From: Absicoccus porci
GTDB lineage: Bacteria; Bacillota_I; Bacilli_A; Erysipelotrichales; Erysipelotrichaceae
Reading direction: 5' to 3'
DNA: 64,000 nt
Assembly (NCBI RefSeq): GCF_003725415.1
Contig: NZ_RJQC01000001.1
Location: 798,196 to 862,195, forward strand
Below are positions 1 to 64,000 of this stretch, piece by piece. Each line of letters begins with the position of its first letter. Position 1 is the first letter of the stretch. Under the pieces are notes generated by a model, which saw nothing but the letters and a program-made list of their open reading frames with translations, was not told the origin of the DNA and made no database searches. A program made the position numbers and the translations under genes.

Positions 1-40
1 TCAATATTAGATCTATGATTGAGTTGTAAAGAAGGTTGAG

Positions 41-951
41 GTGCCTGTTATGACTCAAAGATCCAGATTGATCGATAGGATATCCAGTATTCCCGAAAAT
101 AGAATTCATCCTGTATACGATGAGATTTATCTGATATTGAAACAAAATCTTACAGATGATGATAAACCAATTACCATTGTTTGCTGTCCTCATAAGAGTT
201 TCAGCATGAATACAAATACGTTTTTTTTCATAACCGCATACCAGAAAATCTGTGGCTCCAATTTTTTGACTATGAATTGTCCGGTATGGCGCTTCGACAT
301 GAAGCACATTTTCTTGGCTTGAGCATTCACACTTGTTTTCGCATGCGGCATAAACTTTATGCTGCTGTTAGTGAACTTGCCAAAAAAAGAGTAACTGGCA
401 AAGTGCAATTGGATGCTGCTTATTCCGGAATTAGCCATCATAAAGTTTGTATCGTATCCGCTATAGACAGTCAGGATAACATGTTCTTGAATATCGTCGG
501 TCTAGGTGTGGAGACCTTTGAAAAATATAAGGACTGTAAATACAAATTTGATGATCCTGAACTCATCGTTGCTGATTCTAAACCATGCATTCGCTTGTTT
601 GCGAATGATCTAGGTGTAGAGATCGATCAAATCAAAACAGATCCTAGAGGCACACGATATACAACAGATCTGGGCAATCATCTAGGAGATCTCAATCAAC
701 TGGATGCAGAGATCACATCCTTGATAGCCCGAACCCATGGTTGTGCTACAAGGTATTTTCAACAATACCTTGATTTCATCACGTATCGAAAGAAAACCAT
801 GTACGATATCGATAGAGATAAAGTTGCCAAATATGTATTTGATGATATACGGCAGACAAAAGCATATAAAGAGGAAGAGCTTGTATATGCAGAACTGCCA
901 ATTTCACTGAAGGATGCCTATAATGAATATCGTTATGGAACATTTGCTTAA
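41..951 (+). pseudogene. Broken IS1595-type transposase
   Basis: Two overlapping reading frames together read like an IS1595-family (ISXO2-like) transposase. The first frame runs from 41 to about 226 and the second from about 226 to the stop at 951. Joining them at the run of eight T at 221-228 restores a sequence with the family pattern: a helix-turn-helix-like stretch (RMRHKLYAAV), then LDAAYSG as the first acidic motif, and near the end the family-typical stretch from LGNHLGDLNQLDAEI to QQYLDF. The N-terminal zinc ribbon also looks shortened, with CCPHKSFS directly following the strand that should carry the first Cys pair. No left terminal repeat is visible, perhaps because the element starts outside the window. 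I infer an inactive remnant. A programmed -1 shift on the T run is possible but the shortened zinc ribbon argues against an active element. Confidence 0.75.
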
Positions 952-1027
952 AACAGTCTAGCAACAAATAAAGTTAATTTAGCGAATATTTTTGTGCATA
1001 TCTTTCTTTTTGTCTATCTCTATACTC

Positions 1028-1071
1028 TAAAAAAGCACAGCTTCCATAATGGAAAGTTGTGCTCTTTTTTT
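1028..1071. terminator. Bidirectional terminator after PBP gene
   Basis: Inverted repeat AGCACAGCTTCCAT / ATGGAAAGTTGTGCT with a tiny loop, flanked by a run of A on the left and a run of T on the right, so it can end transcripts in both directions. It starts at the PBP stop codon (1070-1072) and also faces the transposase remnant. Confidence 0.85.
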
Positions 1072-3142
1072 ATGATGCCGGATATAATTCAAAATACTTT
1101 TCTAATACAGTAGGAACCACATCATACGTACATGTATTTTCCGATACGCTTTGTAAGTTGACAGATGATGTTGGTGCTACACACGCAAACGATACCGTTG
1201 GATTTTCATATGGTGCATACCCTACAAAGTCGACTGTTGTCCATTGATTGACCTCGGCTGTACCAGTCTTACCAGCAACTTCTACATCCATATTCTGTAG
1301 ATCATCACTTGCATTACCCTCCGAAACAACCGCTCGGAAACCTTGTTGGACACGATTCAAATACGCCTTGTTCTTTTCAGGTAACGTGCTCTTTAAGACA
1401 CCTCCACCTGTTTGAATGACTTGATCACTATTGACTTCTTTGATGTATTTCATCAAACTTGGCTGATACATCTTACCACCTGTCGCAATGGTTGATACAT
1501 ATTCCATCAACTGTACGGGTGTATACATATCCATCTGACCAATCGCATAGTTTAGAAGCATACCTGGTTCAAAGCCAACACCCATGTACCCACTCACTTC
1601 ATCAGGTACATCCAGACCGGTCTTATTGCCTAAACCAAACATCGAATAATACGATCGCATCTTGTTCAAGGTACCGGTGACATCATTGATATGGAGTGAT
1701 TCACCTTCCTTATACGTATCTCCACCGAGTCGAATCGCAATGTTGGCCATATAAACGTTACTTGATACAGCCAATGCCTGAATATCATCGACCGGACCAT
1801 GATCTTCATAACTACTGAATTCCTGACCACCAATATTCATTGTCTGGTCAACGGTGATCTCGCCCGGTTTCACAGCGCCTTCACTCAAACCCATATAAAC
1901 CGTTGCGCCTTTCACACTTGAACCCGGATTGGCTAAAGATGCATAACAACCCGAAGCAAAATAGGTCATTTTTCCAGAATCCAAATCTTTCTGATAACCC
2001 GACATTGCCAGTACTGATCCTGAATTTGGATCCATCATACACATAAATAGCGTTGAGAAATTCTCACGATTGGGCGAACCACCTTTTTCTTGTAGGACAG
2101 ATTTCACGGTTTCATCTAATTTTTGCTGCAAATCAATATCAATGGATAAATACACATCATCCCCCTTGACAGCAGATTGTACAACCGTTTTCTTAGCCAA
2201 ACCATTGGAATCATATGTGATCTTTGATACTTGCGCTTGACCGGATAAGACATCATTGTATTCATACTCTAATCCAGATTTACCAACCGTCGCATTGTAT
2301 TGGAAACCTCTCTGCAAATAATAATTCGCATTTTCCGAAGGTAAACCTTGAGTACTTGTGGAAACCGTTCCTAATACATCCGATAATGTTTCACCATATG
2401 GATATTCTCGTTTCCAACCACCAAAGTCCACATCAAAGCCAGGAAAATCACTCTTATGCTCAACTAAATATGCGACATCATCATCCCCTACATCTTCCAA
2501 GATTACATTTTCTTGTCCAGTAGAAGCATTTTCCGTCATTCGTTGATAAATAACCGCAATCTTTAATTGCTTCGCCGACATTTCCTTGATTTGTTTCTTG
2601 CCAATTCGTTTCATCAAAATCTGATGTCGCCGTGTTTCTGCATTGGTTCCCCACAATCCAGATTTATATGCATTCAACTCTGATTTCGTCAATAAATTAT
2701 TGGCAGCATATTCTGAATTCGAAGGGGATAAAAACGATTTCCACGTAATATAGGCTTCCTTTTTATCGGTTTCTGAAAAATCATCGGTATCAATATTAAA
2801 TACTTCGACCAAACGTTTCGCATATAATTTATAATCTTCACTCGACATATTTTTGGGTGATGTATAAACAATATTATGGCTAACAACCGTTTTCGCTAAT
2901 ACACGCCCTTTACAGTCATAAATCTGACCACGCGGTGCATTCACATATTGACGAATCGATGTATAGTCATCCTTTTTCTGTACATAATCATTGTATGAAA
3001 ACACTTGAATATAGATCAAGCGAATAAAAACCACCAAAAATATAACCACAATAAAAGAAGATAATAAGAGAATACGGTGGGATATTTCTTCATCCATGCC
3101 ACGTATCTTACGTAAATGGCTTGGTTTTCGCAAATGCGGCAT
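1070..3142 (-). CDS. Class B penicillin-binding protein (FtsI/PBP2-like transpeptidase)
   Basis: Predicted monofunctional peptidoglycan DD-transpeptidase of 690 aa, anchored by one membrane helix (about residues 23-46) with the catalytic part outside the cell. The dimerisation domain begins at the conserved APRGQIYD stretch (about 69). The transpeptidase domain has all three active-site motifs: SSVK (S408-K411), SSN (460-462) and KTG (625-627). I start it at the ATG at 3142 because GAGGAGG lies eight bases upstream; the reading frame is open for 18 more codons but without a ribosome site. It could be the septal (FtsI/PBP2B) or an elongation or sporulation-type class B enzyme; no PASTA domains are present at the C-terminus and there are no division genes beside it to decide. 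It stands alone between two terminators. Confidence 0.93.
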   Translation of the reverse strand: MPHLRKPSHLRKIRGMDEEISHRILLLSSFIVVIFLVVFIRLIYIQVFSYNDYVQKKDDYTSIRQYVNAPRGQIYDCKGRVLAKTVVSHNIVYTSPKNMSSEDYKLYAKRLVEVFNIDTDDFSETDKKEAYITWKSFLSPSNSEYAANNLLTKSELNAYKSGLWGTNAETRRHQILMKRIGKKQIKEMSAKQLKIAVIYQRMTENASTGQENVILEDVGDDDVAYLVEHKSDFPGFDVDFGGWKREYPYGETLSDVLGTVSTSTQGLPSENANYYLQRGFQYNATVGKSGLEYEYNDVLSGQAQVSKITYDSNGLAKKTVVQSAVKGDDVYLSIDIDLQQKLDETVKSVLQEKGGSPNRENFSTLFMCMMDPNSGSVLAMSGYQKDLDSGKMTYFASGCYASLANPGSSVKGATVYMGLSEGAVKPGEITVDQTMNIGGQEFSSYEDHGPVDDIQALAVSSNVYMANIAIRLGGDTYKEGESLHINDVTGTLNKMRSYYSMFGLGNKTGLDVPDEVSGYMGVGFEPGMLLNYAIGQMDMYTPVQLMEYVSTIATGGKMYQPSLMKYIKEVNSDQVIQTGGGVLKSTLPEKNKAYLNRVQQGFRAVVSEGNASDDLQNMDVEVAGKTGTAEVNQWTTVDFVGYAPYENPTVSFACVAPTSSVNLQSVSENTCTYDVVPTVLEKYFELYPAS

Positions 3143-3197
3143 ACCACTACCTCCTCTACTTTGTCTATTATACACAAAACAATCATGGCACACCAAT

Positions 3198-3232
3198 TAA
3201 AAAGTCCTCACATCATTTAACATGTAAGGACC
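3198..3232 (-). terminator. Terminator after HD-hydrolase gene
   Basis: On the minus strand GTCCTTACATG pairs with ATGTGAGGAC and is followed by a T run. It lies between the HD-domain gene (ends 3375) and the PBP start. The remaining 3233-3374 shows nothing else I can name. Confidence 0.75.
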
Positions 3233-3374
3233 TCTTATATAATGAATCGATTTCTACTATAATCCAATTTCATTTCTATCCCCTTTCTGGTATTGAAGTA
3301 GTTGAACTACTTATAGTATATACAAGAACAGAATAGGATCATACATATCGGCTTCTTTTGCCTAAAAATTGGCA

Positions 3375-3821
3375 TTATCGTGATAAATAATCCGATGCTG
3401 GTTGATACTTGGTGGCAATCCGATGTCGAATCGCTTCTTTTTCTTGGCTGGTGAGTGATACCCCACGAAACCGGCTGACATCCATATTATGTTTTAAATC
3501 GGCCAACTTTACCTTTTTCGCAATCGGATTAGACTTCAAATTCTTTACATACGACATATACGGTACATGTTTATCATGTGTTAATAATTCAACCGCATCG
3601 GCGACTTCGCGCGGAAACATCTTGCGAATCGCTTCTATGGTCACATTGGCATCTTCGACCGTATCATGTAAAAGAGCCGTACAACAAGTGTATTCATCAT
3701 TCATTTGTTCCGCCAAATGATACGAATGAAAAATATACGGCTTGCCCGCTTTATCTAATTGATCCTTATGTGCTTTGTACGCAACCATTAATGCCTTTCT
3801 TGTTAACTCCGTATAAATCAC
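3375..3821 (-). CDS. Small HD-domain protein, (p)ppGpp-hydrolase-like
   Basis: A 148-aa protein made only of an HD phosphohydrolase domain of the RelA/SpoT N-terminal type. Metal-ligand positions are visible at H32, H52-D53 and D108, with the typical ALLHDTVED and LADLKHNM surroundings. There is no synthetase, TGS or ACT domain, so it resembles the small alarmone hydrolases (MESH1-like) rather than bifunctional Rel. The start is GTG at 3821, preceded by AGGAGGAAG. It lies 10 bp downstream of a guanylate-kinase-like gene and is probably co-transcribed with it. Substrate is inferred from the fold only; it could act on another nucleotide. Confidence 0.8.
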   Translation of the reverse strand: MIYTELTRKALMVAYKAHKDQLDKAGKPYIFHSYHLAEQMNDEYTCCTALLHDTVEDANVTIEAIRKMFPREVADAVELLTHDKHVPYMSYVKNLKSNPIAKKVKLADLKHNMDVSRFRGVSLTSQEKEAIRHRIATKYQPASDYLSR

Positions 3822-3831
3822 GATCTTCCTC

Positions 3832-4365
3832 CTAGACTTTTATTATACGCTTTTTCTTGATTTTTTTCACAACATCTTCTACCGTATCGTTTTCTTCGAT
3901 TGGAATTAAAATGATCCGATTCCGCAAAGAATTCAATTGTGCAAAAGCTTCTTCATCTTTGCATCGACGTTTTTCGATATTTTCTTTTCGTTGTTTCAAT
4001 CGTTTAATTGCCAATTCTTTTGAAATGCATAATTCAAACACCATGCAATCTGGATCCATTTCTACTATCTTTTTAACACCCGTCGGATCTAAAATAACAA
4101 CCGCCTTCTCTTGTTGATAATCCCTTTTCAAAGATCCATAATAGGCATCATTAAAATACGTCCATTCAAAAAAGAAATCTTGATGGATCATTTGTTTAAA
4201 TTCCTCTTCTGAGATAAAATGATAATCTTTTCCATTCACTTCCTGTTCTCTTTTCGGTCGGGTCGTATATGTAATGATCCGATGATATCCGTATTTTTCT
4301 TGAAGAACATTCGCAATGGTTGTCTTACCACTACCAGAATAACCACATAAAACGATCAGGGACAT
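3832..4365 (-). CDS. Guanylate kinase-like protein
   Basis: A 177-aa P-loop protein of the guanylate kinase family. GYSGSGKT at residues 8-15 is the Walker A loop, and the GMP-binding block TYTTRPKREQEVNGKDYHF follows, matching the family TTR..R..E..G.DY.F pattern. The real Gmk makes GDP from GMP and ATP in the cytoplasm. At 177 aa it is somewhat shorter than usual Gmk (about 200 aa), and the residue block before TTR differs from the usual S-x-S, so a paralogue with another role is possible. It is followed by the HD hydrolase gene after 10 bp, which suggests a shared guanine-nucleotide function. Confidence 0.75.
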   Translation of the reverse strand: MSLIVLCGYSGSGKTTIANVLQEKYGYHRIITYTTRPKREQEVNGKDYHFISEEEFKQMIHQDFFFEWTYFNDAYYGSLKRDYQQEKAVVILDPTGVKKIVEMDPDCMVFELCISKELAIKRLKQRKENIEKRRCKDEEAFAQLNSLRNRIILIPIEENDTVEDVVKKIKKKRIIKV

Positions 4366-4379
4366 AAAACCACCTTTCC

Positions 4380-4408
4380 TTAACTTTCTATCTAAAACTA
4401 TGTATACT
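4380..4408 (+). promoter_or_regulatory. Promoter of ispG
   Basis: TTAACT at 4380-4385 and TATACT at 4403-4408, separated by 17 bp and with a TG just before the -10 box. This is a good sigma-A type promoter 22 bp before the ispG start. It is divergent from the guanylate kinase-like gene. Confidence 0.65.
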
Positions 4409-4429
4409 AAAAAAGAAATGAGGTAAATT

Positions 4430-5488
4430 ATGAAACGAACAGAAACTCTTCAAGTTCATGTGAAAGATTTAGCCATTGGCGGCAACAATCACGTTGTGAT
4501 TCAATCAATGTGCAACATCAAAACCGAAAAAGCCGATGAAGTCATCACCCAAATTCGTCAACTCGAATCTTTGGGATGTGAACTCATTCGTGTTAGTTGT
4601 ATGGACATGAACGATGCCAAAGCCATCAAAACCATTGTTCAAAACATTCATATTCCTTTGGTTGCCGATATTCACTTTGACTATAAACTCGCCCTTGCCT
4701 GTATTGAGGCCGGTGCCAATAAAATTCGTTTAAATCCAGGAAATATTGGTAAGAAAGAAAATGTCGAAAAAGTCGTAGAAGCTTGTAAAAAATATCATGT
4801 TCCCATTCGGATTGGCATCAATGGTGGTTCTTTAGAAAAAGACATCCACGAAAAATATGGAAAACCAACTGCACAAGGTATGGTTGAAAGTGCCATGCGC
4901 CATGTCAAGATCTTAGAAGAACATGATTTCTATAATACCGTACTGTCTTTTAAATCCAGTGATCCACTTCTTTGTATTGAAGCCTATCGTTTAGCTAGTG
5001 AAACCTTTCCCTATCCTTTACATCTAGGTGTAACCGAAGCCGGTACGGCACTGACCAGTGCCATTAAATCCTCTTTGGCCTTAGGCAATTTATTACTGGA
5101 TGGCATTGGCAATACCATTCGGATATCCGTCAATGGTGATCCAGGTCAAGAAATCATCATGGCCAAAGAACTTTTAAAAGACTGTCATTTAATTCATCAT
5201 GTGCCCAATTTGATTGCGTGTCCTACTTGTGGTCGTACCCAATGGAATATGGAACCCGTTGTCAATGAAATGGAAGACTATTTAAAAACCGTTCATAAAA
5301 ATGTCACCGTTGCGATCATGGGATGTGCCGTCAATGGTCCCGGTGAAGCAAAACACGCAGATATTGCGATTGCCGGTGGAAAAAATGAAGGCCTATTGAT
5401 CAAAAAAGGTGAAATCATCGAAAAGATACCGCAAGATCAAATGGTTCAACGTTTAAAACAAGAAATTGATGCATTTAAAGAGGACTAG
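4430..5488 (+). CDS. ispG: 4-hydroxy-3-methylbut-2-en-1-yl diphosphate synthase
   Basis: A 352-aa IspG (GcpE), the reductive ring-opening step of the MEP isoprenoid pathway that makes HMBPP from MEcPP. The N-terminal TIM-barrel part starts with VIQSMCNIKT and carries ADIHFDY and RLNPGNIG. The three [4Fe-4S] cysteines are visible at C264, C267 (CPTCGRT) and C299 (MGCAVNGPGE), with the catalytic-region glutamate at E306. GAGGT precedes the ATG. Its pathway partner ispH lies 5 kb away in the same orientation. Its last three codons and stop lie within a palindromic terminator shared with the converging gene. Confidence 0.96.
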   Translation: MKRTETLQVHVKDLAIGGNNHVVIQSMCNIKTEKADEVITQIRQLESLGCELIRVSCMDMNDAKAIKTIVQNIHIPLVADIHFDYKLALACIEAGANKIRLNPGNIGKKENVEKVVEACKKYHVPIRIGINGGSLEKDIHEKYGKPTAQGMVESAMRHVKILEEHDFYNTVLSFKSSDPLLCIEAYRLASETFPYPLHLGVTEAGTALTSAIKSSLALGNLLLDGIGNTIRISVNGDPGQEIIMAKELLKDCHLIHHVPNLIACPTCGRTQWNMEPVVNEMEDYLKTVHKNVTVAIMGCAVNGPGEAKHADIAIAGGKNEGLLIKKGEIIEKIPQDQMVQRLKQEIDAFKED

Positions 5489-5502
5489 ATCATCTAGTCC
5501 TC
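5480..5502. terminator. Palindromic terminator shared by two convergent genes
   Basis: GAGGACTAGA, a three-base loop, then TCTAGTCCTC, followed by T-rich sequence on both strands. Both stop codons (ispG TAG at 5486-5488; opposite TAG at 5494-5496) lie inside the stem, so both proteins end in the same residues, K-E-D. Confidence 0.85.
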
Positions 5503-5781
5503 TTTCTTTTGGGCATATTGCACCATTAAATACGAATGATAACCAATACAAGCAATATACGCCACACTCAATAAAATCAATAAGATAAAATGATTCGATG
5601 TCGCACTTTGTACATATGTATGACCTGCATAGGCCAAACCCAAAGCCACAACGACCATTAGGGCAATATCTGTCTTCACATTTTTTTGACCTTCATCCGT
5701 TAATTGAATGGCTTTTAAGCTCATGCCATATACTACTGCCGCCAATGCATATAAAATCACTACAAAAATATAAATTCGCAT
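5494..5781 (-). CDS. Small membrane protein, unknown function
   Basis: A 95-aa hydrophobic protein with about three membrane helices (about residues 2-20, 38-55 and 64-83) and a charged QKKED tail. I do not recognise the family. The start at 5781 is chosen because AGGAGGAAG lies just upstream; the frame is open for 15 codons more. It is the last gene of a unit that runs helicase, endonuclease IV, MBOAT acyltransferase, DHHW protein, this gene, with 10 bp to the DHHW gene. That position might suggest a role at the membrane with the acyltransferase pair, but nothing in its own sequence supports this. Confidence 0.7.
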   Translation of the reverse strand: MRIYIFVVILYALAAVVYGMSLKAIQLTDEGQKNVKTDIALMVVVALGLAYAGHTYVQSATSNHFILLILLSVAYIACIGYHSYLMVQYAQKKED

Positions 5782-5791
5782 ACTCTTCCTC

Positions 5792-6901
5792 CTACTCCAA
5801 GCAATCTGCCAATGAATCATCCTCAATGAATGTATTTACATTATAGACATACATCATCGAATCAATTTGATCTTGTTCGATCAATTGATGCAAATTTCCA
5901 TAATAATAGCGCGGATCCACCACAGTGATGGATTTATAATATGGAATTAAGAAAGGAATCAAGGCATTCGCATAACTATCTTTGATCAACAACAGATGTC
6001 CCGTGGCATTTGTATCCATTTCCAATCGAACCAAAGCATGATTGCCATTGCCAAATACAGCATATTGATCATTGGATGCGATGGCTTTGGAATGATACCA
6101 CGTACGAGATTGCGTTCCATCATCTTCATTGGTCACTAAATAATCGGGTTGATTTTTAGGCACAAAAATATGAATAGAATCCGTGATGCCCACGCTACCT
6201 GTTGTATGAGACAGTGTACCATGAAACGAATTAGAAACAAGCATTTGTTTATAATCTGATTTTTTTGTTTCTGGATACAAAGCTTGGAATGCATAAAATG
6301 CACCTAAACTCGTCCAATGATGATCGGTTTTATAGTAAATATATTCTTGTGCATGTTTTTTCAATCGTTTACGAACATCAACGGTTTGAATAGAGGTATC
6401 CAATTTCTTATCAATGCGATCCGTCATCGCATTTTGATCATACGAGATTGCTGCTGGATCGATCTTATCTTTTTGGATGGATAAAGCTGTTGGTGCTAAC
6501 ACAAACGAAGTTGGAATACCTGTATTCTGCGCTAGTGTATTGATGGCTTTGATATTGCGATTGATCTGTGACCAGTACGGCTTGGCGCTATCCTGAATCA
6601 ATTGTCCTTTCGCAAGAAAGACATCATTGATTTTTTTATTTTGGGTTGCTTTCAAAAAAAGATAACGACCATGGATCCATACATTCCGACCTACAAATTG
6701 ATCCGCAAACCACGTACTGATTGAAGATTGATATTGTCCATCCCATACATTTTGCCATGACCAAGTCGGAAATTGCTGCAACGATCGATTTTCAATCGTA
6801 GATTCCTTGGTATCTGGCCAAAGTAGATTGATTACCAACATCAAACAAAGAACAACGACAAAACATGTTCCCCATCGTTTCGCAAATTGTTTCTGTTTCA
6901 T
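5792..6901 (-). CDS. DHHW-motif (AlgX/AlgJ-like) surface polysaccharide acylation protein
   Basis: A 369-aa protein with one N-terminal membrane anchor (about residues 11-28) and an extracellular SGNH-like domain. The family signature DHHW is at 193-196 (KTDHHWTSLG), and a later HLLLIKDSYANAL block carries the Asp-Ser typical of these proteins. In alginate and related systems such proteins transfer or handle acyl groups outside the cell after an MBOAT protein exports them. The MBOAT gene lies 9 bp upstream, which fits a two-gene acylation module. The polysaccharide is unknown; no synthase or glycosyltransferase is in the window. Confidence 0.82.
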   Translation of the reverse strand: MKQKQFAKRWGTCFVVVLCLMLVINLLWPDTKESTIENRSLQQFPTWSWQNVWDGQYQSSISTWFADQFVGRNVWIHGRYLFLKATQNKKINDVFLAKGQLIQDSAKPYWSQINRNIKAINTLAQNTGIPTSFVLAPTALSIQKDKIDPAAISYDQNAMTDRIDKKLDTSIQTVDVRKRLKKHAQEYIYYKTDHHWTSLGAFYAFQALYPETKKSDYKQMLVSNSFHGTLSHTTGSVGITDSIHIFVPKNQPDYLVTNEDDGTQSRTWYHSKAIASNDQYAVFGNGNHALVRLEMDTNATGHLLLIKDSYANALIPFLIPYYKSITVVDPRYYYGNLHQLIEQDQIDSMMYVYNVNTFIEDDSLADCLE

Positions 6902-6910
6902 TTCTCTCTC

Positions 6911-8242
6911 CTAAAAAGCTGCATACAAAAAGGTTTGATAGGTACTACCAACCATCATACAAACACAAACAATAAAACTCAAACCATAGAAACCAACCAT
7001 CCACCAGGTATTGACTTTATGAATACATACATGCTCGATATGATCCCAATACGGTAGCATAAAAATAAAACAAGCCACATACAGAAGCCAATGCGAACGA
7101 AAGATAAAGGCATCCATCCCTTGGATCCAAGAAACTTGTCCAATATGAAACATCAAAGCCAATAGATGCAAAGCATGAGAAAGACTCGGACTAAAGAAGA
7201 AGACCCAGCCAATCATCACCAAAACAAACGTATACAAGTGGCCAATCAATGGATGATCCTTTAAATACGGTTTCAAATAATAATGTTCCAATAATAAAAG
7301 AGCACCATAATACAATCCCCATACAATGAAAGTCCAATTGGCACCATGCCAAAAACCAGTACAAAACCAAACAATCCATATATTGCGGATATAATGACTT
7401 CGATTACCGCCTAAGGGAATATACAAATAATCCCGAAACCAGGTGGATAAAGAAATATGCCAACGACGCCAAAAATCCTGAATGCTGGAAGCGATATACG
7501 GATGGCGAAAATTCGGTTGAATATGAAAACCTAACATTTCACTCAAACCAATGGCCATATCACTATACCCACTAAAATCAAAATAGATCTGAAACGTATA
7601 CGTTAATGCCAGTAACCAGGCTCCAAAAAGTGAAGTCGTTGTTTGCAAACTCGTAAAGGCCAATGCCAAAGAATCCGCAAAAATCACTTTTTTGACCAAT
7701 CCTTTTAAAAACCGAATACTTCCCTGACCAATATTTGTCCATTGAATCGTACGATCTTGGAGTTGATTGATCATCTCGTGATACGGTACGATGGGTCCCA
7801 TACTAATCTTACCAAAGTAGCTTACATAGACGGTATAATCTAATAAATTGTGACTTGCTGGCGTACGTGTTTCATATACATCGACCAAATAGGATATTTC
7901 ACTAAAAGTAAAAAAGGATAAACCAATCGGTATGCTCGATGGCTGGATTCCAAAGAAAAAATGCGTATATTTAAAAGCCATCAATACCAATAGATCCACT
8001 ACGATGCCACTGATGAGAACTGATTTTTTCTTTTCTGACTGTTCCATCCAAAGACCCGTCAAATAGTTCCATACAATGGATAAGATCAACACACCAATGT
8101 GGGTAAAATTCGCCCAACCATAAAAAAACAAACTAAAAATGACAAGCCATATATTTCTTTTTTTCATGTCTTTGGTCAAATATTGACTGATAAAAGCCAA
8201 AGGAAAAAAACCAAAGAGAAAGAATAACGTTTGAAATCCCAT
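6911..8242 (-). CDS. MBOAT-family membrane O-acyltransferase (AlgI/DltB-like)
   Basis: A 443-aa polytopic membrane protein. The MBOAT core is clear: the FDFSGYSDMAIG block (about 221-232), then FWRRWHISLSTWFRDY and YIPLGG (about 257-279), and the catalytic histidine H299 in FWHGANW. Relatives move an acetyl or D-alanyl group across the membrane for transfer to surface polysaccharides or teichoic acid. DltB is unlikely because no dltA, dltC or dltD is present and the partner is a DHHW protein. It is 2 bp from the endonuclease IV stop and 9 bp from the DHHW gene, so the three are probably translated from one message. Confidence 0.88.
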   Translation of the reverse strand: MGFQTLFFLFGFFPLAFISQYLTKDMKKRNIWLVIFSLFFYGWANFTHIGVLILSIVWNYLTGLWMEQSEKKKSVLISGIVVDLLVLMAFKYTHFFFGIQPSSIPIGLSFFTFSEISYLVDVYETRTPASHNLLDYTVYVSYFGKISMGPIVPYHEMINQLQDRTIQWTNIGQGSIRFLKGLVKKVIFADSLALAFTSLQTTTSLFGAWLLALTYTFQIYFDFSGYSDMAIGLSEMLGFHIQPNFRHPYIASSIQDFWRRWHISLSTWFRDYLYIPLGGNRSHYIRNIWIVWFCTGFWHGANWTFIVWGLYYGALLLLEHYYLKPYLKDHPLIGHLYTFVLVMIGWVFFFSPSLSHALHLLALMFHIGQVSWIQGMDAFIFRSHWLLYVACFIFMLPYWDHIEHVCIHKVNTWWMVGFYGLSFIVCVCMMVGSTYQTFLYAAF

Positions 8243-8244
8243 AG

Positions 8245-9090
8245 TTATTCCTTTCGTAACGCCACAATCTCTTCTTTATACGGTGGCTGCCCTTCGATAT
8301 AGGGCGTTTCCAATATTTTGGTGATATCTTTTAACTTTGGATGATGAACGATGGCATGCAAACAATCCAACCCAATATATCCTTTACCAATATTGGCATG
8401 TCGATCCTTATGCGCGCCTCTTTCATTCTTGGAATCATTGATATGCATACAGGCTAATTGATCCAATCCCAAAATAGCATCAAATTGCTCTAAAATCGAA
8501 TCAAAAGAGCGGACATCATAGCCCGCATCATGAATATGACACGTATCCAAACAAATCTTGATACGTTCTTGTTTATGGATACCTGCTCGAATTTGGGCCA
8601 ATTGCTCAAATGTAGACCCCAATTCGGATCCTTTACCAGCCATGGTTTCTAAAGCGATACAAACGGAAGAATCATCCGCATCCAATACCACATTTAATCG
8701 ATCAATCACCGATTGAATGGCTACTTCCACATCGGCTTTTAAACTAGCCCCTGGATGCAAGACCAAAATGGTAGCACCAAAAGCTTGGACACGCAGCATC
8801 TCTTTAGCAAGAAATTCTTGACCAAACTGTGCCGTTTCTGGTTTGATCGTATTCGCTAAATTAATCAGATAAGGAGCATGGACGATGACCCGTTGCGGAT
8901 CCCATCCATTTTCTTTCATCAATTGATGGGCGGAATCAATCTTTAAGGCTTCAATGGGTTTGCGTCTTGTATTACTTGGCGCACCCGTATAGATCATACA
9001 GGCATTGGCACCATAAGAGAGTGATTCCTGAATGGATCCATAAAAATAATCCGGTGCTTTCATGCCTACATGACTGCCCAAATAAATCAT
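8245..9090 (-). CDS. nfo: Endonuclease IV (AP endonuclease)
   Basis: A 281-aa TIM-barrel AP endonuclease that cuts DNA 5' of abasic sites in base excision repair. The tri-zinc site is complete by eye: H71, H112, E148, D182, H185 (LDTCHIHDAGYD), H216 (HINDSK), D229 and H231 (DRHANIGKG) and E261 (ILETPY). Length is normal. Its ATG overlaps the helicase stop in an ATGA, showing translational coupling, and the MBOAT gene follows after 2 bp. Confidence 0.95.
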   Translation of the reverse strand: MIYLGSHVGMKAPDYFYGSIQESLSYGANACMIYTGAPSNTRRKPIEALKIDSAHQLMKENGWDPQRVIVHAPYLINLANTIKPETAQFGQEFLAKEMLRVQAFGATILVLHPGASLKADVEVAIQSVIDRLNVVLDADDSSVCIALETMAGKGSELGSTFEQLAQIRAGIHKQERIKICLDTCHIHDAGYDVRSFDSILEQFDAILGLDQLACMHINDSKNERGAHKDRHANIGKGYIGLDCLHAIVHHPKLKDITKILETPYIEGQPPYKEEIVALRKE

Positions 9091-10415
9091 GAACGATTCG
9101 CCTTCTCTCGCTGTTTCTGTTTTGCCCGTTCCTTTTTCTGTCTCTGAATATCTTTTTGAATCATTTGACGCTTTCTCTTTCGCTTCAAACGATCAATTTC
9201 CTGTTTTTGTTTCTTCTTATAGCCCGGTTTGACCTTTTGTTTTTTACGATGAACAATTCGTTCAATTTCTTCATCAAATTCATCTTTTTGATGCGGTTTC
9301 TTTTTCGGAAAATAAGGTTTTAATTCTACCCATTGTCCTTTTTTCACATCTTCATGATGAAATTTTACTTCTTTAGATAAGGTTTGAATGGCTTTTGCAT
9401 CTTTGTCTTGGTATAAAGCAATACAAATACCATCTCGATTGGCTCTTCCCGTACGACCGGCTCGATGAATATAATATTTCAAGTCTTTGGGGAAACCACA
9501 CGAAATGACATGGGTCACGCCATCAAGATCAATCCCTCGTGCCGCAATATCAGTTGCCACAATATATGATTTTTTCTGGGCATTGATCAAACGGATGGAT
9601 TTCAACCGTTCCCGTGATTCCATCGAACCATGAATTTCAACAAGATCATAATCATGCGCACGTAAAACCTTCGCAAGTTCTTCTGCTTCTTCATTGGTAT
9701 TCGCAAAAATCAAACACACATAGGGTTGAATAGCCGGTAAAATATCCAGTAGTTTCTCGCTATATGTTTTATGTTTACATGGCACCAAAATATGTTTCAC
9801 ATTGGCTTGGAAATTTTCTTTTTCATCGATTTGGATCATGTACGGATCATGAAGATATTTCTTTAAGAATGGTTTTAAAGCTTCAGGTACAGTGGCTGAA
9901 AAAACCATCAACTGGATCTTTTTGTTCATATGCGAAAGAATCGTATCAATATCTTCTAAAAAGCCAAATTCCAAGGTCATATCGGCTTCATCGATAACCA
10001 TGACTTTTGCGGTATCGAGACGTAAGATCTTATCTTGTAGAAAGACATCTTTCATCCGTCCGGGTGTTCCAATCACAATATGAGGTAATAGCGTACTCGT
10101 TTTCTTTTCACTGCCACCAGTTACTAATTTAACGCGCATGCCTAAGACATCGGTTAATTTTTTGCAGCGTTCATACAATTGATAGGCAAGTTCTCGCGTA
10201 GGTGTAGAAATGACGGCTTGTACCTCATTTTTATTTGGATCAATTTGTTCCATGATGGGCATAAAAAACGCATGAGTTTTTCCAGAACCTGTAGATGATA
10301 TACCAATCACATCACGTGTTTTATTTGACATATTTAAGATTTCACTTTGAATGGGGGTCAATTCTTTAAAATGTTCGATTTCCATGATACGTTGTACAAT
10401 TGTGCTGTATGTCAT
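9087..10415 (-). CDS. DEAD-box RNA helicase (CshB-like)
   Basis: A 442-aa ATP-dependent RNA helicase. Motifs in order: a Q-motif region at about 15-25, STGSGKT (41-47), PTREL (82-86), TPGR (117-120), DEAD (142-145), SAT (173-175), then ATDIAARGID and HRAGRTGR in the second RecA domain. Residues from about 375 form a basic Lys/Arg/Gln-rich tail, usual for CshB-type enzymes that act in ribosome assembly or cold adaptation. It heads the unit with nfo and the acylation genes. It is divergent from ispH. Confidence 0.92.
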   Translation of the reverse strand: MTYSTIVQRIMEIEHFKELTPIQSEILNMSNKTRDVIGISSTGSGKTHAFFMPIMEQIDPNKNEVQAVISTPTRELAYQLYERCKKLTDVLGMRVKLVTGGSEKKTSTLLPHIVIGTPGRMKDVFLQDKILRLDTAKVMVIDEADMTLEFGFLEDIDTILSHMNKKIQLMVFSATVPEALKPFLKKYLHDPYMIQIDEKENFQANVKHILVPCKHKTYSEKLLDILPAIQPYVCLIFANTNEEAEELAKVLRAHDYDLVEIHGSMESRERLKSIRLINAQKKSYIVATDIAARGIDLDGVTHVISCGFPKDLKYYIHRAGRTGRANRDGICIALYQDKDAKAIQTLSKEVKFHHEDVKKGQWVELKPYFPKKKPHQKDEFDEEIERIVHRKKQKVKPGYKKKQKQEIDRLKRKRKRQMIQKDIQRQKKERAKQKQREKANRS

Positions 10416-10459
10416 GTTGAACCTCCTTTAAAACGTGTCTATCGTAACACACAAAAACT

Positions 10460-10487
10460 TTGAAAACAAATCACGAGTTCGTATAAT
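10460..10487 (+). promoter_or_regulatory. Promoter of ispH, possibly giving a leaderless mRNA
   Basis: TTGAAA at 10460-10465 and TATAAT at 10482-10487 with a 16-bp spacer. The ispH ATG begins at 10494, only six bases after the -10 box, so transcription would start at or next to the A of the start codon. No Shine-Dalgarno sequence exists before the ATG. Confidence 0.65.
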
Positions 10488-10493
10488 AAAAGT

Positions 10494-11390
10494 ATGCGAA
10501 TCATTAAAGTAAAACCACAAGGATATTGTGGTGGTGTATTGAAAGCTATCGACATGGCTAAGCAAGCTCGAAAACAATATCCGGATGAAAAAATTACGAT
10601 ATTAGGTAATTTAGTGCACAATGCCTATGTCAAAAAAGCCCTAGAACAAGAGAATATTCAAACGATTGAAGATTCTTCGAAAACGCGTCTTGAATTATTG
10701 GATGCAATTCATGAAGGCATCGTTATTTTTACAGCCCATGGAATTCATCCGCAAGTAAAAGAAAAAGCTATCCAAAAAGGCTTGCATGTGATTGATGCAA
10801 GTTGTCCTTTTGTGTTACAGACACAAAAAATCGTCCAACAAAAACTACAAGAAGGATTCGATGTGTTATATATTGGTAAATATCGACATCCAGAAGCAGA
10901 ATCCATTTATACATTGAGTGCAGCGGTCCATTTGGTCCAGAATACAAAAATTCCCAATATTACGAACCCTCATATTTTTGTGACTAATCAAACAACCATG
11001 TCCATTGAAGATATTGACCTTATTTTTCAAGCTATCAAAGCCAAATATCCACAGGCCGTATTTCATGATGAAATCTGTAATGCGACACGCATTCGTCAAC
11101 AAGCCATCTTAGACTTAAAAGATCAAGCAGTGGATGCTTTGATTGTTGTGGGTGATCCGTCCAGCAACAATACGCAAAAGCTATTGGAAATTGGTAAAAG
11201 TGCCAAAATTCCTTTGCGCATGAAAGTACAAACATTTAAAGATATTGATTTGAAAATTTTACATTCTTGTTCTACCATTGCCGTAACTTCCGGTGCAAGC
11301 ACACCACCCTATTTGACCAATCAAGTCATTGCATATCTACAAGGTAAAATCACCAAAAAAGAAGAGATACAAATAGGAAAGATCCTATAA
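10494..11390 (+). CDS. ispH: 4-hydroxy-3-methylbut-2-enyl diphosphate reductase
   Basis: A 298-aa IspH (LytB), the last MEP-pathway step that turns HMBPP into IPP and DMAPP. Cluster cysteines are C12 (GYCGG), C104 (DASCPFV) and C195 (EICNATRIRQ). Substrate-contact histidines H42 and H82 and the C-terminal SGASTPP motif are present. The start has no ribosome-binding site and sits where transcription should begin. The last six bases overlap the end of the converging trmK gene, and a long hairpin covers both ends. Confidence 0.96.
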   Translation: MRIIKVKPQGYCGGVLKAIDMAKQARKQYPDEKITILGNLVHNAYVKKALEQENIQTIEDSSKTRLELLDAIHEGIVIFTAHGIHPQVKEKAIQKGLHVIDASCPFVLQTQKIVQQKLQEGFDVLYIGKYRHPEAESIYTLSAAVHLVQNTKIPNITNPHIFVTNQTTMSIEDIDLIFQAIKAKYPQAVFHDEICNATRIRQQAILDLKDQAVDALIVVGDPSSNNTQKLLEIGKSAKIPLRMKVQTFKDIDLKILHSCSTIAVTSGASTPPYLTNQVIAYLQGKITKKEEIQIGKIL

Positions 11391-11405
11391 TGTATCTCTT
11401 TTTTG
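11356..11405. terminator. Bidirectional terminator covering ends of ispH and trmK
   Basis: Outer stem AAGAGATAC (11362-11370) with GTATCTCTT (11392-11400), inner stem ATAGGA (11373-11378) with TCCTAT (11383-11388), A run on the left and T run on the right. Both stop codons lie inside the hairpin. Confidence 0.85.
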
Positions 11406-12026
11406 TAGAATTTCTAGTTCTTTTTCGAACTCTTTTCGTTTTTTTGGAACCCGAAGGAAAAGTTGTTGATACTTCATCTCTTGTTTTTGCAGATAGGATA
11501 CATAGTCTTGTGAAGATTCTACCTGATAGCCATAGCGAATTTGAAAATCCGATAAAACTTGTTCGGATTGCGTATAGGTACACGCAAGGATGGGATAATA
11601 GTGTTTATCATAAACCATCTTTTCTTTTTCTATGGTAAAACCATGCGAAATCAGAAACTTACGAACTAGCTCCGTATCCGAATGAGGAGAAATCAAGAAA
11701 TGCATACCCCGATGCAAGGTTGCCTTTTCTAAGATATCGATGATCGTATGACCACCCATTCCAGCAATCACCACTATATCAACATCTTCTGGTAAACCAA
11801 CCATACCATCTAATAATAAACATTGGATCTGCTCTTCTAGATGAGCAGATTTGACTTCCGCTTGTGCCCGAGCCAAAGGCTTTGGCGCAATATCACACGC
11901 ATAGGCCTTTGTTACCTTGTGCTGTTTGATCGATTCGATACATACGTACCCATGATCACAGCCAATATCCGCTAACACATTTCCTTCTACCCAATCAACC
12001 ACATGCTCCAAACGTTTTGAAATCAT
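11385..12026 (-). CDS. trmK: tRNA (adenine-N1)-methyltransferase for A22
   Basis: A 213-aa Rossmann methyltransferase matching TrmK, which methylates N1 of A22 in bacterial tRNAs. The SAM-binding motif is [10 protein letters not shown] near residue 19; the family block VVIAGMGG follows at about 87, and [13 protein letters not shown] at about 113. Its ATG overlaps the rpoD stop (ATGA), the standard rpoD-trmK order of Firmicutes. The C-terminal region is a coiled-coil-like helical domain, as in the B. subtilis protein. Confidence 0.92.
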
Positions 12027-13153
12027 GATTTCATGAAATCTTTCAAACGTTTTGCACGATTTGGTTTTTTCAATTTACGAATCGCCTTGGCTTCAATTTG
12101 ACGAATACGTTCACGGGTTACATTGAATTCCTTACCAACTTCTTCCAATGTACGGGTACGACCATCTTCCAAACCAAACCGTAAGCGCAATACCTTTTCT
12201 TCTCGTTCGGTCAAACCTTGCAAGATATTATCGATTTCATCTTTTAATAACTGATTGTTTGTATAATCATCTGGCGATAAGGTTTCTTTATCTTCAATGA
12301 AGTCACCCAAATGAGAATCGTCTTCTTCACCAATTGGTGTCTCTAAGGATACGGGATCCAAAGCAATCTTTTGAATTTCACGAACCTTGTCGGCGGTAAT
12401 GTTTTCCATCTTTTCAGCAATTTCTTCTGGTAATGGATCACGGCCTAAATCTTGAACCAATTGACGTTGAATACGCGTTAACTTATTGATGGTTTCCACC
12501 ATATGTACGGGAATACGAATCGTACGTGCCTGATCGGCAATCGCACGCGTAATACTTTGACGAATCCACCATGTTGCATAGGTAGAAAATTTAAAACCTT
12601 TTTTATAATCAAATTTGTCGACGGCTTTGATCAAGCCACAATTGCCTTCTTGGATCAAATCCAAGAACAACATGCCACGACCGACATATTTTTTCGCAAT
12701 CGAGACAACCAAACGTAAGTTGGAAGAAATCAAAATTTGTTTGGCTTCTTCATCCCCTTCTTGGATTCGTTTGGCAATGATTGGTTCTTCCTTTGGATCC
12801 AAAAGCGGAATTTGACCAATTTCCTTTAAGTACATTTTCACAGGATCATTGATCTTTGAATGTGATGAGTTCGCAAACGTTTTTTCCAATTGAGAAATGT
12901 CTTCGCTGACAGAATCATCATTTTCGTCTTCTACGGGTTCTAATTCATCTTGGGAATCATCAATGAACTGAATATCGTTAGCATCACACCAATCAAAAAG
13001 ATCATCCATCTCTTCATCGGTTAATTTCAAATCATTGATCGCATCCATGAACTCATTTTGCGAAATGTCTTCATTGTTTTCATTGGCCTTCAATAAATAT
13101 GCTTTACTTTCGTCAACGGATTTAAATGCTTTCATTTTGCTTTTCGTTGCCAT
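12023..13153 (-). CDS. rpoD: RNA polymerase primary sigma factor SigA
   Basis: A 376-aa sigma-70 primary factor. An acidic N-terminal region (to about 90) is followed by region 1.2 ([17 protein letters not shown]), regions 2.1-2.4 with [18 protein letters not shown] and [16 protein letters not shown], region 3, and the region 4.2 helix-turn-helix [23 protein letters not shown] precedes the ATG. It overlaps the end of dnaG by 32 bp and continues into trmK by an ATGA overlap, the macromolecular synthesis operon arrangement. Confidence 0.97.
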
Positions 13154-14894
13154 AACTTATCCTCCCTTGTTCATGTAACAATCGTTGTTTATCGACTGAC
13201 AGTTTGGCTTTTTCGATGGGATCGGCCACCGTTTTGATCTTCGCGTTGATCGCATCGATCCGTTCTTGCAGAGTGCATAGTTTGATCTTTTTCATACTAT
13301 CGTTAAAATACGCTTGGTCAAAAGCAGTTTTTCGATAGGGGTCATTCCATATCTGCATCAAAAACGAGCGAATTTCTTCATCGGTAATCTGTGCCATTAA
13401 TTGATCCATGTCCAATCGATCATAGGTTCGATAGACATCATAAATATATAACGATAATTTCTGGCATTTCGGATCTTTAAAAAAGCCAATTTCATCACGA
13501 AATCGCTGACATGCCGATTTGCTCAATAATATACAATTGACTATTGCACGTTCTGCGATATCTCGTCCCGACATGGGTTGTGTGAGATGGATAGGCATTG
13601 AACGTTGTTTTTTTCTTTTTGGCTGCACAGGCTGTTTGACCATCGTATGAAAATCAAAGCCTGTTTTTTGTTTCAATTGTGCCAAATAAGTTTCTTTTTC
13701 AAAAGAATTGGCCATTTTTTCAATGGCTTCAAAAATTTCTAGCGCATAGGCCTTTCTATCTTCGTAGTTATCCAGATTATATTTAGTCAATAAATAATCA
13801 AAAAGAAAATCAATAAAAGAAATGGTTCGGGACACAAAAGCGGATAATTCGGCTTTTCCCCCTTGATCAAAGATTTCATCGGGATCCTTATTGGTATGGT
13901 TTTGAACAACCACGATCTCCATGTTCTGAGCAAGCGCTTTTTTACCAAATTTGTACGTGGCATTTTGACCGGCAGAATCTCCATCGTAACAAATGGTCAC
14001 TGGTACCCGCAATCGTTGAATCAATTCCAGTTGTTCTGTCGTACATGCCGTGCCTAAACAAGCAATACTTTCATGGATATCGGCTTTTTCAAAAGCCAAC
14101 ACATCCATGGCTCCTTCTACCAAAATAACACGATGGGCTTTGTGCGCAAACGTTTTGGCACGATGATAATTAAAGATCACGTGGCCTTTTTCATACAGTT
14201 TGGTTTGCGGACTATTGATATATTTGGGCTCATCTCCTGTATTGGTTAATTTACGAGCCGTAAAACCAATCGGATGGCCATTCGCATCGTGAATCGGAAT
14301 CACAAATCGATCATGAAATAAGGCGTGTCCATTTTGTATCAAACCTAATTCTTTTAAAGTTTTGGCATCGTATTGTTTCGCATCAAAATACTTTTGCGAA
14401 GCCTGGATATCCGGAGCATATCCAATCTCAAAACGATATAAAACATCTTCATTGAGCTTACGACGATGCAAATAGTCCAAAGCAAGCATACCTGCTTCGC
14501 TTTTTAGTTCATACTGCATATATGAAATATAAGCCTGCAAGATATCATAATAGGATTGGTTGGGATCGGCTTTAGGCTTATAGGCACTTGTCGGCATCGT
14601 CAATGGATAACCAATCATTTCGGCTACTTTCGCAACTGCTTCCGGAAAAGAAATATTCTCTATTTTCTGTACGAATCCAAATACATCACCACCGGCACCA
14701 CATACAAAACATTTAAAGATTTGTTTGTCCGTAGAAATCGAAAGACTTGGATCATGATCATCATGAAACGGACATAGCGCCTCATAGTTTTTTCCTTTTT
14801 TCGATAGCGACAAATACCGCGACATGATATCTACGATATCGGCTTGTGCACGTATCGCTTTTAAATCTTGTTCATTGATCCAACGCAATCCCAT
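13122..14894 (-). CDS. dnaG: DNA primase
   Basis: A 590-aa primase that makes RNA primers for DNA replication. The CHC2 zinc ribbon is at C41, H44, C62, C65. The TOPRIM domain contains [10 protein letters not shown] and YDGDSAGQ at about 255-320, and a C-terminal helicase-interacting region follows. I start at the ATG at 14894; a GTG one codon earlier is equally open and the AGGTG sequence immediately upstream is too close to separate them. It is 6 bp from the glyS stop and overlaps rpoD. Confidence 0.96.
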
Positions 14895-14900
14895 CACCTA

Positions 14901-16280
14901 CTATAATTGAATACGCTTTGTGATATAGGTTTCCAATTCCGTCAATGGAATTCGAACTTGTTCCATCGTATCACGATCACGAATCGTTACACATTGATCT
15001 TCTTGTGTATCAAAATCAACGGTTACACAGAATGGTGTTCCAATCGCATCTTGACGACGATATCGTTTACCGATGCTTCCCGTTTCATCATAGGTACAGC
15101 TGCATACATCGCATAATTGTTTAAAGACATCCATAGCTGGTTCTTTTAATTTCTTAGATAATGGTAAAATAGCCACTTTATATGGGGCTAAGAATGGATG
15201 TAACTTCAATACCGTACGATCTTCTTTTTCTAAATGTTCGATTTCGTAAGCTTCTGACATGACAGCCAAGATCAATCGTTCAACACCAACACTTGGTTCA
15301 ATAACATATGGAATATATTTTTCATTGGTTTGTGGATCAAAATATTCTAGCGATTGTTTACTATGTTCTTGATGGGCTTTTAAGTCAAAATCCGTACGAT
15401 CGGCAATGCCCCATAGTTCACCCCAACCAATTGGATCATGGAAGTTGTATTCAATATCACTTGTACCATTGGAATAATGCGCTAATTCTTCTGGATCATG
15501 GGCACGCAAACGAATATTCTTTTCATCCAAGCCTAAATCCTTTAAGAATTGTACACAGGCTTTACAATAGTAATCAAACCATTCTTTATCCGTTCCTGGT
15601 TTACAGAAGAATTCCAATTCCATCTGTTCAAATTCACGCGTACGGAAAATGAAATTTCCTGGAGTAATCTCATTACGGAATGATTTACCAATTTGGCCAA
15701 TGCCAAATGGAATCTTTTTACGCATGGAACGTTGCACATTTTTGAAATTCACAAAGATACCTTGTGCGGTTTCTGGACGCAAATAAATGGTATTTTTAGC
15801 ATCTTCCAAAACACCTTGGTATGTTTTGAACATCAAATTAAATTGACGAATCCCTGTAAAGTTTTTAGCTCCACATTTTGGACAGGTAATATCATGATCT
15901 TTGATAAATTGTTCCATTTCTTCATTGGACATACCTGCTGCACTGACTTCATTGTGTGTAGCTTCTTCAATCAATTGATCCGCACGGAAACGGGATTTAC
16001 ATTCTTTACAATCCATCAAAGGATCACTAAAACCACCAACATGACCACTGGCTACCCATACTTCTGGGTTCATCAGAATGGCTGATTGAATTCCGACATT
16101 ATTTGGATCTTCATGGATGAAACGTTTCCACCATGCTTTTTTAATATTATCTTTGAGCTCGATTCCTAACGGACCGAAATCCCATGTATTGGACAAGCCA
16201 CCATAGATCTCTGATCCTTGGTAAACGAATCCGGCATTTTTCATGTGTGCTACCACATCATTAAATGACAATCCACTCAT
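14901..16280 (-). CDS. glyS: Glycyl-tRNA synthetase, single-chain type
   Basis: A 459-aa class II synthetase of the homodimeric (GlyQS) kind. Visible are the N-terminal [20 protein letters not shown] block, two Cys pairs in the insertion (CKECKSRF and CPKCGAKN), motif 2 ([19 protein letters not shown]), motif 3 with EPSVGVERL, and the anticodon-binding C-terminal domain. The upstream gap to recO is only about 55 bp and holds a terminator but no T-box, so it is not controlled by the usual glycine T-box here. Confidence 0.96.
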
Positions 16281-16311
16281 TATTAGTCTCCATTTCTATT
16301 TGTACCATGAC

Positions 16312-16336
16312 AAAAAAAGGTACAAAGATGTACCTT
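16312..16336 (-). terminator. Terminator at recO stop
   Basis: On the minus strand AAGGTAC pairs with GTACCTT and is followed by seven T. The recO stop codon lies at its edge. With glyS starting 31 bp further, some readthrough or a promoter in this short gap is required for glyS expression. Confidence 0.75.
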
Positions 16337-17075
16337 AATAGTATATACCAATTTCATCCGAAATTGAAGTTAAAAATCGTAAGCTTGGTAGTTTTAAATT
16401 TAAATGATATCCAATCCAAGAAGCCCATTGGATAAAATCAGATAATGTCAATGTATACAGTTCACAAAAGGATGCATAGGCCGTTGGCTGCACATGAAAT
16501 AAGGAATGAATCTGAATTAAATCCGCTTTGGATTTTTTACCCACATGCGATGGATTACAATATGAACATAGAAAACCACCTTGTTTGATGGATAGCGCTT
16601 CAATATGATCGGTTCGCTCACATTTCACACAATGATCCACACAAGGATCAATACCTTGATAGTGAATGATTTCTTTTAAACAAAGACAGGCATACGTATA
16701 TCCATTGGTATGGGTATTAAATGCTTGCCAACAAGTGTTCACCAAATTCATAAATGATGTATGAATCGGGCCTAAATGCACCAGATCATTGAGAACCTGA
16801 CACGTAGTCTGTATTTCGAGATCTTCCAAAATATGGAAGTAAAAGCGTTTGGTTGTTCCATACAGCAACAAAGGAAAACGATTGGCTTTTTCATCGATGG
16901 TGATATGTACCCAACTATATGGTTGACATATTACACGATTTTTGGATTGCAGCGATTGTACGCCACGTGCTCGTATGCGTAAAATTTCCTGAGATGTCAA
17001 TACCGTGACAATAGCATCTTTTTCCCGATATTCTTCATTTTTTAAAACCAAGGCATCGATGTCTCTAGTCGTCAT
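16335..17075 (-). CDS. recO: DNA repair protein RecO
   Basis: A 246-aa RecO, which loads RecA through single-strand annealing in the RecFOR pathway. The N-terminal OB-fold begins MTTRDIDALVLKNEEYREKD. The zinc site is seen as CVDHCVKC and LCSYC in the middle of the protein. I use the ATG at 17075, which lies in the last codons of era (overlap 11 nt); the frame is open 35 codons further into era but the family alignment starts here. era-recO-glyS is a standard Firmicutes order. Confidence 0.9.
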   Translation of the reverse strand: MTTRDIDALVLKNEEYREKDAIVTVLTSQEILRIRARGVQSLQSKNRVICQPYSWVHITIDEKANRFPLLLYGTTKRFYFHILEDLEIQTTCQVLNDLVHLGPIHTSFMNLVNTCWQAFNTHTNGYTYACLCLKEIIHYQGIDPCVDHCVKCERTDHIEALSIKQGGFLCSYCNPSHVGKKSKADLIQIHSLFHVQPTAYASFCELYTLTLSDFIQWASWIGYHLNLKLPSLRFLTSISDEIGIYY

Positions 17076-17958
17076 CAAATTCATCCAATCCGAATGCTTT
17101 GATCTTATCTTCGTGGTTTCGCCAATTTTGTTCGACACGAACGTATAATTCCAATTCCACACGCTGTCCCAATAAGTCACTTAATTCTTTTTGGGCTGCC
17201 AAACGAATGGAACGAATCATTCTTCCCTGCTTACCAATCAAAATACCCTTTTGACTTTTCTTATCGACGATTACCAACATTTGAAGATGATAACCATTTG
17301 GTTTTTGTTCACTTTTTTCTAATAAAACCGCTACACTATGAGGAATTTCTTCATGCGTACGCAACAGGATCTTTTCACGAACAATTTCACACATGCGAAA
17401 ATTCAAATCATGATCACTTGTCATTTCTTCTGGAAATAAGGCCGGTCCTTCTTTTAGATACGATTTCATGACTTTTAAAACCTCCATCAAATTATCTGCT
17501 TTTTTCGCACTGATTGGAATGATTTCATCAAAATCATAAACCTTTGACCAATTTAAACAAACTTCCATGAGTTTTTCTTTGTTCATTTGATCAATTTTAT
17601 TAATCAATAAGATGACTGGTTTATGAAGAGCTTGAATGCGTTCTAAAATAAACGTATCTCCGGCACCATAGTTTTCATTTCCATCGACGATCCATGCCAA
17701 GACATCACAATCTTCCATCGCCGAATACGCATTCTTATTTAGGACGCGGCCCAATTGTTGCTGGGGTTTATGGATACCGGGTGTATCCACAAACACATAT
17801 TGCGCATCGGGCTTAGTCAAAATACCCGCAATATTATTTCGTGTCGTATTGGGCTTATCCGACATGATGGCAATTTTTTCTTTCAGTAATTGATTCATCA
17901 ATGTGCTTTTGCCTGCATTAGGACGACCAACGATCGCAATAAATCCTGATTTATACAT
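17065..17958 (-). CDS. era: GTPase Era
   Basis: A 297-aa GTPase that binds the 3' end of 16S rRNA during 30S assembly. G1 is GRPNAGKST (about 11-19), G2 region TTRNNIAG, G3 DTPGIHKP, G4 NKID, followed by SAKK, then a C-terminal KH domain with ILIGKQGRMIR. Length is typical. It is 13 bp from dgkA upstream and overlaps recO downstream. Confidence 0.96.
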   Translation of the reverse strand: MYKSGFIAIVGRPNAGKSTLMNQLLKEKIAIMSDKPNTTRNNIAGILTKPDAQYVFVDTPGIHKPQQQLGRVLNKNAYSAMEDCDVLAWIVDGNENYGAGDTFILERIQALHKPVILLINKIDQMNKEKLMEVCLNWSKVYDFDEIIPISAKKADNLMEVLKVMKSYLKEGPALFPEEMTSDHDLNFRMCEIVREKILLRTHEEIPHSVAVLLEKSEQKPNGYHLQMLVIVDKKSQKGILIGKQGRMIRSIRLAAQKELSDLLGQRVELELYVRVEQNWRNHEDKIKAFGLDEFDDD

Positions 17959-17971
17959 ATAGTATTACCTC

Positions 17972-18316
17972 CTAGAAAATTTTAGGAACAAAGATCATGA
18001 GTCCTGTGATGGCTGCACAAATACTGATGATCAATACCCCAAAAGCAGCCATATCTTTGATGCGCTTGGCTCGTGGATCACGTTTTAAACTAATATAATC
18101 CACACATCGTTCAATACAAGAATTGGTCACTTCGGCTGCAATCACAAGACCAATACACCAAATGACTTTGAGCCATTCTTCTTGATTCAAATGAAAGAGA
18201 AAACCACATAGGATGACGATCAAACCAAAAATCATTTGGTAACGAATACTGCGATCTTTCAAACACGTTAAAAAGCCACAATAGGCATAGTAAAATCTAC
18301 CGAGAAACCATTTCAT
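17972..18316 (-). CDS. dgkA: Undecaprenol/diacylglycerol kinase, DgkA type
   Basis: A 114-aa integral membrane kinase with three predicted helices. The signature AEVTNSCIERCVDY (about 62-75) followed by RAKRIKDMAAF matches the DgkA active site. In Gram-positives this protein mainly phosphorylates undecaprenol for cell-wall lipid recycling. Its start overlaps the ybeY end by 20 bp, and era follows. Confidence 0.92.
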   Translation of the reverse strand: MKWFLGRFYYAYCGFLTCLKDRSIRYQMIFGLIVILCGFLFHLNQEEWLKVIWCIGLVIAAEVTNSCIERCVDYISLKRDPRAKRIKDMAAFGVLIISICAAITGLMIFVPKIF

Positions 18317-18752
18317 CCAAAATCACATCCTGTAATCCAAACATTTCTTTTTCATCTTCAGGCGTCATATGATCATATCCCATCAAATGCAACAGTCCAT
18401 GACAAAATAAGAAACAAGCTTCACGACGAATCGAATGTCCATATTCTTTTGCTTGCGAACGAATGGCATCGACATTGATAAAGATATCGCCCAGTTCGTA
18501 TTGATCTTCTTGTGTATAGGCATCGTCCAGATCATCTTGCAAGGCAAAACTAATTACATCGGTTGCCCGATCGATGTTTCGATAGTCTCGATTGATTTCA
18601 TGAATTCGTTCAGGCGTCACATAAATCACCGATAAAGACCAATCACCGGGTCGATGTAATACCTCACAAGCTTTTTCTAAGATGGCTTGATAATCTTTTT
18701 TAAACCGATACATCATCGGATCTTTTGCTTCATTGATAAAAATAATTTCCAT
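18297..18752 (-). CDS. ybeY: Endoribonuclease YbeY (rRNA maturation factor)
   Basis: A 151-aa metal-dependent RNase involved in 16S rRNA 3' processing and ribosome quality control. The zinc motif HGLLHLMGYDH is complete near residue 115, preceded by the DRATDVISF block. I start at MEIIFINEAKD (ATG at 18752), which matches the family; ten more codons upstream are open but overlap the terminator of the ABC exporter gene. The ribosome site before 18752 is weak. Confidence 0.9.
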   Translation of the reverse strand: MEIIFINEAKDPMMYRFKKDYQAILEKACEVLHRPGDWSLSVIYVTPERIHEINRDYRNIDRATDVISFALQDDLDDAYTQEDQYELGDIFINVDAIRSQAKEYGHSIRREACFLFCHGLLHLMGYDHMTPEDEKEMFGLQDVILDEMVSR

Positions 18753-18770
18753 ACATAGAGAGTATATCAT

Positions 18771-18795
18771 AAAAAGGGACATTCTCCTGTCCCTT
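18771..18795 (-). terminator. Terminator at exporter permease stop
   Basis: Minus-strand AAGGGAC, an 8-base loop, GTCCCTT and a short T run. It overlaps the stop codon of the ABC permease and lies just before ybeY. Confidence 0.75.
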
Positions 18796-21229
18796 AGCTA
18801 TTATTTTTTAATACCGAATCCATCGGTATTTTACGGATACGTTGGATATCCAGCATCATCACGAACAGATAGCCAACAAAAACCAAAAGTATCATATAGA
18901 TCTTTCCGTAGGTGCTTAATACAAATGCGAACCAACCATCCATCCTTTGCATCATTGCTTTCCAAATCCAGATCATAAGCCATTCACTCATGAACGTGCT
19001 CACCAGAACAGAAAGGAATACGACAATGGTTGTAGGAACAATGTAGATCTTCACAATTTCCTTGGTGGTATACCCCAATATCTTGGTCATCGAAATCGCT
19101 TTTTCATTTCGTTCAATAATCAGTTTTGTCAACAAATACAATAAGATGACTGCACATCCCGTACATAGATATTGGAAATACTTCATAAAAGAACCCATGG
19201 AATGATCGAGTTGTTTCGCAACTTTTATGACATCTTTTTTCGTGATGGTTGTCGCTATCGAATCACGATCGATCTCATTTATTTTTTTATTAGAGAACCA
19301 TCCTTTTGCATATTCATCAAACATAGATCTAAATTGGGTATTGGACATAAAAATAGCCAAAGAGCCGGAATAATTATAGATACCAGCAACTTTTAATTTG
19401 TAGGTGGAAGAATCATATTTACCGTGTAAAGTGATTGTATCACCTACCTGAACGTCATATTTATCATGAATGCTTTGACTGATCAATATTTGATGTCTTT
19501 TTAATTGTTTGATTTGTTTCGATTTTACATAGGAACTATTCGGCTGTACGCCAAATACGGATACATCTTCTCGAAAAGAATCGGTTTTATATTCCAGTGT
19601 CTTTTGGAAAAAAGATTCAGCGGACGCAACATGGGTCTGTATATTTTCATCGTTTAATATGGTTTCATTTTTTGCCAGCATCAAAGAAGAAACATTGTTT
19701 TGATAATACGACAAGGTGTCTGGTAAACCAATGGCTATGGAGAGCATGAGCATTACGAAGAAAATACCAATAAATAAAATCAAATAAGCTGGGATATTTT
19801 GTAGGAAAACACGCGCACGGATACGATGCATGAACGAACCATGACGCAAAGGGATGGTATGGGGTTGTTTGGCTTTGCTTAAATCATTTCTTAAAAAGGA
19901 TAAAGGCGACAACTGCAGCTTTTTATGGATCATACATCCATCAATCACCAACATCAAACACAAAGGGACGGCCGTCGTCTGGATAAACGCATCCCATGAA
20001 AACAATGTATGATACGTTGGTAGACTGTAACTGTTGTAATATAACTGGACCACTACATTTTTTAAGATTGTATAGCCTAAAAGATTTCCGATGCAACAAG
20101 CAAATAACATCACCAGCATGGGCATGATCATAAAATGGTTCCATAGTTCTTTTTTCGTATAACCCAATGACCGTAATGTACCAATTACGGAAGCTTCTTT
20201 TGTGATGGTACTGCTGATGGTGATAGCAAAGATAAAAGCCATCACCACAATCAATATATAGAGAATCATCCCACACATAGCACGGTCAGATCCCATATCT
20301 TCTTGCGTGAATTGAATGGCTTGATTGATATAAGCCGGTAAAAAATCTTCGATTTTATTATTGTTTGTTTCGGTTTGTGTTATCAATGCTGCTAAAAAGT
20401 CATACGCTGCCTTCGAATTCGATCCTTTTTGGTTGGTAAACTTGTATGCGTAATTATAATGTATTGTCGTATCAATGGAAGCAAAAGCACGGTTAGTGAC
20501 CAGTCCTACGTCGAAGGTCAACGCATCAAACATAACATCACTATTTTTTTGAAAAAGTGCCGTATAATCGACATTAGCTACTAAACCACTTACGATAAAA
20601 GTTTGATGGCCAATTTTCAAAGTATCACCGACTTTTATACCCGCATTATCTGCATGCATGCGATCAATCGCAATTTCATTATTCTTTTTTGGAAGGGAGC
20701 CTTCCATTACACAAGCCCTATTAATAGATTTTCGAATGGTATAAATACGAATGGTACTCGATTTATGATTTATTTTTTCGGTTGTTTCTTTAAAGAAATT
20801 AGGATATATCTTTACTTTTTGTGACATAAAAGCAGAATCATTCAAATCGTATTCATCAATTGCTTTCTGATATTCCGAATCAATTTCTTGCTCGGCTTGT
20901 TTGTAAGCGGCTTGTCGATCGGCTTCAGGAATTGTGGCATCTATTTTTTTATAAGCTTGTTTTTGATAATAAGCTTTTATATCCGCTTTTTCTCCGCTCG
21001 CAATCTTTTTTTGTAACACAGCACTAGCTTTCTTTTTCAATTCAAAATGGCCATCTTCTAAATGATAGATGGATTGACTGTTTTTTGCGGTAGCTAATAT
21101 ACTGCCATTAGTCACATATATAGCCGATACAAAACCAATGGTCAAGATCATAAATACACTCACTACAAGATATTTTTTCCATTCCGTTCGCAATTCTCGT
21201 ACGATGCGTTTTTGTAAGGGATTTCTCAT
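18794..21229 (-). CDS. ABC transporter permease, FtsX/MacB-like
   Basis: An 811-aa membrane protein with one helix near the N-terminus (VVSVFMILTIGFVSAIYV), a large extracellular section, an FtsX-type three-helix group (about 315-430), a second single helix near 490, another soluble section and a final three-helix group. This two-FtsX layout fits MacB-like or lipoprotein/peptide-type exporters. Three in-frame ATG lie close together (21241, 21235, 21229); I take 21229 because GGTGATG precedes it. It overlaps the ATPase end. Substrate unknown. Confidence 0.85.
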   Translation of the reverse strand: MRNPLQKRIVRELRTEWKKYLVVSVFMILTIGFVSAIYVTNGSILATAKNSQSIYHLEDGHFELKKKASAVLQKKIASGEKADIKAYYQKQAYKKIDATIPEADRQAAYKQAEQEIDSEYQKAIDEYDLNDSAFMSQKVKIYPNFFKETTEKINHKSSTIRIYTIRKSINRACVMEGSLPKKNNEIAIDRMHADNAGIKVGDTLKIGHQTFIVSGLVANVDYTALFQKNSDVMFDALTFDVGLVTNRAFASIDTTIHYNYAYKFTNQKGSNSKAAYDFLAALITQTETNNNKIEDFLPAYINQAIQFTQEDMGSDRAMCGMILYILIVVMAFIFAITISSTITKEASVIGTLRSLGYTKKELWNHFMIMPMLVMLFACCIGNLLGYTILKNVVVQLYYNSYSLPTYHTLFSWDAFIQTTAVPLCLMLVIDGCMIHKKLQLSPLSFLRNDLSKAKQPHTIPLRHGSFMHRIRARVFLQNIPAYLILFIGIFFVMLMLSIAIGLPDTLSYYQNNVSSLMLAKNETILNDENIQTHVASAESFFQKTLEYKTDSFREDVSVFGVQPNSSYVKSKQIKQLKRHQILISQSIHDKYDVQVGDTITLHGKYDSSTYKLKVAGIYNYSGSLAIFMSNTQFRSMFDEYAKGWFSNKKINEIDRDSIATTITKKDVIKVAKQLDHSMGSFMKYFQYLCTGCAVILLYLLTKLIIERNEKAISMTKILGYTTKEIVKIYIVPTTIVVFLSVLVSTFMSEWLMIWIWKAMMQRMDGWFAFVLSTYGKIYMILLVFVGYLFVMMLDIQRIRKIPMDSVLKNNS

Positions 21230-21234
21230 GACCA

Positions 21235-21939
21235 TCACCATTCCAATTCAGCTGCAGTTACTTTTTCATGATTGACCGTATCACTACGTATCTGACCATC
21301 ATGCAAATGAACGATATGATCTGCCATTGGACAAATGGCTTCATTATGGGTGACCATCAATATGGTGTTCCCATATCGAGCATTGATTGTTTCGATCAAT
21401 GCAAGAATTTCTTTAGATGTATGATAATCCAAAGCACCAGTTGGTTCATCACATAATAATAAACTAGGATTTTTAACAATTGCACGCCCAATGGATACAC
21501 GTTGTTGTTGACCGCCGGATAATTGATTGGGAAATTTGTCTCGATGATCCCATAAACCAAGAATTTGGATCAATTCACGAACGTCCAATGGATCATCGGC
21601 AATATAGGCTCCCGTTTCAATATTTTCTGTGACGGTTAGATTGGGAATCAAATGATACATTTGGAATACATAACCGACATATTTCCTTCGATATTGGGTC
21701 AAATGCTTATCATCCATCGTTTCTAATACGGTATTGCCAATTTGGATAGTTCCGCAATCGGCTGTATCAATGCCACCAATGATATTGAGAAGGGTTGATT
21801 TTCCAGAACCGGAAGGACCTAACAACACACAAAATTTACTTTTATTCAAAGAAAAACTAACTTCTTTTAATACTTGTTGTAAAGAATCGCCATTCCCATA
21901 TTCTTTACATAAACCTTCAACCTTTAAAAACGCGTTCAT
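21235..21939 (-). CDS. ABC transporter ATPase, LolD/MacB type
   Basis: A 234-aa ATPase with GPSGSGKST Walker A, the Q-loop region YVFQMYHLIPNLTV, LSGGQQQRVSIGRA signature, LLLCDEPTGALD Walker B and the H-loop VTHNE. This is the subfamily that powers FtsX-type permeases, matching the adjacent gene. Start at 21939 is supported by AAGGAAAGGG upstream; the frame extends 21 codons further without a ribosome site. It probably forms one unit with the 37-codon ORF and DUF3793 gene upstream. Confidence 0.92.
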   Translation of the reverse strand: MNAFLKVEGLCKEYGNGDSLQQVLKEVSFSLNKSKFCVLLGPSGSGKSTLLNIIGGIDTADCGTIQIGNTVLETMDDKHLTQYRRKYVGYVFQMYHLIPNLTVTENIETGAYIADDPLDVRELIQILGLWDHRDKFPNQLSGGQQQRVSIGRAIVKNPSLLLCDEPTGALDYHTSKEILALIETINARYGNTILMVTHNEAICPMADHIVHLHDGQIRSDTVNHEKVTAAELEW

Positions 21940-21964
21940 CCTTTTCCCTTTCCTTCTTTTTGCT

Positions 21965-22078
21965 TCATTGTAAGATATGGTGCTTGATGAAAAACAAACC
22001 ATTTACAATAAGCAATACAATAAATAAACTGATTAGACCAAACTCAAAAGATTCTATTGTCATCGTAAACCGATGCAT
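21965..22078 (-). CDS. Candidate 37-aa membrane peptide
   Basis: A short open frame between the DUF3793 gene (stop at 22081) and the ABC ATPase (start 21939). It starts MHRFTMTIESFEFG and continues with one very hydrophobic helix of about 18 residues (LISLFIVLLIVNGLFFI), then KHHILQ and a stop. GAGGCGAT lies before the ATG, overlapping the end of DUF3793. Placement in a unit with an FtsX-type exporter suggests a small regulatory or accessory subunit, but no family is recognised and it could be chance. Confidence 0.45.
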   Translation of the reverse strand: MHRFTMTIESFEFGLISLFIVLLIVNGLFFIKHHILQ

Positions 22079-22080
22079 GT

Positions 22081-22638
22081 TTATCGCCTCTTTTCATCGG
22101 ATACAATAGCCGATTGCATGGCAATGCCATGTTGTACCATTGTTCGATACGATGTCATACATTGATGGATTTGATCAAATTGTCGTTTGGCTTTTTGTAC
22201 ATCACCATACACTTTCCAACAACCAATCCATTTACATTCTCTTTTTTCAATAAAACCAATCACATCTTCAATGGGATATCCTAAAAAGATACCTACTTCA
22301 TGAGGAAAACTACTGTCTTCTTGGAGTCGATGCACCAAATGAGCCACACAATGAGTGGGTTGTTTATTGGTGTATCCATATTGTTCTAATACATGTTCTA
22401 CTTGTTTATCGGATAAGATTTTTTCAATGTCTTTGGAACGATAGACATAAACAAGTACACGATCATTTAGAATGCGTATCGGAACCAACCGAATTCCTTT
22501 AGGTACTAAAATACGGTTCAGTCGTACACAATCTTCCACTAACGATTGGTGATCGTGATAGGGACAGTTAAATAAGCTACCGGCTTTGATCCCTGCGAGT
22601 GTCGGCGCTGCCTGATGCATGATATCGATTTCTGACAT
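22081..22638 (-). CDS. DUF3793 family protein
   Basis: A 185-aa cytoplasmic protein whose middle reads HCVAHLVHRLQ, then FPHEVGIFLGYPIEDVIGFI and CKWIGCWKVYGD, the hallmark of DUF3793. Function is not known. In other Firmicutes I recall the family near iron or redox genes; that is background, not seen here. TAGGAGAGA precedes the ATG. A pair of 11-bp direct repeats lies just upstream of the gene and may be an operator. Confidence 0.75.
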   Translation of the reverse strand: MSEIDIMHQAAPTLAGIKAGSLFNCPYHDHQSLVEDCVRLNRILVPKGIRLVPIRILNDRVLVYVYRSKDIEKILSDKQVEHVLEQYGYTNKQPTHCVAHLVHRLQEDSSFPHEVGIFLGYPIEDVIGFIEKRECKWIGCWKVYGDVQKAKRQFDQIHQCMTSYRTMVQHGIAMQSAIVSDEKRR

Positions 22639-22657
22639 AATCTCTCCTATTAGTGTT

Positions 22658-22689
22658 AACTAACTATATGTTAGCAGGAACTAACTATA
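22658..22689 (-). promoter_or_regulatory. Twin 11-bp direct repeat, candidate operator
   Basis: AACTAACTATA occurs at 22658-22668 and again at 22679-22689, exactly 21 bp apart, which places both on one face of the helix. The first also forms CTAAC-5-GTTAG. A possible promoter on the minus strand (TTGATT, 17 bp, TAACAT) overlaps the repeats. The regulator is unknown; a DtxR/MntR-like protein is a guess from the TTAGTTAAC character. Confidence 0.45.
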
Positions 22690-22693
22690 GAAT

Positions 22694-22724
22694 CAAAAAA
22701 AAGCCGAATCCAACGATTCGACTT
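22694..22724 (-). terminator. Terminator at lacI-type regulator stop
   Basis: Minus-strand AAGTCGAATC, loop GTTG, GATTCGGCTT and a run of eight T. The regulator stop codon is within the stem. Confidence 0.85.
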
Positions 22725-23736
22725 ACTTCACAGAACTTCGTTTCAAGAAACTATAGGTCATCTCAATTTCTTTATTTAATGGTTGTTTCTTATCTTTATC
22801 TTCTACCAACATCTTCGTCAATAAACGCATCGCTACAGCACCCATATCATATTCAGGAATATTATAGGATGAAATATGCGGACGAACCATGTTTAGATAT
22901 TTATTATTCAGAACACAAATCAGTTCATAATCATCGGGTACTTTATACCCGGCTTCACTAGACGCATTCAATACCGCAATGGCTTGTGAATCACGCAAGG
23001 TGATGACCATTTGACTTGGTTTCATCTGCTTGAAATGCTCTGTTAAGAAGACATACGAAGATTTATATGAATCATCGTAAGAAATGTATTTTTCAAATTT
23101 CTTTCCCTTTTCTTCATATGCTTTATCAATTCCATTTTTTAATTGCTCCATCATGGAAAGATTCAGCTTATCTTCTACTAAGGCAATATCCTCAATTCCT
23201 TTTTCGAAACACGTATTGACTAGATCATAGGCCATTTGTTCAAAATCAACATAGACATTTCCAACATTGGCAATATTCGTTTTCGGAATCTTGCTGCCAA
23301 CAATGACCATAGGAATTTGATATTCATTTAAAACTTCCAATTCATCTTCAGAAAAATTGTCATTAAATAAGATAACACCATCTACTCTAGATTTAATAAT
23401 AGATTCAATGACATCTTGCATCTTAGAAATGCCCTTGGATGTTGTATGAAACATAATATTGTAATTATAAATCTTTGCCACATCCATCAAACCATTTAAA
23501 ATCTTTGCATGATAAGGGAACATTTTTTCGCCCATAACGATGGATACGGTCGTTGTTTTGGATAAAGCCAGTCCTTGTGCAATCGCATTGGGTTTATAGC
23601 CTAATTTCTCAATGGCTTTTTGAACACGGATCCGCGTATCTTCACGAACAACATTACTGTCGTTGATTACCCGGGATACCGTGGCCAAAGATACATCCGC
23701 CTCTTTTGCGACATCGTATATCGTTATTCTTTTCAT
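22723..23736 (-). CDS. ccpA: LacI-family transcriptional regulator, probable CcpA
   Basis: A 337-aa LacI/GalR regulator. The N-terminal helix-turn-helix and hinge read ITIYDVAKEADVSLATVSRV and KLGYKPNAIAQGLA, close to CcpA; the rest is a periplasmic-binding-like core. The neighbours upstream (a YtxH-like, a YtxG-like and murC) reproduce the B. subtilis ccpA locus, which supports CcpA, the HPr-Ser-P-dependent carbon catabolite regulator. Its ATG overlaps the previous stop (ATGA). The assignment to CcpA rather than another LacI member rests on synteny and the DNA-binding half. Confidence 0.75.
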   Translation of the reverse strand: MKRITIYDVAKEADVSLATVSRVINDSNVVREDTRIRVQKAIEKLGYKPNAIAQGLALSKTTTVSIVMGEKMFPYHAKILNGLMDVAKIYNYNIMFHTTSKGISKMQDVIESIIKSRVDGVILFNDNFSEDELEVLNEYQIPMVIVGSKIPKTNIANVGNVYVDFEQMAYDLVNTCFEKGIEDIALVEDKLNLSMMEQLKNGIDKAYEEKGKKFEKYISYDDSYKSSYVFLTEHFKQMKPSQMVITLRDSQAIAVLNASSEAGYKVPDDYELICVLNNKYLNMVRPHISSYNIPEYDMGAVAMRLLTKMLVEDKDKKQPLNKEIEMTYSFLKRSSVK

Positions 23737-24281
23737 TCGCTACCTTCGTCTTTCTTATCAAAAAATTTCTGGATACCACCAAATACAGCTTTATTGAACT
23801 TATCCGTTAGCTCTTCGGCTGCATCGACACCTTTCTTTAATCCTTCGCTTTCACGAACAATATCCAATCGTTTATCAGCCTTATCAACCAAATCGGCAAT
23901 CTTATCATTAGACATTAAGATATCGGTTGTTGTTTTAAAACCATCCACGATCAAACCCGTTGCTCCTTCAATCAAATCTTTGCTGGCAGCAATGGTTTGT
24001 TTGAAATTATCACTATTGGATACTTCTACCGCTTTCTTACGTGTTGTATCTACGATATTTAAGACATTATCTTTTGCATTCGTCAGATTTTCTTTGATCT
24101 TTTCCGGATCCGAATTTTCCTTTAAGATTTGTCGCAGATCATCAAAAACATCTTTGATTTGTTTCTTTCCTTCATCGACGACTTTTTCGTTTTCTTCATT
24201 ATCTTCTTCGCGGAACGAATCCAATTCTTTTAATGACTTTTCTTCGAGTTCATCGACTACATTTTTCTTTTCTTCTGCCAT
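23733..24281 (-). CDS. Coiled-coil protein, YtxH-like position
   Basis: A 182-aa, highly charged, mostly helical protein with no membrane segment. It is Lys/Asp/Glu rich with repeated amphipathic stretches (KENLTNAKDNVLNIVDTTRK, SKDLIEGATGLIVDGF), ending in FFDKKDEGSE. Family not recognised. It lies where B. subtilis has ytxH (a general-stress protein) and is coupled by one shared base to the DUF948-like gene upstream and by ATGA to the regulator downstream. Confidence 0.7.
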   Translation of the reverse strand: MAEEKKNVVDELEEKSLKELDSFREEDNEENEKVVDEGKKQIKDVFDDLRQILKENSDPEKIKENLTNAKDNVLNIVDTTRKKAVEVSNSDNFKQTIAASKDLIEGATGLIVDGFKTTTDILMSNDKIADLVDKADKRLDIVRESEGLKKGVDAAEELTDKFNKAVFGGIQKFFDKKDEGSE

Positions 24282-24727
24282 TATTCTTCCTCCTGACTAT
24301 GATACACTGGAAATTCACGGCGATCTTCTCTTTTCTCATTGACTTTCTCAACGACCGTGTCCTTTACATCATTGGCCACTGACTTCACTTTTTCCACATT
24401 TTCTTTGATGGTACCATCTGCTTTTTTGTCAGCTAACCATTCCTTTACTTGCTTCGATCCTTTATCCAAGGATTTTGCTGTTTCGACAACGACTTCACGT
24501 GCCTTCGCATTGACATCATCCACACTCTTTGACACATTCTCGATGGTCTCCAATGGGGTATCTAATTTACGTACCTGTTCATTGACGATGGCAAGCGTTT
24601 TATCAAATTCTTTCAAAGTTTCGATGACCTTTTTAAATAAAATGGCTAAATACACAAGAGCAACAACGCCAGCAACGGGTAAAAGATATCGAAATAATTG
24701 AGCAATAGCTCCTAATAATTGATCCAT
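24281..24727 (-). CDS. DUF948 / YtxG-like membrane-anchored coiled-coil protein
   Basis: A 148-aa protein with one N-terminal membrane helix (about residues 13-32, LLPVAGVVALVYLAILF) followed by a long helical region typical of DUF948 (YtxG): KKVIETLKEFDKTLAIVNEQ and the LDTPLETIENVSKSVDDVNA block. The tail is charged. I use the ATG at 24727 with AGGTGAT upstream; a GTG two codons earlier is open. Synteny with murC and ccpA supports the YtxG assignment. Confidence 0.75.
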   Translation of the reverse strand: MDQLLGAIAQLFRYLLPVAGVVALVYLAILFKKVIETLKEFDKTLAIVNEQVRKLDTPLETIENVSKSVDDVNAKAREVVVETAKSLDKGSKQVKEWLADKKADGTIKENVEKVKSVANDVKDTVVEKVNEKREDRREFPVYHSQEEE

Positions 24728-24824
24728 TGTCACATCATCACCTCGAATGCATTATAACACTTTATTTTTGGTCTATCCACCGTAAATGAAAAATTTTTTC
24801 ATAATTCTGAAAGCTCTTTCGAAC

Positions 24825-24852
24825 AAAAAAAAGAAGAGGACTAATCCTCTTC
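24825..24852 (-). terminator. Terminator after murC
   Basis: Minus-strand GAAGAGGA, loop with the murC stop codon TAG, TCCTCTTC and eight T. It separates murC from the ytxG-like gene. Confidence 0.85.
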
Positions 24853-26157
24853 CAAACGTTTCTTTAACATATCTTTTAATAAATAGATATCTTTACTTGA
24901 CATAAATAAGTAAACAGCTGGTCCCATGGTTTCTAAGACTTCAGCAGAAGGTTCATCAACATCCAACAAGCGTCCCTTTGGACACAAGGCCAATAAATCT
25001 TGAATCGTTACGGTAATATCTGGTGTTTCACGAATTGCATTTTTAGGGAAATCACACAATACAACTTCATCGGCCATATTTAAACTATCGGCAAATCCCT
25101 GCAAGAAATACTGTAAACGACTATATCGATCCGGTTTATACAAAGCAATCACTTTCTTGCCTGGATATTTTTTACGAGCAGCATCAATCATATAGCGAAT
25201 GGCCGTTGGATGATGGGCATAGTCATCGACTAAAACGGAGTCTTTTACTTCTTCAATGACGCTTCGACGAGCAATACCTTTAAATGTTTCCAAACCATCA
25301 ACGATATCTTCCACTTTCATACCTAAAGTGTGGGCCATCGCAAAGCATCCCAATGCATCTTGTAAGAAAGTCGAAGACGTTTCATGTAAAGAAATGTGGG
25401 CAATCTCTTTTCCTTCATGTTTTACATCAAAATGCATACCAAATGGACCTTGTTCAATATGAATGGCTTGATAATCGTTGCCATCCTTAAGACCATAAGT
25501 AACTGTTGGTACTTTATACTTTAAGGTTGGTAGCCAAGGATCGTCACCATAATAAACGATCTTCTTTTGAACTTGATCGGCAAATTGTTGAAAGGCGGAT
25601 ACATAATCATCCATATCTTTATAGTAATCGATATGATCCAATTCCACATTGGTGATCAATGCATAATCGGGATGATAGCACAAGAAATGTCGCTTAAATT
25701 CACAAGATTCAAACACAAAATATTCACTGCCCTTCGGCATATGGCCATGTCCATCCCCAATCAAGTAACCCGTTTTCGCATAACGCGGAAGGATCCATCC
25801 TAAAAGTCCCGTTGTCGTGCTTTTTCCATGTGTTCCTGCTACACTGATGGATTCATAATTTTTCGCAAATTCGCCAAGAAAGTCAAAGTACCAATAGGCT
25901 TGTACATTTGGATTTTCTTGAGCTGCTTTAATTTCTGGATTGGTTTGATCAAAGGCACCACCCATGATCACTATATCGCCATCATGAATATTCTTGGCAT
26001 CAAAAGAGCCAAATGGAATACCGCGTTCGGTTAATCCATCTTGCGTAAAAATATATTTATCGATATCTGAACCAGTAACGGGATATCCTTCATCGTGTAA
26101 AATACAAGCTAATGCCGCCATTCCAGTTCCTTTGATTCCTACAAAATGATATGCCAT
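24841..26157 (-). CDS. murC: UDP-N-acetylmuramate--L-alanine ligase
   Basis: A 438-aa Mur ligase that adds L-Ala to UDP-MurNAc in the cytoplasm. N-terminal nucleotide-sugar loop GIKGTGMAALACIL, ATP loop AGTHGKSTTTG (about 110-120), ESCEFKRHFL equivalent to the MurC ECDEY..HF block, NVELDHIDYY, and the C-terminal YAHHPTAI motif. Length is normal. The downstream neighbour order matches the Bacillus murC locus. Confidence 0.94.
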   Translation of the reverse strand: MAYHFVGIKGTGMAALACILHDEGYPVTGSDIDKYIFTQDGLTERGIPFGSFDAKNIHDGDIVIMGGAFDQTNPEIKAAQENPNVQAYWYFDFLGEFAKNYESISVAGTHGKSTTTGLLGWILPRYAKTGYLIGDGHGHMPKGSEYFVFESCEFKRHFLCYHPDYALITNVELDHIDYYKDMDDYVSAFQQFADQVQKKIVYYGDDPWLPTLKYKVPTVTYGLKDGNDYQAIHIEQGPFGMHFDVKHEGKEIAHISLHETSSTFLQDALGCFAMAHTLGMKVEDIVDGLETFKGIARRSVIEEVKDSVLVDDYAHHPTAIRYMIDAARKKYPGKKVIALYKPDRYSRLQYFLQGFADSLNMADEVVLCDFPKNAIRETPDITVTIQDLLALCPKGRLLDVDEPSAEVLETMGPAVYLFMSSKDIYLLKDMLKKRLEED

Positions 26158-26168
26158 ACTTTCACCCC

Positions 26169-26861
26169 TTAGTTTTTCGAAGCAAAAAGCTTCTCTTGTT
26201 TTGGCTTTTCTTCATCTGTTTTTTCTAAGATGTCATCTAACGCAATCGCTTCGGTTGCATCGTTTACTTTTTGACCAACCGTATCGGGATCCTTGCGTGG
26301 AATCTCATTTTCTTTTCGATAACTTGGAATGTCTTGGCCAAACATTGGAGAAATGACTTGTTCCAAAGCCGAAGAAACGACTGGTTTTTCCAATTCCACC
26401 GCATTATGGATCTTATCGTAATCTTTTTTATCATCGGAGGTATTGCCAAAGATTGGACTCATAATACTTTGATAATTATATTCTGGTTGTTTTTTCCGTA
26501 CTGGTTTTGCATCTTGATTCAATTTACTGCGATCAAAATGATACGGTTTTTTATATGTTGGACTCGTATCTTTCTTTTGTACTTTTTGAATATCTAAAGA
26601 ACCAAATTGTGTCGCTTTTTTCTCAGGTACAGGATCCAAAACAACATCCGCTAAAGAAATCGGATTGGGTTGTTGCACAGGTTGTGGCTCCACTGGTTTT
26701 TTTGGTTCTGCTGGTGCTTCCGGTTTCACGACCATTGGTTGTGGAGCAGGCTCCTCGACTTTTTTGGGTTCTTCCTTTTCCTCTTCCATTTCTTCTTGAT
26801 CCACATCAATATCTTCATCAAAAATAGATTTCATTAAATTCTTAAATTTTGGCATTTCCAT
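26169..26861 (-). CDS. Acidic/proline-rich protein with two SPIFG motifs at the SftA locus
   Basis: A 230-aa soluble, low-complexity protein. Residues 14-80 are Glu-, Pro- and Val-rich; two related motifs follow, SIMSPIFG at about 132 and QVISPMFG at about 170, each preceded by a helix-forming stretch. No catalytic domain is visible. In B. subtilis the gene between murC and the thioredoxin ytpP is sftA, an FtsK-type DNA translocase with a disordered N-terminal part; here the motor domain is absent. I infer a division- or septum-associated linker protein, with low certainty. It overlaps the thioredoxin gene by 20 bp. Confidence 0.7.
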   Translation of the reverse strand: MEMPKFKNLMKSIFDEDIDVDQEEMEEEKEEPKKVEEPAPQPMVVKPEAPAEPKKPVEPQPVQQPNPISLADVVLDPVPEKKATQFGSLDIQKVQKKDTSPTYKKPYHFDRSKLNQDAKPVRKKQPEYNYQSIMSPIFGNTSDDKKDYDKIHNAVELEKPVVSSALEQVISPMFGQDIPSYRKENEIPRKDPDTVGQKVNDATEAIALDDILEKTDEEKPKQEKLFASKN

Positions 26862-27186
26862 ACTCCTTTTCCACCGTCATCGCTACATAATCCATCACTT
26901 CTTGTTCGGTTTTTCGAAATGGTGTGACATATCGACTGATTTCATGACCATCTCGATAAGCAATAAAACTTGGGACGCTCATCACTCCAAGGTCTCTACA
27001 TAAATCAGATAATTCATCTCGTTCTACTTTATAAAAGGATACATTCGCAAATTTTGGTTGGATATGTGCAATGATCGTATCCATTCCTACACAATCGGAA
27101 CATCCAAATCCTGTGAATAAAAAAACCGAAATCGAATCTTGCAGCATGACTTTCACATAATCTTCATTTGTATGTACCGGCTTCAT
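26842..27186 (-). CDS. Thioredoxin-like protein (YtpP-like)
   Basis: A 114-aa single thioredoxin fold. The active-site CXXC is CSDC in FTGFGCSDCVGMD, and the cis-proline follows in MSVPSFIAYRDG. It lacks the usual WCGPC and may be a thiol reductase of unusual redox potential. The start at 27186 follows from the family start and a weak GGTGAT upstream; 37 further codons are open but overlap trmB. Position between trmB and the SPIFG gene matches B. subtilis ytpP. Confidence 0.85.
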   Translation of the reverse strand: MKPVHTNEDYVKVMLQDSISVFLFTGFGCSDCVGMDTIIAHIQPKFANVSFYKVERDELSDLCRDLGVMSVPSFIAYRDGHEISRYVTPFRKTEQEVMDYVAMTVEKEYGNAKI

Positions 27187-27190
27187 TATA

Positions 27191-27823
27191 TCACCGTTTC
27201 CAAACACAACGATAAATTGGTTGTCCTTTTGCGATAAATTTTTCTTCGTATTCGGTTTGTACATCTTCTGGATGTGGTTCCTTACGGTAATCCACATTCA
27301 CATCAATCATCTGAAAACCCGCATTCTGAAATTCAAGTAAAGAATATGCAAACAGTTTCGCATTGTCTGTTTTCATTTGAATTTGCCCATCCAAAGCTAA
27401 CACTTCTTTATATTGTTCTAAGAAACGTGTATTCGATAAGCGCCGTTTTGCATATCGTTTTTTTGGCCATGGATCCGAAAAATTCAAATGAATGACATCG
27501 ATTTCCTGTTTGTCAAACCATTCATTCAAAGCTTGTGCATCACCACGAATTAAACATAACTTGCCTTTTTCGGTGTCGGTATCATATTTTTTAGCTGCAA
27601 CACCGGCTGCACTATCATTTTTTTCAATAGCGACAAATCCCTCTTGTGGATAGAGCTTTGACATACCTAAAGAATAATTGCCTTTGCCACAACCAATTTC
27701 TACATGAAGAACCTCGGTATCTAAGAATTGCTTCCATTTCCCTTTATATTGTTCTGGCACTTTGATACGACATTGCGCCTGCTCTAAATATTCAACAGCC
27801 CATGGGATCTTTCGCATTCGCAT
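27191..27823 (-). CDS. trmB: tRNA (guanine-N7)-methyltransferase
   Basis: A 210-aa SAM methyltransferase that makes m7G46 in tRNA. SAM motif VEIGCGKGNYSLG (about 42), FVAIEKND, and the catalytic signature LNFSDPWPKKRYAKRRL (about 114-130) are diagnostic for TrmB; the C-terminal QTEYEEKF motif is present. AGGAGG precedes the ATG. It heads the unit trmB, thioredoxin, SPIFG protein, murC. Confidence 0.95.
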   Translation of the reverse strand: MRMRKIPWAVEYLEQAQCRIKVPEQYKGKWKQFLDTEVLHVEIGCGKGNYSLGMSKLYPQEGFVAIEKNDSAAGVAAKKYDTDTEKGKLCLIRGDAQALNEWFDKQEIDVIHLNFSDPWPKKRYAKRRLSNTRFLEQYKEVLALDGQIQMKTDNAKLFAYSLLEFQNAGFQMIDVNVDYRKEPHPEDVQTEYEEKFIAKGQPIYRCVWKR

Positions 27824-27893
27824 GATGAGTCCTCCTTATACACGAGGCTTATTTTATCATAACTAACGATGAAAACAAACTGAATCACTCCGT

Positions 27894-27924
27894 AAAAAAA
27901 GACTTGTATGTTTCAACAAGTCTT
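27894..27924 (-). terminator. Terminator after pnp
   Basis: Minus-strand AAGACTTG, a ten-base loop, CAAGTCTT and T run. It lies right at the pnp stop. Confidence 0.85.
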
Positions 27925-30070
27925 ATGCCTCTTCTTTCTTTGGCTGATCTTCGGTTTTTGGTTTTGGCAATAATGCCTTCGCACTTACATTGATACGACC
28001 TTTTCGATCAATTTCCGTTACTTTGACATCAATGGTATCGCCAATCTTCAATACATCTTCAACTTTATCAATATGATGATGACTGATCTTAGAAATGTGA
28101 AGCAAGCCATCGGTATTGCCAAACAAGTTAACAAATGCACCAAATTTTTCAATACGAACCACTTTGGCTGTGTACACATCTCCGACCTTGGCAACTCGTA
28201 CGATATTATTGATCATTTCTTTCGCTTTATCGATAGCAGCTTGATCCATATGATAGATTACGACATGACCATCATCATCGATATCAATCTTCACATCATC
28301 GCATTTTTCGATGATTTCATTGATCATCTTTCCACCTGGACCAATGACATCTTTGATCTTTTCTGGATCAATTTTCATTGTACCCATTTTTGGTGCATAC
28401 GGACTCAATTCCTTACGAGGCTCTGGAATGGCTGCCAACATATTATCAAGAATTTCTAAACGTGCTTTATGAGCTTGTGCTAACGCTTCTTTAAAAATAT
28501 CTCGAGTAATACCTGTTGTTTTGATATCCATTTGTAGTGCTGTAATACCATTTTTGGTTCCAGCTACTTTAAAGTCCATATCACCAAAGTGATCTTCCAT
28601 ACCTTGGATATCGGTCAATACCGTATATTTTCCGGTTTCGTCATCCATGATCAATCCCATTGCAATACCTGCGACTGGTGCTTTGATTGGAACGCCAGCT
28701 GCCATCAATGACATCGTACCGGCACAAATACTTGCTTGTGAAGATGATCCATTACTTTCCATGACATCAGCAACCGTACGAATCGTGTATGGGAATTCTT
28801 CTTCCGAAGGTAATACTTGTTTTAGAGCACGTTCACCCAATGCACCATGACCAATTTCACGACGTCCAGGACTGCCCATACGGCCCGTTTCACCGACACA
28901 ATAAGGTGGGAAATTATATTGATGCATGAATCGTTTGGATTCATTGGTTGTTAGGTCATCAATGATCTGATTTTCATTTAAAGCACCCAATGTGGTAGTG
29001 GATAATACTTGTGTTTCACCACGTGTAAACAGAGCCGAACCGTGAACACGAGGCAACAAATCTACTTGTGAATTCAATGGACGAATCTCATCAATTTTAC
29101 GACCATCGGGACGAACCTTATCTTCAATGATCAAACGACGAACCTCATCCGCTTCAATACCATGACAAATTTCACGTGCTTGCTTAACGGCATTGGCTTG
29201 TTCTTTTTCCGATGCATATTCTTTGGCTTCGATCATCGCTGCAGCTTCATCGGTCAATTCATCAATTTTATTGTATCGATCCAATTTTTCTTTAATGGAT
29301 ACAGCTTCACGAATCTTGGCTTCAAAGCCTTCACGTACAGCGGCATCGACTTCTGGATCCACCTTGTACAATTCGATTTCTCGTTTTGGTTTGCCGCAAG
29401 CTTGAATGACTTCTTCTTCAAATGCGCACAATTTCTTTACTTGTTCATGTCCAAACATCAGAGCAGCCAACATATCTTCTTCACTGACTTCTTTGGCTCC
29501 GGCTTCGACCATATTTAATGCTTTAGCTGTTCCAGCAACCGTTAAGTCAATATCACTTTGTTCTTGTTGCGCAACTGTTGGATTGGCAATAAATTCACCA
29601 TTGACACGACCAACATGCACACCAGCAATTGGACCATTGAATGGAATATCCGAAATACACAAAGCTAAACTAGCACCAAGCATAGCTGCCATTTCGCTTG
29701 GATAATCAGGATCCACACTCAATACCGTATTGACAACTTGTACTTCATTACGGAATCCTTCTGCAAATAAAGGACGAATGGGACGATCAATCATACGTGC
29801 TGTTAATGTCGCATGTTCACTTGGACGTCCTTCTCTTCGTAAAAATCCGCCTGGAATTCTTCCAACCGAATATAATTTTTCTTCAAAACTTACTGTTAGT
29901 GGGAAAAAGTCAATACCTTCCTTGGCTTGATGACTCGCACAAGCTGTGGATAATGTAACCGTATCGCCATAACGAACGATAACAGCGCCATCCGCTTGCT
30001 TAGCGATTTCCCCTGTTTCGACTGTGATCCCCCGACCACAGAAATCAAAATGAAACTCTTGTTTCGCCAT
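27923..30070 (-). CDS. pnp: Polynucleotide phosphorylase
   Basis: A 715-aa phosphorolytic 3'-5' exoribonuclease of the RNA degradosome. Two RNase PH domains (about 10-210 and 310-540, the second with [23 protein letters not shown] and [10 protein letters not shown]), then a KH domain with [13 protein letters not shown], and a C-terminal S1 domain ([19 protein letters not shown]). Start at 30070 is the ATG of [10 protein letters not shown] with AGGTGAAA upstream; 14 more codons are open. rpsO lies immediately upstream, the order seen in most bacteria. Confidence 0.97.
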
Positions 30071-30132
30071 ATTTTTTATTTTCACCTCATTTAACCTAAT
30101 GAATCGTATCATAGAAATCTAAAAAAAGATAG

Positions 30133-30159
30133 AAAAAAAAGCAATCGCCAAGCGATTAC
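30133..30159 (-). terminator. Terminator after rpsO
   Basis: Minus-strand stem GTAATCGC / GCGATTGC with a three-base loop and eight T. The rpsO stop is inside the stem, and pnp starts about 60 bp further. Confidence 0.85.
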
Positions 30160-30422
30160 TTTCTTAATCCTAATTCAGCAATAAGTTTTTTATAACGATC
30201 CAAATCCTTACGTTGTAAGTAAGCCAATAAGTTTTTACGACGTCCAACCTTTTTCATCAAACCACGTTGTGAATGATAATCATGTTTGTGTTCTTTGAAA
30301 TGTTCTGTCAAACGATTGATTTCTGCGGTTAAAATCGCAACTTGAACTTCTGGAGAACCTGTATCTCCTTCATGAATCGCATACTTTTTGATAATTGCAT
30401 CTTTTTCTGATTTCAGTAACAT
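30156..30422 (-). CDS. rpsO: 30S ribosomal protein S15
   Basis: An 88-aa S15, which binds the central domain of 16S rRNA. The family sequence is clear: [61 protein letters not shown] precedes the ATG at 30422; the twelve extra upstream codons are not part of S15. Confidence 0.97.
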
Positions 30423-30527
30423 AATATCCTCCTCGTACTGTCCTTTTCTACCAAGCAAAGGGTCGGATGTTCCCTGTTCCTAGTACAAAAGCAAAACTAT
30501 AATATCATGAATCTTCTAAGAATTCAA
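30423..30527 (-). promoter_or_regulatory. rpsO promoter and leader
   Basis: On the minus strand TTGAAT (30522-30527), 17 bp, TATTAT (30499-30504) gives a promoter inside the end of hemW. The roughly 70-nt leader that follows has complementary blocks (GTACT with AGTAC near the ribosome site; GGG with CCC) that could form the fold by which S15 represses its own mRNA in other bacteria. The structure is inferred only. Confidence 0.5.
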
Positions 30528-31578
30528 CCAAGATTGTGTTTAATATTTCTAAGCCAGAAGGTGTACAAACACATCGGCCATTCCGAATTTTTAATTGTTT
30601 CGCATACTTCTTTAAGACGCGTTGATATTCTTTTTCAAAATCACGCTGATATTTTTGATTCCATGTTTGTATGTCCAATCCGAAAGCCGTACGCAAACTC
30701 ATCATAATGGCTTCAAATGGCGGATTGGATTCCACATATTCCCGTATCGATCCATTTTGGATATAGGCTTGTAACGATTGGTTCTGATCATATCGTTTGC
30801 CATGGATTCGTCCCGAAGCGCCACAACCAATCCCAAGAAAATCGGAATCATCCCAATAACATAAATTATGTCGAGAATACATACCTTCTTTACAATACGA
30901 ACTAATTTCATATTGTTCATATCCTGTTTGGGTCAAATCTTGTCGAATCCTTTCATACATATCGGCTTCTAAATCTGGATCACATGGTTGCACGCCTTGT
31001 TTACCAAAAATCGAATTGGGTTCTATCTGCAAGGAATAAATCGATAAATGAGGAAGATCCAGCTTTAGAAAGATATCAATATCTTTTTGTAGATCTTTCA
31101 ATGTTTGATGAGGTAAACCATACATCAAATCAATAGATATATTATGGATACCATTGTCTCTACATTGTTGGATACATCGAAAGATATCTTCTAGTGTATG
31201 TTTTCTGCCTAATGCATGCAAGATATCCAATTGAAACGATTGAACCCCTAAACTGATACGATTGATACCTAAATTAGCGTATAATCGTATTTTTTCTTGG
31301 GTCAATGTTTCTGGATTGCATTCTATTGTCCATTCATACGATTGAGCAAGATAGGGAATGAATTTTTCCGCTATTCTTACTAACATATCATTGGCTAAAC
31401 TGCTGGGTGTTCCTCCACCAAAATATAATGTATCAATAGACGAAAAAGACAATGCGTCAATTTCTTCCAGGATACGAGTAAACCATTGTTTCTGGATAGA
31501 AGCATTGGTTTTATATCGATAAAAATCGCAATACGCACAAATGGATTCACAGAATGGAATATGCACATATACATGCAT
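30505..31578 (-). CDS. hemW: HemW-like radical SAM protein
   Basis: A 357-aa radical SAM enzyme of the HemW (formerly HemN-like) group, a haem-trafficking protein. The radical SAM cysteines are in PFCESICAYCDF, a CX3CX2C pattern; FGGGTPSSL and the SLGVQSF and IDLMYGLP motifs follow. The HemN-only C-terminal extension is missing, so coproporphyrinogen oxidase activity is unlikely. Its ATG shares a base with the lepA stop, the common lepA-hemW order. Confidence 0.92.
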   Translation of the reverse strand: MHVYVHIPFCESICAYCDFYRYKTNASIQKQWFTRILEEIDALSFSSIDTLYFGGGTPSSLANDMLVRIAEKFIPYLAQSYEWTIECNPETLTQEKIRLYANLGINRISLGVQSFQLDILHALGRKHTLEDIFRCIQQCRDNGIHNISIDLMYGLPHQTLKDLQKDIDIFLKLDLPHLSIYSLQIEPNSIFGKQGVQPCDPDLEADMYERIRQDLTQTGYEQYEISSYCKEGMYSRHNLCYWDDSDFLGIGCGASGRIHGKRYDQNQSLQAYIQNGSIREYVESNPPFEAIMMSLRTAFGLDIQTWNQKYQRDFEKEYQRVLKKYAKQLKIRNGRCVCTPSGLEILNTILVEFLEDS

Positions 31579-33380
31579 TAGTCATCATCCATGGAAAGAA
31601 CAGCCATGAAAGCTTCCTGTGGAATTTCGACCGAGCCAACCATCTTCATTCGTTTCTTTCCTTCTTTTTGTTTTTCCAGCAATTTCTTCTTACGCGAAAT
31701 ATCACCACCATAGCATTTCGCTAATACATTCTTACGTAAAGCTTTGATGTTGGTACGCGCAATCACTTTACCACCAATTGCCGCTTGGACGGGAATTTCA
31801 AATTGTTGGCGCGGAATCAATTCCTTCAACTTGATGGCCATTGCATTACCACGATTAAACGCAAAATCTTTATAAACAATGGTAGATAAGGCATCCACCA
31901 CTTGACCATTCAACAAGATATCCATCTTGACTAGATTCGATGGTCGATATCCAATGAGTTCATAATCCAAAGAGGCATAGCCTTTGGTAGCACTTTTCAT
32001 CTTATCGAAGAAATCAAAGATGATTTCACTCAATGGTAATTCATACACCAGTTGCATACGAATATCATCTAATACTTGTAGATCCACATATTCCCCACGT
32101 TTTTTCTGGCATAATTCCATCATAGGTCCTACATATTCATTAGGTACTAGAATTTCAGCGCGAACATAAGGTTCCTCGATACGATTGATCTTTTGTGCTG
32201 GTGGTAATGCGCTTGGATTATCGATGGGTTCCATCGTACCATCCGTTTTATAAACATGATAAATAACCGAAGGACTGGTGGCAATCAGTTGCAGATTGTA
32301 TTCGCGTTCTAGACGTTCTTCCACCACATCCATATGAAGCAAGCCTAAGAAGCCACATCGAAAGCCAAATCCCAACGCTTGAGAGGTTTCGGGTTCAAAA
32401 TGAAGCGAGGCATCATTCAACTTTAATTTTTCTAAGGCTTCTTTTAAATCATCATAACGAGCATTATCAACTGGATAGAGTCCACAATAGACCATAGGAT
32501 TCATTTCTCGATAGCCTTGAAGCGGTTGATCAGCTGGTTGATTGGCATTGGTGATCGTATCACCCACACGAACATCTTCAATATTTTTGATAGCCGCTGA
32601 GATCCATCCAACATCACCTGTATTTAATTGAGATTCTGTCACTTCTTTTGGAGTATGAACACCGACTTCTAAGACTTCATATTCGGCTCCTGTAGCCATA
32701 AAGCGAATCGTGTCATGCGGTTTGATTGTTCCATTTTTAATCGATACAAACGCAATCACGCCACGATAAGAATCGTAGAGTGAATCAAAGACCAACGCTT
32801 GAAGCGGTGCTTGTGGATCGCCACTTGGTGCCGGTAAATCATGAACAATGGCCTCTAAGACTTGATCAACATTTTTTCCGGTTTTTGCAGATATTTCAAC
32901 AGCGTTGGAACAATCCAAACCAATCAAATCTTCAATTTCTTTTTTGACAACTTCTGGTTGTGCACTTGGTAAATCAATCTTATTGATGACAGGAATAATT
33001 TCCAAATCATTTTCTAAGGCTAGATAGACATTGGCCAATGTTTGTGCTTGCACACCTTGGGCTGCATCGACAACTAAAATAGCTCCATCACAGGCTGCCA
33101 ACGATCGAGATACTTCATAAGAAAAGTCCACATGACCGGGTGTATCAATCAAATGAAAGAGATAGTCTTCCCCATTTTTCGCATGATAACGAAGTTGTAC
33201 GGCATTTAATTTAATAGTGATACCGCGTTCTCGTTCCAAATCCATGGAATCCAGGATCTGATCTTTCATTTCGCGTTTTTCAACGGTTTGTGTCAATTCT
33301 AGAATGCGATCCGCTAAAGTGGATTTACCATGATCGATATGGGCAATAATTGAAAAATTTCGTATATGTTTTTGATCCAT
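31578..33380 (-). CDS. lepA: Elongation factor 4 (LepA)
   Basis: A 600-aa translational GTPase. G1 [13 protein letters not shown] near the N-terminus, ERERGITI switch, DTPGHVDF G3, NKIDLP G4, then EF-G-like domains and the LepA-specific C-terminal domain ([26 protein letters not shown]). I start at ATG 33380 with AGGAGAG six bases upstream; a GTG two codons earlier is also open. It lies 10 bp after fmt. Confidence 0.97.
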
Positions 33381-33390
33381 GTCCACTCTC

Positions 33391-34326
33391 CTATTCTGCT
33401 ATTTTGCCAACTAAATTTCGTCCTTGACCATTATAAAAATCTTTGGCCTTCATTTGTGGTTTTCCTTCCATTTGACACACACCACACAACAAGATACCTT
33501 CGTGTAAGGCAATGGCATATTGATCATCTTGTAAACCAAGAATCGTTCCCAAAGGATGAACAGCTCCTCCCTTTTTATAGGTTGGTTGAAATAACTTCAA
33601 CTTTTTCTTTCCTACATATATATATGCACCGGGATGATCGGATAAAGCACGAATTTGATTGATGATTCGTGTATCTTCTTGATGGAAATCAAGATGTTCT
33701 TCTGCTTTTGTGATAATAGGTGCATAGGTGACCTGGCTTTCGTCTTGTTTGATATATGTTGCGTGCTCTGAACATATACGATCAAAATCTTTGATCAATA
33801 ATTGTCCAGCGGCTTTTCCCATTTTTTCAAATATGGTAGTGGATGTATCTTCAGGTTGAATTTCAATCATTTGTGTATCAAAAACCGGTCCAGCATCCAA
33901 TCCCGAAACCATTTTCATCAATGACATACCACTGATTGTTTCACCATCCCAAACAGCTCTTTGAATGGGTGCGCCACCACGATATTTTGGCAATAACGAT
34001 CCATGTAGATTGACACAACCATACGTAGGTGCCATCAATACTTCATCGGGTACGATTTGTCCATAGGCACATGTAACGATCAAATCAGGGTGTTGATCTA
34101 ATATAGGTTGAAAGTCTTCCTTGATTTTATAGGGTTGAAAACAAGGAATACCATATTGTATAGCTAATTCCTTTACAGGAGAATATTGGAGTACGTGTTT
34201 ACGTCCGACGCGTTTATCCGGTTGGGTAATGACCATAGCTACTTCGATCTTTGCATCGAGCATTGCTTGCAGAACATCGGCAGCAATTTGTGGTGTACCC
34301 ATAAATAATACTTGATTCTTTGACAT
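33391..34326 (-). CDS. fmt: Methionyl-tRNA formyltransferase
   Basis: A 311-aa enzyme that formylates initiator Met-t[15 protein letters not shown] at the start, the catalytic region with [20 protein letters not shown] (about 103-125) and the DAGPVFD block, then a C-terminal OB-fold. Start at 34326 is supported by AAAGGAG; six more codons are open. It heads the fmt-lepA-hemW unit; no def or rsmB gene is beside it, which is less usual. Divergent to rpsT. Confidence 0.95.
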
Positions 34327-34378
34327 AGAGCATGCTCCTTTCAACTTGCCTATTATACCTTATTTTTACACTCTTGTG

Positions 34379-34407
34379 TTGCAAAGAAGAATAGAATTTG
34401 CTATAAT
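34379..34407 (+). promoter_or_regulatory. rpsT promoter
   Basis: TTGCAA (34379-34384), 17 bp, TATAAT (34402-34407) with a TG before the -10, followed by a 30-nt leader and AGGAGG. A strong constitutive-looking promoter. Confidence 0.8.
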
Positions 34408-34439
34408 CCTTTTGCGAATTATGTCAGGAGGTGCAGTCC

Positions 34440-34703
34440 ATGCCACAGATTCAATCAAAGAAAAAACGTGTAAAAACCAACAACAAAGCGCATAAGTTGA
34501 TGGTATCTAGAAAATCAGCATTGAAAACAAGCATCAAAAAAGTATTAGCTGCTGTTGATGCTCAAGATAAAGAAGCTGCGATTGCTGCTTATAGCGAATG
34601 CTGCTCAAAATTAGATAGTGCTGTAGCCAAAGGGGTACATCACAAAAACTATGCTTCACGTCAAAAATCACGTTTGGCTAAAGCAATCAATTCGATTCAA
34701 TAA
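34440..34703 (+). CDS. rpsT: 30S ribosomal protein S20
   Basis: An 87-aa S20: IQSKKKRVKTNNKAHKLMVS at the N-terminus and VHHKNYASRQKSRLAKAI at the C-terminus are diagnostic. AGGAGG lies upstream of the ATG at 34440; the GTG three codons earlier overlaps that ribosome site and is rejected. It is transcribed alone, towards holA. Confidence 0.96.
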   Translation: MPQIQSKKKRVKTNNKAHKLMVSRKSALKTSIKKVLAAVDAQDKEAAIAAYSECCSKLDSAVAKGVHHKNYASRQKSRLAKAINSIQ

Positions 34704-34707
34704 TGTA

Positions 34708-34736
34708 AAAAGCACCATCATGGGTGCCTTTTTTTA
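34708..34736. terminator. Bidirectional terminator between rpsT and holA
   Basis: AGCACC, loop, GGGTGCC hairpin with A run on the left and T run on the right, serving both convergent genes. Confidence 0.85.
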
Positions 34737-35672
34737 TGCCTCTAACATTTTTAATACAAACTGTTCAAATCCATCGTCTTTATCAACTTGTCCTCGTTTC
34801 ATTTCTTGATCAAATGTCGCTAATAAAACCAATTGATCCATTAATTCTTGTGAAGTAAAATTTTGTGCCCGTTGCGCATTGATCTTTACGCGATAGGGAT
34901 GCGCATGCAAGATCTTGGCAATTTCTGCTTGTGATTTACCAGATTCTAAATATACGTGTACTTGAAATAAGAAACGAATTTGACCGGCCAATAAAGCAAC
35001 AATGGCAACGGGTTCCATGTTTTGTTGACGAAAATTACGATAATAAGATAATAGTAATAACGCATTTCGTGAAAATAAAGCATCGACCATCTTAAAGATA
35101 TTGTCAGTTGGTTCCGGAGTGATCAGTTGTTGACAATCCGCAACAGTTGGTTTTTTTGAATAGATGCTTAACTTCTCTATTTCACTTTCAATATGCAATG
35201 AATCATAACCAATTCTTGAACAAATCCAATCCAAAGTTTGACGATCGAGCTGCATACCTTTTGCTTTTGCTTTTTCTATCACAAACGATCGTCGTGATTG
35301 ATCATCCAATGGCATGCAGGCATATACCGTTGATAGGCTCGCCAGTTTTTTTACGGTTTTGCGTCGTTCATAGAGTTTTTCACAATCCGCACAAAAAACC
35401 ATGATCAATTGATCGGATGCATCGGTTCGTTTGATAAAGGCTTCGATATCATACTTTGTCGTATCTTTCATTGCCAAAAAGGTGCAATGATGTAAGACTA
35501 TCATTTTCTTTTCATCAAAAATCGAAAGACTATCCATTTCATGAAGAATCATTGCTTGTTCTGTTTGTTGACAATCAAAATCCAAGGCTTGTTGGATATC
35601 ATGTTTCCGTTTAATGGCTTCCATTCGTTGTTCGATTCGACTAGTATCCGTTCCATGTAAAATGTAGTTCAT
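34734..35672 (-). CDS. holA: DNA polymerase III subunit delta
   Basis: A 312-aa clamp-loader delta subunit. MNYILHGTDTSRIEQRMEAI replaces the usual FLLHGDE start, then LFDEKK-like SIFDEKKMIVL, and the C-terminal LLAGQIRFLFQVHVYLESGKSQAEIAKILHAHPYRVK block, which is typical of HolA. Its ATG overlaps the comEC stop in an ATGA. comEA-comEC-holA-(rpsT) is the standard Firmicutes order. Confidence 0.9.
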   Translation of the reverse strand: MNYILHGTDTSRIEQRMEAIKRKHDIQQALDFDCQQTEQAMILHEMDSLSIFDEKKMIVLHHCTFLAMKDTTKYDIEAFIKRTDASDQLIMVFCADCEKLYERRKTVKKLASLSTVYACMPLDDQSRRSFVIEKAKAKGMQLDRQTLDWICSRIGYDSLHIESEIEKLSIYSKKPTVADCQQLITPEPTDNIFKMVDALFSRNALLLLSYYRNFRQQNMEPVAIVALLAGQIRFLFQVHVYLESGKSQAEIAKILHAHPYRVKINAQRAQNFTSQELMDQLVLLATFDQEMKRGQVDKDDGFEQFVLKMLEA

Positions 35673-37555
35673 GGTTTTATTATACGTGTCTTGACGATAC
35701 CAATCAAATGTGTTGCGGTTTCTACGCAAAGTATTCCTTTAAAACTGAAAAGATGGATCATTCCATGTCGACGGGTTTCAAAGATATGAATGCCTAACGT
35801 ATGGCAATTACTGATGACCATACTGGATGGATGTCCATAATGATTCTTTTTACCAACCGAAACCAAGCCAACAGTTGGTCGTAACTGATCTAAGAATGTC
35901 ATACTGCTTGAGGTATTGGATCCATGATGACCTAGTTTTAAGACATCCACTGTCAAATCATATTGATTCATCAATGCTTGTTCTACTTGCATACTGGCAT
36001 CACCCATCCATAAATATTGAAAACCATCATAGGAAAAATAAGATACGATGCTTTCGTCATTGGTATCCGACGCATCTCTTTTGGGTAATAAAGAAAAAAA
36101 GGGATACTTCACCTTTGGGATTTCATCACGTGAACGAATGACTTGTTTGATTGGCATGGATTTTTCAAGTTCAGAAGCTCCACCATCATGATCAAAATCG
36201 GAATGCGTTAAAATTAATGCATCTAATTGTTTGACTTGTAGGTCTTTTAGAACAGGAATAATAATTTCTTTTACATTGTCTCGATAAAAACTTTGACCAC
36301 AATCAATCATAACAGCACTTTGATGAAATGGTTCGAGAATTAATGTGCAATCACCTTGTCCAATATCAATCATATACACATGAAAAAAGGGATCCATATA
36401 GGGTTGTATCCATGGAAGTATGCAGAGTGCAATACAAACCATTTTGCGTTTTTTGGGAATTATCACAAACAGGATCACAAGAATATAAAACAATAATCCA
36501 GGTACATAATGAAAATGAGACAAAGGAAATTTTTGAATCCAATCATACCATAAATTTGAAAAACTTTGTCCAAATGGGAGCAAAGAAAATAAGACAATAT
36601 AACTATGGATCATTCGTATCCAAGAAAAACAGAGAAGCAAGGGAATATTGAGTTCATGAAAATAAATCAATTGACTGATTGCCAGCACAAAAGCACGATG
36701 TTGTTTTCGCTTTTTGGTATAGGAAAGCAAACGATAAACAATAGGAAATACGAAAACAAAATCCGTAGCATATCCTGGCAAAAAACAGAGAAACGTGACA
36801 ATCGATGCAGATAATGCCCATTCACGTTTTTTAAAGATGCTTGTATAAAAGAACAGTAAAAAGAAACGAACGAAAGAAACAGTAAACAGAAATAGATATC
36901 CATACCCTAACATAAGGATCAATAATAGAATTTGGGCTTTTTCTTTAGAAATATACTTTTGTATTCTTCGTTTCAAGATATAGAAAATACCAATCACGGG
37001 TAAGCCGAGTCGTGTCACGATAGAAGGCGTTTCTTCTTGATAAATGCCGTATAAATTGGATTGAATCACTTTATTGTCTTTCCATCGACTATATAGCTGA
37101 CTTTTCAAAGAATGAGAACTGGATACAAACTGTTTAGAACTAGAATAGCCACAATACTGTATATTTTGTTTGGCCATAAAGTCTGAAAAAGAAAATTGAT
37201 GGATGTTTTTTAAATGATCAATGCGTTCTACTCTGGAAACATAGTAACAGTCATAGAAATTAGGATCTTCAATACCATACACAATGATGGATGTTTTTTT
37301 ATTTCTTGCCAACACATAATTTTGTTTGATTTGGTAAATGTGATAGACACCTGGATGAACTTCTTGTTGAATGGGCCGACATAACCACAATGATAAGGCA
37401 ATCAGTCCTACCCAAATCCAAAGAAGTCCTCGTTTATGAAAGCGAAGCCATAAAAAAAGGAAAAAGAGAATGCCTAAAAATCCAATACAAAATGAATCGT
37501 GCGTAGCCATTAATGCCCAAAAGCCGCAAGATAAAAACAAACTGGCTATCTTCAT
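35669..37555 (-). CDS. comEC: DNA uptake channel protein ComEC
   Basis: A 628-aa polytopic membrane protein: N-terminal helices, a short OB-like region, the Competence helices (about 190-375), and a C-terminal metallo-beta-lactamase-like domain with HVYMIDIGQGDCTLI, LTHSDFDHDGGA and LKLGHHGSNTSS. ComEC carries single-stranded DNA into the cell during transformation. At about 630 aa it is a little shorter than B. subtilis ComEC (776 aa). ATG at 37555 overlaps the comEA stop in ATGA. No comG or comF genes are in this window, so competence itself is not shown. Confidence 0.92.
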   Translation of the reverse strand: MKIASLFLSCGFWALMATHDSFCIGFLGILFFLFLWLRFHKRGLLWIWVGLIALSLWLCRPIQQEVHPGVYHIYQIKQNYVLARNKKTSIIVYGIEDPNFYDCYYVSRVERIDHLKNIHQFSFSDFMAKQNIQYCGYSSSKQFVSSSHSLKSQLYSRWKDNKVIQSNLYGIYQEETPSIVTRLGLPVIGIFYILKRRIQKYISKEKAQILLLILMLGYGYLFLFTVSFVRFFLLFFYTSIFKKREWALSASIVTFLCFLPGYATDFVFVFPIVYRLLSYTKKRKQHRAFVLAISQLIYFHELNIPLLLCFSWIRMIHSYIVLFSLLPFGQSFSNLWYDWIQKFPLSHFHYVPGLLFYILVILFVIIPKKRKMVCIALCILPWIQPYMDPFFHVYMIDIGQGDCTLILEPFHQSAVMIDCGQSFYRDNVKEIIIPVLKDLQVKQLDALILTHSDFDHDGGASELEKSMPIKQVIRSRDEIPKVKYPFFSLLPKRDASDTNDESIVSYFSYDGFQYLWMGDASMQVEQALMNQYDLTVDVLKLGHHGSNTSSSMTFLDQLRPTVGLVSVGKKNHYGHPSSMVISNCHTLGIHIFETRRHGMIHLFSFKGILCVETATHLIGIVKTRIIKP

Positions 37556-38034
37556 AAACAAATCCGATCCTTGATTTTTTCATACATCTTATCACCAATT
37601 CCTTTGACTTCTTTGATTTCTTCTAGGGAAGTGAAAGATTTGGTTTTGCGATATTCGATGATTCGACTAGCCATGGCTGGACCAATGCCTGGTAAGGTTT
37701 GTAGTTCTTGTTCCGTGGCTGTATTGAGCGATACCTTCTTCAAAGTGGTAGCTGATTTTCGAGGAATTACGATCACTTCTTTGGGATTCATTTCTTTTAA
37801 CATCGCAATAGATGAGGTATCGGCTTCCGGACACAAACCACCAGCTGCTTGAATGAGATCTTTGATAGTCCCATCCCATTTGATTGTATAAACACCTGGT
37901 TTTTTAACTTCTCCCTTAATTTCTACGGTCTTTGTCGAAGGAGAAACCAAATCTAAGGAAATGGGTTGATAGCGACCTACATACGCAAATACAAAAAACG
38001 CAAAGATACAAAAAAAGAGAAGCGTTCTTTTCAT
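37552..38034 (-). CDS. comEA: DNA-binding competence protein ComEA
   Basis: A 160-aa protein with one N-terminal membrane helix, an SLBB domain (VEIKGEVKKPGVYTI, DLIQAAGG) and a C-terminal helix-hairpin-helix DNA-binding domain (VSLNTATEQELQTLPGIGPAMASRI). It binds incoming DNA at the cell surface and hands it to ComEC, the next gene. Start 38034 has GGGTGAT upstream; three more codons are open. Confidence 0.93.
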   Translation of the reverse strand: MKRTLLFFCIFAFFVFAYVGRYQPISLDLVSPSTKTVEIKGEVKKPGVYTIKWDGTIKDLIQAAGGLCPEADTSSIAMLKEMNPKEVIVIPRKSATTLKKVSLNTATEQELQTLPGIGPAMASRIIEYRKTKSFTSLEEIKEVKGIGDKMYEKIKDRICL

Positions 38035-38082
38035 ACAAATCACCCTTCTCTATTACGTTTATTAATGACAAAATGACGAAAA

Positions 38083-38562
38083 TTATTTAATTTCCAAGAT
38101 TTTCACATCATATGGCTCTTCCACATGATGAACGGTTACAGTTTGACCAACTTTGGCACCAATCAAAGTTTCTCCTAGTGGTGTTGCATTGGAAAGTTTT
38201 CCTTTTAGTGGATCGGCTTCTTGACTACCAACAATTTGGAATTCTAATTCGGTATTATCAGATAAATCTAAAATCTTGACTGTAGATCCAAATTTCACCT
38301 TTTTTTCACCGGATTCTTTTTCTACATCATTGACAATGACCGCATTTTTGATCATTGCTTCCAATTCTTGAATACGTGCTTCAACACGAGCTTGATGATC
38401 ACGGGCTGCATCATAATCGGCATTTTCGGACAAGTCACCTTGTGCACGTGCTTCTTGTAGCTCGATGATGACTTCATTTCGTACATTATGAATTAAATTA
38501 TTTTGTTCTGCAACTAATGCATTATAACCTTCTTGTGTTACATAATTTTTTTCTTCTGCCAT
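38083..38562 (-). CDS. greA: Transcription elongation factor GreA
   Basis: A 159-aa factor that rescues backtracked RNA polymerase. N-terminal coiled coil with YVTQEGYNALVAEQ and the acidic tip (EARAQGDLSENADYDAARD), C-terminal FKBP-like domain with STVKILDLSDNTELEFQIVGSQEAD. Length is standard. AGGAGTGG precedes the ATG. It follows mltG as in B. subtilis. Confidence 0.95.
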   Translation of the reverse strand: MAEEKNYVTQEGYNALVAEQNNLIHNVRNEVIIELQEARAQGDLSENADYDAARDHQARVEARIQELEAMIKNAVIVNDVEKESGEKKVKFGSTVKILDLSDNTELEFQIVGSQEADPLKGKLSNATPLGETLIGAKVGQTVTVHHVEEPYDVKILEIK

Positions 38563-38605
38563 GTTACCACTCCTTATTTTTTTGCACAGTGATTATATCA
38601 CATAT

Positions 38606-39685
38606 CTATTGGTTGTCCAAATTCAGACCTAATTCTTCCATCTTTTTTTCATGCTCTTCAAGAGTCTTGGAATAATATACTTTTCCATCTCCATTGATGT
38701 CAGCTACAAAATATAAATAATCCGATTTGGTTGGATGTAAGACCGCATCAATCGCATCTTCACCTGGATTTAAAATAGGACCAATTGGCAATCCATTGTG
38801 TTCGTACGTATTATATGGTGAATCCACATCGGTATTGACTTCGCAATCTTGTGCATCTTTAAAATCATCATATAATGCATAACATACGGTTACACTGGAT
38901 TGCAGCTTCATATTATCATCCAATCGATTATAGAAAACACCCGCAATTTTTTTCATATCACTTTTCGTTGCGGATTCAAATTGAACAATACTTGCAAGCG
39001 TCAGAATCTGTTGCAAGGAATATCCACTGTTCTCAATATCTGACTTATAGGTTTCATACACGTCTTGAAATCGATCAAGAAATACACGTGTAATTTCATC
39101 TATGGTCATATCTTTATTTAAAGCATACGTATCTGGGAATAAATAGCCTTCTAATTTTACTTTATAATTGGAGTTATTGAGTGTATCCACATCTAAAAAG
39201 GAATAATCTTTGGCCAATTTCTTGATATAACTGATATCATTCCATTTTTTCAGAATCTCTTCAGTAGAATACTTTGGATATTTTGCAGCGATCATAGCAG
39301 CAATTTCTTTGGCCCACTTTCCTTCTGGAACTGTAATTTTGATTTGTTCTTTATTCGTATTCTTAACATTCGAAATATATTGTAAAACTGCTCCTGTATT
39401 CATGCCGTTGTTGATTTCGTAATCACCGGCATAGTAGGATTCTTGTGTATGAATCTTAGAATAAAGACTCGCAATCCGAGCGGATCGAATCAGACCTTTC
39501 TTTTCCAGATTATTTAATACATTGTCATAGGATTCGCCTTCTTGGATCGCAAAATCAATGGTTTTCGAACCATCACTAATGGGTGTCAATTCATAAAAAT
39601 AATAACCACCACAAGCGACAACGAAAATTACAAGAATCAAAACAACGATGATCACCGGTCGATGTTTATTCTTGGATTTACGCAT
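38606..39685 (-). CDS. mltG: Endolytic murein transglycosylase MltG
   Basis: A 359-aa membrane-anchored lytic transglycosylase that cuts new glycan strands. One N-terminal helix (about 11-32), a LysM-like subdomain, and the YceG core: KLEGYLFPDTYAL, LASIVQFESAT, IAGVFYNRLDDNMKLQSS and GLPIGPILNPG. The usual ASI(V/I)EKE has Q-F-E here, keeping only the second glutamate. The start at 39685 (MRKSKNKH) has GGAGG nine bases upstream and overlaps the DUF1292 gene by 8 bp; upstream ATGs at 39694 are too close to that site. Confidence 0.92.
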   Translation of the reverse strand: MRKSKNKHRPVIIVVLILVIFVVACGGYYFYELTPISDGSKTIDFAIQEGESYDNVLNNLEKKGLIRSARIASLYSKIHTQESYYAGDYEINNGMNTGAVLQYISNVKNTNKEQIKITVPEGKWAKEIAAMIAAKYPKYSTEEILKKWNDISYIKKLAKDYSFLDVDTLNNSNYKVKLEGYLFPDTYALNKDMTIDEITRVFLDRFQDVYETYKSDIENSGYSLQQILTLASIVQFESATKSDMKKIAGVFYNRLDDNMKLQSSVTVCYALYDDFKDAQDCEVNTDVDSPYNTYEHNGLPIGPILNPGEDAIDAVLHPTKSDYLYFVADINGDGKVYYSKTLEEHEKKMEELGLNLDNQ

Positions 39686-39932
39686 TTTCTTCATCCTCCA
39701 CAAAGGTGTTGATGACTTCTTCTACCATATCCCATTCTTCATCACTTTCAATTGGGAGTAAATTGCCCTCAGAATCATATCGTGAAGCGTAGACTTGGCC
39801 ATCTTCTAGATTTGGATCTTGAAAAACAACATATTGTTGTCCATAATCGGGCGAATCAAAAGTAAACAAGATAATCATCTTTTTTTCTTGTCCATTTTCA
39901 TCAGTCACATATAAGCAATTTGAATCTAACAT
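39678..39932 (-). CDS. DUF1292 family protein (YrzB-like)
   Basis: An 84-aa acidic protein with the DUF1292 pattern: LYVTDENGQEKKMIILFTF near the start, YVVFQDPNLEDGQVYASRYD, then EEWDMVEEVINTF. Function unknown. The alaS-ireB-ruvX-DUF1292 cluster is conserved across Firmicutes. AGGAGGA lies before the ATG. A terminator separates it from ruvX, so it may have its own promoter. Confidence 0.88.
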   Translation of the reverse strand: MLDSNCLYVTDENGQEKKMIILFTFDSPDYGQQYVVFQDPNLEDGQVYASRYDSEGNLLPIESDEEWDMVEEVINTFVEDEENA

Positions 39933-39950
39933 GATAGAATCCTCCTTCTA

Positions 39951-39983
39951 CAAAAAACACGGGGGATCAAAACTAACCCCCGT
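39951..39983 (-). terminator. Terminator at ruvX stop
   Basis: Minus-strand ACGGGGG, eleven-base loop, CCCCCGT then a T run. The final codons of ruvX are inside the stem. Confidence 0.85.
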
Positions 39984-40398
39984 TACGTTGTCGATCTAAG
40001 TAACTCTGTAAAATTTCTACAGCGGCCATTTGATCAATGATTTTCTTGCGCTTTTTACGCGAAACATCCCCCGAGATCAACAATCGCTCAGCACTGACAG
40101 TCGTTAATCGTTCATCCCAAAGATGACACGTAATTCCTTCCTTCTCAAGCTCATTCGCAAAATCAATGGAAAGTTGTCCTCGCTCACCAATATCACCATT
40201 CATATGTTTCGGTAATCCTAATACAACCTCTTTGACTTTTTCTTTCTCTAAAAGTTCTAAAATTTGATCAAAACAATCATCATAATCATCTGATTCAAAT
40301 CGAATGGTTGTGAGAGCTCTCGCAATAAAACGTGAAGAATCACTAATTGACACACCACATGTTTTGCTTCCTAAATCTAATCCGATAATGCGTTCCAT
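39973..40398 (-). CDS. ruvX: RuvX/YqgF Holliday-junction resolvase-like nuclease
   Basis: A 141-aa RNase H-fold protein. GLDLGSKTCGVSIS at the N-terminus, LGLPKHMNGDIGERG in the middle and WDERLTTVSAERLL with IDQMAAVEILQSYL at the end match RuvX, implicated in Holliday-junction resolution and 16S rRNA 5' processing. Its ATG shares one base with the ireB stop. Confidence 0.93.
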   Translation of the reverse strand: MERIIGLDLGSKTCGVSISDSSRFIARALTTIRFESDDYDDCFDQILELLEKEKVKEVVLGLPKHMNGDIGERGQLSIDFANELEKEGITCHLWDERLTTVSAERLLISGDVSRKKRKKIIDQMAAVEILQSYLDRQRNGG

Positions 40399-40652
40399 TA
40401 CTTCTCCAGATAGGCGCGCACTAATTCTTCAATGATTTCATATCGTTCAATACGTTGAATCAAGTTACGTGCATTCTTATGTGAAGAAATATAAGCAGGA
40501 TCATTACTAATTAAATAACCTGCAATTTGGTTTACAGAACTATATCCGCGTTCTTCTAGCGCATCGCTGACTTCACGCAAAATGGTTTTGATGTTCTCAC
40601 GACGAATTTCTTCAGTAGTGAAAGTCATTGTTTCTGTAACGTCTTTCATCAT
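40398..40652 (-). CDS. ireB: IreB family regulatory phosphoprotein (UPF0297, YrzL)
   Basis: An 84-aa protein matching UPF0297/IreB: DVTETMTFTTEEIRRENI, LREVSDALEERGYSSVNQIAGYLIS, ITSHKNAR-like ISSHKNARNLIQRIERYEI and ELVRAYLE. In Enterococcus IreB is phosphorylated on threonines by the IreK kinase and affects cephalosporin tolerance; the conserved T-x-T-F-T-T segment is kept. Several ATG codons are adjacent (40655, 40652, 40649) with GGGAG upstream; I take the middle one by spacing. Confidence 0.9.
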   Translation of the reverse strand: MMKDVTETMTFTTEEIRRENIKTILREVSDALEERGYSSVNQIAGYLISNDPAYISSHKNARNLIQRIERYEIIEELVRAYLEK

Positions 40653-40714
40653 CATCACACTCCCTTAATAAATATATATAATTATACACAATATTTTTCT
40701 ATAAATAAACCAGT

Positions 40715-43342
40715 TTACGCAAATGTATGCAAGCTAGCTTTTAAATTTTCTAAAGCTTCTTCTACTTTGCTAGCATCTTTACCACCGGCTTGTGCCATAT
40801 CTGGTTTTCCACCACCATTTCCTTGGCAGATTTGTGCAGCAGCTTTCAAAAGTTTTCCAGCATGAACACCCTTTGCAACAGCTTCTTTTCCCGCACCAGC
40901 GACAAAGACAAGTTTTCCATGGTTCTTATTCACAAAGAAACATACAACCTTTTCATCTTGTGCCTTGGTATTGGAAACGATATCTTTCAAAGCTTTGGCA
41001 TCCATACCTTCTACTTCCTTGATCAAAACATGAATAGCGCCCCAATCTTCAATATCGTTTGCCCAATCTTTGGCTTTTAAAGCAAACATTTGATTCTGCA
41101 AATTCGCAATTTCTTTTTGAAGCTCTTTCATTTGTTCATAGCTTTGTGCTACTTTATGATCGATATCTTTAATGGTCTTTTGTTTTGCACTCATCGCGAT
41201 ATTTTCCAACATGCGATGTTCTTGTGCAAATTCATTGTATGCGGCTAATTTCGTTTTAGCAGTAATACGACGAACATCGGATCCAACCGATTCTTCGCTA
41301 ATAATCTTACATACGCCAATTTCCGAAGTATTGTTGACATGACAACCAGCACAGAATTCTTTGGATACATCACCCATCGTTACGACACGTACGCGATCTC
41401 CATATTTTTCATTAAACAATGCCATCGCACCTGATTTTTTAGCTTCTTCAATATCCATGATTTCTTTGGTAACTGGATAGCCAGCCGCAATATACTCATT
41501 CACAAGATCTTCGACTTGAGCTAATTGTTCGTCACTGACTTTTTCATAGTGGTTAAAATCAAATCGTAAATAATCCGCACAGTTATAGGATCCGGCTTGA
41601 TGAATATGCGATCCTACAACTTTTTGTAGAGCCGCCTGCAACAAGTGAGTAGCCGAGTGATTGGCAGTGGTATTTTTTCTTTGTTCTACATTAATTTGAC
41701 AAGTTACCGTATCGCCGATGGATAATTGACCGGCATTGATTTTTACGGTATGCAATGGTTGTTTATTTGGTGCTTTTTGTACATCAGTGACATCCAATTC
41801 CACACCATCACCAGTCATTGTTCCCGTATCAGCTGTTTGTCCACCGCTTTCTGCATAGAAAACCGTTTGATCCAGAATGACTTGACCTTCATCACTCAAT
41901 GAGTCCACTGATTCACCATCTTTAAATAAACCTATTACTTTACCTTCACATGTATATTGATCATAACCAATGAATGTGCTTGGTTTTGTGAATGCCATCA
42001 AAGCTTCATGTTGTTCACCAAAGGATTCCTTAGTGTTACGAGCATTACGTGCACGTTCTTTTTGTTTATTCATTTCTACGTCGAATTCTTCACGATCGAC
42101 GGAAACATTGGATTCTTGCGCAATTTCTTGCGTCAATTCAAATGGGAATCCATAAGTATCATAGAGTTTAAATACGACTGTACCTGGTAAATGGCCATCA
42201 CATTTTTGGATTTCTGCATCCAATAATGCTTGTCCGTTTTTCAACGTTTTCTTAAATGTCTTTTCCTCTACTTCAATCAATTTTTGATTGTAGGCTACAT
42301 GTTCTTGTAGATAAGGATAGAAATCTTGCATGGTATCTGCAACGACAGGTACTAATTTATATAAGAATGGTTCGTCCAATCCTAATTTCAAACCATAACG
42401 AACGGCTCTTCGAAGAACACGGCGCAATACATATCCACGACCAGAATTAGAGAAATTAGCTCCATCGCTCATCGCAAAAGTAATGGTACGAATATGGTCG
42501 GCAATGACACGATAGGCCATTTTATATTCGCCTTCATATGGATATTTTGCTAATTTTTCAGTGGCATGAATAATTGGCAGGAACAAGTCAGTATCAAAGT
42601 TGGTTTCACCATCTTGAATCAATGCAACCAATCGTTCCAGTCCCATACCGGTATCAATATTCTTTTGTGGTAATTCTTTATAGTCTTTACGATCAATGGA
42701 TGGATCACAATCAAATTGAGAGAATACAATATTCCAAACTTCTACATAGCGATCATTTTCCATCTCATCGAAGAACAATTTTTCACCCAATCCTTCTGGA
42801 TCGTATTTTTCACCACGATCAAAGAAGATTTCGCTATCGGGTCCACCAGGTCCTTTACCAATTTCCCAGAAATTGTCCATGGTTCGTAACATATGACTTG
42901 GATCAACACCACATTCTTTGGTCCAAACGTTATAAGCATCATCATCGTACGTATATACAGTAATATATAAACGATCTTTATCAATGCCCATCCATTCTTC
43001 ACTTGTTAGAAATTCCCATGCGAAATGAATGGCTTCGGTTTTAAAATAGTCACCAATGGAAAAATTTCCCAACATTTCAAAGAAAGTATGATGGCGAGCT
43101 GTTTTACCTACATTTTCAATATCATTGGTACGAATACTCTTCTGGGCATTTGCAATGCGGTTTGAAGCTGGTTTTTCACTTCCATCAAAGTATTTCTTTA
43201 AAGCAGCAACACCGGCATTGATCCATAATAGGGTTGGATCGTTGACTGGAATCAAACTTGCGCCGGGTTCGATCATATGACCATGTTGTTTAAAATAATC
43301 CAAAAACATTTGTCTAACTTGGTTGCCTGTTAATTGTTTCAT
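40715..43342 (-). CDS. alaS: Alanyl-tRNA synthetase
   Basis: An 875-aa class II synthetase. N-terminal catalytic core (RQMFLDYFKQHGH, HHTFFEMLGNFSIGDYFK, GMGLERL), editing domain with HSATHLLQAAL and the zinc-type CAGCHV, then a C-Ala region rich in Gly (GNGGGKPDMAQAGG). Start 43342 (MKQLTGNQ) has GGAGGAAAAG directly upstream. A T-box leader precedes it. ireB and ruvX follow. Confidence 0.97.
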   Translation of the reverse strand: MKQLTGNQVRQMFLDYFKQHGHMIEPGASLIPVNDPTLLWINAGVAALKKYFDGSEKPASNRIANAQKSIRTNDIENVGKTARHHTFFEMLGNFSIGDYFKTEAIHFAWEFLTSEEWMGIDKDRLYITVYTYDDDAYNVWTKECGVDPSHMLRTMDNFWEIGKGPGGPDSEIFFDRGEKYDPEGLGEKLFFDEMENDRYVEVWNIVFSQFDCDPSIDRKDYKELPQKNIDTGMGLERLVALIQDGETNFDTDLFLPIIHATEKLAKYPYEGEYKMAYRVIADHIRTITFAMSDGANFSNSGRGYVLRRVLRRAVRYGLKLGLDEPFLYKLVPVVADTMQDFYPYLQEHVAYNQKLIEVEEKTFKKTLKNGQALLDAEIQKCDGHLPGTVVFKLYDTYGFPFELTQEIAQESNVSVDREEFDVEMNKQKERARNARNTKESFGEQHEALMAFTKPSTFIGYDQYTCEGKVIGLFKDGESVDSLSDEGQVILDQTVFYAESGGQTADTGTMTGDGVELDVTDVQKAPNKQPLHTVKINAGQLSIGDTVTCQINVEQRKNTTANHSATHLLQAALQKVVGSHIHQAGSYNCADYLRFDFNHYEKVSDEQLAQVEDLVNEYIAAGYPVTKEIMDIEEAKKSGAMALFNEKYGDRVRVVTMGDVSKEFCAGCHVNNTSEIGVCKIISEESVGSDVRRITAKTKLAAYNEFAQEHRMLENIAMSAKQKTIKDIDHKVAQSYEQMKELQKEIANLQNQMFALKAKDWANDIEDWGAIHVLIKEVEGMDAKALKDIVSNTKAQDEKVVCFFVNKNHGKLVFVAGAGKEAVAKGVHAGKLLKAAAQICQGNGGGKPDMAQAGGKDASKVEEALENLKASLHTFA

Positions 43343-43355
43343 CTTTTCCTCCATT

Positions 43356-43560
43356 AAAAAACGTTCCTATTTCTAGGAACGTAAATTACGCGGTACCATC
43401 CTAGTTCATCTATGTTTGATAGATGCCCTTGATTATTCGTTAACGCCGAAATACGTTTATCTCCAAAATAGCTTCCAATCAAATCCTGTGTAAGGTTTGC
43501 ACCAACCACCTTATCTCTTATTCCATAAATACGATTGTACTTGTTTTTATCACCGATAAA
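43356..43560 (-). promoter_or_regulatory. T-box leader of alaS
   Basis: On the minus strand the conserved T-box core GGATGGTACCGCG (around 43390-43402) is followed by a terminator hairpin ACGTTCCT / AGGAACGT with six T (43361-43385) just before the alaS ribosome site. Upstream is a long stem I region. A GCT triplet at 43470-43472, in the sequence GGAAGCTATTTT, is a good candidate for the alanine specifier codon. The element would let uncharged tRNA-Ala turn on alaS by preventing the terminator. Confidence 0.9.
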
Positions 43561-43601
43561 TCAAATGAATAGTATCACGAACGAATCAAAAATTCAATAG
43601 A

Positions 43602-44150
43602 CTATTGGATTGGATCCAACGCTAAAATACGTTTCAGCCATTCTGCTACTTTTTGAATATTTGTATGTGCAAATTGCTCATTAAAATCTTTTTCAGCCCA
43701 TTCCAATGTGAAACCAATCATGGTATCTGTTAAGGCTGTTAAAAAGAAAATGCGATCATCTTGAGGTACATTCATTTCATCAAAAATAGGGGTAAAATAG
43801 TTTTCAAACGATACCCAATAGATTTCATGCATATAACGATATAAATCATGTGTACTTAATGAATTAAAAATATGGCGTCCTGCTAATTTCCATTTTTCCA
43901 CTTGTTGGAGGATATCTTCTAACATCTCCTGCCAATTGTTCAGATTGATGTTTTGTAGATTGGTTTGATCAATCAAATATTGAAAGGTTTGACCCAAAAG
44001 ATCATAGATATCTTCAAAATGATAATAGAAAGTATTGCGATTGATTCCACATCGAGTCACAATATCTTTCACGGTAATTTTCGTAAACTCTTTTTCCTCT
44101 AACAATTCAATTAATGAATGCATGATCGCAATTTTAGTGAAATCTGACAT
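43602..44150 (-). CDS. TetR-family transcriptional regulator
   Basis: A 182-aa regulator. The N-terminal helix-turn-helix ITVKDIVTRCGINRNTFYYHF (about 25-45) is typical; the C-terminal helical domain (TetR_C-like, of the DhaS group) binds an unknown ligand. It lies alone between GH25 and the alaS leader with 54 bp to GH25; no clear target gene is adjacent. Confidence 0.85.
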   Translation of the reverse strand: MSDFTKIAIMHSLIELLEEKEFTKITVKDIVTRCGINRNTFYYHFEDIYDLLGQTFQYLIDQTNLQNINLNNWQEMLEDILQQVEKWKLAGRHIFNSLSTHDLYRYMHEIYWVSFENYFTPIFDEMNVPQDDRIFFLTALTDTMIGFTLEWAEKDFNEQFAHTNIQKVAEWLKRILALDPIQ

Positions 44151-44204
44151 ACGCGCTTCCCTCTGTCCATTATTTTAAATGATTCATTCTTAATATTCAA
44201 ATGT

Positions 44205-44990
44205 TTACTTTTTCTGAATATATAAGTCAATATCAACCGATCCGGAGATGCCATCTACGGATCCTTTCTGTGTATACTGCCACATTGTGAATGCTTTTTT
44301 ATACTTGAGCGTATCACTATAAGATGCTAACCATATATCGGAATTGATCTTCTTCACTTGAATGTCATTGGATAACCACGAAGTATTTCCGTATACCAAT
44401 GTCTGATATCCTTTCTTTTTCAGTCGTGATATAAATGCATTCGCAATATTGGTTTTTTCACTCTTCGTTAGATTATCAATTCGACTGCTTTGACCTTCTA
44501 ATCGTTCCATATCAAAGGCAACGGGCATATCGAGATCATAATCTGAAATCAAAGAAAGAACATAATCAGCCTCTTCTTTGGCTTCTGAAACAGTAATCGC
44601 ACTGGAAAACCAGTAAACGCCTACTTTTAAACCCGCAGCTTTGGCTGCTTTGATATTAGAAACAAACGCACTGTCTTCATATAAAGCACCTTCACTTGCA
44701 CCTCGATATCCACATCGAATCATCGCAAAAGAAATGTCACTTGTTTTCACAGCATCCCAATCAATGGAGCCTTGATGGCTGGAAACATCGATTCCTGTTT
44801 GTGTGGAATAATTGGAATCATTAAATGTCATCAAACCGTTTTTATAACCAAACGCATCTAAATCATAATAGGAATCACTTGTTTTCTTCGTTGTTGTAGA
44901 CATGGAAAGAATAGCTAAAATCAATCCGATGACACATACGAAAATCATCATTAGAAGCATGAGCTGTCTTCGTTGTTTTTGTTGTCTCAT
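44205..44990 (-). CDS. GH25 lysozyme-like muramidase, membrane-anchored
   Basis: A 261-aa protein with an N-terminal membrane helix (about 10-28) and a GH25 catalytic barrel. GIDVSSHQGSIDWDAVK, IRCGYRG, VGVYWFSSA, PVAFDMERLEG and WLASY with FTMWQYTQKGSVDGI mark the fold; the acidic residues in D-x-E (FDME) are the expected catalytic pair. It would cleave the MurNAc-GlcNAc bond in peptidoglycan outside the membrane. It follows the metal ATPase by 19 bp. Confidence 0.88.
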   Translation of the reverse strand: MRQQKQRRQLMLLMMIFVCVIGLILAILSMSTTTKKTSDSYYDLDAFGYKNGLMTFNDSNYSTQTGIDVSSHQGSIDWDAVKTSDISFAMIRCGYRGASEGALYEDSAFVSNIKAAKAAGLKVGVYWFSSAITVSEAKEEADYVLSLISDYDLDMPVAFDMERLEGQSSRIDNLTKSEKTNIANAFISRLKKKGYQTLVYGNTSWLSNDIQVKKINSDIWLASYSDTLKYKKAFTMWQYTQKGSVDGISGSVDIDLYIQKK

Positions 44991-45009
44991 GCATTTATTT
45001 TAACATGTT

Positions 45010-46905
45010 TTAGGAATTTGGTTCTATCGAATGTATAAACATGCATCGCATAGCATTCAAAACGGCAAGGATCATAACGCCTACATCCGCAAAAATAGCT
45101 AACCACATATTGGCAAGACCAAACGCACTTAGAATTAGGCATAGTACTTTAACACCAATCGCAAACCAAATATTTTCCTTTACAAGACGTAAACATTTTC
45201 GGGAAATATGAATAGCCGTCGCTAATTTTAATGGATCATCATCCATCAATACGACATCAGCCGCTTCAATAGCTGCATCACTTCCCATGGCACCCATAGC
45301 GACACCAATATCCGCACGAGATAAGACGGGTGCATCATTGATACCATCGCCTACAAAAGCCAAACGATCATTTTCTTTTGCTTTGTTTTGTAGTAAATTT
45401 TCTACTTTTTTGACTTTATCTTGTGGTAATAATTCACTATAGACATTCTGAATGCCTATTTCTTCTGCAACGCGTTGGGCCACTTTTTGTGAGTCACCCG
45501 TCAGCATCACAACATCGGTAATGCCATTTTTTCGTAATTCCGAAATTGCTTGTTTTGTATGCGGTTTGATCACATCGGAAATATGGATATGACCAGCATA
45601 TACTCCATCAATTGCGATATGAATAATGGTTCCTGCATCTTTACAATCTTGCCAACAAATACCCATTGCATCCATCATTTTAGCGTTTCCAACACAAACA
45701 AGTTTGCCATTGACCATGGCTTGCATGCCTTGTCCAGCTATTTCCTTTGCATCCGAAATTACACAATCATCATCCTCATTTGGATAGGCTTTCTTTAAAG
45801 AATTCGCAATAGGATGAGTCGAATACCGTTCCACATGGGCAGCCATATGAAGCAATTCATCCGCAGAAATTTTTTCTGGATGGATATTTGTGACTTCAAA
45901 TACACCTTTGGTCAATGTACCTGTTTTATCAAATACGACCGTCTTAATTTCTGATAAGATCTCTAAATAATTAGACCCTTTGACCAAAATGCCTTCATGA
46001 CTAGCTGCACCGATTCCGGCAAAGAAACTCAATGGAATACTGATAACTAAAGCACATGGACAACTTATAACTAAAAAGGTCAAGGCACGATACAAGAAGG
46101 TTCCCCATTGGGCTTGTGTATGCATCAAACATTGAATAAGCGGCGGAATAAATGCTAATGCGATCGCGGAATATACAACAATTGGTGTATAAACACGAGC
46201 AAATTTTGTAATAAAATTTTCCGAATGTGATTTATGGGAACTCGCGTCTTCAATCAATTCCAGCACTTTCGCAACGGTTGAATCTTCAAATGCTTTCGTC
46301 GTGCAAATTTTTAAAACCCCATCCATATTGATACAACCACTAATGACTTCATCGCCTTGGTGTACCGAACGAGGTAAAGATTCACCTGTCAATGCAGCTG
46401 TATCCAAAGATGCTTTTCCATCCAAAACAACTCCATCAATGGGAATCTTTTCGCCTGTTTTCACAACTATGGTTGATCCAATTTCGACATCATCCGGATC
46501 CACTTGTTCTAAATGTCCATCTTGTTCTATATTGGCGTATTCGGGTGCAATATCCATTAGATCCGTAATATTTTTACGACTTTTGCCAACGGCATAGGAT
46601 TGAAACCACTCTCCTATTTGATAAAACAACATAACCGCAATGGCTTCGGTATAGTCACCATTTTCACTAATGGCTAGAGCCATAGCACCTACGGTTGCGA
46701 TTGCCATCAAAAGACACTCATCAAACGGTTGTCGATGGATAATCCCTTTGATAGCTTTCCATAAAATATCATATCCAATGAGCAGATAAGGAATCATGTA
46801 CAGGACAAAACGTATCCATCCAGAAGCAGGTACAAAGTGCAGAAAAATCATCAATCCGGCGGAAACCAGGATACGAATTAAATTTTTCTTTTGTTTTTTG
46901 TTCAT
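45010..46905 (-). CDS. Heavy-metal P1B-type ATPase (Zn/Cd/Pb efflux)
   Basis: A 631-aa P-type ATPase. Membrane CPC in VISCPCALVIS, TGES actuator motif, DKTGTLTKG phosphorylation site, HP in ERYSTHPIANS, and GDGINDAP hinge are all present; the spacing and CPC place it in the ZntA/CadA group. The N-terminal metal-binding domain is missing from this protein and instead encoded separately just upstream (overlap ATGA at 46902-46905). The divergent ArsR-type regulator agrees with zinc or cadmium export; substrate is inferred. Confidence 0.92.
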   Translation of the reverse strand: MNKKQKKNLIRILVSAGLMIFLHFVPASGWIRFVLYMIPYLLIGYDILWKAIKGIIHRQPFDECLLMAIATVGAMALAISENGDYTEAIAVMLFYQIGEWFQSYAVGKSRKNITDLMDIAPEYANIEQDGHLEQVDPDDVEIGSTIVVKTGEKIPIDGVVLDGKASLDTAALTGESLPRSVHQGDEVISGCINMDGVLKICTTKAFEDSTVAKVLELIEDASSHKSHSENFITKFARVYTPIVVYSAIALAFIPPLIQCLMHTQAQWGTFLYRALTFLVISCPCALVISIPLSFFAGIGAASHEGILVKGSNYLEILSEIKTVVFDKTGTLTKGVFEVTNIHPEKISADELLHMAAHVERYSTHPIANSLKKAYPNEDDDCVISDAKEIAGQGMQAMVNGKLVCVGNAKMMDAMGICWQDCKDAGTIIHIAIDGVYAGHIHISDVIKPHTKQAISELRKNGITDVVMLTGDSQKVAQRVAEEIGIQNVYSELLPQDKVKKVENLLQNKAKENDRLAFVGDGINDAPVLSRADIGVAMGAMGSDAAIEAADVVLMDDDPLKLATAIHISRKCLRLVKENIWFAIGVKVLCLILSAFGLANMWLAIFADVGVMILAVLNAMRCMFIHSIEPNS

Positions 46906-47120
46906 AGGAAGATCTCGCAATCGTCTTCCACACGTTTACAATTCTTTCGCACTTGTTCCATCACTGTTTTTGGTTCTACACCATCTTCAAATTCAACTTT
47001 CATTTTTAACATCATAAAGTTAACAGTCGCATCTTTTACACCTTCAGTAGCTTTGGCGGCTTGTTCCATTTTATTGGCACAATTGGCACAATCAACATCA
47101 ATTTTGTAGCTTTTTTTCAT
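46902..47120 (-). CDS. Stand-alone heavy-metal-associated (HMA) domain protein
   Basis: A 72-aa HMA domain with the CXXC motif DCANCANKME near the N-terminus and the ferredoxin-like fold (VKDATVNFMMLKMKVEFE). The first Asp before Cys (DCANC) is common in zinc/cadmium pumps rather than copper ones. It probably delivers metal to, or acts as the detached regulatory domain of, the ATPase whose ATG overlaps its stop. Start at 47120 with AAAGGATG upstream; another ATG lies three codons earlier. Confidence 0.88.
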   Translation of the reverse strand: MKKSYKIDVDCANCANKMEQAAKATEGVKDATVNFMMLKMKVEFEDGVEPKTVMEQVRKNCKRVEDDCEIFL

Positions 47121-47141
47121 AGTAATCATCCTTTCAACGAT

Positions 47142-47218
47142 TTAACAATTGTTTAATTGTACTTTTATAATAGCACACCCTAGAATGAAGTCAACCATGA
47201 TTAAACATTTATTTAATC
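47142..47218. promoter_or_regulatory. Divergent promoter region with two ArsR-type operators
   Basis: Minus-strand promoter TTGACT (47189-47194), 16 bp, TATTAT (47167-47172) drives the metal pump. A palindrome TTAACAATTGTTTAA (47142-47156) covers its start region, and GATTAAA-6-TTTAATC (47199-47218) sits before arsR. Both fit SmtB/ArsR operators, so the regulator probably represses both directions until metal binds. Confidence 0.7.
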
Positions 47219-47261
47219 TTTTTCTTGACGAAAATGATAAAATACAAACAAGGAGATTTTT

Positions 47262-47636
47262 ATGACGAAAACATTGCCTCATCATCATCAGGAAAACGAA
47301 CAAGAAATTATTGAACATATTCCAAGTCCAGAAACAATTAATACAGTTGCTGCTGCCATGAAACAATTAGGTGATCCCACGCGACTACGTATCTTTTGGT
47401 TTCTTTGTCATGCACAGGAATGTGTGATTAATATTGCCGCCGCTGTTGATATGTCCAGTCCAGCGGTTTCCCATCATTTACGTTTATTAAAAGATGCCGG
47501 TTTGATCACAAGTGAAAGGCATGGTAAAGAAATGTATTATAAAGCAGCCGATTCTGAACTTGTAGATACCTTACATCATGTCATCGAAAAAGTCGCAAAA
47601 GTATCTTGTCCATCCAATGGAGAAAAAAACCGGTAA
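47262..47636 (+). CDS. ArsR/SmtB-family metal-sensing repressor
   Basis: A 124-aa winged-helix repressor. After a His/Glu-rich N-terminus (LPHHHQENEQE) comes KQLGDPTRLRIFWFL and the recognition helix MSSPAVSHHLRLLKDAGLI. The Cys in CHAQECVIN and the N-terminal histidines are possible metal ligands, as in CadC/ZiaR. AAGGAGA precedes the ATG. It is divergent from the HMA-ATPase genes. Its stop codon lies at the exact edge of the accessory region. Confidence 0.9.
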   Translation: MTKTLPHHHQENEQEIIEHIPSPETINTVAAAMKQLGDPTRLRIFWFLCHAQECVINIAAAVDMSSPAVSHHLRLLKDAGLITSERHGKEMYYKAADSELVDTLHHVIEKVAKVSCPSNGEKNR

Positions 47637-47907
47637 CGAGAATCGTGAATCTGCTCATTAAAAGGTTCGATGATTTTGAACGATTGTTCATTGCCATCGG
47701 CCTTTTTGGAATAATTTTGTTGTGAACAAATTTTTTATCAAGTTCTGGTGTATCCAGGAAATTTGCTACTTCAGAAGATGCAATCTTACTGTCGTCTAGA
47801 TAATAACTTTTCAGGCTTTTTTCTTCAAATTGTCATTTGATTTCTGCCTTCACCCTTCCTTACAGAGGAAATTTCAACTTGATCATTTGGTGGAACAAAC
47901 TCCATCA
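47630..47907 (-). pseudogene. Frameshifted small gene remnant, left edge of accessory region
   Basis: A minus-strand ATG at 47907 with AAGGAGATG upstream opens a frame (MEFVPPNDQVEISSV) that stops after about 26 codons but continues in other frames (EEKSLKSYYLDDSKIASSEV, then NYSKKADGNEQSFKIIEPF). The last about 80 bp closely match 60,598-60,690 in inverted orientation (roughly four of five bases alike). Family not recognised. It is either a decayed small gene or the end of a mobile element. Confidence 0.5.
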
Positions 47908-47925
47908 CATCTCCTTTTCATGAAG

Positions 47926-47956
47926 TTGCTTTTTTCTTTGTTTTTTCATGTATAAT
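47926..47956 (+). promoter_or_regulatory. Candidate promoter in the 47,637-48,442 gap
   Basis: TTGCTT at 47926-47931 and TGTATAAT ending at 47956, spacing 19 bp with an extended -10. It reads towards the HxlR remnant and hydrogenase. A dyad ACATACC-4-CGATATGT follows at about 47970. Besides this, the gap from 47637 to 48442 holds only the two pseudogene remnants listed here. Confidence 0.4.
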
Positions 47957-47999
47957 GATATCAAATAGGACATACCAGTACGATATGTATTGATCCTAG

Positions 48000-48269
48000 T
48001 ATCAATCCACAAAAAAAAGATTCATATGGCAAATGTTCCTTTCTAACATCTCAGAAAGTCGTGACAGTCTAATCGTCCATGTACCTATCGTCAGAAGAAA
48101 CTGTTCCTTTCAATGAGCTGCAGCAAAGAAAGCCGAAAGAAATGACGCACATGCCTTCATCCAGACAATTGAAATACTGGAAGACAAAGGGTTAATTGTG
48201 AGCAGAGTAGATCAAAAGATTCCGTCCAAAGTCGAATACAGTCTCAGCAAAAAATTTAGGATTGTATGA
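48000..48269 (+). pseudogene. HxlR-type regulator remnant
   Basis: The frame 48165-48269 reads TIEILEDKGLIVSRVDQK then IPSKVEYSLSKKF and a stop, the recognisable second half of an HxlR winged helix (family pattern LE.DGLI.R......P..VEYSLT). The preceding ELQ portion (PFNELQQRK, near 48106-48130) lies in another frame, so at least one frameshift has inactivated it. It sits directly upstream of the hydrogenase and may once have regulated it. Confidence 0.6.
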
Positions 48270-48442
48270 TCTTCACTGGAAATATAGGAAATGAGTACCT
48301 TCTCTTTAACTAGAAAATACAGAAACCTGCCTGCAGCAGAAGGTTAAGGTACGATAACAACAGACGAGTGTAGTAACTGGAAAACACGATTCGCTAATTT
48401 GTATACGTGAACATCTCAATCGTACTGAAGAAAGAGGCAAGT

Positions 48443-50098
48443 ATGACAAAACACCTTTCACCGGATATCCGGGTACCAATCGATCCGGACAATCCCTCAA
48501 TTGAACGACATGAAGATCTCTGTATCCGCTGTGGCAAATGCCGTGACGTGTGCAGAGATGAGATTTCAGTCCTGACCTATTATGATCTATCCAAGACCAA
48601 CGATGTGCCAATCTGTGTCCATTGTGGACAATGCGCAAATGTCTGCCCTGTGAATTCAATTACCGAGAAGAGCGAAGTTGATACTCTGAAAGCGGCGATT
48701 GCTGATTCAGAAAAGCTTGTGATTGTCTCTACCTCACCATCTGTCCGTGTTTCCATCGGTGAGGGGTTCGGGGAGGATCCAGGCACATTTTCCGAAGGAA
48801 AGATGGTTGCCTTGCTTCGAGCCCTTGGCTTCGACATTGTACTGGACACAGACTTTGCAGCGGATATGACCATTGTCGAAGAAGCTTCGGAGCTGCTCTC
48901 ACGTGTGACGAAGAAGAGTGCACCACTACCACAGTTCACATCGTGCTGCCCGGCCTGGGTAAAGTTTGTAGAAACCTACTATCCAGATCTTCTGCCAAAC
49001 ATTTCTTCAGCAAAGAGTCCGATTGGTATGCAAGGACCGACCATCAAGTCCTGGTATGCAAAGAAACAGGGTATCGATCCGAAAACAATCATGAACGTAT
49101 GTCTGACCCCTTGCACAGCAAAGAAGTTTGAGATTCGCCGCGAGGAAATGAATAGTTCCGCTACTTATTGGAATGAACCCTCTCTCCGTGATATGGATCT
49201 CTGTATCACTACCAGAGAGCTCATTGCCTGGGCAAAGGATGCAGGTATTGATTATAAAGAACTGCCAGAATCGGATTTCGATTCCCTGATGTCTGAGAAG
49301 AGCGGTGCCGGTGTAATCTTCGGTGCAACTGGTGGAGTCATGGAAGCTGCTCTCAGGGCAGCGTATGAATACCTCAATAATAAACCAGCATCGAAGAACC
49401 TTCTCCAACTTTCTGCGGTCCGAGGATATGAGGGAATCCGTACAACTTCCGTGCAACTTACAGACTCGCTTGCTGTTCGTGTTGCGGTAATCTACGGAAC
49501 AGCGAATGTACGGCTTTTCCTTGAAGAACAGAAACTTAGCGACTTTGATTTCATTGAAGTCATGACGTGCCCAGGTGGCTGCATCGGCGGTGGCGGTCAG
49601 CCGAAACACCTTGAAACGGCAGATGATGCGAGAAAAGAACGCATTCAGGGACTGTATGCAAAAGATGCAGCAATGGATGAGAAGGTAAGTACGAGAAACC
49701 AGGAACTGAAAGACTTGTACGAAACTTTCTATGGGAAGCCTCTTTCGAATCTTGCAGAAAAGCTCCTGCACACGTCCTATCACAACAGAGAAAATGACCT
49801 CGGAGAGAGTGCAGAGAAATACCGGAGGTTGAATGAACAGAAGAACTCGGAGAGCGACTATGTGGAAATCACGAAGCCGGGAGAAAAGAAGAGAAAATGG
49901 AAGTGCCGAATCTGCGGTTATGTCTATGAAGGAGAAGAACCACCGAAGGAGTGCCCAGTTTGCCATCAGGGCGCAGAAGTCTTTGATGAGGTGAAGACCT
50001 GGAAATGTAAGGTTTGCGGTTATGTCTGTGAAGGTGTGACACCGCCGGAAGAATGCCCGGTATGCCATCAGGGTTCTGAAGTCTTTGAGGAAATCTGA
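48443..50098 (+). CDS. [FeFe]-hydrogenase with two C-terminal rubredoxin domains
   Basis: A 551-aa iron hydrogenase. Two [4Fe-4S] motifs at C27-C30-C33-C37 and C58-C61-C64-C68, then the H-cluster motifs TSCCPAW (166-172), LTPCTAKKFE (C224) and MTCPGGCIGGGGQP (near 385-400). Two short rubredoxin-type domains end it, each CX2CGYV....CPVCHQG. The motif L2 has Thr-Pro-Cys where the well-known CpI enzyme has Met-Pro-Cys, and L3 has Gly for Asn, features I associate with group B-type enzymes (inference). Start 48443 is preceded by AAAGAGG. The maturation genes hydE, hydF and hydG are not in the window. The gene is visibly richer in G+C than its surroundings, suggesting transfer. Role: H2 production or H2-linked electron sink, or rubredoxin-linked peroxide/oxygen defence. 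Confidence 0.9.
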   Translation: MTKHLSPDIRVPIDPDNPSIERHEDLCIRCGKCRDVCRDEISVLTYYDLSKTNDVPICVHCGQCANVCPVNSITEKSEVDTLKAAIADSEKLVIVSTSPSVRVSIGEGFGEDPGTFSEGKMVALLRALGFDIVLDTDFAADMTIVEEASELLSRVTKKSAPLPQFTSCCPAWVKFVETYYPDLLPNISSAKSPIGMQGPTIKSWYAKKQGIDPKTIMNVCLTPCTAKKFEIRREEMNSSATYWNEPSLRDMDLCITTRELIAWAKDAGIDYKELPESDFDSLMSEKSGAGVIFGATGGVMEAALRAAYEYLNNKPASKNLLQLSAVRGYEGIRTTSVQLTDSLAVRVAVIYGTANVRLFLEEQKLSDFDFIEVMTCPGGCIGGGGQPKHLETADDARKERIQGLYAKDAAMDEKVSTRNQELKDLYETFYGKPLSNLAEKLLHTSYHNRENDLGESAEKYRRLNEQKNSESDYVEITKPGEKKRKWKCRICGYVYEGEEPPKECPVCHQGAEVFDEVKTWKCKVCGYVCEGVTPPEECPVCHQGSEVFEEI

Positions 50099-50234
50099 AA
50101 CAATCTGATAGAAACTCCTTTAGAGAGTGTAAGCTAAACTGTGTAAGTTAGTTAGATGCATACGACTGACTAATGAACACAGTTTTTATTATACACTTAT
50201 GACATGGCTAAAATAAAAAAGAAACTCTGCCGAT

Positions 50235-51397
50235 ATGCAGGATGCTCGCAAAGAAATCTTTGGTCCATTGTTTGAAAGTATGCTTCAGGGAGAAATGGAT
50301 AATCATCTTGGTTATAAATCCAATTCAAAAGAACCCAAATCTACAAAAAACAGAAGAAACGGATCCAATCCTAAAACCTTGAAAACTTCGATAGGCGAAG
50401 TAAAGATCAATACCCCTAGAGATCGGGATGGTTCTTTTGAACCGGTAGTCATTCCGAAAAGAACGAAAGATGTCTCCGAGATTGAAGGAAAGGTATTGGC
50501 CATGTATGCACGCGGCATGTCACAGCGTGACATTTCTGCTACGATCGAAGACATCTACGGATTCAAGATATCCCATGAAATGATTTCAGATATAACGGAT
50601 GCGGTCCTTCCTGAAGTAGAAGAATGGCGAAACAGGCCTCTTAAAAAGTGCTATCCATTCATATTCGTCGATTGTATGTATGTTTCCGTAAGAAATGAAT
50701 ATGAAGCCAAGGAAGAAGCTGTTTATACGATATTGGGCTATGATCTGGAAGGACATAAAAAAATCCTTGGTTTATGGATGGATGTCACAGAATCTAAGAA
50801 CTATTGGATGCAGGTATTTGACGAAATCAAATCCCGAGGCGTTGAAGATATCTTCTTTATTTCCATGGATGGTGTATCCGGACTTGAATCCGGTGCCAAG
50901 GCCATCTTTCCAGTAGTCGTGGTACAGCGGTGCATCGTCCATCTGATTCGCAATTCCATCAGATACGTACCATCAAAGGATTATAAAAAATTCAGGGCCG
51001 ATCTGAAGAAAGTTTATGGTGCTGTATCACTGAAAGCAGCACGAACAGCGTTTGAAAACTTCTGTGATAACTGGAACCAGTATCCCGGTGCCGTTGAAGT
51101 TTGGAAAAGAAACTTTGTCCATGTAGAACAGCTGTTTGATTATGAATCAGCAGTCAGAAAGGTGATGTATACGACAAATGCGATTGAATCCGTTAATTCA
51201 TCATTTCGAAAAGTAACGAAAAAAGGATCGTTTCCAAATCATGAATTTGTATTCAAGCTTCTATATTTACGAGTTTACGAGCAAAGGAACTTCAAAAGAA
51301 ATGGGATAAAGGCCATCTGAATAATTGGTCGATGGTATTGAATCAATTGTTGGTCAACGATCAGTTTAAACATCGTATCGAAAAGTACATTCAATAC
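50235..51397 (+). pseudogene. Inactive IS256-family transposase (copy 1)
   Basis: It matches the transposase of copies 2 and 3 but three defects are visible. The N-terminal about 30 codons are deleted, so the frame begins MQDARKEIFG without its usual start. Near 51270 an extra TTTACGAG duplication shifts the frame, giving VYEQRNFKRN in place of VKELQKKW and an early stop at 51320. Finally copy 2 is inserted just before the original stop codon. DDE residues upstream of the frameshift remain. Not functional unless trans-acting. Confidence 0.9.
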
Positions 51398-51411
51398 GAG
51401 AGTGTAATCTA

Positions 51412-51463
51412 AACTGTGTAAGTTAGTTAGATGCGTACGGCTAACTAATGAACACAGTTTTTA
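51412..51463 (+). terminator. Left-end hairpin upstream of IS256 transposase
   Basis: AACTGTGT with ACACAGTT and, inside, TTAGTTAG with CTAACTAA around a ten-base loop, followed by TTTTTATTAT. It lies between the left end and the transposase start and looks like an intrinsic terminator that would block transcription entering from outside. The same structure is in copy 1 (50137-50188) and copy 3 (55956-56007). Confidence 0.7.
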
Positions 51464-51504
51464 TTATGCCTATCTCATGATATGGTTGAAGGAGAAAAAG
51501 GAAA

Positions 51505-52755
51505 ATGAATGAAATGAGTAAAATTAAAAGAAATCCCGCCGCTGTCAAGATTGCCAATGAAATCCTTAAAGAATATGACTGTGATTCATTAACCGATATG
51601 CAGGATGCTCTCAAAGAAATCTTTGGTCCATTGTTTGAAGGCATGCTTCAGGGGGAAATGGACAATCATCTTGGTTATAAATCCAATTCAAAAGAGCCAA
51701 AATCTACAAAGAACAGAAGAAATGGTTCCAATCCCAAAACTTTAAAAACCACAATGGGAGAAGTAGAAATCAATGCGCCAAGAGACAGGAATGGATCCTT
51801 CGAACCAGTCATTGTTCCCAAACGATCAAAGGATGTTTCCGATATCGAAGGAAAGGTATTATCCATGTATGCACGTGGAATGTCACAACGTGATATCTCA
51901 TCAACGATCGAGGATATTTATGGTTTTAAAGTATCACACGATATGATCTCGGATATAACCAATGCTATCCTTCCGGAAGTGGAAGAATGGCAGAACAGAC
52001 CGCTCAAAAAATGTTACCCATTTGTTTTTGTCGACTGTATGTATGTTTCTGTCAGAAACGATTATGAAGCCAAAGAAGAAGCCGTTTATGTGATTCTTGG
52101 GTATGACCTGCAGGGACAAAAGGAAATTCTTGGTTTGTGGATGGATTCCACGGAATCAAAGAACTACTGGATGCAGGTATTTGATGAGATCAAGGCACGA
52201 GGAGTCGAAGATATCTTTTTCATTTCTATGGATGGCGTATCCGGTCTTGAATCGGGTGCCAAAGCTATTTTCCCCGGAGTTGTCGTACAAAGATGTATCG
52301 TTCATCTGATTCGGAACTCCATCCGATATGTACCAACCAAGGACTACAAAAAATTCACTGCCGATCTTAAAAAAGTATATGGAGCCTCTTCACTAAAAGC
52401 AGCTAAGACTGCGTTCGACACATTCTGCGACAACTGGAAACAATATCCTGGAGCGATCGAAGTATGGAAAAGGAATTTCCTTCATGTAGAACAGCTGTTT
52501 GATTATGGATCTGCTGTTCGAAAAGTCATGTATACGACAAATGCGATCGAATCGGTAAATTCCTCCTTTCGAAAAGTGACGAAAAAAGGGTCATTTCCAA
52601 ATCATGAAGCTGTATTCAAGCTGCTCTATTTACGGGTGAAGGAACTACAGAAAAAATGGGACAAAGGACATTTGAATAATTGGTCGATGGTATTGAATCA
52701 ATTGTTGGTCAACGATCAGTTTAAGGATCGTATCGAAAAGTACATTCAATACTGA
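51505..52755 (+). CDS. IS256-family transposase (copy 2)
   Basis: A 416-aa DDE transposase of the mutator-like IS256 family. Catalytic acids D177 (VDCMY), D243 (SMDGVSGLESG) and E349 (TTNAIESVNSSFRK) fit the family spacing, and the C/D(2)H-type region (CIVHLIRNSIRY) is present. GGAGAAAAAGG precedes the ATG at 51505. It differs from the copy 3 protein by only three residues, so both copies are recent and probably active. Confidence 0.95.
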   Translation: MNEMSKIKRNPAAVKIANEILKEYDCDSLTDMQDALKEIFGPLFEGMLQGEMDNHLGYKSNSKEPKSTKNRRNGSNPKTLKTTMGEVEINAPRDRNGSFEPVIVPKRSKDVSDIEGKVLSMYARGMSQRDISSTIEDIYGFKVSHDMISDITNAILPEVEEWQNRPLKKCYPFVFVDCMYVSVRNDYEAKEEAVYVILGYDLQGQKEILGLWMDSTESKNYWMQVFDEIKARGVEDIFFISMDGVSGLESGAKAIFPGVVVQRCIVHLIRNSIRYVPTKDYKKFTADLKKVYGASSLKAAKTAFDTFCDNWKQYPGAIEVWKRNFLHVEQLFDYGSAVRKVMYTTNAIESVNSSFRKVTKKGSFPNHEAVFKLLYLRVKELQKKWDKGHLNNWSMVLNQLLVNDQFKDRIEKYIQY

Positions 52756-53230
52756 ATCTTGAAATGATATTTATTCCAATTTCCTTGTTTACAATGAGAC
52801 TCCGCCCCTAAGAACCCGAAAAAACGGCCAGTCAAAAAAATCAATTTTCAGCTGGCCGTTTTAAGCATACCTTAGGGTCGATCATTATAAACAAGTTTTC
52901 TCGGCATAAAACATCATTTTAAAAACAAGATCGAGAACTTATCAAAATCGACTATAAAATATTAAATACACACTTTTCTTGACAAACCCTTCAATACTGA
53001 ATCTTGAAATGATATTTATTCCAATTTCCTTGTTTACAATGAGCCTCCGCCCCTAAGAACCTGAAAAAACGGCCAGTCAAAAAAATCAATTTTCAGCTGG
53101 CCGTTTTAAGCGTACATTAGGGTCGCTCATTATAAACAAGTTTTCTCGGCATAAAACATCATTTCAAAACAAGATTTAGAACTTATTAAAATCGATCATA
53201 AAATATTAAATACACACTTTTCTTGACAAC
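52743..53230 (+). repeat. Two adjacent copies of the IS256 3' tail
   Basis: The about 240-bp tail that follows the transposase stop occurs at 52743-52989 (end of copy 2) and again at 52990-53230 (remaining tail of copy 1). Each tail contains the inverted repeat AACGGCCAG / CTGGCCGTT separated by about 20 bases, a probable terminator. The pair is explained by copy 2 inserting into copy 1, not by tandem duplication. No gene lies in 52756-53355. Confidence 0.85.
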
Positions 53231-53236
53231 CCCCCC

Positions 53237-53278
53237 TCTCACACATCTAACTAACTTATATAGTTAAATTCCACTCTC
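53237..53278 (-). mobile_element. Degenerate IS256 left-end remnant
   Basis: On the minus strand GAGAGTGGAATTTAAC followed by TAAGTTAGTTAGATG resembles the IS256 left end at 50123, 51398 and 55942, with several changes. It abuts the right end of copy 1 in the opposite orientation and suggests an earlier deleted copy. Confidence 0.6.
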
Positions 53279-53355
53279 ATTTTCCTTTTATAAAATTGAA
53301 AAAGATTTATTGGATTTTCTGGCAGATGTCTTTTCCCTATTGATTGTCATGTTGA

Positions 53356-54456
53356 TTAAAATTCTGTGGACAAACCATCAGTGGTTCCATAATGAGGTAC
53401 ATACTCTATAGTATATCCACTATAATCTGTTTCATCATTATCAAAATAAACGTCAAGTGTTACCTGTTTGCCTGGAGAAAGGTTATTCGATGAATAATCG
53501 CTATCTCCAGTGTCAATGATATTCCCGTTCTCATCTTTCACATTTACATCAAAGTTAAGCGACTTAAACGTTTTCTGTGTCTTATTAGTAAAAGTAATAA
53601 AATAACTATAATATGGGAATTCTGCATCGCCCTCATTCTTTGCAGTAAACTGAATAGATTTGATAGATTTCTCCAAGTCAGAATTAAGTTGATCTTCATC
53701 AGCTTGAGCACTCTGAGTTGTTTTCGCATCATCTAAAATGTCATCCAAATCATCTTGATATTTATCATCGACTTTTAATCCATAATCATCTACAAAAGAT
53801 TTAATCAACACAGTACGTTTATTATATGCGTTTTCCCATTGTGTAGTGTATGTATAATAATCACTATTATAATAGGCAAGTGATTTTTTACTATCATTTA
53901 AAGCTTCTATATATTGTTTTGCTGCATCCTGTAGTTTTGAATCGTCGAAAGTTTTGTTTTTGAAGGAACCAATGCTATCTAGTTCTGCATCAATCCATTC
54001 TTTAGCAGCATCATCATCGTCAAGCTCTTCATTTTCATCACTATCGGTAATACTCCAACGTTTCTGAAGCCCTTTCTTCAATGCGCGCATAAATTGTCCA
54101 TCTACAGAAAGTTCATATTTACATTTATCCAAATAGTCCTTGGAATCTTTATAATCTCCTAAAGATTTAAATGTACTTTCAGCCTCTTTAAATTCTTCGT
54201 TGTTATATTCTCTGACTGCTTTGTTATATGCTCTAAGATCTGTGGTTGCAAACAATGCAATAACAATGACAATACAAGCAGCAACTAAAACAATGATAAT
54301 ATTTCGTGTTAACTTTTTCTTGTTTTTCGGTTTCTCTGCTTTTTCAGACTGCTCTGGTAAAGGTGGTGTCACATTCTGTTCCTGTTCAGAAACGGAAGTT
54401 TCTGGATCACTTGTTTCTGATTTAATTTGTTCTGTATTCTTTTCTACGTCACTCAT
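53356..54456 (-). CDS. Membrane-anchored protein with TPR-like repeat and FxLYD-type domain
   Basis: A 366-aa protein. Residues 1-50 are a Ser/Glu/Pro-rich cytoplasmic tail, then one membrane helix (about 52-70, IIIVLVAACIVIVIALFAT), a helical region with the Firmicutes-type repeat FKEAESTFKSLGDYKDSKDYLDKC, a helical middle, and a C-terminal beta domain (FITFTNKTQKTFKSLNFDV, VKDENGNIIDTG, LSPGKQVTLDVYF) like FxLYD domains. GGGAGGG precedes the ATG. Function unknown; outside-facing sensing or binding is inferred. It is the only other intact non-IS gene of the accessory region. Confidence 0.85.
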   Translation of the reverse strand: MSDVEKNTEQIKSETSDPETSVSEQEQNVTPPLPEQSEKAEKPKNKKKLTRNIIIVLVAACIVIVIALFATTDLRAYNKAVREYNNEEFKEAESTFKSLGDYKDSKDYLDKCKYELSVDGQFMRALKKGLQKRWSITDSDENEELDDDDAAKEWIDAELDSIGSFKNKTFDDSKLQDAAKQYIEALNDSKKSLAYYNSDYYTYTTQWENAYNKRTVLIKSFVDDYGLKVDDKYQDDLDDILDDAKTTQSAQADEDQLNSDLEKSIKSIQFTAKNEGDAEFPYYSYFITFTNKTQKTFKSLNFDVNVKDENGNIIDTGDSDYSSNNLSPGKQVTLDVYFDNDETDYSGYTIEYVPHYGTTDGLSTEF

Positions 54457-54904
54457 TTTAAATTCCCTCCCAGTAAAAAAATACTTTATATATATTAATT
54501 ATAACTATATTTTAACAAATGACCAAATTGGACTATAAAGTTGCAGAACATTCCATATCAGTGATAATACATAATATCTTTTGAGTTGTTCTCATATTCA
54601 TCCCTCTGTTATAAGGTATTTTGTACGCATAAAAGATGTTTATAATAGATAATATTGCATGAATAAATCAGAAAATTAATTGTTACCAAAGGAAGATGTG
54701 ATTGAGAAAGATTGACTAAGGTAGGATAAAATATTTTCATTAGCTTTACGTATGATAAAATATATTAAATAAACCAAGTTATAATAATTAGGAGATTAAC
54801 TATTAAAAATCAAGCAAAAAGACAAGAATTATAAAAAGACATGACAAAAAGACCTAACAAAAGGTCAATTTTAAAAAATGGTCTAATGGTCTATAAGAAA
54901 ATGG
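54457..54904. other. A+T-rich gap without recognisable gene
   Basis: Sequence between the 366-aa protein and the IS110 remnant. Very A+T-rich. The only structure seen is a short GACCT / AGGTC hairpin with T run on the minus strand near 54850, possibly the IS110 terminator. No ORF with a ribosome site is convincing. Confidence 0.6.
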
Positions 54905-55070
54905 CTACCTCATTTTCTTAGGGTCATAATCAGTATCGTTTTTTTCTAAAAAGAAAATGATACGAATCAGTTTTCTGGCCACATGGGTAAGAGCAACCCG
55001 ATGATGTTTGCCTTCTTCCCGTTTTTTTACGATAGTACTCGTAAAAAATAGAATCATGGATAATGAGAGA
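54905..55070 (-). pseudogene. IS110-family transposase C-terminal fragment
   Basis: The minus strand reads KREEGKHHRVALTHVARK then LIRIIFFLEKND and a stop at 54905, matching the conserved C-terminus of IS110-type transposases (EGK.HK.AL...A.KL.RII). Just before, the matching sequence (DSIFYEYYRK) is in another frame, so one base is missing or added in a run of seven A. The rest of the gene is removed at the IS3 left end at 55071. Confidence 0.65.
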
Positions 55071-55118
55071 GGGGGTGCGGACAAATTCTTGGACCGACGA
55101 TGACAGGGAGAAAGAAAA

Positions 55119-55940
55119 ATGTCGTTTACGGAGGAAGAGAAAAAGAAAGCACTTCAATTGTATGATGAAACTGGATCGATAGCTAAGGTAATTCATAAAC
55201 TCGGATATCCAAGCAGACAAAATATGTATACTTGGATCAAGAATCGAGATATCGAAAAGAAACGCAAGAAATATGATGCTACAGATTCACCAGGGCACAG
55301 GCGTCATCCATCATTAGAAATAAAACTTGAAATACTTCACCGTTGCTTTGAAGAAGGAGAAGACATAAAATCAATATCAGAAGAATACGGATATTCAAGG
55401 ACGAGTATTTATAGTTGGAGAAAGCTGTATTTATCTGGAGGTGCAGCGGCTATAATGAATAAAAAGAAAGATTTGCCAAGAGGAACTTTGATCGTTAATG
55501 AAGATGCTGATAAGGGTTCCGATAATAATATTGAACTGGCAGCTAAGATAAGAGATCTGGAGCTAGAAAACGATATATTAAAACAGACAATAGAAATATT
55601 AAAAAAAGATCAGGGCATCGATCTGTTAAGACTGAAAAACACAGAGAAGACAATGATAATCGATGCCCTAAGGAATAAATATGCATTGTCACTGCTTCTT
55701 GCAAAACTTCAGATATCCAAGAGCAGTTACTTTTATCAGCACAAGATACAACAATCACCTTATAAATATGAGGCAATAAAGATAAAAATTATTGAATTAT
55801 TCAAAGAAAACAAGGGAAGATATGGTTATAGAAGGATTCATGCACTACTGAGAAAAGATAATATCATTGTATCTGAAAAAATAGTAAGACAAATCATGAA
55901 AGATAATAATCTAGTAGTAAAAGCCAGAAAACATAAGAAG
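55119..55940 (+). pseudogene. IS3-family transposase, 5' part
   Basis: 274 codons: a helix-turn-helix near the start (SIAKVIHKLGYPSRQNMYTW), a second one (SISEEYGYSRTSIYSWRK), a leucine-zipper-like stretch (KIRDLELENDILKQTIEIL) and the start of the B region (ISKSSYFYQH, GRYGYRRIHALL). The frame is then interrupted at ...RKHKK by the IS256 copy. Joined to 59997-60563 it reads through as one uninterrupted 461-codon frame, so OrfA and OrfB are already fused without frameshifting. Confidence 0.9.
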
Positions 55941-55941
55941 T

Positions 55942-57532
55942 GAGAGTGTAATCTAAACTGTGTAAGTTAGTTAGATGCGTACGGCTAACTAATGAACACA
56001 GTTTTTATTATGCCTATCTCATGATATGGTTGAAGGAGAAAAAGGAAAATGAATGAAATGAGTAAAATTAAAAGAAATCCCGCCGCTGTCAAGATTGCCA
56101 ATGAAATCCTTAAAGAATATGACTGTGATTCATTAGCCGATATGCAGGATGCTCTCAAAGAAATCTTTGGTCCATTGTTTGAAGGCATGCTTCAGGGGGA
56201 AATGGACAATCATCTTGGTTATAAATCCAATTCAAAAGAGCCAAAATCTACAAAGAACAGAAGAAATGGTTCCAATCCCAAAACTTTAAAAACCACAATG
56301 GGAGAAGTAGAAATCAATGCGCCAAGAGACAGGAATGGATCCTTCGAACCAGTCATTGTTCCCAAACGATCAAAGGATGTTTCCGATATCGAAGGAAAGG
56401 TATTATCCATGTATGCACGTGGAATGTCACAACGTGATATCTCATCAACGATCGAGGATATTTATGGTTTTAAAGTATCACACGATATGATCTCGGATAT
56501 AACCAATGCTATCCTTCCCGAAGTGGAAGAATGGCAGAACAGACCGCTCAAAAAATGTTACCCATTTGTTTTTGTCGACTGTATGTATGTTTCTGTCAGA
56601 AACGATTATGAAGCCAAAGAAGAAGCTGTTTATGTGATTCTTGGGTATGACCTGCAGGGACAAAAGGAAATTCTTGGTTTGTGGATGGATTCCACGGAAT
56701 CAAAGAACTACTGGATGCAGGTATTTGATGAGATCAAGGCACGAGGAGTCGAAGATATCTTTTTCATTTCTATGGATGGCGTATCCGGTCTTGAATCGGG
56801 TGCCAAAGCTATTTTCCCCGGAGTTGTCGTACAAAGATGTATCGTTCATCTGATTCGGAACTCCATCCGATATGTACCAACTAAGGACTACAAAAAATTC
56901 ACATCCGATCTTAAAAAAGTATATGGAGCCTCTTCACTAAAAGCAGCTAAGACTGCGTTCGACACATTCTGCGACAACTGGAAACAATATCCTGGAGCGA
57001 TCGAAGTATGGAAAAGGAATTTCCTTCATGTAGAACAGCTGTTTGATTATGGATCTGCTGTTCGAAAAGTTATGTATACGACAAATGCGATCGAATCGGT
57101 AAATTCCTCCTTTCGAAAAGTGACGAAAAAAGGGTCATTTCCAAATCATGAAGCCGTATTCAAGCTGCTCTATTTACGGGTGAAAGAACTACAGAAAAAA
57201 TGGGAGAAAGGACATCTGAATAATTGGTCGATGGTATTGAATCAATTGTTGGTCAACGATCAGTTTAAGGATCGTATCGAAAAGTACATTCAATACTGAA
57301 TCTTGAAATGATATATATTCCAATTTCCTTGTTTACAATGAGCCTCCGCCCCTAAGAACCTGAAAAAACGGCCAGTCAAAAAAATCAATTTTCAGCTGGC
57401 CGTTTTAAGCGTACATTAGGGTCGCTCATTATAAACAAGTTTTCTCGGCATAAAACATCATTTCAAAACAAGATTTAGAACTTATTAAAATCGATCATAA
57501 AATATTAAATACACACTTTTCTTGACAAACCC
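55942..57532 (+). mobile_element. Intact IS256-family element (copy 3)
   Basis: 1,591 bp, flanked by the 8-bp duplication TAAGAAGT (55934-55941 and 57533-57540). Same ends as copy 2. It sits in the IS3 transposase gene, one base away from the IS21 left end. 57300-57532 is the tail with the GGCCAG / CTGGCC hairpin; no gene lies there. Confidence 0.93.
56049..57299 (+). CDS. IS256-family transposase (copy 3)
   Basis: 416 aa and all catalytic acids (D177, D243, E349) as in copy 2. It differs at three visible positions (T30A, a change of A to S in KFTADL, D to E in KKWDKG). Same ribosome site and upstream hairpin. Very recent transposition is inferred from near identity and intact target duplications. 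Confidence 0.95.
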   Translation: MNEMSKIKRNPAAVKIANEILKEYDCDSLADMQDALKEIFGPLFEGMLQGEMDNHLGYKSNSKEPKSTKNRRNGSNPKTLKTTMGEVEINAPRDRNGSFEPVIVPKRSKDVSDIEGKVLSMYARGMSQRDISSTIEDIYGFKVSHDMISDITNAILPEVEEWQNRPLKKCYPFVFVDCMYVSVRNDYEAKEEAVYVILGYDLQGQKEILGLWMDSTESKNYWMQVFDEIKARGVEDIFFISMDGVSGLESGAKAIFPGVVVQRCIVHLIRNSIRYVPTKDYKKFTSDLKKVYGASSLKAAKTAFDTFCDNWKQYPGAIEVWKRNFLHVEQLFDYGSAVRKVMYTTNAIESVNSSFRKVTKKGSFPNHEAVFKLLYLRVKELQKKWEKGHLNNWSMVLNQLLVNDQFKDRIEKYIQY

Positions 57533-57668
57533 TAAGAAGTATGTATTTGTCAACTGAAAACTGACCAACTTCGCAATTGAAAACTGATCAACTACTCACT
57601 CTCGAATCGAAGATATTTCATCATATTTCAGGATGAATATCTTCGATTTTTTCTGAATACTTTAATAG

Positions 57669-58427
57669 CTATTGATTGGTGGTTGAACCATTTTTTGTAT
57701 TCCAATTCTTTGTTGCCAGAGTTCTATAACTATCTCCAGACATGTCAATCAGGTAAGACATGTATGCCAGTCTGTCAATGATTGCTCCCGTTAATACCTG
57801 GTCTTTAAAAACTTCATTCCACCGATCAAATGTCAGATTGGATGTGATGATCATGGCTCCTTTTTCATTTCGGCTGGATAACAGATTGAACAATATCTCT
57901 CCTCGTTCTTGGTCGAATGTGCAGTACCCCAGCTCGTCCAGTATGACCAGGTCATAGCTTTCAAATTTTCTTTTGTACATCGTTATTTGATTTTGATTCA
58001 TCGCTTCTTTCAGTTCTATCAATAGGGTCGGTATGCTTACAAACAATACTTTCTTGCCCTGCTGACATGCTTCTGTTCCCAATGCGATGCTCAGTGCTGT
58101 TTTGCCTGTTCCCGGATTGCCAATCAATATGATATTCTGCTTATTGTCGATGAATTCAAGCGTCTCCAGTTCGTGAATTTTTTGTCGGATCTCTATGCTG
58201 AGATGTTCTCTTTGATAATCCTGCAAGATCATCTGATAGGGAAACTTTGCCCGTCTTATCCTCGTTTTTATGCTGTTTCTGGTTCGGAGCTCCACTTCAT
58301 TTTTTAACAGTTCTTCCAAAAAATCTTCAAAGCTCATGTCTTTTAATCGTGCCTCTTTGGCACATTCTTCATAATTGTTACGAATGAATGGAAGACGTAG
58401 TATATATGCTGATTCTTTAATGGACAT
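57669..58427 (-). CDS. istB: IS21 helper ATPase IstB
   Basis: A 252-aa AAA+ ATPase that chooses targets for IstA. Walker A GNPGTGKTALS, Walker B DLVILDELG, and a later arginine-containing AIIDRLAYMS. GGAGG lies eight bases before the ATG at 58427, which falls inside the end of istA (overlap 11 bp). The frame is open for 34 codons upstream but within istA. Confidence 0.92.
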   Translation of the reverse strand: MSIKESAYILRLPFIRNNYEECAKEARLKDMSFEDFLEELLKNEVELRTRNSIKTRIRRAKFPYQMILQDYQREHLSIEIRQKIHELETLEFIDNKQNIILIGNPGTGKTALSIALGTEACQQGKKVLFVSIPTLLIELKEAMNQNQITMYKRKFESYDLVILDELGYCTFDQERGEILFNLLSSRNEKGAMIITSNLTFDRWNEVFKDQVLTGAIIDRLAYMSYLIDMSGDSYRTLATKNWNTKNGSTTNQ

Positions 58428-59868
58428 ATTGATTTCCTCCAATGAACATTTCACATAATTCGTTGATCTGTTCCATCGTCTTATCATCGACAGCCTGCTG
58501 TATCTTTGCCTCCTGTTGTCTGGGTTCAAGTGCTTCGAGCAATGTTTTCAGATCACTGTCGGAATATCTTCTAAGTATTTCTATAAATACTTTGGGTTTT
58601 TCTTTATAATATTTATTGAACATATTTTTTAGTTCAGGTTCGCTCTTCAATGCCAGAGAATTCGAGAGCGAACCAGGTTTTCGGGAAAACGTGTGTAGAT
58701 AGTGCCGAATGTCTATGCGCGTTTTTCCTTTCCCGGCAATACGGGCATGCCGTGCAACGATCTCCTGCTTATACATGATGATCAGATCATTTGGATACAG
58801 CTTTGCGATCACCCATTTTTGACACAGATCCTCCGGAACGGAATAACAGTTATTGTCGATATGAACAAATGAATATTTATCCACTCTGTTTTTTGTGATA
58901 CGGGCCGTCTCATATCTTGGCCGGTATGGTTTAAGATGTTTCTTTTCTTCTTCGATATTCGAATTCTTATTGATCTCAACCAGTTTTTCCTGCAGATAGT
59001 CACATGCATTCTCAAATGTATCAAACGCATATTTATAAGCGAATACTTTATTTCGTATCCATTTGACAGCACTTTCAACGGTCCCTTTTTCATTGCCGCT
59101 GAAACAGTTGGTCACATTGATGGTGAAATCATAATAGAGTGCCAGCTTTATAAGCTGTTCATTCAGTTGCTTTTCATTTTTTCCAATAAAACGGGCGACC
59201 ACATTCTTCATATTGTCATAGACACCTTCCTTGAATGATCCACCAAGCATCTCGAAGAAACGTACATGTGAATCCAGGAAGACATCCATCTTCGAATTGC
59301 GATACAGATAGGCCCAGCGAAATCCGGATGCAGGACAGACCAGGACGGCCAGGTATCCTTTTATATTCCTGCCATCGATAATCAGTCTTACTTCGCCAAA
59401 ATCGTATTCAAATCGGTCACAGTAATCATATTTCTGTTTAATAAAAGCTTCTTTTTTTTCATCTCTAATGACTCGCAGCCGTTTTCGTATCGTTGTTTCA
59501 CCAATATCAAATCCCTGATTGATCAACAGCTGGTAGATCTGTCTGTCATTCAAGGCCTGTTTATGACCCGGTCCCAGTAGTCTGGTCTTGTTTTCTTCAT
59601 CGGCAAGAATCTTGCGCAATTGAATATCCATTTCTTCAGAATACTTTCTAGCAGTCCGTTTTGATGAATCATAGGAAGGATCATCAATTAAAGTTTCAAT
59701 AACTTTCCGTGTATCCACATTTGGATCCAGTTTCAGCAATTCATCCAAATTACTGCAATAGGATTTCCAGTACTTTCGAATCGTATTTCTGGAAACACCA
59801 AATGTTTTGGATATCCGGTTATCGCTCCACCCCTCTTTCTTTAACCGAATAATTTCATACTTTTGCAT
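58417..59868 (-). CDS. istA: IS21 transposase IstA
   Basis: A 483-aa DDE transposase. An N-terminal helix-turn-helix (GWSDNRISKTFGVSRNTIRKYW), then a second DNA-binding region, and a catalytic core with FEYDFGEVRLI, DNMKNVVARF and GNEKGTVESAVKW giving D, D and E. AAGGAG lies 12 bases before the ATG at 59868; another in-frame ATG at 59880 abuts that site. Looks intact. Confidence 0.9.
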   Translation of the reverse strand: MQKYEIIRLKKEGWSDNRISKTFGVSRNTIRKYWKSYCSNLDELLKLDPNVDTRKVIETLIDDPSYDSSKRTARKYSEEMDIQLRKILADEENKTRLLGPGHKQALNDRQIYQLLINQGFDIGETTIRKRLRVIRDEKKEAFIKQKYDYCDRFEYDFGEVRLIIDGRNIKGYLAVLVCPASGFRWAYLYRNSKMDVFLDSHVRFFEMLGGSFKEGVYDNMKNVVARFIGKNEKQLNEQLIKLALYYDFTINVTNCFSGNEKGTVESAVKWIRNKVFAYKYAFDTFENACDYLQEKLVEINKNSNIEEEKKHLKPYRPRYETARITKNRVDKYSFVHIDNNCYSVPEDLCQKWVIAKLYPNDLIIMYKQEIVARHARIAGKGKTRIDIRHYLHTFSRKPGSLSNSLALKSEPELKNMFNKYYKEKPKVFIEILRRYSDSDLKTLLEALEPRQQEAKIQQAVDDKTMEQINELCEMFIGGNQYVH

Positions 59869-59996
59869 AATGGTTTTCATCTCCTTTTTTTGCCTCCTTT
59901 TGATTATAAAAACCATAAAGAAGCATAATAAAAAAACTGGTCAATTTTGAATTGCGATTTGTCCAAAAATTGATCAGTTTTAAATTACAATATACA

Positions 59997-60563
59997 AAGT
60001 ATAGCTCCTATCAAGGAGAAATAAGTGAAGCGGCAGAGAATATTATCAATAGAGATTTTCATTCAGAAAAACCCAATGAAAGGGTGCTGACAGATATCAC
60101 AGAATTCTCAATACCTGCAGGAAAAGTATATCTTTCACCAATAGTAGACTGTTTTGATGGAATGATACCAAGTTGGACCGTAAGTACCAACCCTAATGCA
60201 GATTTGGTCAATAGCATGTTGGATGATTATCATTCTAAGCTAAAAGAAGATGAGAAACCAATAGTTCATAGCGATCGGGGGTGTCATTACCGATGGCCTG
60301 GATGGATTAATAGAATGAATAAGTATGGATATACCAGAAGCATGTCTAAGAAAGGTTGCTCACCGGATAATTCGGCATGTGAAGGATTCTTTGGCAGGAT
60401 GAAGAATGAGATGTTTTATGGCCGAAATTTTGTTGGTGTAACAATTGAAACGTTTGTAGAGATTATCAATGATTATATCATATGGTACAATACCAAAAGA
60501 ATAAAGGCATCGTTGGGCTATTTGAGCCCTATGGAGTACAGGCAAAGTCTGGGACTAATTTGA
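59997..60563 (+). pseudogene. IS3-family transposase, 3' part
   Basis: The rest of the split transposase (YSSYQGEISEAAENI onward, 187 codons). All three catalytic acids of the DDE core are here: LTDITEF, VDCFDGM and ACEGFFGRMK, ending with YNTKRIKASLGYLSPMEYR. Its start is lost because of the insertions, so it is not expressed as an active protein. Confidence 0.9.
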
Positions 60564-60596
60564 AATAACAAGGTCCAAGAATTTGTCCGCACCCCC

Positions 60597-60693
60597 AACC
60601 CAAAAAGGCCGATGGCGATGAACAACAGTTCAAAACCATCGGTCCTTTTTTTGATGAGCTGATTAACGATTACTCGTTACAGCTCCTTTTTTA
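60597..60693 (+). pseudogene. C-terminal gene remnant with terminator, right edge of accessory region
   Basis: The open end KKADGDEQQFKTIGPFFDEL then INDYSLQLLF and a stop (TAG at 60692-60694). A terminator GAGCTG...TAACGA / TCGTTA...CAGCTC with T run covers the end (60656-60692). It matches the minus-strand remnant at 47630-47710 in protein and DNA. Its 5' part was removed by the IS3 element. Family unknown. Confidence 0.5.
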
Positions 60694-60698
60694 GTCTA

Positions 60699-60781
60699 TG
60701 GTGCGGGTGACAGGACTCGAACCTGCACGCGTGAGCAATAGATCCTAAGTCTATCGTGTCTGCCAGTTTCACCACACCCGC
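60699..60781 (-). tRNA. tRNA-Leu (anticodon UAG)
   Basis: Minus-strand GCGGGTGTGGTGAAACTGGC start, anticodon arm ATAGA-CTTAGGA-TCTAT with TAG in the loop, long variable arm, T arm GCAGGTTCGAGTCCTGT and 3' ACACCCGC-pairing CACCCGCACCA with CCA encoded. 83 bases. The acceptor 3' end faces the accessory region. Confidence 0.93.
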
Positions 60782-60822
60782 ATGCTTAGTTAGTATATAC
60801 TATACAATTATAAAAATCAAGT

Positions 60823-60850
60823 AAGAAATAGGTCAATTGACCTATTTCTT
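60823..60850. terminator. Perfect palindrome at the end of the small membrane gene
   Basis: AAGAAATAGGTCAA / TTGACCTATTTCTT, 28 bp without mismatch, ending at the stop of the 73-aa gene and lying upstream of the tRNA. On either strand it forms a long hairpin. Termination is likely though T runs are short; an operator is an alternative. Confidence 0.6.
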
Positions 60851-61070
60851 ATAAATCTTTGCAATCTTCAATACGACGTTTTACACCATTTAAAATCACA
60901 TAACCTTGTTCTGGCTCATCATGTACAATATAACGATCCGGTTGTTCCTTATGATCATGTCCATATTCTTTTTCACAAGTAACATCTTGTTTTGGTTTAT
61001 GTGGATGCTTGATTTGTTGTTTTACAATAATACAAATAATAACAATAAGGACAATGATTCCAGCAATCAT
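60849..61070 (-). CDS. Small membrane protein next to SPFH gene
   Basis: A 73-aa protein with one N-terminal helix (IAGIIVLIVIICIIV) followed by a His/Lys/Glu-rich soluble tail (EKEYGHDHKEQPDRYIVHDE) ending VKRRIEDCKDL. Family not recognised. Its ATG overlaps the stop of the SPFH gene (ATGA). In many bacteria NfeD proteins accompany such SPFH proteins; this one has no NfeD features. Confidence 0.7.
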   Translation of the reverse strand: MIAGIIVLIVIICIIVKQQIKHPHKPKQDVTCEKEYGHDHKEQPDRYIVHDEPEQGYVILNGVKRRIEDCKDL

Positions 61071-61978
61071 GATTGTGTTCCCTCTTTCACGCCTTCAATC
61101 AAACCAACAAGATTTTGAATATCCGATGGAATAATGATTTTCGTTGCTTGTCCATCAGACATTTTCGCTAAGGTATCTAAACTTTTCAATTTAATGACTG
61201 CTTCATCTGCACCGGCTTCTCTAATTTTTTTGATGGATTCAGCCGTAGCTTCTTGCACTTTACGAATAGCTTCTGCTCGACCTTCTGCCTCTTTGATTTC
61301 TTTTTCTTTCTCCGCTTCAGCCCGTAAAATCATAGCTTGTTTTTCGGCTTCTGCATTTAATAATGCCGATTGATTATGACCTTCCGCTTCCAAGATCATG
61401 GATTGTTTTTCACCTTCAGCTGTTAAGATGGCTGCACGTTTTTCACGTTCGGCTTTCATTTGTTTTTCCATGGCTTCACGAATGGCTGTTGGTGGCTGGA
61501 TGTTTTTTAATTCAACACGCGTTACTTTGATTCCCCAGGGATCAGTGGCTAAATCAATAATCTGCAACATCTGGGAATTGATAGCTTCGCGACTAGTCAA
61601 TGTCGCATCCAATTCCATATCACCTATGATATTTCGCAATGTGGTTGCTGTTAAATTTTCCATAGCCATGATGGGATTTTCTACCCCATATGCATACAAT
61701 TGAGGATTTGTGATTTTAAAATAAACAACACTATCGATTTGCATCGTCACATTATCTTTTGTGATTACTGGTTGTGGAGCAAAATCAGCTACTTGTTCTT
61801 TCAAAAGTACTTTTCGAGCCACTTGATCAATCAATGGAACTTTGATATGTGGTCCAGAATCCCATGTTGTATAGTAACGGCCCAATCGTTGCACAACATA
61901 AGAACTTCCTTGTGGTACGACTCGAATCATAAGCGTCATTAGGATAATCAAAATCACTAAAAGTGTAATAAATAACAT
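61067..61978 (-). CDS. SPFH/band 7 (stomatin-like) membrane protein
   Basis: A 303-aa protein. One N-terminal helix (ITLLVILIILMTLMIRVV), the SPFH core with YVVQRLGRYYTTWDSGPH, VYFKITNPQLYAYGVENP and LRNIIGDMELDATLTSR, then a long Ala/Glu/Lys coiled coil (EREKRAAILTAEGEKQSMIL). Relatives (QmcA, stomatin) make ring-shaped membrane scaffolds. AAGGAGA precedes the ATG. Confidence 0.92.
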   Translation of the reverse strand: MLFITLLVILIILMTLMIRVVPQGSSYVVQRLGRYYTTWDSGPHIKVPLIDQVARKVLLKEQVADFAPQPVITKDNVTMQIDSVVYFKITNPQLYAYGVENPIMAMENLTATTLRNIIGDMELDATLTSREAINSQMLQIIDLATDPWGIKVTRVELKNIQPPTAIREAMEKQMKAEREKRAAILTAEGEKQSMILEAEGHNQSALLNAEAEKQAMILRAEAEKEKEIKEAEGRAEAIRKVQEATAESIKKIREAGADEAVIKLKSLDTLAKMSDGQATKIIIPSDIQNLVGLIEGVKEGTQS

Positions 61979-62059
61979 ATAATTCTCCTTTAAGTTCTAC
62001 TTATATGATACCAAGATATTTGTAAAATGAATATCAAATGATGCTTTATTACTTATTAA

Positions 62060-62083
62060 AAAAACGCAGATTGCTCTGCGTTT
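62060..62083 (-). terminator. Terminator after the 82-aa gene
   Basis: Minus-strand AACGCAG / CTGCGTT with a six-base loop and T run, about 13 bp after the stop of the small gene. Confidence 0.8.
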
Positions 62084-62095
62084 AAAATCTTAGAT

Positions 62096-62344
62096 TTAAT
62101 GTAAAACAGAAGGCTTATGGAAAGATTCCAATTCATCTTGGATATATTGTTCCAATTTCTCTAAAAATTCATCAGTGATCTCAAAACCATCAATTTCAGT
62201 AGGTAATTGCAAATGATTTCGTACAAAATGAACCTGAGGAACCTCTGACATATTTTGGTCTCCCATTTCTTTATCGACTTCTTTTAATTTCTCAATAATT
62301 GGCCCAGCCAATTCTTTCATCAATTCATCCTCTGTCATACTCAT
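62096..62344 (-). CDS. Unknown 82-aa acidic protein downstream of nrdD
   Basis: Mostly helical, acidic protein (MTEDELMKELAGPIIEKLKEVDK at the start, FEITDEFLEKLEQYIQDELES near the end). Not recognised. A GGAGAT ribosome site lies in the 40 bp after nrdD and it is probably co-transcribed with it. An activase NrdG, expected near nrdD, is not on this side. Confidence 0.65.
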   Translation of the reverse strand: MSMTEDELMKELAGPIIEKLKEVDKEMGDQNMSEVPQVHFVRNHLQLPTEIDGFEITDEFLEKLEQYIQDELESFHKPSVLH

Positions 62345-62383
62345 ATTATAATTTCTATCTCCTTTTCATGCAAGCTATACACA

Positions 62384-64000
62384 TTAGGCCAATTGATAAT
62401 CTTGTCTTTCTATAAATTCTTGTCTTTTCGATTCATTCCAATATTGTATGGGCTGATAATATCCGGCCATACGTGCCCAAACTTCCACTTTTTCATTACA
62501 TACAGGACAAACCGAATTCGAACCAGGAATATACCCATCCTTGTTACAAATAGAATAAGTAGGTGAAATCGTAAAATAAGGAACCAGATAGTGATCAATC
62601 ATTTGATGAACTAAATGCATGCAATCTTGCCAATGAACAATTCGTTCAGGAATATAAACATGAAAAGCTGCACCACCTGTAAATAACGGTAAGAATCGTT
62701 GTTGAATCGTTAAAGCCTCAAATACATCATCGGTATAATTCACTGGTAAATTAGCTGAATTTGTATAGTAACTCTTTGCGTTATCGGGCAACCATTCACG
62801 ATCTTTCTGTACCAATTCATACGATACTCTTTCTCCTGGAGTTGCTTCCAAATTAAAAAAGGAATGGTATTTTTCTTGGTAAAGATATAATCGATTTTTC
62901 ATATGGGTCAATACCTTTACTACAAAATCTTGTGCCTGTTCATTTCCTAAATCGGATTGAATCCAGTTTGCCATTTCACAAGCTTCATTCATACCAATAA
63001 CACCAAAAGTACCAAAACAAGTATCAAAAGAGTTCAAATAATGTCGTGTATATGGATATAAACCTGCTTGTAAGAATTGATTGAGAATTTGTCTTTTGAC
63101 ATCTAACGTACGAGCAACCAAATCCATTAATTTATCCAATTTTTCAAAGAAATCTTGCTCATTTTTCGATTGATGTGTTAACCGTGGCATATTGATGGTG
63201 ACCATACCAATAGACCCTTGATTTTCTCCATATCCAAAAAAACCACTTGGCTTTTCATACAATCGATGATAATCCGTCATCGTTTCTCGTTCATAACGAG
63301 AATGATGGGCAAAATACGGACTTCCATATTTAGCAGCTACTTCAAACAACAATGCATTTAAATCATCATCTTGCCAATCAAAATCTTCTTTTATATTAAT
63401 GTTTGGGATTGGAAAAGGAAAACTGCGTCCCGATTGGTCAGCTTCCAATAAGGTTTTAAAGAAAGCTTTTTGAATCATTTTCATTTCCGCAAGACAGTCC
63501 CCATAAACAAAGTTTTGTTTGACCCCACCAATCAAGACTTTTTGATTCTTCAAGTCTTCTGGTACTGTCCAATCAAAAGAGATTGTAGAAAATGGTGCTT
63601 GTGAACCCCATCGAGCAGGTATATTGACCCCATAGATAAAGGTTTCTATACATTGCTGGATATTTTTTTCATCCAAATGATCCACTTTCACAAAGGGAGC
63701 TAAATATGTATCAAAACTCGGAATGCATTGGGCACCTGCCCATTCATTTTGCAAGATACCTAAAAAATTGATCAATTGATTACAGGCTGAAAATAAATGT
63801 TTTGGTGGCCGCGAATCAATTTTATGATCCAAACCACTTAAACCATGTTCTAATAATGGACGAATGGACCAACCACAACTATCTCCTGTCAACATATCCA
63901 AATCATGAATATAAATATCACCTTGTTCATGGGCTTGTACAATTTGTTCATCATATATGAAATGGGTCCAATAGTTTTTGGTAATGGCACCAGAATTGGA
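62384..64000 (-). CDS. nrdD: Anaerobic ribonucleoside-triphosphate reductase (partial)
   Basis: 538 codons visible; the 5' end is beyond the right edge. Class III reductase making dNTPs without oxygen. Visible are EQGDIYIHDLDMLTGDSCGWS near the N-terminal side, PPKHLFSACNQ, NINMP-like VTINMPRLT, GVIGMNEACE and the C-terminal region with SICNKDGYI, CPVC and the glycyl-radical site ARMAGYYQP. The first zinc pair shows only one Cys (ICNKDG) where many NrdD have CxxC. nrdD is expected of an anaerobe. The ATG at 63901 is internal and not a start. Confidence 0.93.
   Translation of the reverse strand, partial: SNSGAITKNYWTHFIYDEQIVQAHEQGDIYIHDLDMLTGDSCGWSIRPLLEHGLSGLDHKIDSRPPKHLFSACNQLINFLGILQNEWAGAQCIPSFDTYLAPFVKVDHLDEKNIQQCIETFIYGVNIPARWGSQAPFSTISFDWTVPEDLKNQKVLIGGVKQNFVYGDCLAEMKMIQKAFFKTLLEADQSGRSFPFPIPNINIKEDFDWQDDDLNALLFEVAAKYGSPYFAHHSRYERETMTDYHRLYEKPSGFFGYGENQGSIGMVTINMPRLTHQSKNEQDFFEKLDKLMDLVARTLDVKRQILNQFLQAGLYPYTRHYLNSFDTCFGTFGVIGMNEACEMANWIQSDLGNEQAQDFVVKVLTHMKNRLYLYQEKYHSFFNLEATPGERVSYELVQKDREWLPDNAKSYYTNSANLPVNYTDDVFEALTIQQRFLPLFTGGAAFHVYIPERIVHWQDCMHLVHQMIDHYLVPYFTISPTYSICNKDGYIPGSNSVCPVCNEKVEVWARMAGYYQPIQYWNESKRQEFIERQDYQLA

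Follow-up and report, generated by a model that had tools for sequence, protein, structure and literature searches.

A horizontally acquired, rubredoxin-tailed [FeFe]-hydrogenase of Absicoccus porci and a putative HydG-independent route of H-cluster maturation

Introduction

The CO and CN- ligands of the H-cluster of [FeFe]-hydrogenases are attributed to HydG, which normally gives an Fe(CO)2(CN)-cysteine unit to HydE. Among the Hyp proteins of [NiFe]-hydrogenase maturation, carbamoyl phosphate is the substrate from which HypEF forms cyanide, and HypCD is the carrier of Fe(CN)2CO. In vitro, HydA reaches ~1% activation with HydF that was produced in the presence of HydE alone, and more when CO or CN- is added, and in a survey from 2022 HydG was not detected in several acetogens (PMC9431212). 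In 2012, two closely linked copies of NifHEN-like proteins from Coprococcus catus and further Firmicutes were tied to hydrogenase maturation proteins, in a paper where one sentence proposes a role in metallocluster assembly (PMC3464626). Among the hydrogenases themselves, HydR of Clostridium perfringens is a HydA-Rub-Rbr-Rub fusion that works as an H2-dependent H2O2 reductase with an extreme uptake bias; HydR and CpII, the uptake [FeFe]-hydrogenase of C. pasteurianum, are both uptake-biased and carry the sequence TPC in the L2 motif (PMC11926857). Here we describe a [FeFe]-hydrogenase gene of Absicoccus porci, referred to as hydA, together with the maturation genes of the same genome.

Results and Discussion

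HydA as a group A [FeFe]-hydrogenase bearing two rubredoxin-like domains

In the window, the whole 64-kb stretch of DNA analyzed, hydA occupies positions 48443-50098 (+) as an intact frame of 551 codons, which starts with an ATG at 48443, shared as start Met by its relatives, and ends with the stop at 50098. The encoded protein of 551 amino acids scored 447.7 bits against the group A [FeFe]-hydrogenase model TIGR02512 (curated cutoff 405.95). Pfam searches identified Fe_hyd_lg_C (280 bits), Fe_hyd_SSU (61 bits), two Fer4 motifs and two stretches of RUBY_RBDX (PF21349, 76.5 bits), a short rubrerythrin-type rubredoxin domain. The two [4Fe-4S] motifs are CIRCGKCRDVC (residues 27-37; 48521-48553, +) and CVHCGQCANVCP (CVHCGQCANVC, residues 58-68; 48614-48646, +), and their cysteines are invariant in the alignment of relatives. 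Every H-cluster ligand is found in the motifs L1 (TSCCPAW; 48938-48958, +), L2 (TPCTAKKFE, identical to L2 of C. perfringens HydR; 49106-49132, +) and L3 (EVMTCPGGCIGGGGQP; 49556-49603, +), as read from the sequence and the same alignment. A fused Fe-hydrogenase small-subunit domain (PF02256) lies at 49622-49789 (+). The tail consists of rubredoxin-like domain 1 (49898-49984, +; pLDDT about 69-88) and domain 2 (50000-50086, +; pLDDT about 79-88), which form a tandem direct repeat of 75% identity (49898-49989 and 50000-50091). Thus the coordinates, H-cluster motifs, two [4Fe-4S] motifs and two C-terminal rubredoxin domains given in an earlier note on this DNA were borne out by Pfam, TIGR02512 and motif reading. 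That note had also singled out TPC for MPC in L2. The residue is there but is no anomaly, as TPC is common to the whole clade, CpII and HydR (PMC11926857), and is therefore normal for a HydA of this type.

The assignment to group A is shared by TIGR02512, the tree and the fold. The solved structures nearest to HydA by sequence and fold are HydA1 of bifurcating complexes, the Desulfovibrio enzyme and CpI. The AlphaFold model is mediocre (overall pLDDT 63), since the alignment is shallow, and was used solely as fold support. A non-hydrogenase of the Nar1/IOP1 type was rejected, given the catalytic H-cluster motifs, the small-subunit domain and best matches in sequence and fold to true hydrogenases. 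No sensor or kinase domain was detected in HydA by Pfam.

Foreign origin and flanks of hydA

The G+C content of hydA is 0.481, against 0.374 for the window, and its GC3 is 0.475, against 0.24-0.35 for host genes in the window. The three closest HydA relatives (L016-L018; 87, 85 and 81% identity) are from MAGs labelled Lachnospiraceae, where the hydA copies have a GC3 of 0.71-0.77. They group with HydA at 100% SH-aLRT, within a wider clade of 23 sequences supported at 99%. At the DNA level, hydA and L016 share 77% identity, and the similarity runs from ~20 bp upstream of the start codon to a point just past the stop, with flanks that differ from those of the Lachnospiraceae-labelled relatives. 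As the similarity is confined to the gene, a single gene has moved. As judged from base composition and phylogeny, hydA is a horizontally acquired single gene, the donor of which was probably a relative of higher G+C, and hydA has since become partly adapted. Both the G+C-richness and the foreign origin of hydA, implied in the earlier note, are upheld.

The suggestion that the gene is flanked by IS elements holds on the downstream side, where an IS256-family array (50123-53265, +) starts 25 bp past the hydA stop. It comprises a 70-bp end repeat at 50123, a degenerate transposase (50235-51320), a second copy (51398-52755; transposase frame 51505-52755) and an inverted end at 53265. On the upstream side it does not hold: no IS was found close to hydA, the neighbors being genes for a ZntA-type metal ATPase (45010-46920, -) and arsR (47262-47636, +). 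In the gap between arsR and hydA, a broken frame (48110-48270, +) resembles by eye the end of an HxlR-type regulator. The wider IS-rich stretch (50123-60563) contains three IS256-family copies, two of which are near-identical and lie 4544 bp apart, and transposase-like genes at 55119-55943, 57669-59916 and 59952-60563. A plasmid search with the hydA region gave no match. The open reading frames of the window include no maturases, as had been noticed before, and in a search for hyd maturases or conserved neighbors among 80 HydA relatives, hydA was found mostly to stand alone.

Relation to HydR and possible electron partners

Three designs were observed in the clade of HydA: the H-domain only (L023-L025), the H-domain followed by two or four rubredoxin-like domains (L016-L020), and the order H-domain, rubredoxin, diiron rubrerythrin, rubredoxin (L021 and L027, and L028 with one rubredoxin domain detected). 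By architecture, HydR is the closest characterized relative of HydA. Both have two [4Fe-4S] clusters, a CpII-type H-domain, the L2 motif TPCTAKKFE and two rubredoxin-like domains, and the rubrerythrin-fused L021, L027 and L028 fall in the wider clade of HydA. Unlike HydR, HydA and L016-L020 lack the diiron rubrerythrin domain (PF02915) in Pfam searches, and the two rubredoxin domains of HydA stand in tandem. CpII shares the TPC motif and the uptake-type H-domain but has no reported rubredoxin tails (PMC11926857). On these sequence comparisons the hydrogenase is a foreign HydR/CpII-type variant with an unusual tail. In the L017 MAG (G317), which may be incomplete, HydA bears four rubredoxin-like domains; HydF is encoded as well, but HydE, HydG and NifD were not found.

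As HydA is without the diiron domain, electrons would have to exit to separate partners. Most likely HydA would oxidize H2 and pass single electrons via its pair of [4Fe-4S] clusters, and via the Fe(Cys)4 centers of both tails, to rubredoxin-dependent reductases that are separate proteins, with a stand-alone rubrerythrin as the first candidate. A rubrerythrin with its own rubredoxin tail is encoded on contig C9, a partner that the earlier note had asked to be looked for elsewhere in the genome, and a flavin-reductase-rubredoxin (RBX) fusion is encoded on contig C1. The proposed route from H2 through rubredoxin to rubrerythrin is plausible, as the clade includes HydA-Rub-Rbr-Rub fusions and HydR provides a precedent (PMC11926857). 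The simplest reading is that the electron exit was kept and that the acceptor is now a separate protein, the direction and the partner being our inference. HydA would then be a loose-partner version of HydR, by which H2 could feed oxidative-stress defense, against peroxide or O2, through separable rubredoxin tails.

Maturation genes in the A. porci genome

The genome (2.22 Mb, 13 contigs, 98% complete), with the window on contig C1, was searched with profiles for the maturases. HydE (556 bits) and HydF (524 bits) were both identified above curated cutoffs at C1:94829-97044. HydG was not found in the genome, the sole signal being a cross-match to HydE of 63 bits (cutoff 312). The earlier note had called for hydE, hydF and hydG to be looked for, and had named the absence of all three as telling against its reading: two are thus present, and hydG is missing. 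The genes hydE and hydF, 750 kb distant from hydA, head an operon that continues with nifH1D1K1-hypF-C-D-E-nifH2D2K2, on the same strand and closely packed, and ends near C1:107985. As hydA and the operon are on the same contig, mixing of organisms is unlikely. No HypA or HypB is encoded in the operon, and no [NiFe]-hydrogenase large subunit (PF00374) was found in the genome. A second [FeFe]-hydrogenase, of the group B monomeric type (607 bits), is encoded at L097:7384-8904 (about C1:496384-497904, -), and must also mature without HydG.

As read from the sequence, both cluster cysteines are conserved in NifH1 and in NifH2, and HypD retains CGTHTHE and HypE a C-terminal Cys, features needed for cyanide transfer. 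NifH1 falls below the nitrogenase equivalog (306 bits; nifH cutoff 394), and NifD1 and NifK1, which match NifE at 62 and 28 bits (cutoff 505), are likewise not nitrogenase equivalogs. The solved sequences nearest to the NifDK-like proteins in profile searches are NifE, NifD and BchB. Two to three cysteines are retained in their D members and one to two in their K members, an arrangement similar to that of a human-microbiome nitrogenase-like group described in PMC3464626. The two linked copies and the association with hydrogenase maturation proteins are also shared with the NifHEN-like proteins of that paper, the searched text of which is silent on the absence of HydG, on an adjacent hydA and on mutual exclusion. 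Exclusion or replacement of HydG and the Hyp content were not found described in our literature search, subscription journals and preprints lying outside it; on a route that does without HydG, it turned up only PMC3464626, for the association, and PMC9431212, for acetogens in which HydG went undetected.

With canonical HydE-HydF-HydG maturation, the genome thus has in common HydE and HydF above curated cutoffs, and differs in having no HydG and in combining two NifHDK sets and HypCDEF in one operon with HydE and HydF. Compared with [NiFe] systems, all four HypCDEF proteins are present with their key motifs, but here they cluster with [FeFe] genes in a genome with no [NiFe]-hydrogenase.

Distribution of HydG and the nif/hyp set

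In the family, 116 genomes were searched: the same 14 yielded HydE and HydF, and 10 yielded HydG. Strong matches to NifD1 were obtained in four family genomes, which are exactly those with HydF and without HydG when one 65%-complete genome is left out (Fisher p = 0.005 among the 14 genomes, whose relatedness makes them non-independent). In the order as a whole (316 genomes), five further NifD1 genomes were found, all in another family. None of the nine NifD1 genomes of the order has HydG, and in eight of the nine tested the [NiFe] large subunit is absent, while the ninth has an Ech-like cluster. Three NifD1 genomes and three HydG genomes were reached through named loci. The former, namely G316 (the genome of the closest relative, L016), Megasphaera sp. 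NM10 and Veillonellaceae bacterium Marseille-P2974, have NifD1, NifD2, HypD, HydE and HydF, with no HydG over the cutoff; in the latter, Veillonella seminalis, Pelotomaculum and the L019 genome, HydG is present and NifD absent. The last genome search used a composite query of the HydF C-terminus, HydE, HypD, NifD1 and NifD2, with matches assigned by query position. In total, HydG is absent from 12 of 12 NifD1 genomes, and NifD1 was found in none of the 13 HydG genomes.

In the family sample (G001-G115), ~86 of 100 genomes with a [FeFe]-hydrogenase catalytic domain have no recognizable HydE, HydF or HydG, and a missing maturase alone is therefore no evidence for a nif/hyp route. The group A copies examined from such genomes keep all H-cluster motifs, and the nif/hyp set, NifD and HypD included, was found in none of six HydA genomes without the three maturases (G001, G002, G006, G009, G019 and G044). 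A very divergent NifD/K/H-like trio (19-47% identity) was observed in G005 (L146:9494-12647), with no hydrogenase maturation genes nearby.

The gene content of the nif/hyp cluster is nearly constant across genomes, while the order of the modules varies, and no other enzyme gene is constant in it. A group A hydA lies immediately 5' of nifH1 in four genomes (G134, G135, G146 and G147), and a regulator of the TM1266 family, which belongs to iron-only hydrogenase systems, is present in the cluster in three. The trees of HydE and HydF mix HydG-plus with HydG-minus genomes and reject a single HydG-minus clade, the well-supported branches forcing at least three and at least four changes, respectively (quick trees with some long branches). 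As the HydG-minus genomes do not form one clade, the replacement would be a repeated one. HydE and HydF seem to be retained as HydG and the nif/hyp set take each other's place, which is the pattern expected if both do the same job.

Proposed maturation route and alternatives

We propose that the products of nifH1D1K1-hypF-C-D-E-nifH2D2K2 act together with HydE and HydF, so that NifHDK1, NifHDK2 and HypCDEF would replace HydG upstream of HydE and HydF, a swap that would have occurred several times among gut Bacillota. In this scheme, iron would receive its CN- and CO from HypCDEF. HypCD makes Fe(CN)2CO and not the Fe(CO)2CN unit of HydG, and further chemistry is therefore required. The Fe-CO/CN synthon, which HydE normally receives from HydG, would be made, remodeled or handed over by the pair of NifH/NifDK-like reductases: one could yield CO by reducing a one-carbon compound, or rebalance the ligands, and the other could be a scaffold passing the unit to HydE/HydF. 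The alternative route appears well supported by comparative genomics. To this proposal, and to the reading of HydA as an acquired HydR/CpII-like enzyme that oxidizes H2 toward separate partners and has its H-cluster built in this way without HydG, we assign a probability of roughly 0.6 each. If real, the route would be a second natural way of building the H-cluster, joining the metallocofactor worlds of nitrogenase, [NiFe]- and [FeFe]-hydrogenases, with a concrete operon in which it can be tested.

The operon might instead build another metallocofactor, for a nitrogenase-like enzyme, while the hydrogenases are weakly matured by HydE and HydF with stray CO and cyanide. The ~1% activation by HydE and HydF, raised by CO or CN- (PMC9431212), would fit such a scheme, as would a genus that has HydE, HydF and NifHDK2 without HypD. 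We nevertheless consider it unlikely, in view of the hydA genes directly upstream of the operon, the exact mutual exclusion with HydG across 25 genomes, the TM1266 regulator within the cluster and the lack of any other constant enzyme gene. That HydG was merely overlooked, through gaps in the assemblies or because its sequence is too divergent for detection, is highly improbable. An assembly of 13 contigs at 98% completeness leaves a little room for it, and atypical HydG-like proteins occur in some clostridial acetogens (PMC9431212), but the gene is absent in 12 of 12 genomes, including the single-contig G134 and a 2.65 Mb contig of G329. Moreover, the same searches mostly pick up HydE as a weak cross-match, and hydG usually lies beside hydE/hydF in HydG genomes, a neighborhood that was fully read here.

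For the hydrogenase itself, rubredoxins carry electrons in both directions, and the tails could bring electrons in for H2 evolution from an NAD(P)H:rubredoxin reductase, or the protein could be a sensor of H2 or redox state. Enzymes of the M2e type that have a Cys motif at the C-terminus are putative sensors (PMC6984386). Either role is possible though rather doubtful, as the L2 motif and the clade match the uptake-biased HydR and CpII (PMC11926857), related proteins bear the peroxide-reducing diiron domain, and HydA lacks a sensor or kinase domain. A transferred enzyme that the host route is unable to mature, and that is non-functional here, would be in keeping with a foreign gene beside IS elements with no partner gene nearby. 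This seems quite unlikely, since the frame is open with all ligands retained and the genome of the closest relative has the same HydG-less set.

A variation on the operon was observed in genus g32 of the same family (L217-L221), where HydE, HydF, NifHDK2 and a FecCD-type ABC importer with a substrate-binding protein are encoded in one cluster, with no HydG, HypD or NifD1. As HypD is absent from this genus, Hyp is not needed everywhere. The genus points to NifHDK2 as the shared core and to more than one means of obtaining the ligands. The importer might serve in the uptake of iron or of a precursor.
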